From the IMG/VR virus record IMGVR_UViG_3300028416_000004, positions 62,001 to 126,000 of that record: 64,000 bases of DNA; one strand, 5' to 3'. The notes beneath the pieces are model-generated. The model saw only the letters and a list, made by a program, of their open reading frames with translations, had not been told where the DNA came from and ran no database searches. A program made the translations under genes and the position numbers. This DNA comes from a virus. Positions 1-64,000 of the stretch are shown here, piece after piece; position 1 is the stretch's first letter, and each line of letters opens with the position of its first letter.

Positions 1-201
1 TGAAATATATCTATAATCTAAAGCAGTCAAAAAATACCTATCACCTTCTTCGTTTGCAACTACAAATTTACACTCATCCTTAAAACCTTCAATCAACTTT
101 GAAGTCGAATCACAAAATTGCTCAACTGTTGGATAAAATAAATCTATTGCTCTTTTTTTGTTATTTGTTTTTACTTCTGTAAAATGTCCTAAAAATTCCA
201 T
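1..201 (-). CDS. Unknown protein, cut by the window edge
   Basis: An open frame of 67 codons runs from an ATG at 201-199 to the left edge without a stop, so only the N-terminus is visible. It begins MEFLGHFTEVKTNNKKRAID and looks like a soluble, mixed-charge protein. I do not recognise a family. The start is supported by a Bacteroidota-type -7 box (TAATTTTG, 231-238) about 30 nt upstream. Confidence 0.6.
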   Translation of the reverse strand, partial: MEFLGHFTEVKTNNKKRAIDLFYPTVEQFCDSTSKLIEGFKDECKFVVANEEGDRYFLTALDYRYIS

Positions 202-230
202 ATTTTAAAATTATTTTTTATTTATAATAC

Positions 231-261
231 CAAAATTATGTAATTATAAAACTTAAAACAA
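231..261 (-). promoter_or_regulatory. Bacteroidota-type promoter (TAATTTTG) for the leftmost gene
   Basis: On the minus strand TAATTTTG (238-231) fits the TAnnTTTG -7 element, and TTG (261-259) lies 20 nt upstream as a -33 element. The ATG at 201 follows about 30 nt downstream. Motif and spacing are visible; promoter activity is inferred. Confidence 0.5.
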
Positions 262-292
262 GTTTTTTGTTATTTTTTTTATTATTTTTTTA

Positions 293-757
293 TTATTTGA
301 AAATTTTATAATAAAATTTAGGACTTAAGTTTTCTGATTTTGAATAACTTAATTCATATTCGCATTTAATAAATTCAACATCAAACTCCATATACTTTAT
401 AGAAGCACCAATAGCATTCAATAAATGAAGTTTACATATATGAATAGTTTTATATTCTTCTATCCACCCATCATCTGTACATAAAAGTAAAGATTCTATA
501 CATATAACATCACCCTTATCATGTGTTGAAAAAAATTTAAATCCATTTATCTTTTCTGGTGTTATTACTTTTTCAGAATATTCATCTTCTAAAAAAACAA
601 TAAACCTATTTGATTTGTAGGGTTCAAAATTTCTAAAAACATTTCTTTGAGTAATATAGCTAATGTTATTATTTTGTCCTTTTAAATTCTCTAAATATTC
701 TTTTGAGGAATTACTATTTTTTTCTAAAATTAACTTTCTTCTTCTCTTTTTGAACAT
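293..757 (-). CDS. Unknown protein, possibly tail-tube-like
   Basis: A 154-residue protein with a very basic N-terminus (MFKKRRRKLILEK) followed by a mostly beta-looking body. The region from about residue 50 (NRFIVFLEDEYSEK) to the end has the general layout of small phage tail-tube proteins: an early N-R-F strand, then a charged turn before W-x-E-x-Y-x-T-I and a final strand E-F-I-K-C-E-Y-E-L. No single decisive motif is present, so this is a weak structural guess only. The gene sits 9 nt downstream of the coiled-coil gene at 766-1482, probably in the same transcript. The basic N-terminal arm is unusual for a tube protein and could bind DNA or another virion part. Confidence 0.55.
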   Translation of the reverse strand: MFKKRRRKLILEKNSNSSKEYLENLKGQNNNISYITQRNVFRNFEPYKSNRFIVFLEDEYSEKVITPEKINGFKFFSTHDKGDVICIESLLLCTDDGWIEEYKTIHICKLHLLNAIGASIKYMEFDVEFIKCEYELSYSKSENLSPKFYYKIFK

Positions 758-765
758 TGAATTTT

Positions 766-1482
766 TTAATATCTATTTTTATATTTTAAAATCTTTTGCA
801 TTTTAACTGGAGTGAGTACAAGTCCATTTTTTAGAGTTAAAGAAAATTGTTTAGATATAGCTTTTTCTATAATTTCAAAACTAAGTCTAGTGTCTCCTAC
901 CAAAAAACCTCTATCTGTAAACTTTACTACAAAAGGAGAGTTCGTTTTAGTATCAAATCTTACTAGAACATCTTTTTTCTTTCCTTTATCTTCATTAGCC
1001 TTTAATGTATTTACTTTTTGTGCTGGTTGGACTTTTTGTGTTAGTTGAGTTTTTTGTGTTGGTTCAACCTTTTGTGGTAATTGAATATTTTTAATTTGAG
1101 AAACAACCTCTTCTTCAACAACTTCTTTTTCTTTTTCTTGAAAAGTATTTTTTTGACTTTCTAATTGGGATAACTGACTTTCTAGAGCTGAAATAGCAGC
1201 TTTAGCTTGTTCTATTTCTTCTTCTTTTATTTGAACACCTAATGTTGCTTGTTTTTTTTGAAGAGACGCTTTTGTACCACTACCTTGAATACTAGAAACC
1301 ATATTTTTTTGAGTAGTCAATTCTTTTAACTTGTTTTTTAAATCATTTTGTGCATTTTTCAAATTAACTTTTACATCTTCTATATTTTTTTCTAAAGATG
1401 CTAAATCAAATCGCTCCTCTTCAAATAGATATTTAGAAGCTTCTCTTAAAATAAATGAGTCTATATCTTTTTTACTAAACAT
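766..1482 (-). CDS. Coiled-coil protein with a Gln-Lys-Pro linker
   Basis: This 238-residue protein has three visible parts. An N-terminal helix (MFSKKDIDSFILREASKYLF) resembles the short helices that open two other unknown proteins here. Residues about 28-120 form a long charged heptad-type coiled coil with many Lys, Glu, Gln and Leu. Residues about 128-155 are a repetitive linker built on QKxxPTQK/LTQK/PAQK. The C-terminal 70 residues (from RFDTKTNSP) look like a small folded domain. No enzyme motif is present. It is probably a virion or assembly protein, and no homologous family is recognised. It lies downstream of a terminator at 1519-1547, so it may have its own promoter, but I see no clear -7 box. 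Confidence 0.55.
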   Translation of the reverse strand: MFSKKDIDSFILREASKYLFEEERFDLASLEKNIEDVKVNLKNAQNDLKNKLKELTTQKNMVSSIQGSGTKASLQKKQATLGVQIKEEEIEQAKAAISALESQLSQLESQKNTFQEKEKEVVEEEVVSQIKNIQLPQKVEPTQKTQLTQKVQPAQKVNTLKANEDKGKKKDVLVRFDTKTNSPFVVKFTDRGFLVGDTRLSFEIIEKAISKQFSLTLKNGLVLTPVKMQKILKYKNRY

Positions 1483-1518
1483 ATTAAATACTTTTAATAT
1501 AAATAGTTTACAAAACTA

Positions 1519-1547
1519 AAAAGAGCACCAATTTTAAGTGCTCTTTT
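1519..1547 (-). terminator. Rho-independent terminator after the 60-residue basic gene
   Basis: A perfect 10-bp inverted repeat (AAAAGAGCAC / GTGCTCTTTT) with a 9-nt loop follows the stop codon at 1554. On the minus strand the second arm runs into TTTTAGTTTTG, giving the U-rich tail. Confidence 0.85.
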
Positions 1548-1553
1548 ATATTT

Positions 1554-1736
1554 TTACATGCCCATTAATTTATTATAATGCTCTTCCCAGACTTTCTCTT
1601 CTTTCTTCTTTAAGGCTTCCATCTCTTTTCTCTTAATTTCTAAATGTCTTTTAGCAACTTTTTTTCTTTGAGATTTTTTTAAACCTTTTTTAGTAGCAAT
1701 CCTAACTTTTACAGTTTTATTTTTTAATTTTTTCAT
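1554..1736 (-). CDS. Small, highly basic unknown protein
   Basis: A 60-residue protein dominated by Lys and Arg in its first 40 residues (MKKLKNKTVKVRIATKKG) and more acidic near the end. It is predicted to be mostly helical. Small basic proteins of this kind in T4-like phages are sometimes DNA-binding or prohead components, but nothing here identifies it. A clean terminator follows it directly, which supports it as a real expressed gene at the end of a transcript that probably starts upstream of 3505. Confidence 0.6.
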   Translation of the reverse strand: MKKLKNKTVKVRIATKKGLKKSQRKKVAKRHLEIKRKEMEALKKKEEKVWEEHYNKLMGM

Positions 1737-1789
1737 ATTAATTTATTTTTATATAAAAATATTTAAAAAAATAAAAATGTAAATATTTA

Positions 1790-3505
1790 TTAAATTCTAT
1801 TATTTATTTCATCTCTAATTTTTGCAGCTTCCATATAACTTTCAGACTCTAAAGCGTTTTCTAAAGCATCATTAAGTTCATCTATATTCATATCTTGTAA
1901 AGATTCTCTAGAACCCAACATTCCTTCTTCATTATCATTATTATCTTCTATAGAAATTCTATCATCTCCACTTTCTATAGCCCTCAAAATTTCATCTGCA
2001 TTATCAACTCCACCATCAACTATATCTTCTGGATTAGGTAATTCTCCATCATTTTCTTCTTGATAATCATCTACATCCTCTTCTATTTCATTAATCAAAT
2101 TTTCCAAAGCTCTAATTCCCTCTTGACCATCATGTAAAACTTTATCCATTAAATCTAAAAAATCTTGTGCGTCCAACATACCCAATTCATATAATAAAGT
2201 AGAAACAATAGTATAATCATCCTCTCTATCATGAACAATATAATCTATAGCATCATGTAAATATTTCCAAACTCTAGGACCTAACAATTTCATCCAGTGC
2301 TCCTCTTGATAAGAGTCAGCTCTTCCTAATACTGCTTTTTGCATTTTAGGAGACATATTCTCTAAGCTATAAGCAAATATATACTCAACTACAGACTTAG
2401 CGACTTCATGTAATAAAATAGGGAATAAATGAGCAGATGCTTTAGCTCCAACAACTTGTCTAACAGGAGTTTCTTCACTTTCTTCATTTTCTTCTTCAGA
2501 ATTTTCTGGTTGTCCAAATTTTAATTCTGATTTACCCATATTAATTCTAACACCAGTTTGTTTTGGGTCAAAACTCCAAGTCATTAATTCAGCTGTAGGC
2601 ATTATTTGTTTATATAATTCAAACAATTGTGGGTCAATATTATCAATGTCAGACTTAAAATCTCTTATGGTTTTATGACTTCTATAACCAGCTCCCATCA
2701 TTAGCATATTTTGAATAAATCTTTTATCTAAATTTTTCTTTAATTGCTCTTGTTCTTCTGAAGTAAAATCATCTTCTATAGTTTGCTCTAACTGTTGTTG
2801 TAAATCTTGACCAGAATCATCTTCCATATCCATATCTGGTCCATTTTGTAAAGGCTTTAAATCTGCTTCAATTTTTTGCATTATTCTATCTTCAACCCCA
2901 AAAGTTCTTTTTACTATATTCAAAGCAAGTCTCTCTAATTCATTTTTATATCTAGACTCTAACATACTTGCTAATTGAACTTTTTGCATAAAACTCATTG
3001 GAGCTAACAAACCAGCTTCTTTGGCGTTCCTTAAAATTTCATCAAACTCTTCTGTACCCAATTTAGATAACGTTTTAAAATCAGGTTCTCCTTTTTGAAA
3101 AATCTCTATGTTTTTAAAAGGAGTCTCTTCAGATTCTTCTGCTCCAGATAAACCTGATTTAATGTTAGGATGAATATACCTATCAGCTGAAGCTTCATCT
3201 TCTGGCCTTAATGGAGCTTCGCTAATCATTCTTCTGTATTTATTATATTCTTGTATAACTTTTAACTTTCTTTCGAAAGTATATTCACTTTCAAGTTTTA
3301 GTTCAGTAGAATAAGCTTTAGGTTTAGGTTTTTCTGTAGGAGAAGGATTTCTATCTGGTATACCTCTTCTCTTCTTTTTTTTGCCTTTATCTATTTCTGT
3401 ATCTGTATCCGTATCTGGTATAGCTATTTCATTTTCTTTAATCTTATCTTCCAACATGCGTTTAGCTATAGCTTCTTTTAATAATCTTTTTAAATCTTTT
3501 TTCAT
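1790..3505 (-). CDS. Large acidic unknown protein with a C-terminal UVR-like motif
   Basis: A 571-residue protein. It opens with an amphipathic helix ([20 protein letters not shown]), then a Lys/Arg/Pro-rich flexible stretch (about 38-65), then a helical body with an acidic Asp/Glu/Gln segment near 225-255. The C-terminal 35 residues ([17 protein letters not shown]-type, ending [15 protein letters not shown]) match the UVR motif pattern of UvrB/UvrC and related proteins, a short helical hairpin for protein contacts. The middle (about 260-500) matches no family I know. Position between small unknowns and nrdA gives no strong clue. A structural or assembly role is a guess. Confidence 0.6.
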
Positions 3506-3575
3506 TATTATAATTTTAATATAAACATTATATAATAAATATGCCTAAAAAAGCTTTTTATAAACTTTGATACAA

Positions 3576-3609
3576 AAAAAAAGCCTACAACTAATTGCAG
3601 ACTTTTTTT
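3576..3609 (-). terminator. Rho-independent terminator after nrdA
   Basis: On the minus strand AAAAAGTCTGCAA pairs with TTGTAGGCTTTTT through 13 positions (two G-T pairs) around a 4-nt loop, followed by a long T run. It lies 20 nt past the nrdA stop at 3631. Confidence 0.85.
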
Positions 3610-3630
3610 GTTAAATTAAATCATAAATTT

Positions 3631-6189
3631 TTATGAACCACAAGCTATACAATCATCTGGATTATCTATACTACATTGTAATTGAGACATTGCATTTAGT
3701 TCATCTTGAGACATTTCTACAACAGGAGTTACATTAACCTCCTCTTGAATAGTCTCTTTTATAGAAACTTTTTCTACTTGAACTACTTTTGGAGTATCAA
3801 AATTTTCAGAAACTTCTTCTACTTTATTTACTTCTGCACCCAAAGATTTTTTAGCTTCTGCTTTAGCATTACTTCTTAAGTAATACATACCAGTTTTTAA
3901 CCCCTTTTTCCAGCCATAAAATAAAGCCTTATTTAACTTAGCAACATTTGCATCTCTCATAAATAAATTTAAAGATTGAGATTGACAAATAAAGGCACCT
4001 CTATCTGCTGACATATCAATCAAATTAGATAACTTCATTTCCCAAGCAGTTTTATAAATTTCTCTAATTTCTCTAGGTATATCTTGAATATCTTGAATAG
4101 AACCATTATTTTTAATCATCTCAATTCTAATCTTATCATTCCATAAGCCTAAATTTATCAAGTCCATAACCAAATGCTTATTTACAACTACAAATTCTCC
4201 TGATAATACATTTCTTCTATAAATATTAGAAGTGAAAGGTTCAAAACATTCGTTATTACCTAATATTTGTGCTGTTGAAGCTGTCGGCATTGGAGCTAAT
4301 AGTAATGAGTTTTTAACCCCATATTTCATTACGCTCTTTCTTAATTTAGACCAATCCCACATTCCAGACAAATCTTCATCATTTAAATTCCATAAATTAA
4401 ATTGAAACTTACCTTCAGAAAGAGGAGAACCAACAAATGTAGAATAAGCACCATCTGTACTTTTTAAATTTTCTGTTTGTGGTAATTCTTTTAAATCTTT
4501 TTTGGCAATTTCATTAGAAGCAGTCATAGAAGCAAAATAAATTGTCTCAAAAACATCTTTATTTAACTTTTTAGCTTCTTCTGACTCAAACGGATAACCT
4601 AATACAGCAAACAAATCAGCTAAACCTTGAACTCCAATACCTATAGGCCTATGTCTCATATTAGAATTTTTAGTTTCTGGAGTGGGGTAGTAATTTTTAT
4701 CAATAACTTGATTTAAATTAACAGTTGTTTGATAAGCTACCTCATAAAGTTTGTCAAAATTAAAAGTTCTTAAAGTTTTATCTTTAGATTTCGTTTTACC
4801 ACTAGGAATATCTACAAATTTAGGTAAAGCTATAGAAGCCAAATTACAAACTGCTGTTTCATCTTTGTCAGTATATTCTAGGATTTCAGTACACAAATTA
4901 CTAGATTTAATTGTACCTAAATTCTTTTGGTTAGATTTGCTATTCGCAGCATCTTTATATAAAACATAAGGAACTCCAGTTTCAATTTGATTTTCCAAGA
5001 TTTGAGCCCATAATTCTCTAGCTTTAATAGTTTTTTCACCAATTCCTTCAATTTCATATCTTTCATATAATTCAGTAAAATCTTTTTTATCATCAGAATC
5101 ATATGCATCAATTAAACCTGGAACTTTTGCTGGGTCAAACAAAGTCCACTGACCATCCTCTTCTACTCTTTTCATAAATAAATCTGGAGTCCAAAGTGCT
5201 AAAAACAAATCTCTAGCTCTCATCTCTTCTTTACCATGATTCTTCTTTAAATCAATAAAATCTTGAATATCAGCATGCCAAGGTTCTAAATAGACAGCAA
5301 TTGAACCTTTTCGCTTCCCACCCCCTTGGTCTACGTATCTTGCAGTTTCATTAAAAACCTTTAACATTGGAACAATACCATTAGAGAAACCATTAGTTCC
5401 CTTAATATAAGAACCTTTACTTCTAATTTTGTGAATATTCACACCAATGCCACCAGCTGTTTGAGAAATTAGAGCACAATCTGATAAAGTTTTATAAATA
5501 CCTTCAATTGAATCAGAATCTATGTCTAACAAAAAACAACTAGACATTTGTGGTTTTTTTGTTCCAGCATTAAATAAAGTTGGGGTAGCATGAGTAAAAT
5601 AACCCTCTGATAATAAGTCATAAGTTTTTTGAACTTCTTTAAAATTATCACCCCAAATACCTATAGCAACTCTCATATACATATGTTGAGGAGTTTCAGT
5701 TATTTGATTATTCATTCTTAACAAATAAGCTCTCTCTAAAGTTTTAAATCCAAAATATTCAAAATCATAATCTCTATCATGAATAATCATAGATTCGATT
5801 TTTTTATGATTTTTCTGAACAACTTCATAAACTTCATCGGAAATCATACCTGCATTAAGACCAGTTTTTGGGTCTATATAACTATATAAATCTTCTATTG
5901 TTTCTTTGAAGCTTTTTTTGGTTTCTTTTTTTAAAGCACTAATAGCAATTCTTGAAGCTAAAATAGAATAGTCTGGGTGTATTCTTGTCATAGCCGCTGC
6001 TGTTTCTGATGCTAATTTATCCAACTCTTTAGATGTAACTCCATCATAAACTCCAGAAATAACTTTTTGTGCAACTTCTAAGTAATCTACATATTCAGTA
6101 TCTAAATCATAAGTTTGCTTTTTGACTCTAGAAGAAATTTTATCAAATTTAATTGTTTCTTCTGTACCATCTCTTTTAATTATTCTCAT
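3631..6189 (-). CDS. nrdA: Class Ia ribonucleoside-diphosphate reductase, large subunit
   Basis: This subunit reduces ribonucleoside diphosphates to deoxyribonucleotides for phage DNA synthesis, together with NrdB. The 852-residue length is normal. Residues 1-90 form an ATP-cone ([11 protein letters not shown]). Active-site residues are all present: Cys218 in SSCF, Asn431/Cys433/Glu435 in NLCTE, Cys448 in AVCNLAS, and the Tyr769-Tyr770 radical relay pair. The C-terminal tail ends DDCIACGS with the shuttle cysteines 847 and 850. [20 protein letters not shown] and the tail resemble the eukaryotic R1 type more than the E. coli type. It lies 24 nt downstream of nrdB, so the two form an operon, closed by a terminator. 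No intein interrupts it, although phage nrdA is a frequent intein target. Confidence 0.97.
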
Positions 6190-6213
6190 ATTTTTTATTT
6201 ATTTATATTTTAT

Positions 6214-7236
6214 TTAAAAATCATCATCACTTCCATCAAAACTAATACTATTATCTTTTGAGTCACTTCCTACTCCAGACTTAGAATAATCAGCCACTCT
6301 CTTTTCAAAGAAGTTTGTTTTATTCTCTAAAGCTATATTTGCCATAAAATCAAAAGGATTTTTTGCATTAAACATTGGAGAACACTTTAAATCAATCAAT
6401 AAATTATCAGCTACATACTCTAAATATTGCTTCATTAAATCTGCATTCATTCCAATTAAACTAACTGGTAAAGATTCTGTAATAAACTCTTTTTCAATCT
6501 CTAAAGCAGAACTGATAATCTCTTTTATTCTAGATTCTGGAACTTTGTTTACAAGATGATTATTGTGTAAGTGTACAGCAAAATCACAATGCAAACCTTC
6601 ATCTCTAGAAATTAATTCATTAGAAAAACTAAGACCTGGCATTAACCCTCTACTTTTTAACCAAAAAATTGAACAAAAAGAACCAGAAAAGAAAATTCCT
6701 TCAACAGCCGCAAATGCTATTAACCTTTCAGCAAAACTGCTAGATTCAATCCATCTCAAAGCCCATTCACCCTTCTTTTTTACTGCATCTATATTCTCTA
6801 ATGCATTAAACAACATATTTTTTTCATCTTTATCTTTTACATAAGTGTCAATTAATAAAGAATAAGTTTCAGAGTGAATATTTTCCATTGCAATCTGAAA
6901 ACCATAAAAGAATTTAGCCTCTGCATATTGAACTTCACTAACAAAGTTTTCTGCTAAATTTTCATTTACAATTCCATCAGAAGCTGCGAAAAAAGCTAAA
7001 ATATTTTTAATAAAATATCTTTCATTATCATTTAACGTCTCCCAATCAGATAAATCTTGCTGCAAATCAATCTCTTCAGCAGTCCAAAAACTAGCTTCAG
7101 CTTTTTTGTAAAATTCCCATATATCATTATATTGTATTGGAAAAATAACAAATCTATTAGGATTTTCTTTTAAGATGTTTTCTTCTAAATGATTTAGTTT
7201 TTCTACATTTTTTTCGTTTAAAATCTCTTGACTCAT
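6214..7236 (-). CDS. nrdB: Class Ia ribonucleoside-diphosphate reductase, small subunit
   Basis: This subunit carries the di-iron centre and tyrosyl radical that start catalysis in NrdA. It has 340 residues. Metal ligands are visible at Asp57, Glu118, His121, Glu179, Glu213 and His216, and the radical tyrosine is Tyr125 in the [12 protein letters not shown] segment. The stretches [27 protein letters not shown] and [15 protein letters not shown] are of the eukaryote-like R2 type. The C-terminus ends DDDF, the acidic Phe-terminated tail that docks on the large subunit. It is the first gene of the nrdB-nrdA operon, with a -7 box (TATATTTG) about 35 nt upstream of the ATG. Confidence 0.97.
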
Positions 7237-7270
7237 ATGTTTTTTTTTTATTTTTTTTTTATGATTTTCA

Positions 7271-7278
7271 CAAATATA
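7271..7278 (-). promoter_or_regulatory. Bacteroidota-type -7 box upstream of nrdB
   Basis: TATATTTG on the minus strand fits TAnnTTTG and lies 35 nt from the nrdB ATG. The expected -33 position holds only a T-rich stretch, so the match is partial. It is the same 8-mer found before gp32, both polymerases and two unknown operons. The surrounding gap (7237-7444) contains no gene. Confidence 0.55.
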
Positions 7279-7409
7279 ACAATAATATTCTTTTTAAAAA
7301 AGTAAAATAATATATTATTTGTTTTTTTGTTTTTATTTAAAGTGTTAATAAATAATTTAATTTTTAAATGATAAATTTAAAAGTGTTTATTTTTTTTCAC
7401 TATAAACTC

Positions 7410-7442
7410 TATAGACCTTCAAAAAGGCTTTTTTGGTCTATA
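7410..7442 (-). terminator. Nested hairpin after the flap endonuclease
   Basis: An 8-bp inverted repeat TATAGACC / GGTCTATA encloses a second AAAAA-GGC-TTTTT hairpin, 3 nt past the stop codon at 7445. No good T run follows on either strand, so it may be a weak terminator or an mRNA 3'-end stabiliser rather than a standard rho-independent site. Confidence 0.4.
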
Positions 7443-7444
7443 AG

Positions 7445-8485
7445 TTACTTTTTAACTTTCTCTAAAACTTTAGAAGAATATTCTTTTTCTTTAGAGATTA
7501 AACGATTAAAAGGTCTAAAAAATAAAGACATGTCATTATTGAAAACATGCATATTAAAGCCATCTTTAATCATTAACTTCATAGCATTATTTATACCTCT
7601 ATCTTGCTCTACTGAAGGCATAATAATTATACAATCTATTATTTCACTTACTTCATCTATAGCTTTTTGGTTAACTATAGGCTTTTTGAGATTCATCAAC
7701 TCTCTATTTAACTCTATAGTTTTTCTTCCATTAATAATTTGCTCATAAATTTTTAATGGCTTCTCTTTTTGTTTTTCTTCAGCTTCTTTTATTAATTCAT
7801 CTAAAGTATATCTCTCTTCAAAAAATCTAGGGAAGTACGTTTTCATCTTTTTCATACCAACCCCCTTTAGGCCTGTAATTGAATCTGAAGTATCTCCTTC
7901 TATACATTTTGCAAACAAAGCGTTTTTATGTGTATATCCAAATATCTCTTTAAAATTATCAACATTAATCAACTTTCCATCTGAAGGTCTTATAACAGAA
8001 ACATTCTCATCTATTAATTGATGAAAATCTTTATCACTACTATATATTATAACATTTTCATCTTTATGTCTATTTTTTACATATAAACCTAACAAATCAT
8101 CAGCTTCAACATATTCTACCTCAACTTGCCTTACACACAATTCTTCTAAATAATTTTTTACTTGTATTTTTTGCTTTAATTTACTATACTTTCTCTGCCT
8201 TTCCTCATCTATCTCTTCATCTGTAAAGTAATAAGACTCTTCTTCCCAAGATTTATCTCTATCTCCTTTATATAAAGGATAAATGTTTTTTCTAAAAATG
8301 CCAGACATAATTCCATCCCAAAAAACAACAACTCTGTCTGGCATAGTTTTATCTACTATAGACCTTAAACTATCTAAAAAACCATATGAACCACCACAAT
8401 GCTCCCCTTTAGAAAATAAATCTTGTCGTTTCATAAAGTTACGCTTCAGATTCCATTCACCATCTATCAATAAGACTTTTCTCAT
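7445..8485 (-). CDS. 5'-3' exonuclease / flap endonuclease (RNase H type)
   Basis: The 346-residue protein has the PIN-like nuclease fold of T4 RNase H and the PolI 5' nuclease domain. It would remove RNA primers and flaps from lagging-strand fragments. Acidic metal ligands are visible in LLIDGEW (Asp8), VVFWDG, VEADDLLG and SSDKDFH. The helix-hairpin-helix DNA-binding part is seen in EGDTSDSITGLKGVGMKK. A basic arch (FRKNIYPLYKGDR) precedes the central acidic cluster. The ATG overlaps the stop of the UvsX gene (TAATG), so the two are translationally coupled within a replication operon. The C-terminal 100 residues are not recognised and are longer than in a minimal 5' nuclease. Confidence 0.88.
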   Translation of the reverse strand: MRKVLLIDGEWNLKRNFMKRQDLFSKGEHCGGSYGFLDSLRSIVDKTMPDRVVVFWDGIMSGIFRKNIYPLYKGDRDKSWEEESYYFTDEEIDEERQRKYSKLKQKIQVKNYLEELCVRQVEVEYVEADDLLGLYVKNRHKDENVIIYSSDKDFHQLIDENVSVIRPSDGKLINVDNFKEIFGYTHKNALFAKCIEGDTSDSITGLKGVGMKKMKTYFPRFFEERYTLDELIKEAEEKQKEKPLKIYEQIINGRKTIELNRELMNLKKPIVNQKAIDEVSEIIDCIIIMPSVEQDRGINNAMKLMIKDGFNMHVFNNDMSLFFRPFNRLISKEKEYSSKVLEKVKK

Positions 8486-9456
8486 TATTTACCACTGTAT
8501 TTATTCCAGTCATCATCAAATCTCAACTCCCAATCAGTTCTGTGTTCTTTCTTATAATTGTTTAAGTCAGTAGTTGTATCTTTAACAAATCCATGAGCTG
8601 TACATAATATTTTATCTTTAACAGAAATGTTTGTTATGTGATTCTTTTCAACAACAATAGCTGTTTTAATTGCAAAAGAAACATTTACACCATCCTTAGT
8701 AGCATATACTTTTGTTGAATTTGATAAAATACCACCCATTCTTATAATTAAACTAGCAGCTTTAGCAATACCCTTACCACCATATGGAGTTAAAGTGTTT
8801 GCAATAGTACCCTCATAAGCGTGATTTACAATTAACAAAGTTGCACTATAAGGAAAATCTGCACGTTTTGTTGCTGAAATTTGTTTTTCAATAACTCTAT
8901 GAATTTGTTGAGTTAAAACTTTAGCAGTTTTCATAATTGCTCCATCTGCATCTTTTTCAATAGCATCTCTTTCAGCTTTACTTACTACGTTACCAATAGA
9001 ATCTATTATAACTAAGATATCAGTTGGTAAAACTCCATCTCTTTGGTCTTTTAGTCTATCTCTAACAAATTTAGTAATATCTTCAACTTCCTCTATTGAA
9101 TCAACATAAAGCATATCACCTTGAGTAATACCCATATCTAATGCGTGACTCCAATTGAACTTTTTTTCAGTATTAATAAAAATAGGAAGAATATCATTAT
9201 CTATAGCACCTTTAGCTGCTTCTAAAGCTAGAGTTGATTTACCTGAATCTGGATGTCCATAAGCCATAGTTACACCATACATAGGTATACCAGGAAGTTG
9301 AGTAGTGTCTTGATAAGCTCTACTTAATGGAATCCATTCATCTTCTTTATAAATAACTTCTTCTAAATCTAAATTCTTTCTATAATCACTTATAGAAAAA
9401 GTTTTTTTAGGCTTTAAATTTGGAGTACCTTCTCCTTCTTCTGTTTTTTTTGCCAT
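8485..9456 (-). CDS. uvsX: UvsX-like RecA-family recombinase
   Basis: A RecA-fold strand-exchange ATPase used for recombination-dependent replication and repair in T4-like phages. The 323-residue protein has Walker A GHPDSGKST at 67-75, the glutamate segment INTEKKF after strand 2, and Walker B ILVIIDSIG at about 146-154. The loop regions (about 185-230, with VNHAYEGTI and GGKGIAKAAS) fit the DNA-binding loops. The N-terminal 45 residues are charged and low complexity. It is followed by the flap endonuclease with an overlapping start and lies 24 nt downstream of gp32, matching the functional grouping recombinase-SSB-nuclease. Confidence 0.9.
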   Translation of the reverse strand: MAKKTEEGEGTPNLKPKKTFSISDYRKNLDLEEVIYKEDEWIPLSRAYQDTTQLPGIPMYGVTMAYGHPDSGKSTLALEAAKGAIDNDILPIFINTEKKFNWSHALDMGITQGDMLYVDSIEEVEDITKFVRDRLKDQRDGVLPTDILVIIDSIGNVVSKAERDAIEKDADGAIMKTAKVLTQQIHRVIEKQISATKRADFPYSATLLIVNHAYEGTIANTLTPYGGKGIAKAASLIIRMGGILSNSTKVYATKDGVNVSFAIKTAIVVEKNHITNISVKDKILCTAHGFVKDTTTDLNNYKKEHRTDWELRFDDDWNKYSGK

Positions 9457-9480
9457 TTTTTTTAATTTAATTATTAATTA

Positions 9481-10245
9481 TTAACCATTTTGATTTTCAG
9501 AACCATCTACTAAATTAATAGACTTATCTAATATCTTCTTTATAGCATCATAAGGAAGTTCTATAAAAATTTCATTTAAAGGCTTTACTAAACTCCTTAA
9601 AGTGTTAGCCTTTTCTTCGTCAGGTAAACCATGAGCATCTACCATTAAAGGTGTCTTAACAGGTACAATCATCAAATTAACAACATCAGAATCTGATGGA
9701 AAAGTTATATTAATATCATTACCTTGAGCAATATTGGAAATGTCACCATAATACTTGTTTTTATAAAAACCAGCTATAGTATTCAATATTGTTTTAGGAA
9801 AACCCCACCACTTTGGACCTTCATGCTCTTTTCCTCTAATAGTAATGGGTAAAAAATGTCTAGTTTTAGCAACTTTTTTCTTTTTATCATCACTATCTGG
9901 TTGAGTATTTAAATGTTCACATATAGGACAAGGTCTACCGTATTGAGAAGGGCATACTACCATTTTTGAACTTCCTATATTCCAGTGAAAATCAATTTTT
10001 TGATAAGCTTTTCCAACTAAAGGTGGTACAATCCTAATTTCTTCACCCTCACTTGGTATTTTACCTTTTTTTGGATTATAAGTAGCATCCCTTAAATCTA
10101 CCTTAACCTTTTCATTTCTGTTCATAGAAGAATTTGTTTCTTCTACATCACTTAAAAATTCTTCAACATTCATTCCTTGACTGTAAGGTTGTTGATTTAC
10201 ACCCTCAAACTCTTGGTTTGAAGGATTGTTGTTGTAATCATTCAT
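9481..10245 (-). CDS. gp32-like single-stranded DNA-binding protein
   Basis: It coats ssDNA at the fork and works with UvsX and the polymerase. The 254-residue protein has the gp32 zinc site: His87, Cys98, Cys106 and Cys109 in KMVVCPSQYGRPCPICEHLN, with nearly the same spacing as T4 gp32 (His64, Cys77, Cys87, Cys90). The following KKKKVAKTRHFLPI strand and WWGFPKTIL fit the OB-fold core. The N-terminus before residue 40 is Asn/Gln-rich and disordered, unlike the basic N-terminal cooperativity domain of T4, and the C-terminal acidic tail is very short (VDGSENQNG). It begins the gp32-uvsX-flap nuclease operon behind a -7 box at 10307-10314. Confidence 0.88.
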   Translation of the reverse strand: MNDYNNNPSNQEFEGVNQQPYSQGMNVEEFLSDVEETNSSMNRNEKVKVDLRDATYNPKKGKIPSEGEEIRIVPPLVGKAYQKIDFHWNIGSSKMVVCPSQYGRPCPICEHLNTQPDSDDKKKKVAKTRHFLPITIRGKEHEGPKWWGFPKTILNTIAGFYKNKYYGDISNIAQGNDINITFPSDSDVVNLMIVPVKTPLMVDAHGLPDEEKANTLRSLVKPLNEIFIELPYDAIKKILDKSINLVDGSENQNG

Positions 10246-10306
10246 ACTTTTCTCTTTTTTAAAGTTTTTAATCAGTCTAAATCGTTTTTCTTAACTTTTA
10301 TAACCG

Positions 10307-10314
10307 CAAATATA
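10307..10314 (-). promoter_or_regulatory. Bacteroidota-type -7 box upstream of gp32
   Basis: TATATTTG on the minus strand, about 62 nt upstream of the gp32 ATG. The -33 position is AT-rich without a clear TTTG. The long leader to the ATG leaves room for translational control, which is known for T4 gene 32, but I see no defined operator. Confidence 0.5.
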
Positions 10315-10418
10315 ACTCTTAATTGAGTCTAATTATAAATATAGTTATTTTTAAATTTCATATACAAATAAAGTTAAAAAAAACATAAAAAACAATATTT
10401 TTTCAATTTATTTTTCAA

Positions 10419-12053
10419 CTAAATACATTCCATATAATTATCACCTAAAGAATAATCAATTTCAAACACCATATCATTATATTTTGATAATATTTTTTGA
10501 ATTTCTCCTATTAAATTTAACTCTTCTGGATGTATATCTAAAACAAAAGAATCAAACACTTGAAACATAAATGATGACTTGTGACTTTCTAGCCATTTTT
10601 TTAATTCATTTAATTTATCTACCACTATTTCTGCAGCTGTAGATTGAACGTAATTATTAAATGCAGCATATGTCTTATTAGGTTTTATTAAAGTACCAAA
10701 AGGGTTTATTATATACCCCAATTCTTTATAAACATTATTAATATAATCAGAAGTATTTAAGATTGGATTTAAAAATTCTTTTATATTATTTAAAGCTTCC
10801 TCTACATTGATGCCTTCTATTTTAGAAATTAAACTTTTTATTAACGTATCACCTCCTCCATACAATATAGCATGATTAATGTCCTTTGCAACTTTTCTAT
10901 GAAAAGATGTTACTTCAACACTTCCTCCCAACATAGCTTTAGCTGTATTGTAATGCAAATCAGAGTTCATATTTTTAATTATAAATTCTTCATCTCTAGA
11001 TAAGTACATAGATAACCTTGTTTCAAAAGACTTATAATCAAATACTACAATTTTACCACCTTTATGTCTGGGGATAATTTCTTTTCTTATAGGACTATCT
11101 TTAGGTATCATTTGTGGATTAAACGAATCTACACAATTTATCCTACCAGTTATAGTTCTTTTATCTGAATATCTTAACATTATATATTTCTTATCATTTT
11201 CCCAAGTGCTCCTTACTCCTTCTGGAATTTTAAAATTTGAATTAAAATATATTTTATTTGTAGATAACCAAGAAGTTACTTTATCTTTAACTGTTTGCCT
11301 TATACAAGAATTTAACTCATCTTTAGTTAGAGTGTGTTTACTTATTATGTCATTCATCATCATAGGTATAAACCTATAAACATCTTTATTTAAAAAGATT
11401 TTTATAAAATCTTTAGGTTCTATATGATTAGAATATTTAGACCAAAAAACATTTTCCAAAGTCATAACATTTCTAACTTCATCGACATAAACATATTTAA
11501 TAATATTTTGATAACTAAATAAAGTACATTCTATTTTATTGATTAATCCTGTAAAAATCTTCTTATAATCTTTGCCTACATATTCTAAACTAGAAACACT
11601 TATAGCATAAGTATTTGAATCATTGTAAATATAGCATACATTTTTATGAAAATATATAAAAGACCTAGTTTTATTATTTATATTATTTAGAAAAAAATCT
11701 CTTATCTCTCCATCTAAAATAGCATCATAAGTTATAATGTTTTTATTGAAAAACTTTTTCATAGAAAATTCAAGAAACATTTTGATGTCTGTTTTGTTTT
11801 TTCCATCCTTTTCTGTTAAACTAAAAGTCCAAAATAAATTATCTGATATTTTAGGATTATCAATAGATTGTTCTGGGAAAATTTCTCTAACTTTATTCCA
11901 ACCTATTATTAAAGTAGGTAAATCTTGCTCTTCTGTAAAACTAATAGTTTCTATTAACTCTAAAGCAAAATTATCATAATGGACATTTATATACTCCAAA
12001 TCATCAGAAGAATAAGGGAGTATTTTACAAATTTTTATCAAACTATTAAGCAT
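10419..12053 (-). CDS. Family A-like DNA polymerase with altered motif C
   Basis: The 544-residue protein carries the three polymerase motifs of family A in its C-terminal half: motif A VFDYKSFETRL with Asp339, motif B HRKVAKDINHAILYG (Arg386, Lys390, Tyr398), and motif C FQVFDSFVLDI with Asp501. In motif C the usual His-Asp-Glu reads Phe-Asp-Ser. GRINCVDSFNPQMIP and QSTAAEIV are also family A landmarks. The first 270 residues do not show DEDD exonuclease motifs and are not recognised. The start codon lies only 4 nt after a TATATTTG box, so the transcript may be leaderless. A DnaE polymerase is encoded elsewhere in the window, so this enzyme may have an accessory role such as gap filling or repair. 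Confidence 0.85.
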   Translation of the reverse strand: MLNSLIKICKILPYSSDDLEYINVHYDNFALELIETISFTEEQDLPTLIIGWNKVREIFPEQSIDNPKISDNLFWTFSLTEKDGKNKTDIKMFLEFSMKKFFNKNIITYDAILDGEIRDFFLNNINNKTRSFIYFHKNVCYIYNDSNTYAISVSSLEYVGKDYKKIFTGLINKIECTLFSYQNIIKYVYVDEVRNVMTLENVFWSKYSNHIEPKDFIKIFLNKDVYRFIPMMMNDIISKHTLTKDELNSCIRQTVKDKVTSWLSTNKIYFNSNFKIPEGVRSTWENDKKYIMLRYSDKRTITGRINCVDSFNPQMIPKDSPIRKEIIPRHKGGKIVVFDYKSFETRLSMYLSRDEEFIIKNMNSDLHYNTAKAMLGGSVEVTSFHRKVAKDINHAILYGGGDTLIKSLISKIEGINVEEALNNIKEFLNPILNTSDYINNVYKELGYIINPFGTLIKPNKTYAAFNNYVQSTAAEIVVDKLNELKKWLESHKSSFMFQVFDSFVLDIHPEELNLIGEIQKILSKYNDMVFEIDYSLGDNYMECI

Positions 12054-12057
12054 ATTG

Positions 12058-12065
12058 CAAATATA
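12058..12065 (-). promoter_or_regulatory. Bacteroidota-type -7 box abutting the family A polymerase start
   Basis: TATATTTG on the minus strand ends 4 nt before the ATG at 12053. With the usual few-nucleotide distance to the start of transcription, the mRNA would begin at or next to the ATG. The -33 region is only a partial match. Confidence 0.5.
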
Positions 12066-12110
12066 AATAAATTATTTACAATAAACATATAAATTTATTT
12101 TTTTTAAAAA

Positions 12111-15100
12111 TTATGAAAAAGTTATACCTTTATCTTGAAAATTTTCTTTTAAATACTCTAAGAAACTTGGAGCTCTTTGTTGCGCCCTATTCATTCCTCC
12201 TAATTTATCATTAGGGTCTAATTTTGCAGTAATGTGACTGACTTCATAACCTGGGCCTGCATTTAAATGATAATAGAAAAATACTGCTTCTTTTAAAGAA
12301 GGGAAAGTTATACCATCATCTGTGCACCCATAAGCCTTTTCTCTACTTGTTCTTTTAGAAGAAGGTCCAAAGTTTTTAGTTGTTCTTCTACTATTAAAAA
12401 ACCCAACTAAAGCAGATGTAGCAACATCTTCTTCTCCTAATTTTTCAGGATTTTTAACTAAATCTACACCAGTATATTTTTTAGCAGCTTCATAACCAGA
12501 TTTGAAAGTTATTTGATTATAACCTCTTCCTCTATATTTCCAACCATCACCTTGAGCAGTATTTCCATAACCATCTTTTCTAATACCTATAGGCTTTTGT
12601 GTATAAACAATATTTGCAATCTTTTCTTGATATTTATCTGAATCTGCTTTTTGAGTTTTTGGATTTACAAACCCTTTTTTAACAGGGTCATTCTTTTTAA
12701 AATAACTCCAGACTTCTGGTAATCTTGCTGCACTATAATTAAATCCTTCAGATTTTAACTCAAAAGAACTTTCTTTACTACAAATAGCTAACACAGAAGC
12801 TATAGCATAATCAGACTTAATACCCTTTTTAATACATTCATTTATAATTTTATTTATCCTAGTCTTCTTAGTTGAACTATTTAAATAAGCACTAACTTCC
12901 TTACTGCCAGCATCTAAACCAAAAACTTTTTGATTACTAGCATCTGAAGAACCAGCATTATTTTGAGAACTTGAAATGTCTTGTGTAAAACTTGCATACT
13001 CTTCATAAATAGCTTTCTTTTCTTCTTCTGTATATTGAGATGAACCCTCTAAAGGAGCTATCTTATCACTTATGGAAGTATAAGCCTTTTCATAATCTTG
13101 AAGAGTTATTGGAGTTATACCACCATAACTATCGCCTGCATATCTCATTTTTATACCATTTAAATCTGTAGTCATATTGTTAGGACTAATCTTATGACTA
13201 ACTTTAATAATTTGATATAATCCAGTAAAAATTGTATGATTTTCTAAAAAGAAAAATTGCATTGGAGAAATTTGTGCATTACCAATAATTTCAACACCAG
13301 CTTTGTAACTTCTTCCTTCAAAGACAGATAATAAACTACAATCAGTAGTTACTGTTCTATTTTTATTTTCATTATCAACGATAGCTTGTAAATTCACTAT
13401 ACTTTCAGCTGTTACTTTATTATCATCAGTTCCAACTTGAACATTTTTAACAATTTTATTAGTTGGGTCTCCAAATGCTACAGGAAATGCTTGAACTTGA
13501 AAATTCCTCAAATCCTTAACTGATGACTGTTTTTTATCTGGGTTATTACCAACTAAAGTCCTACTTTCTGGTGTAGGTTGAAACATTACTTGAAAAAAGT
13601 TACCTATTTTTGGCCCCATCATTTCTTGAGGTGTAAAAATATCTGTAATCTTATCATATCTAGCATTTCCGCAAATAGGGAAAAACATAAAATTATTTTT
13701 AGTACAAAGTTGTTGAAAAATATTTAAAACAGTTGTATTTGCTTTTGCTGAATATAAAGGTTTTATATTAATAATAGAATCTTCAACTTTAACTTTTCTC
13801 TCTCCAGAAGAACCAATAGCCTGAAGTGGATAATCATATCTAAAACCACCTCCAGCAACACTTCCATCATTTCTTTTTCTATTTATTGGCGTACCTTTTC
13901 CTCCATCTAAATTCTGAGAATATGTTTCTTGAAGAATTTCAGCAACATTTGGAGTTAAAACTGAAGGGTCTCCAACTTGATTAATTCTAGAACCACTAGA
14001 ATTTGTTCCTAAAATTTGCCACTGATGAAAAAGAGTATGCATTTGTTGATAAATCAAATCTTCATGCTCTCCTGCTTTACCCAAAACTGAACCAAAAACT
14101 TTATTTATTTCATCTTGATTTTTTTGAATTTTTGACCTTAAACCTTTACAGAATTGTCTTAAAAATACTAAAGTAGCCTGAGCATAGAGAATTTCATCAT
14201 CATTTACACTAGATATTGTAGCACCACTTTTCGCTGCTCCTACAGGTACTTCTTGCATAAAAGGAAACAAACCTCCAGCTAAAGGTATTATATTACACCT
14301 AACTTCTGTTCTTGAAGGATATTGAGCATAAGGAGCAATTACTACAGGATTTAAATTAATATCTAAAAAACCATCTTTTGCAGCTCCATCACTATCTTCA
14401 AGTTTATCTTCATCAGTTGGTCCAAAAGTTTTTTTCCAAACAAATTCAGAAGATTTAAAAGATTTGTCTATAGGATTTTTCATATCCTTATTTATTATTT
14501 TATTATAATCTAAAAAACTATTAATCAAATCATCACCTCTTTCTCCTTTTATAGTTTTATTATAAAATGAAATAAATTCACTTACTTTACTATTTTCTTT
14601 AGTTAAAGGTTCTTTTTTATCTTTCTTTACTAAGACTGAAGATAATTTAACTATTTGAGCTATTTCATCTTCTACTTCATCAGATTCTGTTTGAGTATCT
14701 TCTTTTTCTTCTCCTTCTTCATCCACTTCTGGTCTAGGTTGAACACCAGGTGCATTTAAAGATTCTGAAACTCTTGAAACATCTTCAGTAGAACTAAAAA
14801 CCACATACTCCATACCATTACCATCATAAAGGAAACCATTTTTATTTAAACAAACATGGGTATAAATAACACCATTCATTCCTACAAAAGTACCTAAAGT
14901 AGTCTCAAAATCTAAACCATTACCATAAGTTCTTGGTTGGTAATAAGTTTGTGCTTTTGTTTTACCAAAAAATGCTTTATTTGGACCAATTAATTTTCCC
15001 ATAAATTCCTCAACTGTATAACCAATAAAGTTAGCATTTTTCATTTCTAAACCAACACCATCATTTAAATTTAAAACATTTTTATCAACATCATATATTA

Positions 15101-17078
15101 AACCCATATCAGATGATTTAAATAAATATTCAGACTTATATTTTGAATCTTCATCTTCTTCACCTTCACCTTTAATCTTGTTTCTAATCTTTTTAATATA
15201 TTCTATTGCTGTTTTATCTTCTGTTAATGTTTCTAATCCTGGTTGTATAACAACAATTTTTTGCTTTAAATCTTGCCAATCAAACTCAACTTCTTCTTCT
15301 GCATCTGGGTCATATATAATAGCAGTTATTACATCACAGAAATTTTTTAACATTTGCAATCCATCAAAATCTAACTGATTTAATATTGATTGATTTATGT
15401 TATTTAAATCAGAATCAGCTAAAGACCTAACCTTATCTAAATCCAACTTTTTATAATCTCCAGTAATAAAGGTTATATCCCCATCAGGTTCCATGTTTCC
15501 AGGTAAAGATGGATTGTAACTTTGAGTTAAAAAACCAAGTATAGCAGCTCTTTTTATTATTACAGAAGCCATTACAGACCAATCAGTTACATCTATAAAA
15601 GGATTTTCAGTACCTATCTCTAAGTTATTGATTATATTTTTAATCTTTTTATCACCATCTAAATTAGCTTCCGCTTGTAATGATTTATTTTCAGCAATAC
15701 CATAACTTATAGCAGTAGTAAATTCAGATACAAATTTTTTCTCAAATTCATTAACGCCTAAATTGCTAACTGGAACTTGCTTTCCTAAATCTTTAGAATC
15801 TTCAGAAGGTTTTTCAAATTTCATTGGAAAATATCTACCTATAACATCTTCCTCTTCTGCCTTATTTCTAGCTTCATAATTATTTAAATAACCTTGTTCT
15901 CCAGCATCTATAATAAAACCCATAATATAAGCAGCGTCTTTAGCGATTGTTGAGAAAACTTCAGATATAGTTAGTTTTTTTAATTCATCTTTTTTCTCTT
16001 CATAAACACTACCTTTTATTGCTTCATCAATTAATTTTAAATTTTTTTCTATTTTTTCATTTAGTTGCTTAGACTCTTCTTTTAATTTTTGCAAATCAGA
16101 ATCACTAGGTGTTTTACCAAAATCAACTGTTACACTAGGTTTTTTACCTGATGATAATATTTTTATTTTATAATTTTCAACGTTACGAGAAGCACCATTC
16201 AAAGCTTTTAAATAGGTATTTAAATCTTCTTTATCTTCTTTTACATAAACTTCTCCTGGGCTTGTTATTGTAATTTTCTCAAATCCTTCAATTGCACCTT
16301 TGCCCCCAACAGTACTTTCTATAACGTCTCCAAAACTAAAAATACCACTAACTATACCTTGTATAGGGTCTCTTTTTAACACTTCTAACTTATTTACTAA
16401 TTCATCGTATTCTTTGTTTATATTTTTAGTCTGAATTTCTACAGTCTTACCAATATACATAAGGTCAATAACACCTTCAGTAGCTTTAATAAATTCTTTT
16501 GAGTCTTTAGGAAAATCCTTTACTCTATCTGCTCTTAATTTTTTTGCTGCATAAAGATACAAAAAAGGTAAATCAGCAAACATACCCCACTGATTAGGAA
16601 CAAATGTTGCTCTTAAAGTATAACTACCATCATCAGAGTTATATTGAGTAGAAGTAGTTTTCATATTTAAAAGCCAAGTAACTGGAGAGCCTAAATATCC
16701 TTTAAATGTAAATACAAATTTAGGTGGTGGCCACTGAAATAATGAAGCATAATTGACTCCATCTATTTCATTGTCAGATAATTCACCAAATACTGTCTTT
16801 CCATATAAATCTTTAAATTCTATTTCAACTATAGGTTGTAAAGAAGTGTTAGTTTCTACTTTTATATTAGTAATTCCAAAACCTGTTGATTCTCTAAAAA
16901 AACCAACATTAAATGTTTTATATCCAGTAAAATCCTCAACACCAGCATGGTTAATTAAGCCAGTATCTTCATCATAAGAAACTTTACCTTCATTAGTTAA
17001 AGTGCTTAAACGAACATCTAAATATAAATCTTTCTCATTATAATATAAATCAGATATGTTATTAGGTATTATTGGCAT
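12111..17078 (-). CDS. Giant baseplate hub-type protein with C-terminal GH19 muramidase/chitinase-like domain
   Basis: A 1655-residue virion protein. The N-terminal 160 residues (FKDLYGKTVFGEL, FQWPPPKFVFTFKGYLG, YTLRATFVPNQW) resemble hub/spike-associated proteins of T4-like phages. A long central region follows with several acidic low-complexity stretches (about 785-815, EVDEEGEEKEDTQTESDEVED). Residues about 1405-1655 form a GH19-type lysozyme domain: AICSKESSFEL with the likely acid Glu1436, NYSAARLPEVW, and the hallmark GWKYRGRGYNQIT. The fusion suggests a tail-borne enzyme that opens the peptidoglycan during DNA injection, comparable in role to T4 gp5. It could also serve in lysis, since no separate endolysin was found here. 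Confidence 0.82.
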   Translation of the reverse strand: MPIIPNNISDLYYNEKDLYLDVRLSTLTNEGKVSYDEDTGLINHAGVEDFTGYKTFNVGFFRESTGFGITNIKVETNTSLQPIVEIEFKDLYGKTVFGELSDNEIDGVNYASLFQWPPPKFVFTFKGYLGSPVTWLLNMKTTSTQYNSDDGSYTLRATFVPNQWGMFADLPFLYLYAAKKLRADRVKDFPKDSKEFIKATEGVIDLMYIGKTVEIQTKNINKEYDELVNKLEVLKRDPIQGIVSGIFSFGDVIESTVGGKGAIEGFEKITITSPGEVYVKEDKEDLNTYLKALNGASRNVENYKIKILSSGKKPSVTVDFGKTPSDSDLQKLKEESKQLNEKIEKNLKLIDEAIKGSVYEEKKDELKKLTISEVFSTIAKDAAYIMGFIIDAGEQGYLNNYEARNKAEEEDVIGRYFPMKFEKPSEDSKDLGKQVPVSNLGVNEFEKKFVSEFTTAISYGIAENKSLQAEANLDGDKKIKNIINNLEIGTENPFIDVTDWSVMASVIIKRAAILGFLTQSYNPSLPGNMEPDGDITFITGDYKKLDLDKVRSLADSDLNNINQSILNQLDFDGLQMLKNFCDVITAIIYDPDAEEEVEFDWQDLKQKIVVIQPGLETLTEDKTAIEYIKKIRNKIKGEGEEDEDSKYKSEYLFKSSDMGLIYDVDKNVLNLNDGVGLEMKNANFIGYTVEEFMGKLIGPNKAFFGKTKAQTYYQPRTYGNGLDFETTLGTFVGMNGVIYTHVCLNKNGFLYDGNGMEYVVFSSTEDVSRVSESLNAPGVQPRPEVDEEGEEKEDTQTESDEVEDEIAQIVKLSSVLVKKDKKEPLTKENSKVSEFISFYNKTIKGERGDDLINSFLDYNKIINKDMKNPIDKSFKSSEFVWKKTFGPTDEDKLEDSDGAAKDGFLDINLNPVVIAPYAQYPSRTEVRCNIIPLAGGLFPFMQEVPVGAAKSGATISSVNDDEILYAQATLVFLRQFCKGLRSKIQKNQDEINKVFGSVLGKAGEHEDLIYQQMHTLFHQWQILGTNSSGSRINQVGDPSVLTPNVAEILQETYSQNLDGGKGTPINRKRNDGSVAGGGFRYDYPLQAIGSSGERKVKVEDSIINIKPLYSAKANTTVLNIFQQLCTKNNFMFFPICGNARYDKITDIFTPQEMMGPKIGNFFQVMFQPTPESRTLVGNNPDKKQSSVKDLRNFQVQAFPVAFGDPTNKIVKNVQVGTDDNKVTAESIVNLQAIVDNENKNRTVTTDCSLLSVFEGRSYKAGVEIIGNAQISPMQFFFLENHTIFTGLYQIIKVSHKISPNNMTTDLNGIKMRYAGDSYGGITPITLQDYEKAYTSISDKIAPLEGSSQYTEEEKKAIYEEYASFTQDISSSQNNAGSSDASNQKVFGLDAGSKEVSAYLNSSTKKTRINKIINECIKKGIKSDYAIASVLAICSKESSFELKSEGFNYSAARLPEVWSYFKKNDPVKKGFVNPKTQKADSDKYQEKIANIVYTQKPIGIRKDGYGNTAQGDGWKYRGRGYNQITFKSGYEAAKKYTGVDLVKNPEKLGEEDVATSALVGFFNSRRTTKNFGPSSKRTSREKAYGCTDDGITFPSLKEAVFFYYHLNAGPGYEVSHITAKLDPNDKLGGMNRAQQRAPSFLEYLKENFQDKGITFS

Positions 17079-17089
17079 ATTTTTATAAA

Positions 17090-17401
17090 TTAATATTTAG
17101 TGTTTTTTCTTAAAATTTTACCTTCTACTTCCGTCAAAACCTCCCTTAAAGGTAGTGGTATCCTTAATACAGTTTCTTTTGGAATATCAAATTCAATAGA
17201 ATATTCTGGATTAGCCAACAATATTAACCAACCATAAGTATCATCTTCATAAACTTCTGCTGAAATTCTATCTAATCTTGTTTTGTCTGAATTATATATC
17301 CTAAAAATATCCGTATTTCTCTCTTTTATTTTTATAGGAGGCATAACATCAATACCTTTTCCGTCTTCTCTTCTTAAAATTTTATACCTATCTTTTCCCA
17401 T
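17090..17401 (-). CDS. Small baseplate protein, gp53/LysM-like
   Basis: A 103-residue protein with the pattern D-R-I-S-A-E-V-Y-x-D-D-T-Y-G-W-L-I-L-L-A-N followed by a loop and VLRIPLPL. This matches the layout of small LysM-like tail and baseplate proteins such as T4 gp53 and P2 gpX, which bridge hub and wedge or cap the tube. It lies between the giant hub protein (11 nt downstream) and the repeat-rich tail protein, consistent with a baseplate cluster. Identity with gp53 is an inference from pattern and context. Confidence 0.55.
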   Translation of the reverse strand: MGKDRYKILRREDGKGIDVMPPIKIKERNTDIFRIYNSDKTRLDRISAEVYEDDTYGWLILLANPEYSIEFDIPKETVLRIPLPLREVLTEVEGKILRKNTKY

Positions 17402-17483
17402 AACATTTAGTATATTGTATTAATAAATATTAATTGTTATTTTTTTATAAATTAAAACAATATAAAAAAAATGTAAAGCAAAA

Positions 17484-20400
17484 CTAAACACTTGTTCTTC
17501 TACTGAAAAATCCTCCTTCATCTGTCGATAATGGTGGGTCTTCATTCAATCTTCCACCATAAGAACCTATAATATTAAAGTTTAAAGTAACTTCACACCA
17601 CATAGGCTGAACTCTACCACCATCAAAAGTCCAAGGTGCATCTGAATAACTATAAGAAACACTATTAACTACAATATCATGGTCTAACCAATCTCCTAAA
17701 GTTAAATGACACACAGGAGGTCTAGAAAAAGAAAATCCAGAATTAGTTCTTTCTGACAATCTATTTCTTGCAGGTCTAGTCATTTTAGCAATAAATTCCA
17801 TTCTTTTTAAAAAATCAACTTTGCTTCCAGAAAAATAACTAGGTTGAAACATATTTTTTCTTTTCATTTCTGCAAGTTTCTTAACAGTATCTTCAGATTT
17901 GCTTTCTACATAATTATCTTCTCTAACTGTTGTATCAAAACCTTCAAAGAATTTATATATATTTTCTCCTTGAGCTGTTTTTTCAGAATAAGAAACCCTC
18001 CTTTGAGCAACTAAAGTAGCTTCATCATCTAAAATGTTAGCTTGAGTCTTAAGCTCGTTTGCTTTTGTTATTTTTTCATCACTTTCTACCTTAACTCTTT
18101 TTTTCTCTTCTTCTGAAGCTGACTCATCAACATTTACTATACTTGCTTCTAACTTTCTAGCTTCAGCCCTTAATTCATCAGCTTGTGCAGTATTTGTAGC
18201 TATTAATTTAGAAAAATTATTATTCTCAAAATTTTCTATTATTTTAGTAACTACACCATTTTGAGGATTAAAATCATAACCTATATCAACTTCTGTTGCA
18301 AAGTCAGTTAAAACAAAAAACGAAACACTACCATCTCTTGATGAATTGCTGTAAGTATAAATTGGTTCTGGTCTTCCTAAAAATGTAGTAGAGTTCCAAC
18401 TTGCAGAATCACCATGTTGAAAACTCTTTATATAAGCTGGGAAAGACATTGCAGAACCTTCTATAGCTGGTATAGAATAATTCGTCAAAACAAACCTTAA
18501 TGTTTCAGCACCTTGTGGTGCATAAGGATTTTTAATACTATATCTATTAAAATTCTTTTTATATTGTCCATCACTTTTCTTTCCTACAATAAAAACACTA
18601 GAAGAGCCCTCATTACCTTGTACGTTAAAATTTTGTGCAAAAGCAATTCTATTATCTGAAGCTATTGTATTAATGACATGCCTAACACCTCTCCTTCTAC
18701 TACTTTCTCCATCAAAATCAAAAGCTATAGTGTCTGTTGTATCAGTTTGAGAAGCCATAGAAACTCCTGTACCTAATTCTTGTGAATCATTTTGAGAAAG
18801 TGGTTTTAATATTTTTTCAGGAGAACTACTTAAATATTGTCCTCCATTTTGAGTTATTACATCTGCTGGAGTTGTGTTTGTTCTGACTTGTAATCTTTTT
18901 TGTATTCCAGACTTACTCAATAAATCTTGAAAGCCTGGTGAACCAAAACTCCTTAACTGTTCAATAGCATTTTGATTTCCAGGTTGATAATTATAACCTG
19001 GCTTAATTTGAAAAGTATTTTGTTGAACATTATGTAAAGAAATAAGATTTGTTATAAAACCTTCACTTTTAGGAGAAGAATAAAAACTTAAACCATCATC
19101 AGGTTTAGAAGAATCATCTACTAATGATGTACCATAAATACCATATATATTTGATATACCTTCTATATTTTTTAGACTTTCTAATGAGTTTTTTTGAAGC
19201 AAATAATCTCTTCCACCAGAATTAATTTGACTAGAAGATACCTCATCAAAAAACCTCTTAGATTCCTCATCATCAAAAACACTTTTTAAACTATTACCAT
19301 TATTATTTAAAGCTTCATTTGCCTTCCTAAAAATACTACCAGAAATTTCAAGTCTAGAAACACCAATATAATCACTACTACCTGCCGTTATAATATTAGC
19401 ACCTAAATTAAATCTACTAGGATTTTTTGATAATTGTTCATTTCTAAAAATTTTAGATAAATTTTCTATATCTGAACCATTTGAAATATTAGCAGATTTT
19501 TGCTCTTCCCTTTCAACTTTTGATATTTCAGATAAATTAATATCACTCTCTACATTGTGACTTAAATTATTACTTCTAAAACTAATAGAGCCATTAGATA
19601 AATCATTAGGTTGTGAAATATTATTATATAAATTATTCAATCTAAAAGCATCTGAATCATCTTCTAAATTACCACTATTTGAAGTATTAGAATTTATATT
19701 ACTAACTAAATATTGAAAACTATCTCCAGCTAAATCAGAATTAGAAGAAACGTTAGATATTAAGTTATTATCCCTTGTTTGAGTAGAATCATTTTGCAAA
19801 TCACTATTACTAGTTACATTTGTTGATAAATCATCATTCCTATATACAACAGAATCATTAAGTAAATCTGTCTGTATAGATGTATTTTTAGATAAATCAT
19901 TCTGCCTAATAGATGTTGAATCAGATTCTAAATTAGAAATTAAAGGATTATTATAAGATAAATCATCATTCCTAAAAACTTCACTATCTTGTTCTAAATT
20001 TGAAACTTTAGGGTTATTATAAGATAAATCATCATTTCTATATACTCCAGATTCAAATTCTAAATTTGAAATTTTAGGATTATTATTAGATAAATCTTGT
20101 TGCCTAAATTCTATAGAATCATTTTCTAAACTAGATGAATTTGAAGTATTATTTTGTAACCTTTCATTCCTAAAACCTTTTGAATAATCTTCTAAATCTG
20201 ATTTTTTTGATTCATTTTTAGACATTAAAGTACTATTAAAACCATCAGAAAAAGATTTTAAATCAAAATTTTTATTTAAATTTTTATTTTCAGAATCATT
20301 CCTATAAGGTATGGAATTTAATTCCAAATTAGAATTTAAATTATTATTTTTAGAAAAATTATTTTCTCTTATTTCAACAGAACTATTTTCTAAATTATTA

Positions 20401-21422
20401 TTTGAACTTACATTCTTATTTAATGAATTATTTCTATATTCTTCTGAATTTACATCTAAATTGAAATTTGTTTTATTATCATTTTTTGATTCATTAGAAC
20501 TTTTATAAACTAAAGAATCACTTAATAAATCAGAATTATTTTGTAAATTTTTTCCAATAGAATTACTTCTATATATAGAACTATCTGAATCTAAATCTGA
20601 ATTTTTATTTTCATTTTTATATTCATTATTGTTTCTAAAAATCTCAGAATTTAATTGTAAATCTGTCTCACTTTCTTTATTTTTAGAAGTATTTCCATTT
20701 CTAAAACTCTCTGAATCAATAATTAAATCACTATTATTAGAAATGTTTTTAGATTCATTTAATTGTCTTACACTTTTTGATTCAGAGGATAAATCATTTA
20801 AACTTTCTTTATTATACTTTAAGTTTTTATTTCTAGCTTCTGAATTATCTAAGTCTAAATTTGAATTGTAAGGATTATTATCTTTTGATACGTTTTTAGA
20901 TAATAAACCATCTCTAATTTCAGTACTAAAATTATTATTTAGTGCTGTATCATTATTATTATTTAGCGTTGTATTTTTTGAAATATTTTCATTCCTATAA
21001 ACTTTAGATATTGTTTCTAATGTTTTTGTAAGGTTTAAATTTTTTTGTACAGCTTTTTTTCTAGATTCTTCTCCAAAATCTTCTATCTTTTTAGAAGATT
21101 CAATTAATTTATTTTTAGACTCTAACCTTCTTCTTTGCAACTCACCACTCTCTTCTAAATTAACTTGATTAGAAACAAATTTACTTAATAAACTATCTCT
21201 TATTATTTGAGACTCTGTTTCTAAATCATTAGAAGATATTATATTTTTTGAAATATTCTCCTTTCTAACTTGAGGATATATTACATCATAAACATCTTTA
21301 GGTTTTTCTAAATTTTTAGATAGCAATTTACCTCTAACTTGATTAGAATACTCAGAAAAGAAAGCATCTAATCCAGTTCTTCTTTCAAATTCTTCAAAAG
21401 TCTCATCGTAAGGAGTGTTCAT
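17484..21422 (-). CDS. Repeat-rich tail/baseplate structural protein
   Basis: A 1312-residue protein in two parts. Residues about 29-680 are roughly 29 degenerate copies of a 22-residue repeat rich in Asn, Ser, Leu and Asp with consensus [FYI]-R-N-x-x-L-S-x-N-x-S-x-x-S-x-L-E-x-D-S. The C-terminal part (about 880-1312) is non-repetitive and resembles phage baseplate/tail proteins: ETLRFVLTNYSIP, SFPAYIKSFQHGDS, FLGRPEPIYTYSNSSRDGSVSF, then a charged coiled-coil insert (about 1115-1175) and a beta-rich end (GDWLDHDIVVNSVSYSYSDAPW). Neighbours are the tape measure gene and the gp53-like gene, so assembly into the baseplate or tail tip is likely. The repeat array may act as a long flexible or solenoid-like spacer. 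No enzyme signature is seen. Confidence 0.7.
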   Translation of the reverse strand: MNTPYDETFEEFERRTGLDAFFSEYSNQVRGKLLSKNLEKPKDVYDVIYPQVRKENISKNIISSNDLETESQIIRDSLLSKFVSNQVNLEESGELQRRRLESKNKLIESSKKIEDFGEESRKKAVQKNLNLTKTLETISKVYRNENISKNTTLNNNNDTALNNNFSTEIRDGLLSKNVSKDNNPYNSNLDLDNSEARNKNLKYNKESLNDLSSESKSVRQLNESKNISNNSDLIIDSESFRNGNTSKNKESETDLQLNSEIFRNNNEYKNENKNSDLDSDSSIYRSNSIGKNLQNNSDLLSDSLVYKSSNESKNDNKTNFNLDVNSEEYRNNSLNKNVSSNNNLENSSVEIRENNFSKNNNLNSNLELNSIPYRNDSENKNLNKNFDLKSFSDGFNSTLMSKNESKKSDLEDYSKGFRNERLQNNTSNSSSLENDSIEFRQQDLSNNNPKISNLEFESGVYRNDDLSYNNPKVSNLEQDSEVFRNDDLSYNNPLISNLESDSTSIRQNDLSKNTSIQTDLLNDSVVYRNDDLSTNVTSNSDLQNDSTQTRDNNLISNVSSNSDLAGDSFQYLVSNINSNTSNSGNLEDDSDAFRLNNLYNNISQPNDLSNGSISFRSNNLSHNVESDINLSEISKVEREEQKSANISNGSDIENLSKIFRNEQLSKNPSRFNLGANIITAGSSDYIGVSRLEISGSIFRKANEALNNNGNSLKSVFDDEESKRFFDEVSSSQINSGGRDYLLQKNSLESLKNIEGISNIYGIYGTSLVDDSSKPDDGLSFYSSPKSEGFITNLISLHNVQQNTFQIKPGYNYQPGNQNAIEQLRSFGSPGFQDLLSKSGIQKRLQVRTNTTPADVITQNGGQYLSSSPEKILKPLSQNDSQELGTGVSMASQTDTTDTIAFDFDGESSRRRGVRHVINTIASDNRIAFAQNFNVQGNEGSSSVFIVGKKSDGQYKKNFNRYSIKNPYAPQGAETLRFVLTNYSIPAIEGSAMSFPAYIKSFQHGDSASWNSTTFLGRPEPIYTYSNSSRDGSVSFFVLTDFATEVDIGYDFNPQNGVVTKIIENFENNNFSKLIATNTAQADELRAEARKLEASIVNVDESASEEEKKRVKVESDEKITKANELKTQANILDDEATLVAQRRVSYSEKTAQGENIYKFFEGFDTTVREDNYVESKSEDTVKKLAEMKRKNMFQPSYFSGSKVDFLKRMEFIAKMTRPARNRLSERTNSGFSFSRPPVCHLTLGDWLDHDIVVNSVSYSYSDAPWTFDGGRVQPMWCEVTLNFNIIGSYGGRLNEDPPLSTDEGGFFSRRTSV
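19383..21338 (-). repeat. About 29 tandem 22-codon repeats inside the tail protein
   Basis: Most units are exactly 22 codons; a few are 23, 24 or 27. Well-matched neighbouring units at residues about 439-526 begin FRQQDLSNNNPKIS, YRNDDLSYNNPKVS, FRNDDLSYNNPLIS and IRQNDLSKNTSIQ. Conserved positions are the aromatic-Arg pair, Leu6, Asn9, Leu16 and Ser20. Units nearest the N-terminus are the most diverged and more charged. Confidence 0.85.
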
Positions 21423-21463
21423 TATTGTTTATATTTATTTATAAATATTTTAAAATAAAAATA

Positions 21464-24400
21464 TTATTTTAAATGTTTAGTGTCCTTTAAAATAATTTCT
21501 TGTAAATCTTTACCGTCTATTTGTAATTGTACAACATGAGTAACTTTTCTATCTTCTGCTTTATTAATTTCTGCAACAAATTTACCCATTTCCGCTCCAC
21601 CTTCTGCCATAACCTCAGAAAGTTGTTGAAGCTTTTCCATATTCATTGCAGCTACAGCAGCTTCTAATTGAGCAACACCAGCACTCATTCTCTCTAAACC
21701 ATCAGCTCCCATTTGTAGATTTGGAGCTAAACTTGACATGTCATCTTTTAGTGCAGAAATTGCACTCAACATAACAGTTATACCCAAAATAGAAAGAGGG
21801 TTAAACATTAATAAACCAGCTGCAGCGAAACCTAACAAAGCAGGTCCTAATGCGTTAAGAGCACCAGCTAAACCTATTAAGCCACTCCATTCAGTTGTTG
21901 CCATTGATATTAATAATGGTGCAGCTTGAGCCAACATAGGCGCAGCTTGTGCTAACATAGCAGCTCCAATTAATAAACCTACACCAGCAATTGCAGTATC
22001 AATCCCAAAAGCACCTATAGCCTCTGCAAATGGTGCCAAACCACTCCAGTCTGCATCTTTTATTTGCTCTAAAGGAGCGAGAGCTTGTACTAAATAATTT
22101 CCAGCTTGACTCATCATATAAGCTCCAACTAACAATGCAGCTCCAGCAATAGCTAAACCGCCTGCTCCAAGTAACAAGAAAGGCCAAGCAAAAGCCATAC
22201 CTACACCTAACGCAGTCAAAGCGGCAACAACCAATATAGCTACACCAACACCAGCTAATACATTTAACCAGTCAACATCACTCATCATTTGTGCAGCATA
22301 AGCAAAAGGAACTAACGCTAATCCCATTGTACCCATAGCAAGAGCACCCTTTATGACATCTCCCATTTTGACTTTTCCTAAAATTTTAGTTGTCAACCAA
22401 AAACCACCAGCCATAATCGCCATAGCTCCAGCTGCAGCGATAAGTTGTGAACCGTCAGGAGCTCCTACTGCAGATATACCAGCCATAAACAAAGCTACAG
22501 ATGCTCCAATAGTAATTAAAGCAAATCCTAATTTTAAAATATCTCCATATTTAACTTCCTTGAACGATTTAAGACCTTCTGCCATAGATTCTATCCAACC
22601 TCCTTTAGCAGAATCTCCTTGTGGAGACTCTGGCGGTGTAGGACCTTGAATTGAATTACCTCCTGGTTTAATCTTGCTAAACATACTTTTAACACTTCCT
22701 AAAAAACCTTTTCCGCTCATTGAGGCATTAAACCCTCTAGCCATCATAATACCATTAGCAAAAGCTTTGGCTGGACCAAATAAAAGCATCATAGTAGCCA
22801 TAAAACCTCCTATAGCAGTTTTCATACCTGTACCTAAACTATTTATCCATTGAACTACATTGGTAGCAATTTGTACAGCTTTCTGTAAAAAAGGTAACAA
22901 CACATTAGTAAAAGAAGTTTTTAAATTTGTAATACTTTCTTTTAAGCCCATATTTTGATTAGCCTGCTCTTCCAAGTCAGCCTTTTCTTTAGCTTTCTGG
23001 TCCATCAATGTCTTTATTTGTTGTTGATTCATATTTTGCAAATCATCTAAACCTTCAACACCAGCATTGACACTTAATTTACCATCTTTAATACTTGTAG
23101 CTTGCATTAAAAATGCTTTTTCTTCATCAGTTAAATTTTCTCCCAATAAACTTGGAGGTAACATTTCTAACTTTCTGTTATCATCTGCATTTTGAGCAAT
23201 CATTTTTTGAAGACTATCCATAGATTGTCCTGTAGCATCAGAGACCATTTGCAATCTATCTACATCTATTGGGTCAAATTTATATTCACCATCTTCATTA
23301 AAAGCACCTATATCTTTACCCATTTGACCTAATATTTTTTGCATCTCTTCTGGACCTTTACGTGCAGCAGATAATAATTGCATAGGGTCTATAGCAGCAA
23401 ATGAACCACCAGCCAATTGTAAATCAGCAGCCATTTGCATTGCTCCTTCTATATTTCTAGCTCTTTTACCAGTTTCAAATATTTCATCCACATTCATTCC
23501 AAGCCTTTTTGATTCTAAGACCATCTTCCTTAAAGAAGCTTCTCCTCCAGTGAAACCCATTTGACGCATTTTTGACATACTTTTAGACATTTCTTGCATC
23601 ACTTCTTTACCACTTAAACCATAAGCGGCAGCATCTTTCATAGTTGCTGATGCATTTTCAGTCATTGCTTGAGTATTAGAACCAAATTTTAAATATTCTG
23701 CTGCTAATTTAGCCGTTTCTGCAGCATTTAAACCAGTCGCTTTTCCCATAGCAGCCAAATCTACTGCTGCTTCTTTTAAAGCACCAAAATTAGTAGTACG
23801 AAGTTCTTTTCCCAATTCACCCATGAATGCAGTCGCTTCTTGAACACCCATACCAAAACGTGCAGCTTCACCTGTTAATTGACTCATTCCAACAGCGTTT
23901 TGGTCAAAAGCTATACCTGTATCTATTTGTGCTTTTTTAATAGTTGCATCATATTCTTTAGCTCCATTAATTAGATTTTCAAAACTAAAACCTTTAGTTA
24001 TGTTTTGACCTATTGCAGAAAGACCAGAAGATAATGAAAATGTAGTTTTTTTAAAGTTATCAATTTCATCAGAAACTATTGCCATTTCAGCTGACAATTC
24101 TTTACCTTCTTCAACAGATTTTGCTAATTCTTGTGTTAATTTTTTATCTAAATTTGCAGTTTGTATTTTTTCCATAAAACCATCACCAAACTGACCCAAA
24201 CTTTGAGATAAAGCCATAAAATCTATTTCACCTTTGTTCCAATGTTTTGATAATGCTTGAGCTTCTACTGTACTAAGACCTAATTTATCAGCAAATTGTT
24301 CAGAATTCTCAATTGCTACTCCTGATTTTTTAATTAAATCCTGAAATTGTTGATTCATTTCAGCACCTGATTCTAAACTTTTTTTCTTTAAGTCGTCTAA

Positions 24401-24613
24401 TCTTGTAGTAAGATGTTCAGTTGCTTTTGCAAATTCATCATTTGTTAAGTCTCTAAAGAACTTATTTCCATCTATACCCAATAAAGTACTAGATATTTCA
24501 TCAAAATACTTTTTTTGCTTTTGTAAAGATTCTTCACTTTTAGCTAATGCTCTATTATAAGCTTTAGCTGCTTCTAAAGCCTTCCCACTAAGTCCTTCTT
24601 CGTTAACTGCCAT
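21464..24613 (-). CDS. Tape measure-like tail protein
   Basis: A 1049-residue protein. The first 550 residues are helical and charged with coiled-coil character (KALEAAKAYNRALAKSEESLQKQ). The C-terminal half holds a chain of strongly hydrophobic Ala/Gly/Leu segments: TAIGGFMATMMLLFGPAKAF near 590, and several more between about 690 and 980, including VLAGVGVAILVVAALTALGV and GLIGAAMLAQAAPML-type repeats. This layout, a long helical body with hydrophobic membrane-active segments, is typical of tail tape measure proteins that set tail length and help DNA cross the inner membrane. The position between baseplate genes and a small membrane protein fits. T4 itself uses gp29, and sequence similarity to it is not obvious. 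Confidence 0.72.
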   Translation of the reverse strand: MAVNEEGLSGKALEAAKAYNRALAKSEESLQKQKKYFDEISSTLLGIDGNKFFRDLTNDEFAKATEHLTTRLDDLKKKSLESGAEMNQQFQDLIKKSGVAIENSEQFADKLGLSTVEAQALSKHWNKGEIDFMALSQSLGQFGDGFMEKIQTANLDKKLTQELAKSVEEGKELSAEMAIVSDEIDNFKKTTFSLSSGLSAIGQNITKGFSFENLINGAKEYDATIKKAQIDTGIAFDQNAVGMSQLTGEAARFGMGVQEATAFMGELGKELRTTNFGALKEAAVDLAAMGKATGLNAAETAKLAAEYLKFGSNTQAMTENASATMKDAAAYGLSGKEVMQEMSKSMSKMRQMGFTGGEASLRKMVLESKRLGMNVDEIFETGKRARNIEGAMQMAADLQLAGGSFAAIDPMQLLSAARKGPEEMQKILGQMGKDIGAFNEDGEYKFDPIDVDRLQMVSDATGQSMDSLQKMIAQNADDNRKLEMLPPSLLGENLTDEEKAFLMQATSIKDGKLSVNAGVEGLDDLQNMNQQQIKTLMDQKAKEKADLEEQANQNMGLKESITNLKTSFTNVLLPFLQKAVQIATNVVQWINSLGTGMKTAIGGFMATMMLLFGPAKAFANGIMMARGFNASMSGKGFLGSVKSMFSKIKPGGNSIQGPTPPESPQGDSAKGGWIESMAEGLKSFKEVKYGDILKLGFALITIGASVALFMAGISAVGAPDGSQLIAAAGAMAIMAGGFWLTTKILGKVKMGDVIKGALAMGTMGLALVPFAYAAQMMSDVDWLNVLAGVGVAILVVAALTALGVGMAFAWPFLLLGAGGLAIAGAALLVGAYMMSQAGNYLVQALAPLEQIKDADWSGLAPFAEAIGAFGIDTAIAGVGLLIGAAMLAQAAPMLAQAAPLLISMATTEWSGLIGLAGALNALGPALLGFAAAGLLMFNPLSILGITVMLSAISALKDDMSSLAPNLQMGADGLERMSAGVAQLEAAVAAMNMEKLQQLSEVMAEGGAEMGKFVAEINKAEDRKVTHVVQLQIDGKDLQEIILKDTKHLK

Positions 24614-24681
24614 TTTATCAATTTATATCAATAATAAATATATTTTAATAAAAATATCTTAACAACTTTTAAAGTAAATAA

Positions 24682-24710
24682 AAAAAAGGAAGTTTAAAAC
24701 TTCCTTTTTT
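24682..24710 (-). terminator. Rho-independent terminator between membrane protein and tape measure
   Basis: AAAAAAGGAAG pairs with CTTCCTTTTTT (11 bp, extendable to 13) around a short loop, with a T run on the minus strand. It follows the stop codon at 24743 by 33 nt. The symmetric A/T tracts mean it could work in both directions. Confidence 0.8.
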
Positions 24711-24742
24711 ATTTTGTTATATTTTATTATTTTATTTTATCC

Positions 24743-25339
24743 TCACTTATTTCCTCCATAAAAATCTTTTAAGTAATCTATTTTTTGAGAATTAGACATT
24801 TGTGCCATCTTTTGATTCATAATATTTTTAACTGTCTGAAACTCATCTTCTTGACCACCACAAGAAGAATTGCCACCTGTAACAGGTCTTGTATCAGGTA
24901 GACTAGCAAGTCTTTTTATTTGCTCTGGAGTTAAAGGTTTACCATCTGAAATTTGATTCCACCCACCTACAATAAATATTGCTCTAAGACATTGAATAAT
25001 TAATAATATGCCTATAAAACCTGCAACACCTTTTTTCGTAGTAGTATCATCTGTGAAAATTTCAACAAAATCTGTTATTAAATCAGTTTCTACTAGTAAT
25101 ATGTAACCATTAAAGAAAAATAAAAATAATCCCATTAAAATTACAGGTATTGGCTTTTGCCATCTAGCATCTGGCCCTGCTACAAATAATTGAAAAATAA
25201 ACCTAATAAACAAAAAAGGATAAAGTATAATAGGCGTTTTAACTTCTTCTTCATTATCTATTTGAGGTTGATTATTTAAATTTAACTCACTAGATAAATG
25301 TTTACCAAATCTTTTTTCATATTCTTCAAATCTACTCAT
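24743..25339 (-). CDS. Membrane protein of unknown function
   Basis: A 198-residue protein with a soluble N-terminal 35 residues (MSRFEEYEKRFGKHL), then about three hydrophobic segments: IILYPFLFIRFIFQLFV, IPVILMGLFLFFFNGYILL and VAGFIGILLIIQCLRAIFIV. The C-terminus is soluble and ends in a helical stretch with NIMNQKMAQMSNSQKI. No lipobox or signal peptide is seen. It lies just upstream of the tape measure gene but is separated from it by a terminator. A virion role is possible from context; function is not recognised. Confidence 0.6.
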   Translation of the reverse strand: MSRFEEYEKRFGKHLSSELNLNNQPQIDNEEEVKTPIILYPFLFIRFIFQLFVAGPDARWQKPIPVILMGLFLFFFNGYILLVETDLITDFVEIFTDDTTTKKGVAGFIGILLIIQCLRAIFIVGGWNQISDGKPLTPEQIKRLASLPDTRPVTGGNSSCGGQEDEFQTVKNIMNQKMAQMSNSQKIDYLKDFYGGNK

Positions 25340-25400
25340 AACTGTAATTTTATTGTTTATTATATTATATAAACGTATTAATTTAAAAAATATTACAATT

Positions 25401-26885
25401 TTAAATAATTTTTTTTAAAATTTTTACAATAGACATTTGAGAATCATTTTCAGTAAGGTACTTTTTTTGTAATGCAGCTATATGTGGTGGTAATTTTCCT
25501 GGAGTGGATTTTGTTTTTGTTTTATTTTCTTTTTCTCCAGAAATTTCTTTTTTTAATAAATTTAAGTAATATTGAGTTATATTATCAGACTTAAAATTAT
25601 TTATAACATCTTGTCTAAACCTAGAAAAATAAGACATAACCTTATCTCTCTCTGAATCTTTATTTTTAAAAGCTTCTCCTTTTTCTTTTGGGTACATAAA
25701 TGCTAAACTAGGATATTCTCCATAACCATCTACCCTACCTTCTTCTACCAACCTTTTGAAGAAATTTAAATATTTAAAAAACATACCGCTATTAATATCT
25801 TCCTTAAATTTATTTACACTTTTAAACAACTCTTCATCATCCTCTAAATCTAAAATATAATAACCTTTTCCTCCTGGTTTCCAACCTTTTCTTTTAGTTT
25901 TTATATCAAACCTATTAGATTTTGGTTCTTTTTTTTGTTCAGTAGTTTCTTCACCTTCCTTAGATTCATATTCTGAAGTTTTCACTTCTATATATTGAAC
26001 TCCTTTATTAATATCTATCACTCCAGGTATACTAAAAACTTTACCTATTTGTACGTAAGAGTTTTCAAAGTCACTTTTAGTTCTATTATAATTCTCCCAA
26101 GACACTTCTACACCATTTATTTTCATATCTAAAGACTCATAATCAATACCCTTATCAATTATTAAAAGATGTTCTACATCATTATTATCAACAATCTTTA
26201 TCTGCATTCCTTCTGCCACTTGTATAATAGATAGCTTTTTATGTTTTGTATTTTCTTTAGCCATCCTAAGACCCATAACAAAACCAGTGCCCACGGAACA
26301 TCCTCCAGACTTAAAATCCCATGGACTTATTTTAAACCCATCGGAACCAGCTATGTAATATCCATCAACTATCTGTCCGCCAGTTATAATACCATTAGAA
26401 AGTATACCCATAAAAGTTCCACTTTCCCATTCTCCTACAAAATTAATTAATCTACCTTTTATACCTCCTTTTGAATATTTTTTTGCAGTACTACTTAATG
26501 ACAATCTTTTTGCAGACCAACTTCCTTTATAAATCCACTCTATTGAATTATTTACTTTTAAAGCCCTTTCTTTATTTGAAACGAAAACATTTTTACCAGA
26601 AGACTTAGTTTCTACTTCTTCCAATTCGAAAAAGAAAAAAGGTAATAAATCATCAGAAATTTCTTCAGCATAATTATCACCTATTTTATATAAATCAGCA
26701 TTTGAAATATTTGATGTTTGCACACTAGAAGTGGTTTTTACTTTAATTGGCTCACTCTCTTTATCTTCTAACGAATATTTTTGACCCAACAAACCTTTAC
26801 CGAAAGATTTTAAAGCATGTCCAATACCTAATATTTCATCCAATCTTTCTTGTATTTCTTTTATATTTTTTTCGTATTTTCCCAT
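25401..26885 (-). CDS. Unknown structural-type protein
   Basis: A 494-residue protein. The N-terminal 30 residues are a charged helix (MGKYEKNIKEIQERLDEILG). Residues about 135-210 are beta-rich with Gly repeats (KGGIKGRLINFVGEWESGTFMG, then GIITGGQIVDGYYIAG). Residues about 285-330 are Glu/Lys-rich and disordered. The last 20 residues form an amphipathic helix (SQMSIVKILKKII). No known family is recognised. It sits 12 nt downstream of another unknown gene (26898-27383) and upstream of the membrane protein gene, all in the tail/baseplate block, so a virion or assembly role is likely but unproven. Confidence 0.55.
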   Translation of the reverse strand: MGKYEKNIKEIQERLDEILGIGHALKSFGKGLLGQKYSLEDKESEPIKVKTTSSVQTSNISNADLYKIGDNYAEEISDDLLPFFFFELEEVETKSSGKNVFVSNKERALKVNNSIEWIYKGSWSAKRLSLSSTAKKYSKGGIKGRLINFVGEWESGTFMGILSNGIITGGQIVDGYYIAGSDGFKISPWDFKSGGCSVGTGFVMGLRMAKENTKHKKLSIIQVAEGMQIKIVDNNDVEHLLIIDKGIDYESLDMKINGVEVSWENYNRTKSDFENSYVQIGKVFSIPGVIDINKGVQYIEVKTSEYESKEGEETTEQKKEPKSNRFDIKTKRKGWKPGGKGYYILDLEDDEELFKSVNKFKEDINSGMFFKYLNFFKRLVEEGRVDGYGEYPSLAFMYPKEKGEAFKNKDSERDKVMSYFSRFRQDVINNFKSDNITQYYLNLLKKEISGEKENKTKTKSTPGKLPPHIAALQKKYLTENDSQMSIVKILKKII

Positions 26886-26897
26886 TTTAATAAATTA

Positions 26898-27383
26898 TTA
26901 AATTCCTAAAAATTTCTTCATTTCATCATTTATTACTTCTTTTGCATTTGATTTTAAAAAATCAGAAAGTATTTTAGACCATTTATTTAAACTGTCAATT
27001 AAATCTTTTTTATGTGAACCATTTGCCTTATAATAAGATAAAGCTTCATTAAAAATTTTTAAAAATGTTTTGAAGTGTTTTTCAATAAAATTTTCATAAC
27101 TACTTCCACCTTCATCTTTAATACTAACTAAATACTTTTTATATTCATCAATTTTTTTATTTAAATCTTCTTTATTTTCAAAAGACAAACTTTTAGACCA
27201 AACATCTTTTATATTTGAATCTACTTTCTTATTTGATTTGTTATCGGAATTTAATTCACTTCCTGTGATAGATGCATATTTTGGGTCGTTAAATTGAGCA
27301 AAATTATGAAACATACCTCTTCCGTTACTTCCTAAATTTAAAGCCTCTCTTATAATATTTCTTAAGTATTTTTTAGAATCCAT
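26898..27383 (-). CDS. Unknown protein with short N-terminal helix motif
   Basis: A 161-residue protein that begins MDSKKYLRNIIREALNLG, close in pattern to the N-terminus of the 571-residue protein at 1790-3505. The middle is polar and partly disordered; the last 90 residues are helical and Lys-rich. No catalytic motif is visible. It is probably cotranscribed with 25401-26885. The short N-terminal helix could be a targeting or docking element in the virion, which is an inference from its recurrence only. Confidence 0.5.
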   Translation of the reverse strand: MDSKKYLRNIIREALNLGSNGRGMFHNFAQFNDPKYASITGSELNSDNKSNKKVDSNIKDVWSKSLSFENKEDLNKKIDEYKKYLVSIKDEGGSSYENFIEKHFKTFLKIFNEALSYYKANGSHKKDLIDSLNKWSKILSDFLKSNAKEVINDEMKKFLGI

Positions 27384-27430
27384 ATTTGAAATTAATTTAG
27401 TTATAAATAGTTTTCTTTTTTAAAAACAAA

Positions 27431-27457
27431 AAAAGCTCAAACATAATTTGAGCTTTT
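27431..27457 (-). terminator. Rho-independent terminator after the 66-residue gene
   Basis: AAAAGCTCAAA and TTTGAGCTTTT form a perfect 11-bp stem with a 5-nt loop, followed by TTTGTTTTTAA on the minus strand. It lies 22 nt past the stop at 27479. Confidence 0.85.
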
Positions 27458-27478
27458 ATTTTTATATCTATGAAAATA

Positions 27479-27679
27479 TTAAATAGCTTTAACTTCTATC
27501 ACTTCATAAAACCAACCACTATCAGTATTTGTATTAAAAATTTCACACATTTTTTCAGCTTCTTTCTGATTTTTTGTCTCAAAAACTTCTGAATTTGAAT
27601 CTAAAATTAAAACGTGAACAGTTTTATCCTTACGTTTCATTATTTTTTTTATCTGGAAAATTGTTTTTTTATTAGACAT
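27479..27679 (-). CDS. Small unknown protein
   Basis: A 66-residue soluble protein (MSNKKTIFQIKKIMKRKDKT) with a basic N-terminal third and a mixed C-terminus (ETKNQKEAEKMCEIFNT). The second half resembles a short alpha/beta fold, and no family is recognised. It begins 2 nt after the preceding gene's stop and is closed by a strong terminator, so the two-gene unit 28053-27479 with its own promoter looks like a small early-type operon set inside the tail block. Confidence 0.55.
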   Translation of the reverse strand: MSNKKTIFQIKKIMKRKDKTVHVLILDSNSEVFETKNQKEAEKMCEIFNTNTDSGWFYEVIEVKAI

Positions 27680-27681
27680 AA

Positions 27682-28053
27682 TTATTCTTTTATTAATTCA
27701 TAAAATTCTTTCTCTTTTGAATTTACAATATCTTTTACCATTTCATTTCTAACTTTCTCTCTAGAATCCATAAAGATTGAAGCTAAAGAGTTAAATTCTG
27801 AAAGGTCCATTTCAAATTCTTTATAATTTACATACTCCCCAAAAATAACACCAACTGAATATTTATAACTCTTACTTTGTTTTTCTTGAGCGGATACATA
27901 AATAGATATTCCATCTTTCAATATCAATAAATAATAAGGACTAGAATCTGAACCTTCTAATAAAAATGAAGATTCTTTTTTTAACTCCTTACATTTTCTT
28001 GTCCACAAAGAAATTATTTGTTCTTTTTTTAATGAATTTTTATTATTTTCCAT
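27682..28053 (-). CDS. Unknown protein, first gene of a two-gene unit
   Basis: A 123-residue soluble acidic protein with predicted alpha/beta content (SLWTRKCKELKKESSF, then DGISIYVSAQEKQ). No motif or family is recognised. It has one of the two best promoter matches of the window just upstream: TTTG, 20 nt spacer, TATATTTG. It shares a transcript with the 66-residue gene and is followed by a terminator. This independent control inside a structural block suggests a function different from its neighbours. Confidence 0.55.
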   Translation of the reverse strand: MENNKNSLKKEQIISLWTRKCKELKKESSFLLEGSDSSPYYLLILKDGISIYVSAQEKQSKSYKYSVGVIFGEYVNYKEFEMDLSEFNSLASIFMDSREKVRNEMVKDIVNSKEKEFYELIKE

Positions 28054-28072
28054 AATTTTTTATTTTATTTCA

Positions 28073-28104
28073 CAAATATATGCATTTTATAGAAATTATG
28101 CAAA
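28073..28104 (-). promoter_or_regulatory. Bacteroidota-type promoter (TTTG-N20-TATATTTG)
   Basis: Both elements are present on the minus strand: TTTG at 28104-28101 and TATATTTG at 28080-28073, 20 nt apart. The downstream ATG is at 28053, leaving a leader of about 15 nt after the expected start of transcription. Confidence 0.7.
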
Positions 28105-28110
28105 TTTTAT

Positions 28111-29085
28111 TTATTTTTTAGATTTAGCTCTATTTGCTGCATCTCTATCTGCTTTATTTTTCTTTTCAACTTCTTCTTGTATCCTCTCTAATACCCATCT
28201 TCTTTCATATACTGGCATATTAAAGACATCATCTCTTGAAAATCCGCCCTTTCCATAATAGGTAATTAAAAATATTTCATCCATCATATGACTTCTATAC
28301 TCTGGAGTTAAACCAAAAAAATCATAATCTATAGGAATTTTACTATAAGAAGTATGGTTACAAAAATTACACTCACTTTTAATTATATTATCTATTCCAG
28401 GTTCTATCCTCTCCATATATTCTCTTAATTTATATGAATCTTTTATGGGCATATTTTTGATTACTTTTTTTATAAACGTTTGGTCTCTAACACCATTTAT
28501 GCTAATAATTTGATTTCTATATGTAGCTTCTATAATATTTTCAACTTTTTGACCACCTACAACCTTAAATTCTTCTGAAACTATTTTTTTTATTTGTTTT
28601 TCGTCTTTTAAAGTTTTAGGTCTAAACTTTACAATAACTTCTTCACCATTTAATTTCATATTTGGCATTTTAAAAGTATATTGATGATTTTCATCTGGCA
28701 AATCTTCTGAATGAAACTCTTTCATTTCTAAAGAAGATAAATTAAAACTAGTTTCACTTTCTTTTTTACAATGTGGACAAACATACTTGAAAGAAACTTT
28801 ATCTCCATAAGAAGTAGACCTCAAATAAACCATAAAAGCATCTCTATCTCCAATTAAAAGATTTTCTACTTCACCCTCCCAGTCTAGCAAACACGAACTC
28901 ATCAACATTTCTATAGCTTTACCAGAATCAATTAAAGTTGGTGAAGTTAGTAAATTCTCTTCTTTTGCAGTTATGTATTTAACTAAAAAAGTTGATTTTT
29001 TATTATCATAAAAAATACCCCTTGAAGGAATTGTAATCTCATCAAAGGGTACATTATTATTTTTTACTATATCCTTATATAGCAT
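28111..29085 (-). CDS. gp26/gp51-type baseplate hub assembly protein, paralogue A
   Basis: The 324-residue protein has the pattern of the T4 baseplate assembly family (gp26/gp51, Pfam T4_baseplate): an N-terminal IPSRGIFYDNKKSTFLVKYI segment, EENLLTSP, GDRDAFMVYLRSTSYGD, then a zinc-ribbon half with CPHC (about 102-105) and a matching CNFC near residue 240. The C-terminal 40 residues are charged and helical. It follows a close paralogue after 5 nt, so the two are cotranscribed. In T4 these proteins act catalytically in hub assembly and are not abundant in virions; the same is inferred here. Confidence 0.78.
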   Translation of the reverse strand: MLYKDIVKNNNVPFDEITIPSRGIFYDNKKSTFLVKYITAKEENLLTSPTLIDSGKAIEMLMSSCLLDWEGEVENLLIGDRDAFMVYLRSTSYGDKVSFKYVCPHCKKESETSFNLSSLEMKEFHSEDLPDENHQYTFKMPNMKLNGEEVIVKFRPKTLKDEKQIKKIVSEEFKVVGGQKVENIIEATYRNQIISINGVRDQTFIKKVIKNMPIKDSYKLREYMERIEPGIDNIIKSECNFCNHTSYSKIPIDYDFFGLTPEYRSHMMDEIFLITYYGKGGFSRDDVFNMPVYERRWVLERIQEEVEKKNKADRDAANRAKSKK

Positions 29086-29090
29086 ATCTT

Positions 29091-30005
29091 TTAAACGTTA
29101 GCGTTAGGCCAGAATAATTTTGCAGTAATAGGAACTTCTTGTGAATAATGAGTTCCACAATTGTTACATTCAAAATCATAATTTAAATCAACTCCTGGTT
29201 CAACTTCTGCTAAATATTCTCTAAAGAAAAAACTATCAGCTATAGGCATAACACCTATAAATTTTTTAATATAAGTTTTATCTCTATTTCCATTTACATC
29301 CATTATTTGTAACAAATACCTTTCAGTAAGAACTGTAGCAACTTTAAGTTTACCTTTTATAGTTTTTTTACCTACTTCAGAAGCTTTTTGAAGTCTATTT
29401 TCATCTGAACCATTCAAAAGTCTAAATTTAATATTAGCTTTACATTTTGGTAATTGAACTGAAAACAATCCTTCAGAATCAGGCTCAATTAGCATTTCTT
29501 TATTTTTTAATTGAGATAAAAGAATGTTTTTTTCATTTACTTCTGAACAATTTGGGCAAGTAGTTTTAGTTTCATATTCATCACCATAACCAGTTATTCT
29601 TAAAGCAATTAGAACTGCATTCCTATCTCCAGTAAGCATTTCGCTAGGAGTTATATCTTTATCAATCATAGCATTTTCTAATAAAACATCTAAAACCTTA
29701 CCGCTCTTAATTAAATCGCCACTAGTTAAAATGTTTTCATCTTCAGCAGTTAAATATTTAACTTCAACAGTTTTTTTTCTATTAGCATAAAACGCTCCTT
29801 TTGAAGGAAGTTCAACATAATCTGTAGGAACTTCAAATTCTGTATCAACAAATTGATTAGGGATATCGTGTTGTTGAGCAATAGTTTCTGTTCTTGTTTG
29901 ATTTTGTTGATTAGATTGAGTTCTTGCTTGAACTTTTGGCTCTAAAGGGTCACTTGAGTTATACACTTCTCTTTCAGCACCTAAATTAATTTGTTCTTCT
30001 GACAT
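29091..30005 (-). CDS. gp26/gp51-type baseplate hub assembly protein, paralogue B
   Basis: A 304-residue homologue of the next gene. Shared landmarks are LPSKGAFYANRKKTVEVKYL, AEDENILTSGDLIKSGKVL, GDRNAVLIALRITGYGD, the zinc pairs CPNC and CNNC, and PIADSFFFREYLAEVEPGVD. Its first 55 residues are a Gln/Asn/Thr-rich disordered extension that the other copy lacks. The C-terminus is shorter, ending at PITAKLFWPNANV. Two copies in tandem suggest duplication followed by specialisation, perhaps as partner subunits of one assembly factor. Confidence 0.78.
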   Translation of the reverse strand: MSEEQINLGAEREVYNSSDPLEPKVQARTQSNQQNQTRTETIAQQHDIPNQFVDTEFEVPTDYVELPSKGAFYANRKKTVEVKYLTAEDENILTSGDLIKSGKVLDVLLENAMIDKDITPSEMLTGDRNAVLIALRITGYGDEYETKTTCPNCSEVNEKNILLSQLKNKEMLIEPDSEGLFSVQLPKCKANIKFRLLNGSDENRLQKASEVGKKTIKGKLKVATVLTERYLLQIMDVNGNRDKTYIKKFIGVMPIADSFFFREYLAEVEPGVDLNYDFECNNCGTHYSQEVPITAKLFWPNANV

Positions 30006-30094
30006 AATTTATTTTTTATTTATTAATTATAAATAGTATTATCTAATTTTTTATAAAAATAATACTGGTTTATAAAAAGTAAACAATAATCATT

Positions 30095-30562
30095 ATGAAT
30101 GAAGAAGAAAAAAAGAAAAAAGTTAACTCAATTTTAAAACAAACTAAAAGAAAACTTTTAAAACCCAGAAACCAAATAAAGAAAATTAAATATTTACATG
30201 CTCAATCTTATAGGATGAGCAAAAATACAACTTGGCCTGAAAGAGAGTTTGAATCTATCCTCAAAGAAATGAATATAGAATATGAATCTCAAAAAATACT
30301 TAAAGGTAAGATATATGATTATTATATACCATCTGCTAATATGTTATGTGAAGTTGATGGTGATTATTATCATGGAAATGAAGAAAAATATGAAACTTTA
30401 AACGAAATGCAAAAAAAAGCGAAACAAAACGATAGATATAAAGATATCATTGCAAAAGGCATGGGTTACGGAATGTTTCGCATTTGGGAATCTGAACTTA
30501 AAAATAGTAGAGATTTAGCAAAAGAAAGAATAATAAACGAAATCTTAATTAAGAAACTCTAA
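30095..30562 (+). CDS. Vsr/DUF559-like endonuclease, possible free-standing homing endonuclease
   Basis: A 155-residue protein of the PD-(D/E)xK-type Vsr/DUF559 superfamily. The N-terminal 45 residues are very basic, suited to DNA binding. The nuclease core follows: a glutamate in WPEREFE, Asp in IYDYYIP, and the segment LCEVDGDYYHGN with the E-x-D-G-x-x-H pattern, then a basic QNDRYKD helix and GMFRIWESEL. Vsr-like homing endonucleases are known from phages. It is one of only two plus-strand genes here and overlaps the 3' end of the intein-bearing helicase gene by 18 nt. Role in mobility is an inference. It could instead be a repair or host-DNA-degrading nuclease. Confidence 0.72.
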   Translation: MNEEEKKKKVNSILKQTKRKLLKPRNQIKKIKYLHAQSYRMSKNTTWPEREFESILKEMNIEYESQKILKGKIYDYYIPSANMLCEVDGDYYHGNEEKYETLNEMQKKAKQNDRYKDIIAKGMGYGMFRIWESELKNSRDLAKERIINEILIKKL

Positions 30563-33500
30563 TTCAAATTCAGTTGTTTCATAATGTTCTTTCAAAAAGT
30601 ATTGTAAAGAAGTTTGTCTTATATTTGGGTCTATATTATCTATACTTCTCTTAAACGCTTCTCTTTCGCCTATTAAAATTCCCATTTTTTTTGCTCTAGT
30701 AAGTCCTGTGTAAATAAGATTTCTATAAAGCATTATATAATGTTGGTTTAATATCGGAATTATTACTATCTTAAACTCACTACCTTGAGATTTGTGTATA
30801 GTTATAGCATATGCTAATTCTATTTCTATTATATTAGACCTTTCATATCGTACAAGTTTAGTTTTTTTAGAGTCACCATAATTAATAATCAAACTATAAT
30901 CTTTAGTATCAATTTTAGTTATATAACCAATATCACCATTAAAAACATTTAAATCATAATTGTTAGCTGTTTGTATAACCCTATCTCCTTCTCTAAAAGT
31001 TCTTTCTCCTATAGTTATTTCTTTTTTGTTTTCAGATTTTGGATTTACAGCAACTTGTACTCTCTTATTAATTTCTTTAGTTCCAACAGAACCTTTATTC
31101 ATAGGTGTTAATATTTGTATTTCATTATCTTTACCCATATATTTTTCTATGGTTTCACTATATAATTTAACTATCATATCAATAGCATTCAAGCCATATT
31201 TAAGTGTTGAATTTGGCTCATTTTGATATTCTAAATTCATAGATGAATCAATAAACATACAATCACTTCCATCTTTCCACATTTTAGGATTTGAAATTGG
31301 AGTTTCTACATTTGGAGTTTCACCTTTATTTATAGTATGTGCATAAGTAATAATTTTTGATTTTTCAGCTTGTCTAAAAACTTTTTTCAAACTAAACACC
31401 TTAACACATTGACTATTAATTAAATCTGATATTAAATTTCCTGGGCCAACAGATGGTAATTGGTCTTTATCTCCAACTAAAACAATTTGTGTATTTGGCG
31501 ATATAGCTCTAAAAAATGAAGAAGCTAACCTAATATCAATCATAGAGGATTCATCTAAAATAATAAAATCACATTCCAGCATATCTTTTTCAGATTTTCT
31601 AAAATTACCATTACCTGCATCCCATTTTAATAATCTATGTATTGTTTTTGATTCTGCACCTATAACTTCAGACATTCTTTGAGCTGCCCTTCCTGTTGGT
31701 GCTGCTAAAAGTACTTTTTTACCTAAAGATAAAAGTATATCATAAATAAACTTTACAGTAGTGGTATTATGAGTAACGACATAATTACCTAAAACAAATC
31801 TTTTATTTCCATCAATTTCAAAACCGTAATAATCTCCTTCTCCTTTATCTACCAACTTAAAACCAGAATGTAAATGATTTTTATTTTGATTATTCATTGC
31901 TTTTTTTCGCTTAATTTTAACAGGTACTCTTTGTAAATTTCCACTTATATTAATTCTATAAACTTTACAACTATAATAACTACCATCTTCTCTTTTCATT
32001 GTAGCAATCTTATCGGTTATAGATGTTTTAAAACCAAGACTAGAACTTAACTCAAATATATCATATGCTAATTTTTTATTTTTTTGAGTTATTTCATATA
32101 TACCACTACCAGTTAAATGACCATCCGAATCTATCAAACCTGCAAGTAAACTTAAACGATGCTCCCTGGAGTTAATTAGATGCTCATTAGGTATATGCTT
32201 ATTATTAAATACATTTTCTTTTTTTAATAATGAATATAAAGACTTTTTTCCACCTGTAACAATTAAACTAGAAGCTCTATTAAGATTTTCTCTTAATCTA
32301 AATTTATAACCATTGTTATCTGACCATTCTCTAGAATAATCTATTATTTCTTTATCTATATTTGTTATTATAAATGTTTTTGAGTTACTATGACCATCAC
32401 CTAACCACAAACCTAACAAATAGGGGTCTAAATAAGTTTTCTTTAAAGGATATTCAACTCCTACACTATACTGCATTAATCTATGTCTGTTTCTTTTACT
32501 AACTTTCAAATAATCCTTAATAGATATATCTACAACATCACCTTGAGAATATTTTTTACCATTAATTGTTATATCTCTCTCTTTAGTGTTATAAACAAGA
32601 GAAAGTATATGAGATTCATTACATCCCCAAATTTTTCCATCATTAGAAATTACATCATACATTCTCTCTTTACCTCTCGCTAAACTCAAAACTTTTCTTG
32701 GAGTAGAATCATCTCCCATTAACAAATCTCCTTCTTTAATGTTTTCCACCTTATTTTTAGTCCCATCAAACATCAAAACAGTTGTACCCTTCTTTAAACA
32801 TTTGCCAACGCCTGGACCTCCTGTTAAAATAGACAAACCATTAGAAACAACTCCTATAACTGAATCATATTGTTCTTCACTAAGTTTTATTTTAGAATTA
32901 GACAACATTTTATCTAACCTTTCTTTTAAATCACTTGTATTGTTAGCATATCTTTTCTTTGATAATCTAACCACCTTTTCTGCTACATACATTTCATCAT
33001 AATACAAATCTCTAGAATAAAACCTTTTTTGTTCTCTTATTTTATCTTTAGAGAAATTTATAGATACTATCTTCTCTTCTAATTCCTCTTTATTTAAAAT
33101 ATATTCTATTAATGTATTAACTTCAATTCCAATTAATTTCCTAACTCTTTCTTTTGTTTGTTTTTCAGTTAAATAACAGTGTCCATCAGATTGATTATTA
33201 GATAAAATATGATGTACAGCTGCAGTAACTCTTTCTTCACTTTTTTCATTGAAACCTAAACTCATAGCTAACTTATCAGCCATTGAAAATCCAAACCCAA
33301 CTATATCTGTAGCCAATCTATATGGATTATTTTTTAAAGTTGAAATAGAATCTATACCATACTCTTTGTAAATTTTAACAGCCGAAGAAGTGGCAACCAT
33401 ATGGTCTTGCAAGAAAATCATAATATTATTCATTTCCCTATTTTCTTTCCAACTCTCCTTAAGCACTTGTAATTTACTCCTATTTATTCCCTCTACTTCA

Positions 33501-33880
33501 ATTATTCTATCAATGTTATTCCTAAAAATATCTAAAGCTTCATCACCGAAATAATTAACTATCTTTTTAGCTGTAACAGGTCCTATCCCTGGAAAAAATC
33601 CTGAACTTAAATACTTAACAAGAGATTCTGTTGTTGCTGGAGGCATTTCTTGACAAGAGTTAGTATTAAATTGTTTTCCAAACCTAGCATGTTTAGACCA
33701 ATAACCTTCAAATTTCATTGTAACACCTTCAAATACTTTTGGTTGATTTATTGTTACGGTTATATTATCTTTAATGTCTTTATTATCAACAACTTCAACA
33801 CTCAAAACTCCATAACCATTAATTGGATTATGAAACTTAACTCTTCTTATAATCCCAACAAAGGAAGTTATATTATCCAT
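30545..33880 (-). CDS. RecD2/Dda-type SF1 helicase interrupted by an intein
   Basis: The 1111-residue precursor contains a 345-residue intein; the spliced helicase would have 766 residues, normal for RecD2. The N-terminal region has an OB-like start (SFVGIIRRVKFHNP), a helix-hairpin-helix pair (GFFPGIGPVTAKKIVNYFG) and YRLATDIVGFGFSMADKLA. Helicase motifs are motif I GGPGVGK joined after splicing to TTT, motif Ia LLAAPTGRAAQRM, motif II FIILDESSMID, motif III VLVGDKDQLPSVGPG, motif V/VI ELAYAITIHKSQGSEF and YTGLTRAKK. It moves 5' to 3' on ssDNA by family knowledge. In this phage it may drive replication fork or recombination steps. The intein lies within the Walker A loop, so the precursor is inactive. 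Confidence 0.92.
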   Translation of the reverse strand: MDNITSFVGIIRRVKFHNPINGYGVLSVEVVDNKDIKDNITVTINQPKVFEGVTMKFEGYWSKHARFGKQFNTNSCQEMPPATTESLVKYLSSGFFPGIGPVTAKKIVNYFGDEALDIFRNNIDRIIEVEGINRSKLQVLKESWKENREMNNIMIFLQDHMVATSSAVKIYKEYGIDSISTLKNNPYRLATDIVGFGFSMADKLAMSLGFNEKSEERVTAAVHHILSNNQSDGHCYLTEKQTKERVRKLIGIEVNTLIEYILNKEELEEKIVSINFSKDKIREQKRFYSRDLYYDEMYVAEKVVRLSKKRYANNTSDLKERLDKMLSNSKIKLSEEQYDSVIGVVSNGLSILTGGPGVGKCLKKGTTVLMFDGTKNKVENIKEGDLLMGDDSTPRKVLSLARGKERMYDVISNDGKIWGCNESHILSLVYNTKERDITINGKKYSQGDVVDISIKDYLKVSKRNRHRLMQYSVGVEYPLKKTYLDPYLLGLWLGDGHSNSKTFIITNIDKEIIDYSREWSDNNGYKFRLRENLNRASSLIVTGGKKSLYSLLKKENVFNNKHIPNEHLINSREHRLSLLAGLIDSDGHLTGSGIYEITQKNKKLAYDIFELSSSLGFKTSITDKIATMKREDGSYYSCKVYRINISGNLQRVPVKIKRKKAMNNQNKNHLHSGFKLVDKGEGDYYGFEIDGNKRFVLGNYVVTHNTTTVKFIYDILLSLGKKVLLAAPTGRAAQRMSEVIGAESKTIHRLLKWDAGNGNFRKSEKDMLECDFIILDESSMIDIRLASSFFRAISPNTQIVLVGDKDQLPSVGPGNLISDLINSQCVKVFSLKKVFRQAEKSKIITYAHTINKGETPNVETPISNPKMWKDGSDCMFIDSSMNLEYQNEPNSTLKYGLNAIDMIVKLYSETIEKYMGKDNEIQILTPMNKGSVGTKEINKRVQVAVNPKSENKKEITIGERTFREGDRVIQTANNYDLNVFNGDIGYITKIDTKDYSLIINYGDSKKTKLVRYERSNIIEIELAYAITIHKSQGSEFKIVIIPILNQHYIMLYRNLIYTGLTRAKKMGILIGEREAFKRSIDNIDPNIRQTSLQYFLKEHYETTEFELEFLN
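31766..32800 (-). mobile_element. Full-length LAGLIDADG intein in the helicase Walker A loop
   Basis: Precursor residues 361-705. The first residue is Cys1 (block A CLKKGTTVLM) and the last two are His-Asn (VVTHN), followed by Thr as the first C-extein residue. A block B-type His is in NESHILSL. Two LAGLIDADG signatures are visible: LLGLWLGDGH (about intein 128-137) and LLAGLIDSDGHL (about 218-229). Both keep the acidic residue, so the homing endonuclease may be active. Extein joining gives GGPGVGK-TTT, a perfect Walker A. Confidence 0.93.
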
Positions 33881-33886
33881 TTTACA

Positions 33887-34996
33887 TTATTTTTTAAATT
33901 CAACATTTATTTCGTCTACCAAAAACATACCCATCATTTTCATCCCCAAAACTAAATCTTCCATCATTCCAGTCAAAAAAACTTTAACATTATCATCAGT
34001 ATTTATATCATACTCTTCATTTTCAATTATACTATTAATATCATCACAAAGACTTACAATTCCCTCAAATAAAATATTTACATTTAAATACCAAATAGAC
34101 TTACTCATAAGATACTGTAAAACATTAGAGTTAAAAGCACTTTTATTTTCTTCTAAAAAAACATAATCTTTTAATTTTATATAAGTTTCAGTAATATAAA
34201 GCCCATAACTCTTTGAAAGATATTCTTTATTTGATAAGTCAACATATAATTCATTTTTAGTTAAATCTTGAGAAAATATTAAACCAATTATAATATTATA
34301 ATATAAATACCTATCTTCAAAACTAAAATAATCATTCAATAAATTTATTATATCATGAAAATTATTTAAATCTGAATTTTTAAAAATTAATTTTGGTAAA
34401 GTCAAATATTTAACTTGACCATCTTTTTTTGTTTTATTTTTTTTATTTTTAGTTAAATAAACAATTTTATTTTCTTTGTTAGCATTCAGAAATCTTGTTT
34501 TTACATAATCCAACTCATTAACACCTTCTTTCAAATCATTAACATAAATAACTTTATCTGGTTTGTTTTCAAAAGAATAATTTATATAATCAAAATATTT
34601 TAAACTTTTAGAATTAAATTCTTCTTTAGAAACGCCATAAACAAAAGAAATAACTTCATTACAAACATTAATCTTTTTTAAAAATCTTGAATATAAGAAA
34701 ATAAAAAAATCATCCAAATCCAACTTTACACCCTTCTCTTTATTTAAGCCAATCAAATATTTATAAGTTTCCCTCTCATAGAAACAACCAGATAAATCAA
34801 AAGATTTTGGATATAAAATATCAGTCTTATTCTCACTAATTTCTTTAAATTTCATTCCAGAACTTTCAACCCATTTCTTAAGTCTATAAATTTCTGGATT
34901 TTTTGAAACATCTAAATTATGAGGAAAATATAAACTTAACTTATTATCTTTAAATTTATGTGATACATAATTATGTAAAATTTTTATTTCACTCAT
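33887..34996 (-). CDS. Unknown protein
   Basis: A 369-residue, Asn/Lys/Phe/Tyr-rich soluble protein with mixed alpha/beta character (LSLYFPHNLDVSKNP, FFIFLYSRFLKKINV). No motif is recognised. A hydrophobic, Met-rich segment near the end (FLTGMMEDLVLGMKMMGMFL) is notable. It overlaps the upstream 61-residue gene by 8 nt and ends 7 nt before the helicase start, so the order 113-residue, 61-residue, 369-residue, helicase forms one transcription unit. That suggests a link to DNA metabolism, but only by position. Confidence 0.55.
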   Translation of the reverse strand: MSEIKILHNYVSHKFKDNKLSLYFPHNLDVSKNPEIYRLKKWVESSGMKFKEISENKTDILYPKSFDLSGCFYERETYKYLIGLNKEKGVKLDLDDFFIFLYSRFLKKINVCNEVISFVYGVSKEEFNSKSLKYFDYINYSFENKPDKVIYVNDLKEGVNELDYVKTRFLNANKENKIVYLTKNKKNKTKKDGQVKYLTLPKLIFKNSDLNNFHDIINLLNDYFSFEDRYLYYNIIIGLIFSQDLTKNELYVDLSNKEYLSKSYGLYITETYIKLKDYVFLEENKSAFNSNVLQYLMSKSIWYLNVNILFEGIVSLCDDINSIIENEEYDINTDDNVKVFLTGMMEDLVLGMKMMGMFLVDEINVEFKK

Positions 34997-35174
34997 ATAT
35001 AATCTTTTTTAAATATTCAAAAACATTTCGCAACTCCACTTCTCGGTCTATTTTACTATTCCTTTCTATTAACAACTCCTTTTTGTTAGGATTATTGTTA
35101 CAATAATTAAATATACCTTGTGAAGGTTTGAATCTTTTTGAAAAATCCCAAAAATCTTTTTTACTTTTTGACAC
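34989..35174 (-). CDS. Small unknown protein with GTG start
   Basis: A 61-residue, basic soluble protein (MSKSKKDFWDFSKRFKPSQG). The start is GTG, overlapping the stop of the upstream gene (TAGTG), and the end overlaps the next gene by 8 nt. This tight coupling supports it being translated. No family recognised. Confidence 0.5.
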   Translation of the reverse strand: MSKSKKDFWDFSKRFKPSQGIFNYCNNNPNKKELLIERNSKIDREVELRNVFEYLKKIIYE

Positions 35175-35515
35175 TACTCTTTTATTAATTTAGAATTTTT
35201 AATACCTTCTTTTTTAAAAGATTTTTGTTTAACTCTTTTAAAATCTAAGCCTAAATCTTTAAAATACTCTTCCATTGTAGGTAAAGCTAGATTAAAGTAA
35301 TCGCAAATAGTCTCTTCATATTCTTTCAAATCTTCATCAGACAAGTCTTTTGAATCTATTTCATATCCAGATATATATTTAACTTGCTCTTTTTCTAAAT
35401 CTGAAAAAGAATTAAAAGATTCTTTTAGAAATTTTGGAGCTACAATATTTCTTACAGATTCTTCACCATCTTTTTTAACATAATCAAAAATTATTTTCTT
35501 TATGAATTCTGCCAT
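35174..35515 (-). CDS. Unknown acidic protein, first gene of the helicase operon
   Basis: A 113-residue helical protein with an acidic middle (SGYEIDSKDLSDEDLKEYEE) and a basic C-terminus (FKRVKQKSFKKEG). No family recognised. It starts the four-gene unit that ends with the helicase, behind a TTTC-N19-TATATTTG promoter. Small acidic proteins in such operons are often regulators or inhibitors of host proteins, but nothing in the sequence shows that here. Confidence 0.55.
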   Translation of the reverse strand: MAEFIKKIIFDYVKKDGEESVRNIVAPKFLKESFNSFSDLEKEQVKYISGYEIDSKDLSDEDLKEYEETICDYFNLALPTMEEYFKDLGLDFKRVKQKSFKKEGIKNSKLIKE

Positions 35516-35558
35516 TTTTTTAATTTTTTAATTATTATTTGCTATTTATTTATAACAA

Positions 35559-35589
35559 CAAATATACGAAAAAAAATAATCATATGAAA
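35559..35589 (-). promoter_or_regulatory. Bacteroidota-type promoter of the helicase operon
   Basis: On the minus strand TTTC (35589-35586) is followed after 19 nt by TATATTTG (35566-35559). The ATG at 35515 lies about 44 nt downstream. The promoter overlaps the first codons of the divergent holin gene, so the two directions may interfere. Confidence 0.6.
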
Positions 35590-36063
35590 GAAAATAAATT
35601 AATTTTAGGTTTTGAAAACACAAAAGAACTATTTAGTTCTATTCTTGGATTAAAAAATTCTTTCATAAATTTCCTATTAGCTATGATTACAGCCTCAACT
35701 TCATTTATTACTCAATACATTTGGGATGATGCATCAGCTGTATATTTTATGTTATTCTTAATTATTGTAGATGCTTCCACTGGAATATGGAAATCTATAA
35801 AATATAGAACTTTTAGTAGTAGTAAGTTACCTAGAGTTTTAGTTATCTCAATAATATATGTTTTAATGCTTGCTATTAGTTGGAACGCTGCAAAACACTC
35901 AACTTTATTCATTTGGTTACCTGGAATGGTTTATGGAGGTCTTATTGGAACTCCATTAGTGTCAATATACGAAAACTTTGCAGAATTGGGATATGTACCA
36001 AAAGGTTTATTGTATGATATTAAAGAAAAAATAAAACATTACTTCAACAAAAAGCAAAATTAA
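35584..36063 (+). CDS. Phage holin
   Basis: A 159-residue membrane protein of the phage holin 4-type family, by the landmark DASTGIWKSIKYRTFSSSKLPR between two hydrophobic segments. Membrane stretches are FINFLLAMITASTSFITQYIW, AVYFMLFLIIV, VLVISIIYVLMLAISWNAA and LFIWLPGMVYGGLIG. The C-terminus is basic (KEKIKHYFNKKQN). I chose the ATG at 35584 over an upstream TTG at 35539, which would add an unlikely Asn/Lys-rich head. It is a lone plus-strand gene between two minus-strand units; its stop overlaps the DnaE C-part stop by 2 nt. By family it opens the inner membrane to end infection. Confidence 0.78.
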   Translation: MKENKLILGFENTKELFSSILGLKNSFINFLLAMITASTSFITQYIWDDASAVYFMLFLIIVDASTGIWKSIKYRTFSSSKLPRVLVISIIYVLMLAISWNAAKHSTLFIWLPGMVYGGLIGTPLVSIYENFAELGYVPKGLLYDIKEKIKHYFNKKQN

Positions 36064-38333
36064 GATATTTTTCTAAATTGACAACCATCTTGAAACTTTA
36101 ACCAACCTTGTTCTTTTTTGAATTTAGTTATATATATACTTCCCTCTTCAATTAAATCACTTATTCTATCATAAGCATCAGCCCAAACGACCATCTTAAC
36201 CACAGAACCTCCATCACTCAACTCTAAAGACCAATATTTTTTACCTTTTATAGAATACTTTTCTTGAACACCCTTTATTACAAAATAATAGTATTTATTT
36301 GGATTCTCAAATTCCGTTACAGGTTCTATATTAAAATCATATTTATCCATAAAATCTTGCTTTAACTTAGATATCTTATTAAACAAATTCAAATCTAAAC
36401 TACAAACTTTTATAAAATCTTTATATTTAACCTCTTCAGGTGTTGGTTCATATTTATCTTTTAAGTTTTCTTCAATAATATCAAATCTATTTTGTCCAAA
36501 CAAATCCATTTGCATAGTATTACTTTTCATTTTATACTTACGAAATTCCATTAACTCTTCTCTTGAACTAGACCAATCATCAAAAACACCAGCATTTAAA
36601 CAAGCTTCAAAGTTAGCTTTATTAAATTTACTAAATTGATGCATAAAAAACTTATCTTTATCAATGTCAGATACCCCAATAGACTGAAGCTCTTCAAATG
36701 CTATCTCACCCATTCCATTAATGCTAGAAAAGCCCATAAGTATAGTGTTTTCGTCTAACATTCCCCATTCCCATTTAGATTTTCTGTTGGGGGGTAAAAT
36801 CTTTATACCTTTTGTAAAAGATGTCATAATAGCTGAAGATAACCAAGATTCATCATCTTTAGCGTGATTCAATAAAGCAGTATAAAACTCTGTAGGGTAA
36901 TATCTTTTCATATACAAAGTTTGCATCGCAACATAAGAATAACTTACTGAGTGACTTCTGTTGAACGAATATCCCAAATACTTAACTAACCACTCCTCTA
37001 TATCTTTAACTTCATTCTCTTCTAAACCTTTCGCTTTACAACCCTCTTTAAATTTATCCCAAAGTTTTAAATATTCTTTATAATTCTTATTTGAAGATTC
37101 ACTTTCTTCCAACTCTTCTCCAGATAATGTCTTTTTTATAACCTTAGAAGCTTTATCCATAACTTTTCTTAAATTATCACCTTCCCCTAAAGACATTCCA
37201 GCCAATTCATGAGCAATAAACATTAATTGCTCTTGAAAAATTAATACTCCATTTGTATTTCTTAATAAAGGCTCTAAAGATGGATGAACTAAATCAATAG
37301 ACTCTGGGCTTTTTTTATTCCTTATATACTCCTCATGAGCACCTACACCCATAGGGCCTGGTCTATATAATGCATTGGCAGCAACCATTTCTTCAAAGTT
37401 TTCTGTATGCATATTTTTTATAAGCTTAGACATTCCTTCGGATTCAAACTGAAATACTCCTTGATTATTACCACTTCTTAACTCTTCAAAAAGTTCAGGA
37501 TTATCTAAATCAACATATTTAACTTCTTCAGAAATATCTATACCTCTATTTTCTTTTACTAATTTAATGGATTGTTTTAAAACGTTTAAAGTAGTCAAAT
37601 TAAGTCTGTCTAACTTTAGTATTCCCAAGTCAGACAAATCTTTACCACTACCAGATTCTTGAAAACCAGATACAGTAACACCTTTTACTATATTTACTGG
37701 CATATATTCCCAAACTGGCCCTGGTGTAATAACTATACCAGCAGCATGTTTACCTAAATTTCTAACTTGACCTTGTAGAGTTAAAGTGGTATCTATAATT
37801 TTTTTATTTGATGGATTTTGTATCCAACTTTTGACTACTTCAGATGATTCTGGTGAATTTGGATGTTCTCTTAACCAATCTTTTAAGTCTCCTTCATATT
37901 TCATAAAAGATTTTGGCATTTCTTTAGTTACAGCAAAAACATTCGAATCAAAACCTGCATCTTGACCAAAAGCTTTAGCCACATCTTTAAGGCACCCTTT
38001 TTCGTTAAAAGTAGAAAATGTAATTACAGGAAAAACACACTCTTTTCCATATTTATTATAAAGAAACTCATCAGTTTTAACATCTGAACCAGTTTCGAAG
38101 TCTATATCAATATCAGGAGGAGAATTTCTAGCTGGATTTAAAAATCTCTCAAAATATAAATCAAACCTTAAAGGGTCAATTTTCGTAATATCAAGACACC
38201 ATGAAAGAAGACTTCCTGCTGCAGAATTGTGTACACCTATTCCCTCAATATTATAAGAATGTGTTTCTTCAACAGTTAAATCATGAACTTTACCTTTGTA
38301 ATTTTTAAATTTTCTACTTTTTAGTTTTGCCAT
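36060..38333 (-). CDS. dnaE: Split DnaE, C-terminal part, preceded by a C-intein
   Basis: 757 residues. Residues 1-36 are a C-intein (block F KVHDLTVEETHSYNIEGIGVHN-type, final His35-Asn36), then Ser37 opens the C-extein SAAGSLLSWCLD. The palm continues with FERFLNPARN and PPDIDIDFE, whose Asp76 and Asp78 are the family C catalytic pair; the third Asp is Asp242 in LKLDRLNLTTL. Further family landmarks are ALYRPGPMG, LIFQEQLMFIAHELAG, and YSFNRSHSVSYSYVAMQTLYMK. The C-terminal 90 residues look like an OB fold. The part lacks PHP and exonuclease domains, so it needs the partner gene 121 nt upstream. Intein features show joining would occur after translation. Confidence 0.93.
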   Translation of the reverse strand: MAKLKSRKFKNYKGKVHDLTVEETHSYNIEGIGVHNSAAGSLLSWCLDITKIDPLRFDLYFERFLNPARNSPPDIDIDFETGSDVKTDEFLYNKYGKECVFPVITFSTFNEKGCLKDVAKAFGQDAGFDSNVFAVTKEMPKSFMKYEGDLKDWLREHPNSPESSEVVKSWIQNPSNKKIIDTTLTLQGQVRNLGKHAAGIVITPGPVWEYMPVNIVKGVTVSGFQESGSGKDLSDLGILKLDRLNLTTLNVLKQSIKLVKENRGIDISEEVKYVDLDNPELFEELRSGNNQGVFQFESEGMSKLIKNMHTENFEEMVAANALYRPGPMGVGAHEEYIRNKKSPESIDLVHPSLEPLLRNTNGVLIFQEQLMFIAHELAGMSLGEGDNLRKVMDKASKVIKKTLSGEELEESESSNKNYKEYLKLWDKFKEGCKAKGLEENEVKDIEEWLVKYLGYSFNRSHSVSYSYVAMQTLYMKRYYPTEFYTALLNHAKDDESWLSSAIMTSFTKGIKILPPNRKSKWEWGMLDENTILMGFSSINGMGEIAFEELQSIGVSDIDKDKFFMHQFSKFNKANFEACLNAGVFDDWSSSREELMEFRKYKMKSNTMQMDLFGQNRFDIIEENLKDKYEPTPEEVKYKDFIKVCSLDLNLFNKISKLKQDFMDKYDFNIEPVTEFENPNKYYYFVIKGVQEKYSIKGKKYWSLELSDGGSVVKMVVWADAYDRISDLIEEGSIYITKFKKEQGWLKFQDGCQFRKIS
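38226..38333 (-). other. C-intein of the split DnaE intein
   Basis: Codons 1-36 of the DnaE C-part gene. The segment begins MAKLKSRKFKNYKGK and ends GIGVHN before Ser+1. About 36 residues is the normal size of natural C-inteins. The His before Asn and the Thr-x-x-x-T-H block F pattern suggest it can splice. Confidence 0.92.
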
Positions 38334-38454
38334 TATTATTTTCTTTATGTTCTTGTTTTGCTTTTCTATTTTATTAATTAATCAAAAATTTCACAAACTA
38401 AACATATTATATAAATCATAAACGAATAATTAATTAAAAGATTTTCTCATAATT

Positions 38455-40554
38455 CTAATATTTATTTATATCAACAATATCATCTTCTTCAGTTAAATTT
38501 TTAGCTTCCACCCACCCACGATTTTCAGTAAGAATTTCATGGTCAAGAGTACATTCTATCACTCTACCATCATCAAATTTAAGTTCAATAATCTCTTCTT
38601 GAATATCATACTCCAATGTATCAATAACTTTTCTTTCATCTCCGAATGCATCAATTACCTTATCTCCAATTTCAATTGTATCTATTGGAACATACATTCC
38701 ATCAGCCATTTTTACTCTACTTCCTGGCAAAAAACAACCCCTCCCAGGGCCAACTTCTATATCATTATCAGCACAAAATCTTATTAATTCCCAAACAACC
38801 AGAAAATAATCTAACATCTTCTTATCTCTGATGACATCCAATTCATAATCTAATCTCTTTCTATATTCTTCAATTTTCTTTTCATCTATTTTTATTGGAC
38901 CTTTCTTTTGATATAAACTAAGTTTTTGGTTTAATTTGGCATGCGAAAGTCTTCTAATTATCTCTTCAGTATCTTTTGTTTTAAAAAATTCAAAAACATC
39001 GTTAGTAGGTTTATATTGAGGATATTTTTCTACATTAGTTTCAAAATCAAAATTACATAAAGAAGATATTTTTTCACTATTAATCATACATATTCTAACA
39101 AAATCTTCTTCATAATCATATGCAAAGGATTCATTCATTTCGAATATATCAGATTCTGAAGGATAATACATATCTCCATTTTCTTTTGTTCTAGCTTTTT
39201 TGATAGGTCTTTTTTGATTAATTGATATCAATACATCTTGAAGAACTTTTTCATTCTTTTTAGGAAAGTAAACATCGTTTGAAACAATAATAGCCATATT
39301 ATACTTGTTAGACATATTTATAATAAATTTATTATATTGTCTTTGTATCTCATTGTCTTCTAGAGATATTTCGGCTATATAATTTCTTCTTCCGAAAAGG
39401 TTAAGCATTTTAACTAAATATTCTTCAGCTTGTCTGTATTTACCCATTTGTAAATATTTAGATATAGTACCATGTTTTGAACTGGTAGTTAATATCAAAC
39501 CTTCTTTTCCTTCTAAAATCCACTTAGTTTTTATTCTTGGAACTCTATAAAAACCTTCAGCAAATGAAAGATAATTGATTTTATTTATATTAACATATCC
39601 TTCATCATTTAAAACTATTATTTTTTGCAAAACATTAATATCTTGCTCTTTTGGTTCATATTGACCACCTATACTATCATTTAAAAAGAATTCACAACCA
39701 ATTATAGGTTTAATATCTTTTGATTTACATTTTTGATAAAACGAAAAAGCACTAGATAAACTACCTTTATCAGTTAAAACTAAAGTTTTATGATTATACT
39801 CTTTAGCCATACTTATATAATCACTTGTGGAGCCAGCACCTTCTAAAACAGAATGATAAGTATGTAAGCCGAAATTAACCATTGAATGGTCTATTGGAAC
39901 AGAGCCATTTTTTTGCTTCCATTTATTTATAATTTCTAATTCTGAACTTTTTGAGTCTAAAAATTCTAAAACATCTTCTCCAAACCCTAATGCACCAACT
40001 CTTCTTAACTCAAAAAAACATTTAGCTAAAGCTTCAACGTCAATTAAAGCATCGTGGGCATCTTCAAATGTTTTATTAAAAAGTATTTTATGGAGTTCTG
40101 TTAAAGTTGGTGGTTTTAAACCGTTTTTGCCTTGTATTCTACAAAAGTTTACTGTTGAATTCATAGTACATATATGAGTAATGTCTCTCATATAATTTTT
40201 CATGTTCAACCTATAAAATTCACATGCAGTTACCTTGTTATCGAAACTAATATTATGAGCTACTAAAAATTTTGATTTCTCTATATCTTTAATAAACTCA
40301 TTTAAAGCTTGTTCTAAAGGTACACCTTCAAAGTTGGCTCTTTCATTAGTTATTCTATGAATCCTAATACTTTCTTCAGGTATTATAAATTTATCTGGCT
40401 TTATGATTCTGTTATTTGAACCAATCTCCACACCATTAATATCGTAAACCTTCCATGCTAACTGAACTATTCTTGGCCAATTATTAACATCGGTTATGGG
40501 AGCACTGAAATCTTCTGGCAACCCTGTTGTTTCTGTATCAAATATTATAAACAT
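38455..40554 (-). CDS. dnaE: Split DnaE, N-terminal part: exonuclease, PHP, partial palm and N-intein
   Basis: 699 residues from the ATG at 40554. Residues 1-180 are a DEDDh proofreading exonuclease: FDTETTGL (Asp6, Glu8), VAHNISFDNK (Asp105), HDALIDVEAL (His167, Asp172). A PHP domain follows (about 225-460) with FGLHTYHSVLEGAG, TLVLTDKGSLSSAF and IKPIIGCEFFL, where several metal histidines are replaced. The palm begins near 540 and stops at EVGPGRG (residue 606). Residues 607-699 are the N-intein. An upstream TTG at 40563 lies inside the promoter box and is rejected. E. coli carries the exonuclease on a separate protein, DnaQ; here it is fused. The gene opens the polymerase transcription unit. 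Confidence 0.93.
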   Translation of the reverse strand: MFIIFDTETTGLPEDFSAPITDVNNWPRIVQLAWKVYDINGVEIGSNNRIIKPDKFIIPEESIRIHRITNERANFEGVPLEQALNEFIKDIEKSKFLVAHNISFDNKVTACEFYRLNMKNYMRDITHICTMNSTVNFCRIQGKNGLKPPTLTELHKILFNKTFEDAHDALIDVEALAKCFFELRRVGALGFGEDVLEFLDSKSSELEIINKWKQKNGSVPIDHSMVNFGLHTYHSVLEGAGSTSDYISMAKEYNHKTLVLTDKGSLSSAFSFYQKCKSKDIKPIIGCEFFLNDSIGGQYEPKEQDINVLQKIIVLNDEGYVNINKINYLSFAEGFYRVPRIKTKWILEGKEGLILTTSSKHGTISKYLQMGKYRQAEEYLVKMLNLFGRRNYIAEISLEDNEIQRQYNKFIINMSNKYNMAIIVSNDVYFPKKNEKVLQDVLISINQKRPIKKARTKENGDMYYPSESDIFEMNESFAYDYEEDFVRICMINSEKISSLCNFDFETNVEKYPQYKPTNDVFEFFKTKDTEEIIRRLSHAKLNQKLSLYQKKGPIKIDEKKIEEYRKRLDYELDVIRDKKMLDYFLVVWELIRFCADNDIEVGPGRGCFLPGSRVKMADGMYVPIDTIEIGDKVIDAFGDERKVIDTLEYDIQEEIIELKFDDGRVIECTLDHEILTENRGWVEAKNLTEEDDIVDINKY
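38458..38736 (-). other. N-intein of the split DnaE intein
   Basis: The last 93 codons of the N-part gene. Cys1 directly follows GPGRG, block A is CFLPGSRVKMADG, and block B shows T-x-x-H in ECTLDHEIL. The intein ends without any homing endonuclease domain and the gene stops. With the 36-residue C-intein the full mini-intein would be 129 residues. Confidence 0.93.
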
Positions 40555-40560
40555 ATGATA

Positions 40561-40591
40561 CAAATATAATTAGTTTTCACTTTAATTCAAA
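40561..40591 (-). promoter_or_regulatory. Bacteroidota promoter of the split dnaE unit (TTTG-N19-TATATTTG)
   Basis: The best match in the window: TTTG (40591-40588), exactly 19 nt spacer, TATATTTG (40568-40561). The ATG at 40554 follows after 6 nt, so the mRNA would start at or within a few bases of the start codon. Confidence 0.75.
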
Positions 40592-40610
40592 AGAAAGCTA
40601 ATAAAAATTT

Positions 40611-40641
40611 AATAATTAATTCTGGGTGGTGGTTAATTATT
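40611..40641 (-). terminator. Inverted repeat after the 99-residue gene, weak terminator candidate
   Basis: AATAATTAA and TTAATTATT form a 9-bp stem of A-T pairs only, enclosing a loop with CCACCACCC on the minus strand, and TAAATTTTTATT follows. The stem is weak for a terminator, but the position at the end of the terminase-portal unit and before the dnaE promoter is suitable. Confidence 0.35.
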
Positions 40642-40660
40642 TTATTGAAAATATTAAATT

Positions 40661-40960
40661 TTAAGAGTAATCACTTTCATTATCTTGTCGCTGTTTCAAG
40701 ATAGCACCCCTAAGTTCTATACATAATTTTCTTATATCATTAAGATACTTCCTTGCATCAATGGAAGCGTCCACAGTACCTTTAAACATAAATTTATATA
40801 ATCTAGGTTCTGCTCTTTCTGTTAAAAATTTAATTTTTTGAAATAACTCATCTATTCCATATTCATCATCTTCTATTAAATTTTCTTCTCTAACTTTTGT
40901 ACCTTTAGATAATGCCTCTTTTTTTTCTCTTATTTGTTTTTTTAATTCTTCGTAATTCAT
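40661..40960 (-). CDS. Small helical unknown protein after portal
   Basis: A 99-residue, charged helical protein (MNYEELKKQIREKKEALSKG, then LRGAILKQRQDNESDYS). No family recognised. It lies 19 nt downstream of the portal gene; in T4-like phages small prohead core proteins such as gp67 and gp68 sit there, so such a role is possible by position only. Confidence 0.55.
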   Translation of the reverse strand: MNYEELKKQIREKKEALSKGTKVREENLIEDDEYGIDELFQKIKFLTERAEPRLYKFMFKGTVDASIDARKYLNDIRKLCIELRGAILKQRQDNESDYS

Positions 40961-40979
40961 AAAAATAAAATATTAATAA

Positions 40980-42809
40980 TTAAATTTTATCACCTTGATT
41001 TAATATATCATTTCCATCGTCATCTAATCCAGTTTCTTTATTTATTTTATTTAATCTTTCTGTTATAGAATCAATTAATCTGTTTGTTTTAGTATTTAAA
41101 TTATCATTTTTAACATTTAGAATATAATTTTCTTTAATTGAATTTTTATTACTTCTTTTTAAATCTTTATTATTTTCTTCTAAAAATAAAACATTTTCAG
41201 ATAAAGATTCTTCTTCTCCTCCAAAATCTTCTTCAGAACCTGAATCAAAAGAACCTCCAGCATCTTCTCCACCTAAATCAGTCGCTTCTCCACCCATTTC
41301 ACCACCTCCTTCTGGTGCTGTTTCTCCATTTATTCTAAACTTCTCATCTATATCAGCAAATAAACCAGTTTCCATATATTCTTCTGGTGCAACTTCTATT
41401 TCTGAGAACATTTTTTTCTCTACCTTTTTCTGCCTTAATATCTGCTTAATTTCAGCTTTAGAAAATCCCATAATATATTCCATAGCCCAAGTATATGACA
41501 CGGGAGAAGTTGCTTCTGTTGTATACATTTTCTCGAAAACTTCCATTCGACTTTTCATAGTTTCTAACTTCAACAATTCTTGTTGAGTTGATGGATTGGT
41601 TAATTTTAAGCTAAAATTATCCATATCATCTTCGAATCCTAATAAAAATAAGTGTATATTAGCTATTCTTCTAAGTTCAATGATTATATTTTCTTGAATC
41701 CTATTTATAGTTCTACTAAATCTCAAATCTGCTTGAGATAAAGCTGAACCCCCAGGCATAGATTCTGAATAATTTAAATAAGGTTTAGGAACTTTTAATG
41801 CTGCAAAAAGTTTATTTTGCAAATATTCAACATCTTGTATTTCTCCCAAGTTTGAAGCACCAGGTAAAGTTTCAATTCTAGACGATTTATCCCCCCTAAT
41901 TGGCATAAAATAATCTTCTTCCATAGTAAGAGGATTATATTTCAAATTCATTTGTCCACTTTTTTGGTCAACAATAGGTGATTTTTTTAATTCTCTTTTA
42001 ATTTTTTCTATATACTGATGAACATCTGCAGATTCTAAATTACCAACCTCAATATAATGAACTCTTCTTTCTGGTGCTCTAATAATTCTATAAACTAACA
42101 TAGCATCTTCAGCAAGTTGAAGTTGTTTCCATAATTTTCTAGCAGGGTCTAAAACACTTCTACCATAAGGTAATTTAGCACCATCAGAAACTAACCTAAA
42201 GTGAGCCATTTGAAATTCTTCAAAATACATATTGTTTATATCCCACTTAAATCTTGAAGAGTTTATATTTCCATCAAAAGCTTCTTCTCTATGTATTTCC
42301 GAAACTGGTAACATTCTAGAATCATAAATACCTTCTTTTTGGTCTATTTCTAATTTGATAAAAGAATCACCAAACTTAATCATTTCTCTTACCCAGAAAG
42401 TTAAATTATATTCTATATTCATTCTTCCATGAAACAAATCTTTCAAAACAGTTTTAATTCTGTCATTTTCAGAATAAACTGATAAAATATCACCTCTTTC
42501 ATTTCTAGTAACACTTTCATCAGTTATTATATCAAGTGCTGCAGATACCTCTGGTGACATATCCATTGCTCTATAATCATTATATGCACCTATTCTATCT
42601 GTATCATAATAAACACTTCTAGAATAAATGTCTTGAGATATTTTTTGAGATTGAACATCAAGAAAATCTTGTTGTCTCTGTTGCATAGGTGTCAAATTAT
42701 TATTTGACATATTTCCAGATATAACTTGTCTTTCATTAGGTAAAGGTCTAGAAGTTCTTCCTCTTTTTAATCTATCTAATAAATCTATAAATACACTTTT
42801 TTCTGACAT
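40980..42809 (-). CDS. gp20-like portal protein
   Basis: It would form the dodecameric portal at one capsid vertex through which DNA is packaged and ejected. The 609-residue protein shows gp20-family landmarks: YNDYRAMDMSPEVSAALDIITDE near 75-97, NLTFWVREMIKFGDSFIKLE, GRSVLDPARKLWKQLQLAEDAMLVYRI-type clip/stem segment, APERRVHYIEVGNL and LPGASNLGEIQDVEYLQNKL. The core ends near residue 500. After that comes a Gly/Glu-rich low-complexity stretch (GGGEMGGEATDLGGEDAGGS) and a 70-residue polar helical tail, unusual for portals. The terminase gene is just upstream, the normal partner in packaging. Confidence 0.9.
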   Translation of the reverse strand: MSEKSVFIDLLDRLKRGRTSRPLPNERQVISGNMSNNNLTPMQQRQQDFLDVQSQKISQDIYSRSVYYDTDRIGAYNDYRAMDMSPEVSAALDIITDESVTRNERGDILSVYSENDRIKTVLKDLFHGRMNIEYNLTFWVREMIKFGDSFIKLEIDQKEGIYDSRMLPVSEIHREEAFDGNINSSRFKWDINNMYFEEFQMAHFRLVSDGAKLPYGRSVLDPARKLWKQLQLAEDAMLVYRIIRAPERRVHYIEVGNLESADVHQYIEKIKRELKKSPIVDQKSGQMNLKYNPLTMEEDYFMPIRGDKSSRIETLPGASNLGEIQDVEYLQNKLFAALKVPKPYLNYSESMPGGSALSQADLRFSRTINRIQENIIIELRRIANIHLFLLGFEDDMDNFSLKLTNPSTQQELLKLETMKSRMEVFEKMYTTEATSPVSYTWAMEYIMGFSKAEIKQILRQKKVEKKMFSEIEVAPEEYMETGLFADIDEKFRINGETAPEGGGEMGGEATDLGGEDAGGSFDSGSEEDFGGEEESLSENVLFLEENNKDLKRSNKNSIKENYILNVKNDNLNTKTNRLIDSITERLNKINKETGLDDDGNDILNQGDKI

Positions 42810-42903
42810 TTTTTTTATTAATAAATATTTAATTTTTCTTTTTTCTAAGCTTTCTAGAAGACTTTTTTAACAATAAAACACTTTTTTTCAAAAAGTAAAT
42901 AGA

Positions 42904-44565
42904 TTATCCTTTTATTGAGCCATATAACCAAGAGTTATCATTAAAATCATCATCATCTTCCCAATTTTCTTTTTTATTGCCATCTAAACTTAAATTCCCA
43001 ACATCACTTGAACTATGACTTATCATATCTAACATTTCCATTGTTTTCTTTTTGTTCCAGAATACAGATTCGAATTCAGTATCCCTAATCAATAAAGCGA
43101 TAGCAAGTGCAAAAATTAAATCATCATTAAATCCAGGTTCATGTTCAGCTTTGTCACCTTTATAAACAAAAGTTTCAAATTCAGTAAGAAGTCTTAATGA
43201 ATTTATTTTTATATGCATTTCTCGCATATTTGTAACGATTGAATTTAAAAGGAGTGGTCTAGTTTTTACAGTAGTCTGAAAACCAGGAACATCAGTATCT
43301 TTATCTACCACATAATTATGTGTTCTATTATAAAGTTTAACAGCTGATTTAGAAATATACATTCTATCTTTTGGATATTTTAATGTATTTTTCAAAATTA
43401 ATGTTGTAGCTAAACCAAAACTGTTACATTCTACAGCCATAAATGCATTATTATACTCAATACCAACTTTATAAAGTAGTTCAGCAAAAACATCTGGTAC
43501 TATTTTACCTTGATATTCAGCAACTTGCTCTAAACTATCTGCATCTATAACTTGAACAGTAGAATAATCCGCTCCATCCCCTCTACCAACATCGGCTCCA
43601 ATTATATAATTGCCATTTTCTTCTGGTTTTTTCCAAACATGAAAAGAAGTTACATAATCACAAAATCCAGATTCTGTCCTTTTAAAATCATAATAACATA
43701 TAGGTTGTTTATCACCTATATCTTTTACATATTTTTGTATTATAGAACTCTCAACCACAACTGCTGTTGAACCTTCGAAAGATAAATCTAACTCTTGTGC
43801 TATCTTAATTTTATTATGATGCATTCTATTACATTCTCCTTCATACCAGGGACTCCAAGGATATTCTTTTCCATCAGAATCTACTCTTGTTTCTAAATCT
43901 TCTGATAAAATTGGATGTATAGACCAATGTAATTTAATTGGAACAAAGTTTCCTTTTCCTTTTGTGGCTTGCGTCCAAGTTTGATGATATAAATTTCCTG
44001 TTCCTTTGGGTGTTGATATCATTATACACTTACCTTGAGTTGCTGATAAAGCTAAACCAGCACCCATCCAGATATCTTGTGCATGTTCAATAAAAGCTGT
44101 CTCATCGAGAATTAAACAAGTTAAAGATTCACCTCTACCAGCTTGTTTACTACTTGCAACAGCCTTAACCCAAGAACCGTTTGAAAAAGAAATTTGTTTT
44201 GTATTATTTATTAGCCTTTCTTCAGGTAATAACCAATCTGGAAGTCTATCTAAAAACTGTCTAACTGTATTTAAAAATCTTACTGCACCATTACCATTAT
44301 CTGCAACAACTAATATTCTTTCATCTGGACAAAAAACTAACCTCCAAGCTACATATAAAGCTGATATTACTGAAAGTCCCATTTGTCTAGACTTTAAAAC
44401 TATAGAATTTTGATTATCATTAAATGTGTTTAAACAAGATTCTTGATATGGAAAACAAGTCATTTTATCTATCTGCTGTTTTTTCATATCAAAAACAAAT
44501 CCATATGTGTTAGCAAAATAGACAGGACTTTGTACACATTTTATATATTCTTCTATATAATTCAT
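42904..44565 (-). CDS. Terminase large subunit (gp17-like)
   Basis: The packaging motor ATPase and headful nuclease. The 553-residue protein has an N-terminal ATPase: Q-motif region FPYQESCL, a Walker A-like VLKSRQMGLSV at about 57-66 where the lysine precedes the loop rather than following Gly, Walker B LILDETAFIE with Asp154-Glu155, and motif III MISTPKGTGN. The C-terminal nuclease has RNase H-fold acids in IIGADVGRGDGADYS (Asp325), AVECNSFG (Glu379) and FNDDLIFALAIAL. Length is somewhat short of T4 gp17. No intein. No convincing small terminase was found nearby; the adjacent upstream genes are small beta-rich or membrane proteins. Confidence 0.93.
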   Translation of the reverse strand: MNYIEEYIKCVQSPVYFANTYGFVFDMKKQQIDKMTCFPYQESCLNTFNDNQNSIVLKSRQMGLSVISALYVAWRLVFCPDERILVVADNGNGAVRFLNTVRQFLDRLPDWLLPEERLINNTKQISFSNGSWVKAVASSKQAGRGESLTCLILDETAFIEHAQDIWMGAGLALSATQGKCIMISTPKGTGNLYHQTWTQATKGKGNFVPIKLHWSIHPILSEDLETRVDSDGKEYPWSPWYEGECNRMHHNKIKIAQELDLSFEGSTAVVVESSIIQKYVKDIGDKQPICYYDFKRTESGFCDYVTSFHVWKKPEENGNYIIGADVGRGDGADYSTVQVIDADSLEQVAEYQGKIVPDVFAELLYKVGIEYNNAFMAVECNSFGLATTLILKNTLKYPKDRMYISKSAVKLYNRTHNYVVDKDTDVPGFQTTVKTRPLLLNSIVTNMREMHIKINSLRLLTEFETFVYKGDKAEHEPGFNDDLIFALAIALLIRDTEFESVFWNKKKTMEMLDMISHSSSDVGNLSLDGNKKENWEDDDDFNDNSWLYGSIKG

Positions 44566-44639
44566 AATTATTTATTTAATTATAAATATTATTTTTTTTT
44601 AAAAAATGCTTTTAGAGGAGCTGGGGGTGGTTTTTTTAA

Positions 44640-44957
44640 TTATAACCCAACATATATAGTTGGTGAAGGATTAACTTCTGAATCTCTTTTTACATTATAA
44701 ATTTCAGACACGTATACTACTCCAGTATCTAAATTATCTACATATAATTGAAAAGTTCCTAATGTAGATGCTGACCAAGATATTGAATAAATACCTTCTG
44801 ATGCATTAGATAAAACAGAATTTACAGTGACTCCTGTATTAACCAATCCGTCAGTATACATAGTGAAAGAAAGATTAACTGGGGTTATAGGTAAATTAGT
44901 TGTAGGATTAAATGACCTAATTAATTCATAAACTGTTTGACCTGTTGTAATAATCAT
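44640..44957 (-). CDS. Small beta-rich structural protein
   Basis: A 105-residue protein with an immunoglobulin- or jelly-roll-like beta pattern (TMYTDGLVNTGVTVN, EGIYSISWSASTLGTFQLYV). It resembles in layout the 120-residue protein at the right end of the window (63576-63938), both with Gly-x-Y-x-V/I strands. Likely a fibre- or neck-associated structural protein. The region between its stop and the terminase start (44566-44639) holds only an A/T tract and a short GC-rich patch. Confidence 0.5.
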   Translation of the reverse strand: MIITTGQTVYELIRSFNPTTNLPITPVNLSFTMYTDGLVNTGVTVNSVLSNASEGIYSISWSASTLGTFQLYVDNLDTGVVYVSEIYNVKRDSEVNPSPTIYVGL

Positions 44958-44969
44958 TTTATTTTAATT

Positions 44970-45302
44970 TTATTTTTCTAAATCCCAATCATTAGGCAAT
45001 CGGTTAAAAAACTTATAAGCTTCCTTTTCTTCGTCATTCATCTCTTTCCAAGTTAAAGGAAAAAAATGAAAATAAATAAACGTTACCAAAATAAAAGAAC
45101 AACCAGTTGCAAATGGTAAAAATGCATATTTAGTAAAACCTAATAAAGTTAAAATTATAGTTATAACAAATGTTATAAATACAATAACTGCTGATGGTTG
45201 TAGTTTATTTTTTTTACTATAATTCCTAAATAAATTAACCCACATTCTCCTAAATTTAACAATATTAGGCTTATAAACTTTTTTTAATTTTTCTGTACTC
45301 AT
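44970..45302 (-). CDS. Small membrane protein with two transmembrane segments
   Basis: A 110-residue protein. The N-terminal 35 residues are basic (KLKKVYKPNIVKFRRMW), followed by two adjacent hydrophobic helices: AVIVFITFVITIILTLLG and YAFLPFATGCSFILVTFIYF. The C-terminus is acidic and polar (EMNDEEKEAYKFFNRLPNDW). No lipobox, so it does not look like an outer-membrane spanin. A role in lysis, superinfection exclusion or DNA entry cannot be told apart from sequence. Confidence 0.55.
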   Translation of the reverse strand: MSTEKLKKVYKPNIVKFRRMWVNLFRNYSKKNKLQPSAVIVFITFVITIILTLLGFTKYAFLPFATGCSFILVTFIYFHFFPLTWKEMNDEEKEAYKFFNRLPNDWDLEK

Positions 45303-45306
45303 AATC

Positions 45307-45636
45307 TTAACCTTCTGTATTTGTTATTTCCATATATGATATAGATAAATCTATAGCATTATCATTACCACAACTTGCTTGTAAACTATCTAAATTATCT
45401 AAAGTAAAAGTTCCATCTAAAGCTTGAAATGACGATGATTGTGGTATCGTAATATCATAAGCTAAATAATATGTTTGAGAAGCACTATTATCAACCCAAG
45501 ATAAGTTAAATGAAGTATCAGCACTAAAAACGTTAGTTGCGTGTACAGTCTTAACTAGATACTTTGTCGTAGTAGAAGCACTAAGTGCTACAGTTGAACC
45601 TGTTCCTAAATGACTACCTGTATTTAAATATTCCAT
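45307..45636 (-). CDS. Small Ser/Thr-rich beta protein
   Basis: A 109-residue protein rich in Ser, Thr and Asn with alternating hydrophobic strands (STTTKYLVKTVHATNVF, TFTLDNLDSLQASCG). This is typical of small head-decoration, neck or fibre-tip proteins, but no family is recognised. It sits 4 nt upstream of the membrane protein gene in the late transcript that leads to terminase. Confidence 0.45.
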   Translation of the reverse strand: MEYLNTGSHLGTGSTVALSASTTTKYLVKTVHATNVFSADTSFNLSWVDNSASQTYYLAYDITIPQSSSFQALDGTFTLDNLDSLQASCGNDNAIDLSISYMEITNTEG

Positions 45637-45665
45637 CTTCTTTTTATTATAAATATGTTAAATTA

Positions 45666-46259
45666 TTATAAACCATTAAGTTTATTTATTATTCCATTCT
45701 TTAATTCTTCTGTATAATAAGTTTTTTCTGAAAAACCTGAAGAAACATAATTACCTTCACTTTTTAACCAATCATACAAACCATCTTGACTATCTTCTGC
45801 AAAACTTTCAATGCCATATTTTATATAATTTTCATTTAGCAATGATGTTGATACTGCCAAGTTAGAAGAATCTGAAATTGAAAGTCTATAAGAAGCAAAA
45901 GACTTTGCTTTATCCCATCTTTCTTTTCTACAATTTTCTGAATTTACCACAAAATAATACCAATACTCTTCTTGTTCAGAACTTGTAAATATTTTATCTC
46001 TATCTATTGGTCCTACGCAGTAATTTTTAGCTGCATATGGTTTATCTAATTCACTTAAATTATCAAACCCTCCAACACTAGTTATGTATTCAATAGCCAT
46101 TTGCCTTCTATACAAAAAATCTTTTTCTAATTCATCAATTTTAAACCAATGATATACATTAGTTATATCTTGATAATTAACATCTAAAATTTCTTTTATT
46201 TGATATGTTTCAAATCCTTGACTTTCACCAAAGTATTTTCCTATTTTTAAATAACTCAT
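45666..46259 (-). CDS. Unknown protein in the fibre-terminase region
   Basis: A 197-residue soluble protein rich in aromatic residues (YHWFKIDELEKDFLYRRQMAIEY, YWYYFVVNSENCRKE). It looks alpha-helical and globular rather than fibrous. Possible roles are a fibre-assembly chaperone or a neck protein, given its place between fibre genes and terminase, but no motif supports either. It begins 1 nt after the stop of the upstream fibre gene. Confidence 0.45.
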   Translation of the reverse strand: MSYLKIGKYFGESQGFETYQIKEILDVNYQDITNVYHWFKIDELEKDFLYRRQMAIEYITSVGGFDNLSELDKPYAAKNYCVGPIDRDKIFTSSEQEEYWYYFVVNSENCRKERWDKAKSFASYRLSISDSSNLAVSTSLLNENYIKYGIESFAEDSQDGLYDWLKSEGNYVSSGFSEKTYYTEELKNGIINKLNGL

Positions 46260-46260
46260 T

Positions 46261-47091
46261 TTAACTTATATTATATTTTGTTTTTAAATAATTTTCAACT
46301 TGAATTTGTTCATCAGACGTTAAAGGTCTATTGTAAAATATATATTCAGCATAATCAAAATCTGAATCATAAACATCACTACCACCAGCATTAAGCAACA
46401 ACCCTTCAGAAGAAGGCTCTTGAACAGCACTTGTATATGGTTGAGTATCACTATCAGCTGAAGGTCCAATTATTTCAGCACTTATATTTATTTGGTCATA
46501 CCTCATTTTAAATATATTTGAACCTATAGATGAAGGTAAATTTGTTTCACAACGTTGTGAAGCTGTATTCCAATCATTTACAAACCATCTTAAAGTTCCT
46601 GAATAAGAAAATACACCCCACCCTAATGACCAAGATGTACTATTTGTTCTTCCAATAAAAAAACCAAATGTAGATGGGAAAGAATCTAACTTACCAACGT
46701 AATATGCTGTAAAACCACCAGTACTTGTTAAGTCTAACAAAGTACTGTCAGATGTCTCCATACTGTCACCATTATCACAATCAACCGATGGTAAATTATT
46801 TAAATCAACATTTGATGAATTATATGGTGGTTGAGCTGATGCTGTACTTTGTATCATATCTAAACCGTTTCCGCTTTTATCACCCCAAACAGAGACATTA
46901 CTACCATTTAATGTTATGTTTTCAGCAGCATCGTACCATGCGGTTGGTGCTGGTATAAGTTCATTACTAAACCTGCCTTGTGTTCTTTCTAAAAAATGTT
47001 GTTCTCTACCAATAATACCTTTTGTATCACCACTAATAGAACCAAACCTTTTATCTGTATCAATAAACCCACTATTTCCTCTTATACTCAT
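46261..47091 (-). CDS. LamG/lectin-type receptor-binding protein with shared N-terminal module
   Basis: A 276-residue protein. Residues 1-40 (MSIRGNSGFIDTDKRFGSIS then EQHFLERTQGRF) closely match the N-terminus of the next upstream gene's product. The rest is a concanavalin A/LamG-like beta sandwich: PAPTAWYDAAENITL, VWGDKSGNGLDM, LLNAGGSD and the typical end AEYIFYNRPLTSDEQIQVENYLKTKY. This fold binds surface glycans in many phage and bacterial adhesins. Its ATG overlaps the upstream stop region at 47091. Confidence 0.68.
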   Translation of the reverse strand: MSIRGNSGFIDTDKRFGSISGDTKGIIGREQHFLERTQGRFSNELIPAPTAWYDAAENITLNGSNVSVWGDKSGNGLDMIQSTASAQPPYNSSNVDLNNLPSVDCDNGDSMETSDSTLLDLTSTGGFTAYYVGKLDSFPSTFGFFIGRTNSTSWSLGWGVFSYSGTLRWFVNDWNTASQRCETNLPSSIGSNIFKMRYDQINISAEIIGPSADSDTQPYTSAVQEPSSEGLLLNAGGSDVYDSDFDYAEYIFYNRPLTSDEQIQVENYLKTKYNIS

Positions 47092-47831
47092 TATACGTTA
47101 TAAATTAATCTAATATTATCTATGCACATCCCTGGATTATTCTCAACTGAACTGTCGTTTGTCCAACTAAACACTATTCTTTGTGTTGTACCTGGTGTAA
47201 ATAAAGGCCCATTACCTGTTGTGCCATCTATAGTTATTGTTTCACGAAACCAACTCAAATCAGCACCAGGTTGATATAAATCATTAAATCTACCATTAGA
47301 ATCACCACCTATTCTATCTGTTATTGATGTGTATTCAGTACCAGCTAAAGGAGTTGATGAAGTGTTCCAATAATTTACATAACCATTATCAAAACTACTC
47401 TCTCCATTACACCTCCAATCAAACTCTAAAGTAAGTGATGTTGCGACAGATGGGATATCAAAATCAAAATAAATATGACTATCTCTTTGACTAGAACCAT
47501 AATATTGTGCGTTAACACCATTATTATCTGAAATATAAGCTGACTGTGTACCACCACTTGATGATACCGCTGTACCAACAACCCAATCAGATTTATTTGT
47601 ACTGGTACCACCTTCATTAGCCACAGTCCATTTATTAAGTGTACCATCTTCAAAATCATCCTCAAATAATAAAAATGGGTCACCTGGTGTAATTGGAATG
47701 AAATTCCCTCTTTTTCTCTCTAAAAACTGTTTACGTACAGACACACTACCAGTAGTTCCAGTACTAGAGACTTCACCACGCTTATCTAATCCAATATAAC
47801 CACTATTTCCTTTTATTAAACTTAATCCCAT
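47091..47831 (-). CDS. Jelly-roll fibre protein with shared N-terminal module
   Basis: A 246-residue protein. Residues 1-42 contain LIKGNSGYIGLDKRGEVSS and VRKQFLERKRGNF, nearly the same module as the product of 46261-47091, suggesting a common docking site on the tail. The body (DFEDGTLNKWTVANEGG, SLTLEFDWRCNGESSF, NPGMCIDNIRLIYNV) has the pattern of MAM/CBM-like jelly rolls, which bind carbohydrates or other proteins. No catalytic residues are recognised. Confidence 0.62.
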   Translation of the reverse strand: MGLSLIKGNSGYIGLDKRGEVSSTGTTGSVSVRKQFLERKRGNFIPITPGDPFLLFEDDFEDGTLNKWTVANEGGTSTNKSDWVVGTAVSSSGGTQSAYISDNNGVNAQYYGSSQRDSHIYFDFDIPSVATSLTLEFDWRCNGESSFDNGYVNYWNTSSTPLAGTEYTSITDRIGGDSNGRFNDLYQPGADLSWFRETITIDGTTGNGPLFTPGTTQRIVFSWTNDSSVENNPGMCIDNIRLIYNV

Positions 47832-47832
47832 T

Positions 47833-49929
47833 TTATGTTACATTCATAAACCAACTAAATATCTTATTATCGTCACTAACACCTGTTGTTCCACTAACAA
47901 CATTACCACTACCATCAATACCTAAGTTTGTAACTGAAGTACCAGTGCCTAATGTACCTATATTAAGTGTTCCACTAATATCTAAATTACCACTTGGTAA
48001 TTCTACATTTTGATTAGCATCTATACCTATAGCAGTTCTAGATGTACCACCACTATCTGTAGTACTAATTATAATTTTAGAACCATGTTCTTCGTTTCGT
48101 ATAAAAAGAGCATCTGTAGATGAAGTACTAGAAGGATAACCAATCCAACCCTTCCTTTCCGATGGGTCATAAAATTCTATAAAATTAGAATTATTAGCTG
48201 ATGTAGTTTCTAACCTAAGTATTGAACTATCACCCTTTACGTGAAATTCTACTGAAGGTGTTGTAGTACCAACACCCACATTACCAGTACCAGCTTCAAT
48301 AAATAAACCTTCTGTTGTTGCACCTGTACTTGTAGTAAACAATAAATCTCTACCATTTGATATAAACCTAGTGTCACCACCAGCATTCTGTATTTTAGAT
48401 GTTAAAATAGCTCCACCTGGATTGTAGAATTCAAGTGCGGATTGTCCAGCATTACCATCTGAAAATAAATGTACTTCACCGCCATTATTACCATCTTTAA
48501 GTATTATCTTAGTATCTTCATCTAAACCTTGAAAGGTTAAATTTCCATTAACCGATGCTATTGTGTTTAATGGTATAGTTCCATCACCACCATAAATACC
48601 TGTATTTGTATTTCCACTAACAACATTACCAGTAGAATCAACGCCTAAATTTGTAACTGAAGTACCTGTACCTAATGTTCCTATATTAAGTGTTCCACTT
48701 ATTTTTGTATCTCCACTAACATCTAACTCTACTAATGGACTTGTATTATTTATGCCTACAAAATTATCTTCAGCTTGTAATGTTAGTGGTGTATCACTAT
48801 TAGAATCTTTGAAATATAAAAACCCATCACCATCCTCTAATTTCCAAAAATTATTATTAATATTATTATTTAATATGATATTTTCAAATGTATAACCATC
48901 GGATGCTGATGTAAATGGAGAACGAGCTACTGGATTTACTACACTTGTAGATGCTGATAACACACCTGTATTTAAATTCCATGAACCTTCATATCCTAAA
49001 TTTTTGTCAAAATAAATTTTAGCATTGTGACCAGCAGTAAGATTTGGTAAATACACTTCTAAATGGTATGTTGTAGAATCAATTTCATCTTCTACTATCC
49101 TAACTTCATGGATATAATTTGATTGTCCGTATTTTTCTAATTGAAGTGTTGCTACAGAGTCAGACCAATTTTTAAAAGCATTAATGACATATGTAGTTGG
49201 TGTCCAATTCCCACCAGCATATGAAATAAGAACTCGGATACCACCTCTATCACCACCTGATGTATAACCAATTCGATACCAACCAGCTGTATTACCAGTT
49301 ACAGTAGATATATTACCAAACTCTCTTAAATTAAAAGAACCTACAACTTCTAATTTTGATGTAGGCGTTTCTGTTCCAATACCTACGTACCCTTTTGTAC
49401 TACCAGAACCTTGAATATGTAAATCCGATATATTAGTCTGTGGATTACCACCAGCATACAATCTAATATAATCATCTGTACCAGTACCAGGTGCACTTAT
49501 TATACTTATTCCGTTAGCAGATGTGTTAGAATAAATAGAACTATCACCAGGGTCACCATACACAGTAGAACCAGTCCAATCAAAACCGACAGTATTCATA
49601 GTAGTTGAAACAACTCCATCAGATGCAGCAAATCTAGATACTATATCAGTTCGTGTTGTAGAAAGTGCAGCTTGTGGTCCATCCGCAAAATCTAGATTTA
49701 ATCTAAATTTTTCTGTGTTTTGTACAACTTCTAATATTTCACTTGGAGTTTCTGTTCCAATACCAACATTACCATCATTATAATATATACTTGTACCTGA
49801 TTGACTCCATGGTGTTGTTCCACTTAAATTAGAACCATCACCATAATATGTTGTAGCCGTTAAACTACCTTGGACTTCACTATCACCTTTGGATATAAAT
49901 CCATTTTTAATTACAAATTCGTTTCCCAT
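47833..49929 (-). CDS. Tail fibre protein
   Basis: A 698-residue fibrous protein. It opens MGNEFVIKNGFISKGDSEV and then carries the YYGDGSNLSG module followed by IYYNDGNVGIGTETPSEILEV, a strand-rich repeat common in long phage and bacterial fibres. The GxGTxTPxxxLxV unit recurs at least three more times (VGIGTETPTSKLEV, VGVGTTTPSVEFHV). A second internal duplication is SGTLNIGTLGTGTSVTNLG near 410 and near 660. The middle holds a globular insert (about 205-325). It ends DDNKIFSWFMNVT. Host-receptor binding is the likely role. Confidence 0.78.
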   Translation of the reverse strand: MGNEFVIKNGFISKGDSEVQGSLTATTYYGDGSNLSGTTPWSQSGTSIYYNDGNVGIGTETPSEILEVVQNTEKFRLNLDFADGPQAALSTTRTDIVSRFAASDGVVSTTMNTVGFDWTGSTVYGDPGDSSIYSNTSANGISIISAPGTGTDDYIRLYAGGNPQTNISDLHIQGSGSTKGYVGIGTETPTSKLEVVGSFNLREFGNISTVTGNTAGWYRIGYTSGGDRGGIRVLISYAGGNWTPTTYVINAFKNWSDSVATLQLEKYGQSNYIHEVRIVEDEIDSTTYHLEVYLPNLTAGHNAKIYFDKNLGYEGSWNLNTGVLSASTSVVNPVARSPFTSASDGYTFENIILNNNINNNFWKLEDGDGFLYFKDSNSDTPLTLQAEDNFVGINNTSPLVELDVSGDTKISGTLNIGTLGTGTSVTNLGVDSTGNVVSGNTNTGIYGGDGTIPLNTIASVNGNLTFQGLDEDTKIILKDGNNGGEVHLFSDGNAGQSALEFYNPGGAILTSKIQNAGGDTRFISNGRDLLFTTSTGATTEGLFIEAGTGNVGVGTTTPSVEFHVKGDSSILRLETTSANNSNFIEFYDPSERKGWIGYPSSTSSTDALFIRNEEHGSKIIISTTDSGGTSRTAIGIDANQNVELPSGNLDISGTLNIGTLGTGTSVTNLGIDGSGNVVSGTTGVSDDNKIFSWFMNVT
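49757..49869. repeat. Direct repeat copy 1 (YYGDGSNLSG/GVGIG module)
   Basis: 113 bp with about 7 differences, by eye, from 54318-54430. The changes are mostly at third codon positions. It encodes the module shared by two fibre proteins. Confidence 0.85.
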
Positions 49930-49997
49930 AATTTTTAATTCCTTTCCCTATCCAGAAATTTTATATTATATAAATATGTTGTTTTTTTTATTTATTT

Positions 49998-50711
49998 TTA
50001 TAATCCAAATCTTGATTTTGTTGCATTATAGTTTTGTTGTACTTCTTCTGGGGATAATATTTTATTGTATATTTTTAAACTTGGGATTTTACCTTCAAAA
50101 AAATGCCTTGGATTTGTTATATCCCAAAATGCTATTCCTAATCTTCTATTAAAAACAGTTGAATAATAAACTGTATCTACAGAATTGGGAATAGTTTCAC
50201 TTACTTCAAGTTCTCCATTTACGTACATGTTAACTGTATTGTTTCCAGATGTAACATCTTGATTATTTGTACACACAACATTATACCAAACATTATTTTG
50301 GAATGTATTGTTGGAATATAAATTCCTTTGTGTTGTAACGCTACTAATAACCGTAAATCTTGAAAAGTGAAATGTATTATCAGACCTAAATGCAAAATAA
50401 GGTAAATACATATTCCAAACCATATTATAAGTATTATTTGAAGCATATCTTTTAAACCAAAAATCAAATGTCATTTCTGCTTTATTCATATTGTAAATTT
50501 CAGAATCAATACAATAATCATTCAAACCATCAAACTCTAAACTACCTAAGTTATCTGTTGTGTATGAAACACCATTGTTTAGCTCTAAACTTTTCGAACC
50601 TACCAAATCATTAAATAAAGTGTTGCCACTTATATAACTTTTAGAATTAGAAGCATCAAGATAAAACTCTAAACCATCTGTAACTATATTTAAACCTCCT
50701 TTAGTTGCCAT
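49998..50711 (-). CDS. LamG-type lectin protein 1
   Basis: A 237-residue concanavalin A-like protein: NIVTDGLEFYLDASNSKSYI, SLEFDGLNDYCIDSE, NNVWYNVVCTNNQDVTSGNN, MYVNGELEVSETI and the end FEGKIPSLKIYNKILSPEEVQQNYNATKSRFGL-type tail. It is one of three neighbouring homologues with the same start and end blocks. It has no separate attachment domain, so it may bind to a fibre in trans. Glycan binding is inferred from fold. Confidence 0.7.
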   Translation of the reverse strand: MATKGGLNIVTDGLEFYLDASNSKSYISGNTLFNDLVGSKSLELNNGVSYTTDNLGSLEFDGLNDYCIDSEIYNMNKAEMTFDFWFKRYASNNTYNMVWNMYLPYFAFRSDNTFHFSRFTVISSVTTQRNLYSNNTFQNNVWYNVVCTNNQDVTSGNNTVNMYVNGELEVSETIPNSVDTVYYSTVFNRRLGIAFWDITNPRHFFEGKIPSLKIYNKILSPEEVQQNYNATKSRFGL

Positions 50712-50714
50712 AAA

Positions 50715-50972
50715 TCATAATTCTTCAGTTGAAGTCCATTCCGTACCACTTAAAATTGTTTTAATTTCAGTGTATGTATATGGTCCTTCTTTTGTTGTTA
50801 GTGATTTAATAGAGGATGGTATTGTTTCACCTTCCCATTTAACAAATGTTTTAGTTTCATCAACTGAACGTCTAATTGTATCTTGTGATGTTTCTAATAC
50901 TTGTGTGAAATCAACTGTACCTAACTCAGATACATTAAAAATCATAAATTGTCTTGTTTCGTAATTTGTCAT
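50715..50972 (-). CDS. Small unknown protein between lectin genes
   Basis: An 85-residue acidic protein (MTNYETRQFMIFNVSELGTV, then TFVKWEGETIPSSI) with no recognised motif. It sits between LamG genes 1 and 2 with a 3-nt gap, so it is translated in the same transcript. It may be a fibre adaptor or chaperone, inferred from place only. Confidence 0.5.
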   Translation of the reverse strand: MTNYETRQFMIFNVSELGTVDFTQVLETSQDTIRRSVDETKTFVKWEGETIPSSIKSLTTKEGPYTYTEIKTILSGTEWTSTEEL

Positions 50973-50984
50973 AATATTTTATTT

Positions 50985-51704
50985 TTAAAGTCCAAATCTA
51001 CCTTTGGTTGCGTTATAGTTTTGTAATGCTTCTGAATCAGTTAGAACTCTATTGTAGATTTGAGAATTCGCTATTTTTCCATTTGCGTGATAACCCCCAA
51101 AATCACTATCTCTTCCTACGTAAAAATTAGTAGAGTTATTATTCATTGCGGTATAAGAACCAGCTGACAAATTATTATAACCAGTAGCCTCTACTCCGTT
51201 AATATAATGTTTAATTCCAGTACTTAATCCAGAACCATCATATGTTGAAATTAATGAAGTCCAAACATTTATTGGTATAGCTGTAGTAGTAGTTCTAGCG
51301 ATATAATTTGAAGAGTTATTATCTAATAAAATTAAACCAAGTACACTATTACCAAAAGGACCATGTAACCATTCAGTAGCTTTAGATAGTGTTCTAAACC
51401 TAACAGAACTATCACAGTACACCCAACAACCCACACTAAAAGGATTATCACTTGTACCGTTACCAAAACTAAATAAGTCACTATCATTAAAATTAACATA
51501 ATCATTCACACCATCAAATGATATACTTCCACCACCATCGGTTACATATGATGCTCCATTAGTTAAAACCCCATCATTATTATTTGAAGTTAAATCGAAC
51601 CAATCTGTTCCTGTACCTGGATAAGATGATGTATTACCAGCGTCTAAGTTTAAAACTAAACCTTCTTGTACTATTCCGAATCTTGGTCCTACTACTCCAC
51701 TCAT
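50985..51704 (-). CDS. LamG-type lectin protein 2
   Basis: A 239-residue LamG/concanavalin A-like protein: IVQEGLVLNLDAGNTSSYPG, WFDLTSNNNDGVLTNGASYV, SISFDGVNDYVNF, HYINGVEATGYNNL and IYNRVLTDSEALQNYNATKGRFGL-type end. It is the most diverged of the three copies in the middle region, which is where ligand contacts lie in this fold. Its ATG overlaps the stop of the upstream lectin gene (ATGA). Confidence 0.72.
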   Translation of the reverse strand: MSGVVGPRFGIVQEGLVLNLDAGNTSSYPGTGTDWFDLTSNNNDGVLTNGASYVTDGGGSISFDGVNDYVNFNDSDLFSFGNGTSDNPFSVGCWVYCDSSVRFRTLSKATEWLHGPFGNSVLGLILLDNNSSNYIARTTTTAIPINVWTSLISTYDGSGLSTGIKHYINGVEATGYNNLSAGSYTAMNNNSTNFYVGRDSDFGGYHANGKIANSQIYNRVLTDSEALQNYNATKGRFGL

Positions 51705-52399
51705 AATCCAAATCTTGTTTTTAATGCGTTATAGTTTTGTCTAACTTCATCAGCACTTAATATTTTATTATATATTTTTAAACTTGGTATTTTGCCTTCA
51801 AATGGGTATGATGCTCCTCTATGGTTACCAATTCTTAGTTCATATGGTGTAGAATAATATTCATCCACAATTCCAGTCCATGTATTTGACGTTTCCAATT
51901 CTCCATTCACATATATTTGTACCGTTACATCACCAGATGAAAAATCTTGATGTAGCGTAGAACATACGTTATACCATGTGTTATCAGAATATGTTGTGGT
52001 AGTAAATAAACTTCTTTGAGTAGTGGTACCAGTTAATCTAGTCGAAAAAGAAAACATAAATCTATTATCAAACCTAAATGCGAGATACGGTAAGAAATTT
52101 GACCATGGCATATTGTTATTATTGTTTGATTGTGTTCTATTAAACCAAACATCCCAACTCATAGATGGTTTTTCACGATTATAGTTATTTACTGTCTGGG
52201 TATAATCATCTAAACCATCAAACACTAAACTACCTAAATTATCTGTTGTATATGAAACACCATTATTTAATGTCATGTCTTGGGAACCAACTAAATCATA
52301 TTCAGTTGTACTACCACTAACATAACTTTTATAATTAGAAGCATCAACATAAAACTCTAACCCATCTGTAACTATTTTTGGTGAATAATGAAAACTCAT
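51701..52399 (-). CDS. LamG-type lectin protein 3
   Basis: A 232-residue homologue, closest to lectin protein 1: IVTDGLEFYVDASNYKSYVS, GSQDMTLNNGVSYTTDNLGS, SLVFDGLDDYTQTV, IYVNGELETSNTW and FEGKIPSLKIYNKILSADEV. It lies 3 nt after the stop of the 1459-residue fibre gene. The three copies likely arose by duplication and offer alternative binding specificities. Confidence 0.72.
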   Translation of the reverse strand: MSFHYSPKIVTDGLEFYVDASNYKSYVSGSTTEYDLVGSQDMTLNNGVSYTTDNLGSLVFDGLDDYTQTVNNYNREKPSMSWDVWFNRTQSNNNNNMPWSNFLPYLAFRFDNRFMFSFSTRLTGTTTQRSLFTTTTYSDNTWYNVCSTLHQDFSSGDVTVQIYVNGELETSNTWTGIVDEYYSTPYELRIGNHRGASYPFEGKIPSLKIYNKILSADEVRQNYNALKTRFGL

Positions 52400-52402
52400 A
52401 TT

Positions 52403-55400
52403 TTATATACTTCTTACTATTGTTTTTATTTCCCAAGTACCAGTTGTTGCTGATACAGTTAAATTAGCTGTACCTCCAGACACATTCATATCAAATGTAA
52501 CAGGACTAGTATCACCTATATCTGTAGTAGTTGTTTCTGTATAGTTAACAGATGAACCACTAAATATTGACATAATTGAACCAGCTCTAGCACCAGTTCC
52601 TGTTAAAGTATATTCAAAGAACCCACCAGTATATGCACTTAAAGGTATTGAATACAATTCTGTTAAACCTGATGTTATTGAAGTTTTGAATGTTGTATTT
52701 AATGAAGGAGCTTGATAATTACCCATCAAAATTTCATCATCACTATTAACTTCTAAAATAGGCAATCCAGATATATCATTAACAGCGAATAGTGTACCAG
52801 TAAGATTGTCTGTAATACTAAATAATTCACCAGCAGAACCTTGAACTGTAAATAATGGGTCAGTAGAACTTGAACCAATAATTGTTAAAACATTTTGTCC
52901 ACTTCCAGACAATCTTGTTTCTCCTAAAACATCTAAAGTGTATTGAGGATTTCCTATCCCTACACCAATATACCCTTTTGTACTACCAGAACCATGAATA
53001 TGTAAGTGTGGTGTTGCTGTAGCATTATTTCCTGCATAGAAATTAATACTATCTTCTGTGCCCGTTCCTGCACCATTAAATATATGTAAGTTATTTGCTG
53101 CTGTTGAAGCAAACATAAACGTATCATCTGATTCTCCACCATATGCAACAGATGCATCTCGATTTGAACCTAATACACCCATAACAATAGAACTTACATT
53201 ATCGTTAATTAATTGCATTACTGTTGAACCAGAAGAATTTGTTGTCTTTCCATAAAATTCAGCTGTATATGGCAACGTTCTATCAACTCTTGCACGAAAC
53301 TGACCTGTTGAACCAGATACCGACAATCTATCAGATGGAGTTTCTACACCAACACCAACATAACCATCATTGTCAATAACTAACTTATCTCCTCCTGAAA
53401 TATGCCCAAATGTAATAGTGTTTCCACTTGCTCCAATGACTGGTGTATTTGTCGTTAATGAATCATTAAATCTAATATTTACTCTTTCATCTCCACTCTC
53501 AAAATTAGCTAAACTATTTGCAACTGAATCATAAATATGTAATTTTTGTGTTGGAGTTTCAGTACCAATACCAATATATCCTTTTGTACTACCAGAACCT
53601 TGGATATGTAAATGCGAAGTTGATAACGCATTACCTCCAGCATAAAATCTAATGTAATCTTCTGTTCCAGTACCAGGTCCGTTAATCAAATTTAAACCAT
53701 TTGCAGCAGAATTAGAATAAATATAACTATCACTAGGTACACCAAAAGATTGTATTCCAGAATAAGTAGTTCCGACAGTACCGACATTTATTGAACTAGT
53801 ACCATCTGTTGCTCCAAATCTAATTAAACTATCTGTATCACTTGTTACAACACTTATAAGTGGTCCACTACCATTATCTAAATTAGTCGCAAATGTTGTT
53901 GTACCATCTGTCACTTCTAATATATCACTTGGTGTAATTGTACCAATACCAACTTTACCATCCGCTGTTACATCTAATAAGTTAGCACTATTGTTTCTAA
54001 CTCTAACAATGGGTCTAGTAGTAACACCACTCCAAGGGTCAACCCCAGGGTTTGTGGTAACTCTACCTTGTAACATTATCAATGGGTTGACACCAGTATC
54101 TACAGAAGGGTCTATAACTGATTGTATATATAAGTTTGTTGATGTATTAGTATTATTAAAAGACCTAAAAACTGGGTTGAATGAACCATCTGTAGATACA
54201 GCATTAGTTATAGCTAAATAATCTGTACTATCTATAGTTCTAAATCTAGCAATATCTTCAAAACTAGATGTGCCACCACTACTAACAATATCTAAATTAA
54301 ATGTTGGGTCACTAACACCAATACCAACATTTCCATCATTATAATATATACTTGTGCCTGATTGACTCCATGGAGTAGTTCCGCTTAAATTAGAACCATC
54401 ACCATAATATGTTGTAGCAGTTAAACTGCCATCTACAATAGTATCACTATCTATGTATGTATCATATCCAGCATTACCAACAAATACTCTATCTTGATTA
54501 TCAACACCAATTAGAGATACATTAACATCAGCAATTGTTCTACCTTGTAAGAAATAAGAATTATCTCTTAAATTAATATGTCCGTTAAATACATCTATTG
54601 CCGAGTTTGATGTAATACTACTAGCTGTTAGTGTATTAAGTGTTGTATCACCTGTAACATCTAAATCACCATTTATTGTTAAACCACTAACTTGATTAAA
54701 TGTTGAAGTAAGTGAACCACCATTATCATCGGTTATCGTAAATGTGTTATTATCATTATATGTAAATCCTGTAGTAGTTATACCCACATCAGTTCTAATA
54801 ACTTCTTGTGGTAAATTGTCCCCATTACCAACCCATAAATAACCTGTTGTTAAGTTTGGTAAACCAGCAGTTCTAGCAGTGTTAAATATAAATATTTGTC
54901 CGTTTGTAGTACCAACATTTAATACTTTAGCAATTCTTTGTATTTGTGTATTTGTACCAGTTGGTCTGAATTTAGTTAACCCACCATCAGTTTTTGACAT
55001 ATAAAGAACATCATTAACTTCCCATGTTTCACCAAATGGGTTAAGAGTTGTTGAACCACTTGTCGTATCAATACCGCTTAATTTACCGAAAGTGATAAGT
55101 GGATAAACACCAGCATTATCAAAATCTTCAGCAGTAAACCCAATTACTGGCATTGTACTACCAGTTGATGCATTAGCCAATTCAACTTCATGTATATCAT
55201 TATCAAACCCTGTAATATAAACTGGACAACCCTTATCTATTGTTCCAGCAGAACCTTTTTTACTCCATATAGTTACATTACCAGCAGAAACATATTCTTC
55301 ACCTGTTAACCATTGATTAGTAGGTGCATCAAAATAAAGTAATCTACCTTGATATGTATTATCTGGTGTTGCTGGTATATTTGTTGTTACATCATCTAAA

Positions 55401-56782
55401 TCGTTAAGTGTTATACCTGTGTATGTAGATGCTGATAACACCCCATCTATTGTTAACCCTGTAAGAGTGTTAATAGTTGCTGATAAATCGCTTAAACCAC
55501 CATTTCTACTAATTGTAAATGTGTTAGCATCATCATATGTAAATCCAGTAACATAGAAGTTATCACCACCACCTGTTGTAAATCCTGTTACAACAACACT
55601 ACCACCATCATTTCTATCTAATGTTAATGTTTCCGATGAGAATGTACCACCAGTAACAAATGTATTTGTATCAATAGGTATAGAAACATCAACTTTAATA
55701 ATATCATCTATTGTTGTGATTGTAGTATTACTACCACCACTAATTGTCCTAAAATATAAATCTGTTCCAGACTTGCCACTAAACACTTCATTAGCACCAC
55801 CACTATTAATTCCGTTTTGAATTTTAGAATCTAATTCGGTCTGTAAATTGGTAACATCAGATATTGTATGAGTATGTGCTGTAGATATTAAATTATTAAA
55901 TGATGTTTGATGTGGGTTATTTGTATCGCCAGTATGTGTATCAAATAATGTTAAATCAGTTTTTCCACTTAAGACTGGGGAAAGGTTTACACTATACAAA
56001 TTACCTCCTTGTATATTATTGTCAAACTCAATCGTTTCACCATTAAGATTAGCGGCTGTTGTATAACTATCTGTCATTCCAGTGGTAAAACCACTAACCT
56101 GAAAAGTCCCTCCAGTAGAATTTGTATAAGTGACAATGCCTGTCAATATATCATAAATACCACTAACAACATAAACATCAGATGCTAAAGATGATAAATC
56201 AGTATTAATAGTAATACCATCATTTCTACTTGTTGATAAATTATAAGTTAAACTATTAAAAGTTTGACCAGTTACAAATGTATCATTAACATCTATTGAC
56301 GATAAATCAACATCAAAAGAATTACCATCATTTCTTTCAAAAGTAATTAATGAAGTATTATTATCGTAAGTACCTCCAGTGGTATAAAAATCTGTAAAAC
56401 CACTAACTAAAACATTATTGCCATCATTTCTTTCTAATGTTAAAATTTGAGATGAAAAAGTACCGCCAGTTACATAAAAATTATCTGTTGATATACCACT
56501 TAAATTACTTCCATCACCATAAAAAGTACCTCCACTTATAATATTAGTTGATATTGAATTTAAAGAAATATCATCATCTAAATTTATAATAGGATTACTT
56601 GCTGTACCTCCTGTATTTATGTTAATACCTGGCTGAACATTTACATTAGAAGTAACAAATAAATCAGATAAATCAGTAGAACCAGAATAAATAGTTCCAC
56701 CACTTATTGTAACTCCAGAAACACTATCGAGAGATAAATTTCCTTGTATTTTTTCAGCATTTATATTTTTAGTTGCACTCAT
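52403..56782 (-). CDS. Long tail fibre protein
   Basis: A 1459-residue fibre, the largest receptor-binding candidate here. The N-terminal 420 residues are made of repeated units of about 45 residues built on FYVTGGTFSSQILTLERNDG and FTTGGTYDDNT-like strands. Then comes LTGLTIDGVLSASTYTGITL and a small globular insert (about 480-640). The C-terminal half repeats YYGDGSNLSG, VGIGVSDPTFNLDIVS, IQGSGSTKGYIGIGTETPTQKLHI. Its N-terminal part is shared with the 669-residue fibre (59176-61185), and the later part with the 698-residue fibre. The last 80 residues (TGTGARAGSIMSIFSGSS) look like a folded tip. Confidence 0.8.
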   Translation of the reverse strand: MSATKNINAEKIQGNLSLDSVSGVTISGGTIYSGSTDLSDLFVTSNVNVQPGININTGGTASNPIINLDDDISLNSISTNIISGGTFYGDGSNLSGISTDNFYVTGGTFSSQILTLERNDGNNVLVSGFTDFYTTGGTYDNNTSLITFERNDGNSFDVDLSSIDVNDTFVTGQTFNSLTYNLSTSRNDGITINTDLSSLASDVYVVSGIYDILTGIVTYTNSTGGTFQVSGFTTGMTDSYTTAANLNGETIEFDNNIQGGNLYSVNLSPVLSGKTDLTLFDTHTGDTNNPHQTSFNNLISTAHTHTISDVTNLQTELDSKIQNGINSGGANEVFSGKSGTDLYFRTISGGSNTTITTIDDIIKVDVSIPIDTNTFVTGGTFSSETLTLDRNDGGSVVVTGFTTGGGDNFYVTGFTYDDANTFTISRNGGLSDLSATINTLTGLTIDGVLSASTYTGITLNDLDDVTTNIPATPDNTYQGRLLYFDAPTNQWLTGEEYVSAGNVTIWSKKGSAGTIDKGCPVYITGFDNDIHEVELANASTGSTMPVIGFTAEDFDNAGVYPLITFGKLSGIDTTSGSTTLNPFGETWEVNDVLYMSKTDGGLTKFRPTGTNTQIQRIAKVLNVGTTNGQIFIFNTARTAGLPNLTTGYLWVGNGDNLPQEVIRTDVGITTTGFTYNDNNTFTITDDNGGSLTSTFNQVSGLTINGDLDVTGDTTLNTLTASSITSNSAIDVFNGHINLRDNSYFLQGRTIADVNVSLIGVDNQDRVFVGNAGYDTYIDSDTIVDGSLTATTYYGDGSNLSGTTPWSQSGTSIYYNDGNVGIGVSDPTFNLDIVSSGGTSSFEDIARFRTIDSTDYLAITNAVSTDGSFNPVFRSFNNTNTSTNLYIQSVIDPSVDTGVNPLIMLQGRVTTNPGVDPWSGVTTRPIVRVRNNSANLLDVTADGKVGIGTITPSDILEVTDGTTTFATNLDNGSGPLISVVTSDTDSLIRFGATDGTSSINVGTVGTTYSGIQSFGVPSDSYIYSNSAANGLNLINGPGTGTEDYIRFYAGGNALSTSHLHIQGSGSTKGYIGIGTETPTQKLHIYDSVANSLANFESGDERVNIRFNDSLTTNTPVIGASGNTITFGHISGGDKLVIDNDGYVGVGVETPSDRLSVSGSTGQFRARVDRTLPYTAEFYGKTTNSSGSTVMQLINDNVSSIVMGVLGSNRDASVAYGGESDDTFMFASTAANNLHIFNGAGTGTEDSINFYAGNNATATPHLHIHGSGSTKGYIGVGIGNPQYTLDVLGETRLSGSGQNVLTIIGSSSTDPLFTVQGSAGELFSITDNLTGTLFAVNDISGLPILEVNSDDEILMGNYQAPSLNTTFKTSITSGLTELYSIPLSAYTGGFFEYTLTGTGARAGSIMSIFSGSSVNYTETTTTDIGDTSPVTFDMNVSGGTANLTVSATTGTWEIKTIVRSI
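54318..54430. repeat. Direct repeat copy 2 (YYGDGSNLSG/GVGIG module)
   Basis: The partner of 49757-49869, in the same orientation and reading frame, within the 1459-residue fibre gene. Close identity at DNA level suggests recent duplication or gene conversion. Confidence 0.85.
56472..56520. repeat. Identical 49-bp repeat, copy 1
   Basis: This stretch in the N-terminal part of the 1459-residue fibre gene is identical, by eye, to 59657-59705 in the 669-residue fibre gene. Both encode GDGSNLSGISTDNFYV. Confidence 0.8.
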
Positions 56783-56803
56783 CTTTAATAAATATTATCA
56801 TTT

Positions 56804-57001
56804 TTATTCTTTATTACTTTCTATCCAAATTAAATATTCTTCTGGAGACTCTTGACTCCAAAACCAATCATCAATCGGATATTCATATGTATCTTTATTT
56901 TCTTTTAAAAGTGTATAATTTAAATTATAAACAGCATTAGGTGCATAAAACCATTTTTCACCATCAAACTTATAAAATCCACTTGTATCTAATTTTTCCA
57001 T
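56804..57001 (-). CDS. Small acidic aromatic-rich protein
   Basis: A 65-residue protein with many Trp, Tyr and Asp/Glu residues (FYKFDGEKWFYAPNAVY, DDWFWSQESPEEYLIWIESN). It resembles small tail-fibre assembly or trimerisation partners in size and place, lying between the leucine-rich-repeat adhesin and the long fibre, but no family is recognised. Confidence 0.5.
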   Translation of the reverse strand: MEKLDTSGFYKFDGEKWFYAPNAVYNLNYTLLKENKDTYEYPIDDWFWSQESPEEYLIWIESNKE

Positions 57002-57005
57002 TTTA

Positions 57006-59174
57006 TTATATTGTTACTGTCCATCCTTTGTTAGTTGCTATTAAAATATCAGTAGCAGATAAATTTGCTGTACCTGGATTACCACTAACATTTATAACTT
57101 TAGCTGATGCTATACCTAAATTGTTGAATATATTCACTATGTTATCCCTATCTAAATTGTTATTTTGGAATTCTAAATTCTGTACAGCTCCATATATATT
57201 ACAAATAGATAGATTGTATGTGGAACCATTAAACATATCTCTACCATCAGTCACGGAAGACAAATCCCAAGAACCTATTTTCCTTAATTGGTTTGTTGTT
57301 GAATAAAAACACCTATATGTGTTTGTGACGTTAGATGTGTCAAGTGTTGGTAACTCAAATAACATACCACAAGAATAAAACGTTTGATACAAACTGGTAA
57401 CATTAGATGTGTTGTATTGTGGTATACTTTTCAGACGATTACAATCATAAAACATTTGTTGCATACTTGTACAACTTGACAAATCCATATCAGGACCTTC
57501 TTCTAATTTATAACAATTTTGAAACATGCTTTGCATTGTAGTTACATTTGATGTATCATCTAAACTAACACTTTCCAACTCATAACAATTTTGGAACCAT
57601 AACGAACAATATGTCACAGCTGACATACCAACACACGTTATTGATGATAAACTACGACAATCCTTGAACGTATATAATTCATTCGTAACACTATTACTGA
57701 AATCTATTGTTGGTAACCATTTCAACTCATAACAACCACTAAATGTTTCCCTAAAGTTTGTACCACTACTCGTTGAAAAATCAACCCCAACAGATTGTAA
57801 ACGAGTACAACCATAAAACATTCTATAAAAATTTTGGATGTTAGATGTATCCACATTTGGGAACTCTCTTAATTCTGTAGCTTGTCTAAACATGTTATTA
57901 GCATCTGTGACACTAGACATATCTAGTGGTGGTAGTGTCTCTATATCCGATGAATAGAACATTTGTACCATATTAGTCACGTTAGATGTATCGAACAACG
58001 GTATTGTTTTAATGTTTTTTGTGTTGTAAAACATACTAGACATAGTAACCACACTACTCGTATCCATCATCGGTATTTTATATAACCCAGTACCATTAAA
58101 CATACTAGACATATTAGTTACGTTACCAGTGTTACTAATAGATAAATTTTTAGTTAACCACCTAGTCACTTGAAACATTAAACTAGTTGTGGTACAATTA
58201 CTCAAATCTAATGGTGGTAAACTCCATAATTCATAACAATTTTGGAATAACCCTTGACAGTTGGTTGAATTAACTGTGTTGATACCAAGAACCTTTCTTA
58301 ATACAACACAGGTTGTGAATGTTTCTCTAAAGTTAGTACAAGATGTGGTATTATTAAGTTCAACTTCTCTTAAACTCCTACAACTATAAAACATTCTATA
58401 AAGTGTTGTAACTGAAGAACAATCAAATATTGGGACTCTTTCTAAATTACTACAATTATAAAACATACTATCCATTTGTAACACGTTAGATGTATCTAAA
58501 TCTGGTATTTCAATTAAATTACTACAACCAATAAACATACTAGATGCATCAGTAATTCCATACATATCAAAATTACTCAACTTATATATTTGAGAATATC
58601 CAAACAAATTAGTAGCATTTGTAATTGAATGAGAACCAATCCAATCTATATGTTCTAACATATTACTATAACTACTACCTAAATCACCCGATGTTAAATT
58701 AGGTACAGATAATCTAATCTCTAAAACACCATTATAAGTATTTCCATATCCACCTGTTCCAGCAAAAGGAACTTCATCAATATCAAAATTCGTTAATGTC
58801 TGTCCACTTTGTGGTGTAATGGTTACCACTGCCTGTCTATAACCATAACTTGTTGTTGTTGCTGACGAAACGCCACTATATTGTATATTATATGTTGTTA
58901 CATCACCACCAGTTGTTGGGTGGTTAGCAGTATATCCAGTACTAAAACCATCACCCCAATCAACTTCAAAATCACCAGCACATCTAAAACCTAAATAATT
59001 ATCACCATCTTCAAATACCGCAACCAATAAATGTATTATATCTTCACCACTAGTTACTGAAGGTAAATCAATCCATTCACTAGGTCTAGTATATGTTTTG
59101 TACGGTGTTGGGTCATCAGGTGGATTACCACTATTTACCGTTAATCTATTATTATTTACTAATATAACTGACAT
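57006..59174 (-). CDS. BspA/DUF285-type leucine-rich-repeat adhesin
   Basis: A 722-residue protein. Residues 1-190 include a PKD-like beta region (DFEVDWGDGFSTGY, YRQAVVTITPQSGQTL). Residues about 195-665 are around 20 repeats of 23-24 residues with the DUF285/BspA pattern L-x-x-(I/L)-P-x-x-D-T-S-N-V-T-x-M-x-x-M-F-x-x-C. The last 57 residues form a cap (NIVNIFNNLGIASAKV, ending NKGWTVTI). BspA-type repeats are known in bacterial surface adhesins that bind proteins and other cells. In a phage fibre cluster the likely role is receptor binding. No signal peptide, which fits a virion protein rather than a secreted one. Confidence 0.82.
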   Translation of the reverse strand: MSVILVNNNRLTVNSGNPPDDPTPYKTYTRPSEWIDLPSVTSGEDIIHLLVAVFEDGDNYLGFRCAGDFEVDWGDGFSTGYTANHPTTGGDVTTYNIQYSGVSSATTTSYGYRQAVVTITPQSGQTLTNFDIDEVPFAGTGGYGNTYNGVLEIRLSVPNLTSGDLGSSYSNMLEHIDWIGSHSITNATNLFGYSQIYKLSNFDMYGITDASSMFIGCSNLIEIPDLDTSNVLQMDSMFYNCSNLERVPIFDCSSVTTLYRMFYSCRSLREVELNNTTSCTNFRETFTTCVVLRKVLGINTVNSTNCQGLFQNCYELWSLPPLDLSNCTTTSLMFQVTRWLTKNLSISNTGNVTNMSSMFNGTGLYKIPMMDTSSVVTMSSMFYNTKNIKTIPLFDTSNVTNMVQMFYSSDIETLPPLDMSSVTDANNMFRQATELREFPNVDTSNIQNFYRMFYGCTRLQSVGVDFSTSSGTNFRETFSGCYELKWLPTIDFSNSVTNELYTFKDCRSLSSITCVGMSAVTYCSLWFQNCYELESVSLDDTSNVTTMQSMFQNCYKLEEGPDMDLSSCTSMQQMFYDCNRLKSIPQYNTSNVTSLYQTFYSCGMLFELPTLDTSNVTNTYRCFYSTTNQLRKIGSWDLSSVTDGRDMFNGSTYNLSICNIYGAVQNLEFQNNNLDRDNIVNIFNNLGIASAKVINVSGNPGTANLSATDILIATNKGWTVTI
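57180..58592 (-). repeat. About 20 BspA-type leucine-rich repeats
   Basis: Units of 23-24 codons. Clear examples are NIKTIPLFDTSNVTNMVQMF, ELESVSLDDTSNVTTMQSMF and RLKSIPQYNTSNVTSLYQTF. Cys recurs near each unit end (NCY, NCS, SCR). Confidence 0.85.
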
Positions 59175-59175
59175 T

Positions 59176-61185
59176 TTATCCTCTTATTAATCTAACCCAA
59201 TCATTATCATTAATAGCAATGAAAAAATAATTTCCATCGAAATACATTTGTCCTTGATAAGTATTTGATATAGTACTTCCTGTATATATTCCATTTATAT
59301 CCCAATTACTAACATTACTCAAAAGAGTTGTTGCTAATCCTGAAGATAAAAATTGGTCAACAATTGGTATTTCTGTTACAGTACCTCCACTAACAACATC
59401 TGAACCTAATACAGCTTTTTGAGTTACATCTTGCATTTTATTGTAAGTAACAGAATTTGGCTGTATTGTTGTGACTCCTAAGTTATTTATATTTACATCA
59501 CCAGTCATCTGAACTGATTGTGCTGTATTACCAGAATCTCCAACAAAAATTTCACCATAATTTAAATCTGGTTGTGAAGTAAATCCAGTAACAATAACAC
59601 TATTTCCATCATTTCTGTCAAGTGTTAAAGTTTCTAACGAAAAACTACCTCCAGTAACATAAAAATTATCTGTTGATATACCACTTAAATTACTTCCATC
59701 ACCATAATAAGTAACTCCAGATAAAACTGATATAGTTGTTGTTAAGTCTGATAAACTATCATTTCTTGATATAGTGAATGTATTTATATCATCATATGTA
59801 AAACCAGTTACATAAGTATTTGTATCTGTATCTCCAGTTGTTCCAATAACAAGATTTCCATTGATATCTACACCTAAATTGTTTACTGAAGTACCTGTGA
59901 ATAAATTGTTTAATGTTAAACCACTTGTTATTGTAATAAAACTATCAAATGTCCTTGTACCACCAGTTGGTGCTTCAACAATTTCTTTTAATTGAATTTC
60001 ATTTAAATTATTAACTTCTATTGTGACTTCATCTGTCGCTGGTAAGGATGTTAAATCAACATCATATGTTGTGCTATCATTTTTTTCAAATGTAATAATA
60101 GATGTATTATCATCATAAGTTCCACCTGTTGTAAAAGTATCAGTAACACCAGTAATATCTATTGTAACAGAATCATTTCTCGTTAATGTAATTACATCAG
60201 TAGAGTCATCATATGTACCACCTGTAATAAATGTATTTGTATCGATAGGTACATTCACATCAACTCTAATAACATCATCTATTGTAGTTATTGTTGTGTT
60301 ACTACCTCCACTAAGTGTTCTAAAATATAAATCAGTTCCAGACTTACCACTAAAAACTTCATTTCCACCACCACTATTAATGCCATTCTCAATCTTAGAG
60401 TCTAATTGTGTTTGTACATCACCACTATAAACATTAAATGTATTTATATTTAATTTTGAATCTATTTCTACTTTAGTATCTGCTGTATATGAATGAAAAT
60501 CTGTATTATTAGTTTTTCCACTTAATACTGGGGAAAGATTTACATTATATAAATTAGTTCCTTGTATATTATTATCAAATTCAATTACTTCACCGTTAAG
60601 ATTAGCTGCACTTGTATAACTATCTGTCATTCCAGTAGTAAAACCACTAACTTGAAAAGTTCCACCACTAGAATTAGTATAAGTAACAACACCTGTTAAT
60701 ACATCATAAACACCACTAACAACATAAACATCTGAAGCTAAAATTGATAAATCTGAATTTATAGTAACACCATCATTTCTTTTAGTAGATAATATATAAG
60801 TATTATTATCAAATGTTTGACCTGTAATATATGTATCATTTAAATCTAAACTAGATAAATCTACTAAAAAATTAGTTCCATCATTTTTATCAAAAGTAAT
60901 TAATCCACTATTGTTATCATAAGTACCTCCAGTAGTAAAAGTGTCTGTTATTCCAGAAATCTCTAAATTTACATTATCATTTCTATTTAATGTTATAATA
61001 TCAGTATTAGAATCATAAGTCCCCCCAGTTACATAATAATTAAAATTAGTATCTCCAGTAACACCAACAACAACATTACCATTTATATCAATACCTAAAT
61101 TATTTACAGAACTACCAGAATAAAGACTATTAATTTTTAAATAATCTAAGTCAACTAGCCCTTTTATTCTTTTTTCTAAACTCAT
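59176..61185 (-). CDS. Tail fibre protein sharing modules with the long fibre
   Basis: A 669-residue fibre with repeated 40-45-residue beta units: FTTGGTYDNNSGLITFDKND, YVVSGVYDVLTGVVTYTNSS, FVTGFTYDD-like strands and NNLGVDINGNLVIGTTGDT. Its order of units from residue about 45 to 300 nearly repeats that of the 1459-residue fibre. It ends with a small domain NTYQGQMYFDGNYFFIAINDNDWVRLIRG-type tail, often seen at fibre tips or trimerisation ends. It ends 1 nt before the ATG of the adhesin gene. Confidence 0.78.
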   Translation of the reverse strand: MSLEKRIKGLVDLDYLKINSLYSGSSVNNLGIDINGNVVVGVTGDTNFNYYVTGGTYDSNTDIITLNRNDNVNLEISGITDTFTTGGTYDNNSGLITFDKNDGTNFLVDLSSLDLNDTYITGQTFDNNTYILSTKRNDGVTINSDLSILASDVYVVSGVYDVLTGVVTYTNSSGGTFQVSGFTTGMTDSYTSAANLNGEVIEFDNNIQGTNLYNVNLSPVLSGKTNNTDFHSYTADTKVEIDSKLNINTFNVYSGDVQTQLDSKIENGINSGGGNEVFSGKSGTDLYFRTLSGGSNTTITTIDDVIRVDVNVPIDTNTFITGGTYDDSTDVITLTRNDSVTIDITGVTDTFTTGGTYDDNTSIITFEKNDSTTYDVDLTSLPATDEVTIEVNNLNEIQLKEIVEAPTGGTRTFDSFITITSGLTLNNLFTGTSVNNLGVDINGNLVIGTTGDTDTNTYVTGFTYDDINTFTISRNDSLSDLTTTISVLSGVTYYGDGSNLSGISTDNFYVTGGSFSLETLTLDRNDGNSVIVTGFTSQPDLNYGEIFVGDSGNTAQSVQMTGDVNINNLGVTTIQPNSVTYNKMQDVTQKAVLGSDVVSGGTVTEIPIVDQFLSSGLATTLLSNVSNWDINGIYTGSTISNTYQGQMYFDGNYFFIAINDNDWVRLIRG
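59657..59705. repeat. Identical 49-bp repeat, copy 2
   Basis: Matches 56472-56520 in the same orientation and frame. Confidence 0.8.
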
Positions 61186-61221
61186 TTTTATTTAATATAT
61201 TTTATATATTCTTTTTTTATT

Positions 61222-63210
61222 CTAATAAATTAAATCAGTTAATTTCGTTATTTCACCACTATGTGTTGTCGCACTATAATCAGTATTTACAGTTAAATTC
61301 GATGTGATTACTTCAGAAGTGGTTGGATAATTAATCGATAAACCACTATTTGAATAGATACTACTATTAACTACTTGTAATCTACCAAAATTAGTTATAT
61401 TAGTTAAAGTGTCTCCACTACCTGTATTAACTATATTTGAATTATTAATTAACACGTTTAAATATTGTCCATCACCATAAGAATCTAAATCATTATAACC
61501 ATTCACATAAGAGTTGTTCAATCTAAATGTTGATGTTGTAGTATCTGTATGGTCATATAATATAAACCTATCAGCAGTTGATATAATTTTACTATTATTC
61601 ACATTTATCTCACCTCCAAATCTAGGATGAAATGTATAATTAAAATTACCCTCTATATTACCTCTAAAATTAACTTTTGAAGTTCCAAAAGATTGCATAA
61701 TAACATTACTAGTTGTCCCAGTACCTAACAACTTGATATCTCCATCAAAATTAATTATATTACCACTAGATGAACTAACAATAAACCTACCTACACCACT
61801 ACTAGTTTTTGTTGTTATAGTACCTTTATAATTTATAATATTATTAGAATGATTTAACCAGAATAAACCAGTAGTTAAACTGTTATCAGAATAATCATAT
61901 AAATTTGAATTCATATTTAAAACCCAACCACCACTAATAAATGTTGATACAATTGCACCGTAATATGCGAATGTTGTATATGCATTTTGATAATAAATAT
62001 CCTTTATGTTGACATTTATATTACCACAAGTTAATTGTCTCATATTAAAAACTTGAGCTAACGACAACATATATTCGCCATTTATATCAATATTAGATGA
62101 AGTGCAATTGTTTCTAATATAAAAAGAATAAGCGCAATCATAATAGTATCTACGTTTTACGTAAGATGAAAAATCCAAAAACTCGGAATCCATAATAGTA
62201 TAGACACTACCATATCCAGCATTACCAGATAAGAAGTATTTGTGTTCCTCATCAGATATTAATGTGAATTTACAGTCATTAACGGTATTTCTGATTTCAA
62301 TTAATTGACAACTATTAGACCTTAAACTTTTAGTTTCTGAAAAGAAGTTAAAATTATTACCACCATTACATGTGAAATACATCGATAAACCGTTACTTGT
62401 ATCTGGTCCTAAACCAGTAGCTTCAAATTCTAAATAACCCAACACTGTACATGTTTCACCAGTTGTTCCGTTTGGTGAGAATAGACCAACACTTTGACCA
62501 GTTGGTGCCTCATTAATCATATTAATTTTAACACCAGCACAAAAATAATACGTTATACCATCTTTCCATAAATTTAATTCAGTCTGCCAAACACCATCAT
62601 ATTGATTACCAGTAGAATCACTATTATCAAAAACAATTGTTTGTGGTAACACATATATTAAATCACCATATGTTGAAGCTGTTTTAGCACCATAAAGTGT
62701 TTTAAATGGTTTATCTAATCTACCTTTTTCACCAGTTGAGTCATCACCATTCTCATCAACAAAAAGTGTATTTGAAATAGTTACACCTGTAAAGAAACCA
62801 TCAATGTTTATACTATTATTAGCATTATCTAATAATGTTAATACACCATTCTCTTTACTATAAGTGCTTCCTGTAATAAAAGTATCTGTTATACCTGTAA
62901 CATCTATTGTAACAAAATCATTTCTAGAAATTGTTAATAAATCTAACTCTTGATTATAAGTAGCTCCAGTTACATATTTATCTTGAGATGTTGCTGCACT
63001 AATTATATGTTGAACATCAACATAATCTATATTCCCATTTGATGAATTTCTTGCTAATATTTGAAATAAAGAATTATCATTACTTGGAACATCTACAATA
63101 TTTAATGTATTAGCAGATAAGTTAGCTTGAATATAAGTATTTCCACTTACAGTACCACCACTTAATGGTAAAAATTTATCATCTATTTTAAAAAAATATT
63201 GTCCAGCCAC
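61222..63210 (-). CDS. Tail fibre/spike protein with beta-helix body
   Basis: A 662-residue protein with a GTG start one base after the upstream stop. Residues 1-150 share the fibre style (FLPLSGGTVSGNTYIQANLS, TGATYNQELDLLTISRND). From about residue 150, FVDENGDDSTGEKGRLDKPFKTLYGAKTA-type segment is the typical entry to a right-handed parallel beta helix of the pectate-lyase type, followed by Asn-rich rungs to the end. Such bodies in phage spikes bind or cut polysaccharides; I see no clear catalytic triad. It is the most upstream large fibre of the cluster, hence a candidate for the part nearest the baseplate. Confidence 0.75.
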   Translation of the reverse strand: MAGQYFFKIDDKFLPLSGGTVSGNTYIQANLSANTLNIVDVPSNDNSLFQILARNSSNGNIDYVDVQHIISAATSQDKYVTGATYNQELDLLTISRNDFVTIDVTGITDTFITGSTYSKENGVLTLLDNANNSINIDGFFTGVTISNTLFVDENGDDSTGEKGRLDKPFKTLYGAKTASTYGDLIYVLPQTIVFDNSDSTGNQYDGVWQTELNLWKDGITYYFCAGVKINMINEAPTGQSVGLFSPNGTTGETCTVLGYLEFEATGLGPDTSNGLSMYFTCNGGNNFNFFSETKSLRSNSCQLIEIRNTVNDCKFTLISDEEHKYFLSGNAGYGSVYTIMDSEFLDFSSYVKRRYYYDCAYSFYIRNNCTSSNIDINGEYMLSLAQVFNMRQLTCGNINVNIKDIYYQNAYTTFAYYGAIVSTFISGGWVLNMNSNLYDYSDNSLTTGLFWLNHSNNIINYKGTITTKTSSGVGRFIVSSSSGNIINFDGDIKLLGTGTTSNVIMQSFGTSKVNFRGNIEGNFNYTFHPRFGGEINVNNSKIISTADRFILYDHTDTTTSTFRLNNSYVNGYNDLDSYGDGQYLNVLINNSNIVNTGSGDTLTNITNFGRLQVVNSSIYSNSGLSINYPTTSEVITSNLTVNTDYSATTHSGEITKLTDLIY

Positions 63211-63211
63211 T

Positions 63212-63571
63212 TTATATATTATTTATATCTTCTTCAATTTTAATACTTATACCTCCTTCTCTAGGTAAAGACATCTTTGTTCCATTTGCAAAAAACAATT
63301 CAAATTCACCAATAAAATTTCCAGAAATAGCAGTATCTCCTTCTACCCATTGATATTGTATTATACCAGAGTCATTAGAAATTACTTGAGCTACTTTAGA
63401 AGATATAACTAAAGCTCCACAATCATCTACCATAGAAAATTCAACTTTAGTTACAGCACTTAAATTCAATCTATTCCAACCTCCTAAACAACCTTTATCA
63501 TAAACGGTAGCTATCAAAGCTGGTGCTGTATCATTTCTTTTTATAATAAATGGTTTTTCTCCTCTTGCCAT
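63212..63571 (-). CDS. BppU-like small baseplate/fibre adaptor
   Basis: A 119-residue beta-rich protein. The pattern KRNDTAPALIATVYDKG, VTKVEFSMVDDCGALVISS, GIIQYQWVEGDTAISGNF and GEFELFFANGTKMSLPREG resembles the N-terminal domain of BppU-type adaptor proteins that attach receptor-binding parts to the baseplate. The place just before the spike gene fits an adaptor. Family assignment is from pattern memory and moderately sure. Confidence 0.55.
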   Translation of the reverse strand: MARGEKPFIIKRNDTAPALIATVYDKGCLGGWNRLNLSAVTKVEFSMVDDCGALVISSKVAQVISNDSGIIQYQWVEGDTAISGNFIGEFELFFANGTKMSLPREGGISIKIEEDINNI

Positions 63572-63575
63572 ACTT

Positions 63576-63938
63576 TTAATTATTAACTATTTCTAATCTT
63601 ACTTCTTGATTTTCAAGTCTTATGTCAATATTTTGACCAACTACAACAGGGCTTAATTTAAATCTTGTTATAAGTCTCTTTTCTGGACTATCTACTGTAT
63701 ATTTTAAAACCCAATTCATTTCATATATATCATCAATATTGTATAAACCTGGGGATAAATTTACATAATACCTTCCTAAAGAATCATTTATAACTTCAGG
63801 ACTCTCTATAACAATAGAATCTCCTTCTATTGTTACATAACCAGATATTTCTTCTACATTTATTAAATCATATGTTTCTCCACTTAAAGTGGTTATATTG
63901 ATACAATAAAAATCTCTATAAAGTCTTAAATAAGCCAT
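63576..63938 (-). CDS. Small beta-rich structural protein
   Basis: A 120-residue protein from the ATG at 63938 (MAYLRLYRDFYCINITTLSG). An upstream in-frame GTG at 63962 would add eight hydrophobic residues and is less likely. The middle (SPGLYNIDDIYEMNWVLKY) and C-terminal strands (FKLSPVVVGQNIDIRL) suggest an Ig-like or jelly-roll fold, similar in layout to the 105-residue protein at 44640-44957. It is the first visible gene of the fibre transcript. Confidence 0.5.
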   Translation of the reverse strand: MAYLRLYRDFYCINITTLSGETYDLINVEEISGYVTIEGDSIVIESPEVINDSLGRYYVNLSPGLYNIDDIYEMNWVLKYTVDSPEKRLITRFKLSPVVVGQNIDIRLENQEVRLEIVNN

Positions 63939-63969
63939 AATCAAAAAAAGATATTTCCTCACAAATAAA

Positions 63970-64000
63970 TAGTAACAAAAAAGGAGACTGTATTAAAACA
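63970..64000 (-). terminator. Possible right half of a terminator, cut by the window edge
   Basis: On the minus strand AATACAGTCTCC is followed by TTTTTTG, which looks like the 3' arm and T run of a terminator. The other arm would lie beyond the window, so it cannot be confirmed. Confidence 0.25.

What the first reader, a model, noticed from the sequence alone, without database searches (positions are those of the whole stretch)
36060..40554. Replicative DNA polymerase DnaE broken inside the palm and rebuilt by a split intein
The N-part gene stops after a 93-residue N-intein that begins with Cys directly after EVGPGRG. The C-part gene, 121 nt downstream on the same strand, begins with a 36-residue C-intein ending GVHN, followed by SAAGSLL. 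In intact family C polymerases GPGRGSxAGS is continuous and lies just before the catalytic PDxDxDF. Thus the break is at an active-site-proximal point and neither half can polymerise. Trans-splicing would give about 606 + 721 = 1327 residues. The best-known natural DnaE split inteins, from cyanobacteria, sit elsewhere in the protein. Here the halves remain adjacent, which suggests that fracture happened by loss of a linker/endonuclease in place, without genome rearrangement.
Basis: partly seen in the sequence, partly recalled or inferred. Interest (0 to 1): 0.9.

Follow-up and report, generated by a model that had tools for sequence, protein, structure and literature searches.

The report
Phage DNA polymerase split by intein
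A giant phage makes its DNA polymerase as two separate proteins that a split, self-splicing intein should weld together in the active-site region, and related phages carry up to three such breaks in the same enzyme because these elements are mobile.

Summary
In a 232.5-kb phage record, a DnaE-type (family C) polymerase is encoded as exonuclease-PHP-palm' + 93-aa N-intein (38455-40554, minus strand) and, 121 nt downstream, 36-aa C-intein + 721-aa C-extein (36060-38333). The same split is in two other assemblies, and all three frames of the gap hold stops, so it is not a sequencing error. Every splicing motif is present, and the joined exteins (606+721) align without loss to intein-free relatives. 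The junction is E. coli G363/S364, 37 residues before catalytic D401. Trans-splicing itself is inferred, not shown.

The larger story lies in 57 distinct relatives. Three unrelated inteins occupy three palm/finger sites of this polymerase in patchy combinations: mostly as split cassettes with a predicted endonuclease gene between the halves, sometimes as contiguous mini-inteins. One relative has all three, so its DnaE is in four pieces. A nearly identical sister of the window phage carries an extra N-intein at site 3, next to four clustered silent changes, as expected of recent homing. The window's copy has lost its endonuclease.

It works like a 'fractured gene', a known kind. The DnaE palm allele, the multiple fractures and the split/contiguous alternation make it a new variant.

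The parts
38455..40554 (-). N-part gene: exonuclease + PHP + N-terminal palm + N-intein, 699 aa
   Evidence: ORF; Pfam PF02811 1.1e-27, PF07733 7.5e-14, PF00929 3e-13, PF14890 3.6e-7
40015..40548 (-). fused DnaQ-type 3'-5' exonuclease domain (RNase_T)
   Evidence: PF00929 3e-13, residues 6-183; phrog_192 'DNA polymerase exonuclease subunit' 4e-33; conserved in relatives
39367..39867 (-). PHP domain
   Evidence: PF02811
38458..38736 (-). N-intein, 93 aa (Cys1, block B TLDH, typical split position)
   Evidence: 88% identical to L019 copy
38334..38454 (-). gap between the two genes, 121 nt, no ORF, stops in all frames, no detectable endonuclease remnant
36060..38333 (-). C-part gene: C-intein + rest of palm, fingers, OB region, 757 aa
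   Evidence: Pfam PF07733 1.9e-46, PF17657 2.7e-45; PDB DnaE 2.6e-77
38226..38333 (-). C-intein, 36 aa, ends GVHN; next residue Ser (+1 nucleophile)
38097..38117 (-). catalytic PDIDIDF motif (first two catalytic Asp), 37 residues after the splice junction
   Evidence: alignment to E. coli DnaE, S364 and D401
37608..37610 (-). third catalytic Asp (E. coli D555)
   Evidence: alignment, LKLD/VKFD
38123..38124 (-). site 2 (NPARN/SPPDIDIDF), empty here; holds a split intein + endonuclease gene in relatives
36956..36957 (-). site 3 (GYSFNR/SHS), empty here; holds an N-intein in the near-identical sister phage L017

Best explanation
The two genes encode halves of one family C DNA polymerase that are joined after translation by a naturally split intein. 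The 93-aa N-intein and 36-aa C-intein associate, fold into one HINT domain, and by the standard class 1 pathway (Cys1 acyl shift, transfer to Ser+1, Asn cyclisation) release themselves and leave a seamless ...GPGRG-SAAGS... bond in the palm. The split intein is a former homing element: in relatives the same cassette (N-intein gene - endonuclease gene - C-intein gene) still carries its endonuclease; in the window lineage the endonuclease is gone and only the splicing activity is maintained, because without it there is no complete polymerase. Shown here: gene anatomy, motifs, collinearity with intein-free relatives, HINT fold of a contiguous relative, purifying selection, patchy presence, conversion-like marks at site 3. 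Inferred: the splicing reaction, the endonuclease activity, and the order of events.
For: Anatomy and Pfam. Same split in three assemblies. Seamless alignment of spliced exteins at all junctions to relatives with that site empty, e.g. GSGRGSAAGS in L022 and GPGRGSAAGS in L027. N-intein profile hits NrdJ-1 split intein 9.7e-9 and other inteins. The contiguous 129-aa relative in L096 folds as HINT (pLDDT 94; Foldseek: Mtu RecA intein 2e-9, gp41-1 3.9e-9, NrdJ-1, Npu DnaE), and the window halves align to it end to end, with the break at the usual linker. Strong purifying selection on the intein, window vs L019: dN 0.066, dS 1.03; exteins dN 0.44-0.48. L042 has a 356-aa ORF filling the same gap, weakly matching PHROG 'endonuclease' (2.5e-6). 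Presence/absence needs about 5, 10 and 8 changes at sites 1, 2, 3 on a tree of 57 polymerases. Sister L017 has 2 scattered mismatches in about 10.9 kb but 4 silent ones in the last 10 nt before its site-3 N-intein.
Against: No splicing assay or mass spectrometry. No endonuclease remnant is detectable in the window's 121-nt gap, so its former presence rests on relatives. Gap endonucleases match only weakly and not to a solved homing endonuclease. dS between window and L019 inteins is near saturation, so recent transfer of intein 1 itself is not proven. L017's contig ends inside the insertion, so only its left junction is seen.
Confidence: 0.9

Rival explanations
1. The halves are not spliced: the intein pieces act only as a dimerisation clamp and the polymerase works as a non-covalent two-subunit enzyme.
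For: No splicing data. Terapinviruses (L004, L009) and Tenacibaculum phage Larrie (L007) do have DnaE in two genes without a recognisable complete split intein, so two-gene DnaE may exist without splicing.
Against: All splicing residues kept (Cys1, TxxH, HN, Ser+1) in every site-1 copy, and intein dN/dS about 0.06. The break lies in the palm next to the catalytic motif, unlike the Terapinvirus break outside the catalytic core.
Confidence: 0.05
2. The gene is a broken, decaying intein in a dying polymerase gene, with replication done by the family A polymerase also in the window.
For: A family A polymerase is encoded at 10419-12053 (PHROG DNA polymerase 2e-30).
Against: Both DnaE halves are full length with catalytic aspartates, collinear with relatives, and under purifying selection (dN/dS about 0.2-0.3 in exteins, 0.06 in intein).
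Confidence: 0.04
3. Sequencing or assembly error split a contiguous mini-intein like that of L096.
For: Contiguous versions exist at site 1 (L096) and site 3 (L093, L096, L100).
Against: Identical gap in three assemblies; stops in all three gap frames; own ATG for the C-part; the same split architecture with ORF-filled gaps in L042 and L019.
Confidence: 0.01

Closest known systems
Fractured genes with split inteins and free-standing endonucleases (Dassa et al. 2009, NAR 37:2560; not held in the library, described from memory and from citing papers PMC3653736, PMC6892783)
   Same: Phage replication gene broken in two by a split intein, halves adjacent on one strand, endonuclease gene in the gap (in relatives L042, L039, L075 and others), gaps with Vsr-like nucleases
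   Different: Window copy has no endonuclease; host gene is DnaE at GPGRG/S; up to three fractures in one gene; split and contiguous versions at the same site in one phage clade
Jumbo phage MIJ3 split PolB (PMC6892783) and Campylobacter phage CP21 / Aes123 PolB1 split inteins (PMC12707363)
   Same: Phage DNA polymerase broken by a typically split intein; in MIJ3 with an HNH endonuclease gene between the halves
   Different: Family B, not family C, polymerase; one fracture described
Cyanobacterial DnaE split intein (Ssp/Npu DnaE)
   Same: Family C polymerase, typical split (N ~100 aa, C ~36 aa), HINT fold
   Different: Halves far apart in the genome and +1 Cys (CFN) in cyanobacteria (established knowledge; PMC7765530 for separate genes); here adjacent, +1 Ser, palm site. 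Site 3 of the relatives lies three residues from the cyanobacterial site
Bacillus phage G gp329 and Lactococcus phages 949/P1048 DnaE inteins
   Same: Inserted at exactly the same GPGRG/S-type position of a phage DnaE
   Different: Contiguous (245 aa in G; LAGLIDADG-bearing in 949), about 33-36% identical
Salmonella phage S16 uvsW (gp114 / gp114.1 / gp115)
   Same: Closest N-intein in cultured phages by E-value (38% identity); three-gene layout of N-half, hypothetical gene and C-half
   Different: Helicase host gene, gap gene still present

Membership tests
Naturally split intein (typical split) | N-intein with Cys/Ser at 1 and block B TxxH; C-intein with block F and terminal Asn; Cys/Ser/Thr at +1 | tested here: met
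   CFLP..., CTLDHEIL, VHDLTVEETHSYNI, GVHN, +1 Ser
Naturally split intein (typical split) | Break at the usual endonuclease insertion point, N ~100, C ~35-40 aa | tested here: met
   93 + 36 aa, aligned to contiguous L096; definition from PMC12707363
Naturally split intein (typical split) | HINT fold | tested here: met
   for the contiguous homologue L096 (66% identical to the N-intein): pLDDT 94, Mtu RecA intein E 2e-9; not modelled for the window pair itself
Naturally split intein (typical split) | Trans-splicing activity | not testable with these tools
   needs expression or proteomics
Fractured gene with endonuclease gene between the halves | Host enzyme in two adjacent ORFs ending/starting with the intein halves | tested here: met
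Fractured gene with endonuclease gene between the halves | Free-standing endonuclease gene in the gap | tested here: not met
   window gap 121 nt, no ORF; met in relatives L042, L039, L075 and others. The window locus is therefore filed as an endonuclease-less relative, not a full member
Cyanobacterial DnaE split intein allele | Insertion at ...Y/CFNKSHS with halves far apart | tested here: not met
   junction at E. coli G363/S364; halves 121 nt apart
DnaE / family C polymerase | PHP, palm with three catalytic Asp, finger domain | tested here: met
EDxHD / Vsr-like homing endonuclease (site 2 and 3 gap genes in relatives) | Homology to solved Vsr or I-Bth0305I | tested here: inconclusive
   no significant PDB hit; weak Pfam MTES_1575/DUF559; PHROG homing endonuclease 5e-8

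The most novel reading that the evidence does not exclude
One polymerase is naturally assembled from up to four separately encoded polypeptides by three mutually unrelated split inteins acting on the same enzyme, including a 34-residue palm fragment carried between a C-intein and an N-intein (L019). The inteins home independently into the three most conserved catalytic motifs, and the same allele exists as split-with-endonuclease, split-without and contiguous forms, so that the life cycle of split inteins can be read within one phage clade.
Probability: 0.72. Interest if true: 0.78.

Novelty: new variant of a known kind. Interest (0 to 1): 0.63.

Why it matters
How split inteins arise and whether they remain mobile has rested on scattered examples. 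This clade offers intein-free, split-with-endonuclease, split-without-endonuclease and contiguous forms of the same alleles in one gene, plus a nearly identical pair of phages that differ by an insertion. It also supplies three sets of naturally co-occurring split inteins, likely orthogonal, that are useful for multi-part protein ligation, and raises the question of whether phage replication is timed by protein splicing.

Tried and rejected
Rfam scan for an intron in the gap: nothing. Search for remnants of the L042 or L019 gap in the window's 121 nt: scores at the level of shuffles. Close-relative scans by single protein found few loci; the extein alignment A1 was needed. The genome collection gave only bacterial DnaE at 40% identity or less, with no Cys-marked intein at the three sites in the 80 loci examined, 16 of them unresolved at some site. 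PDB profile searches with gap endonucleases gave no meaningful hit. 'Bacteriophage sp.' faecal records among the DnaE hits looked like ordinary bacterial chromosomal loci (three read) and were not used. I first read the 88% vs 51% identity of intein vs extein as proof of recent transfer of intein 1; the synonymous rates (1.03 vs 1.6-2.3, near saturation) do not carry that, so it is reported as strong constraint with possible transfer. The 2009 fractured-genes paper is not held, so whether DnaE was among its examples could not be checked.

Full report
What is there. The window is positions 62001-126000 of a 232,514-bp virus record. On its minus strand, 38455-40554 encodes 699 aa: an RNase_T/DnaQ-type exonuclease, a PHP domain, and the start of the DNA polymerase III alpha core up to ...IEVGPGRG, then CFLPGSRV...DIVDINKY and a stop. 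After 121 nt, 36060-38333 encodes MAKLKSRKF...GIGVHN followed by SAAGSLLSWC... and the rest of the polymerase. Against solved DnaE the first C-extein residue corresponds to E. coli S364; PDIDIDF to D401/D403; and LKLD to D555. The N-extein aligns up to the GPGRG motif. Thus the C-half holds all three catalytic aspartates and the N-half the first part of the palm.

Is it real? Contig 3300024359_000008 is identical over 14,271 nt; contig 3300048026_001485 has the same two frames and the same 121-nt gap. All three frames of the gap contain stops, and Rfam finds nothing in 30-42 kb. A single error could not join the frames. Genes in this phage generally lack a Shine-Dalgarno-like leader and start after A/T-rich sequence, and so does the C-part, so its separate translation is plausible.

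Is it an intein? Pfam Intein_splicing hits the N-part (3.6e-7), and, scanned on the whole record, both halves. A profile of four site-1 N-inteins hits the NrdJ-1 split intein (9.7e-9) and others in the PDB. A relative, L096, has a contiguous 129-aa mini-intein at the same place, 66% identical to the window's N-intein; the window halves align to it end to end, broken at the usual linker. Its AlphaFold2 model (pLDDT 94) matches the Mtu RecA intein, gp41-1, NrdJ-1 and Npu DnaE inteins. Between the window and L019 the intein has dN 0.066 and dS 1.03, against dN 0.44-0.48 in the exteins: it is kept under strong purifying selection, as expected if an essential product depends on it. That is not direct proof of splicing.

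The wider pattern. A profile of the exteins found 80 loci of related phage polymerases. Three sites are used: site 1 GPGRG/S, site 2 NPxRN/SPPDIDIDF directly before the catalytic motif, site 3 GYSFN(R/K)/SHS. The three inteins are only about 26% identical to each other. Among 57 distinct core sequences, site 1 is split in the window, L017, L042 and L019/L078 and contiguous in L096. Site 2 is split in eleven. Site 3 carries an N-intein ending in a stop or cut by a contig end in six, and is contiguous in L093, L096 and L100. Spliced exteins are collinear at each junction with relatives in which that site is empty. L019 has all three as split inteins: 607 + 34 + 393 + 322 aa of extein in four genes, the second a 164-aa protein with only 34 aa of polymerase between two half-inteins. 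The triple case rests on one contig. Five contigs (L022-L026; L023 is truncated), of which four are near-identical over 12.3 kb (1-2 differences), show the double case at sites 2 and 3.

Mobility. The gaps hold ORFs. At site 2 these are about 360-aa proteins with a conserved GDYWHCNP block; at site 3 about 320-aa proteins with NUMOD3-like and GDYFHCNP blocks; at site 1 in L042 a 356-aa protein. PHROG names related families homing endonuclease, HNH endonuclease or endonuclease. L019 has only fragments in its gaps, and the window has none at site 1. On the tree, presence/absence needs 5, 10 and 8 changes at sites 1, 2, 3. The site-1 figure would be 4 if the window and L017, left unresolved at the root, are sisters. 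Changes may be gains or losses. The clearest case is L017 against the window: leaving aside the ragged first 84 nt of the contig, two mismatches lie 399 and 77 nt before site 3, and then four lie at the third positions of the last four codons (Ser-Phe-Asn-Arg), all silent, directly before L017's site-3 N-intein. Such clustering is what co-conversion of flanking sequence during homing leaves. Only the left junction is seen, and the donor was not found in the viral collection.

How it most likely works. Shown: anatomy, motifs, fold of the contiguous homologue, selection, patchy distribution, conversion-like marks. Inferred: the two proteins associate through the intein halves and splice to a 1327-aa polymerase with its own proofreading domain; the cassette once spread by its endonuclease and has lost it in the window lineage.

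Compared with what is known. Phage genes fractured by split inteins with a nuclease gene between the halves are a described kind (Dassa et al. 2009, cited in PMC6892783 and PMC3653736; original not held). Polymerase cases exist in MIJ3 PolB and CP21/Aes123 PolB1. Salmonella phage S16 uvsW has the three-gene layout and the closest cultured-phage N-intein by E-value. Inteins at the same DnaE position, but contiguous, occur in Bacillus phage G and Lactococcus 949/P1048. PHROG families 13169 and 21652 match the window halves up to and from the intein ends, so halves like these were already in a reference set, though not named as split-intein products. The cyanobacterial DnaE split is a different allele; site 3 of the relatives lies three residues from it (position from established knowledge). 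I found no report of a polymerase fractured at two or three sites in the papers available here, but most subscription papers are not held.

Verdict. By itself the window locus is a new, endonuclease-less split-intein allele in a family C polymerase. With its relatives it is a new variant: a repeatedly fractured polymerase in which split inteins of three kinds come and go.

Noticed in passing
window 30545-33880 (-): RecD2-like helicase with a contiguous LAGLIDADG-bearing intein in the Walker A motif (GGPGVGK/C...HN/TTT).
   Followed up: partly
window 10419-12053 (-): A family A DNA polymerase fragment (PHROG DNA polymerase 2e-30) in addition to DnaE: this phage may have two polymerases.
   Followed up: no
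L084:3895-5754: A 620-aa ORF that looks like a DUF262/GmrSD-type protein (by eye, not searched) sits as a passenger next to the endonuclease gene between the two halves of DnaE.
   Followed up: no
L019:121-5484: TerL of the triply fractured phage appears to carry three contiguous inteins in one 1788-aa frame.
   Followed up: no
L007:3698-7278 and L006:3713-5446: Tenacibaculum phage Larrie has DnaE in two genes broken near the site-2 catalytic motif, with tails that look like degenerate intein halves lacking the starting Cys; Bacteroides phage BS-TP1 has a DnaE gene that ends at the same place with a similar tail, its second half not located. Possibly atypical split inteins or splicing-dead docking domains.
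   Followed up: no
L004:4992-8624 and L009:3992-7384: Gordonia phages Terapin and Suzy encode DnaE as two genes, broken before the catalytic core, without intein-like ends.
   Followed up: no
L008:3914-7886: Bacillus phage G DnaE has a contiguous intein at site 1 and is also interrupted downstream by a region holding a homing endonuclease gene, perhaps a group I intron.
   Followed up: no
window, minus-strand genes: No Shine-Dalgarno-like motif before the genes listed, only A/T-rich leaders, as in phages of Bacteroidota (host inference only).
   Followed up: no
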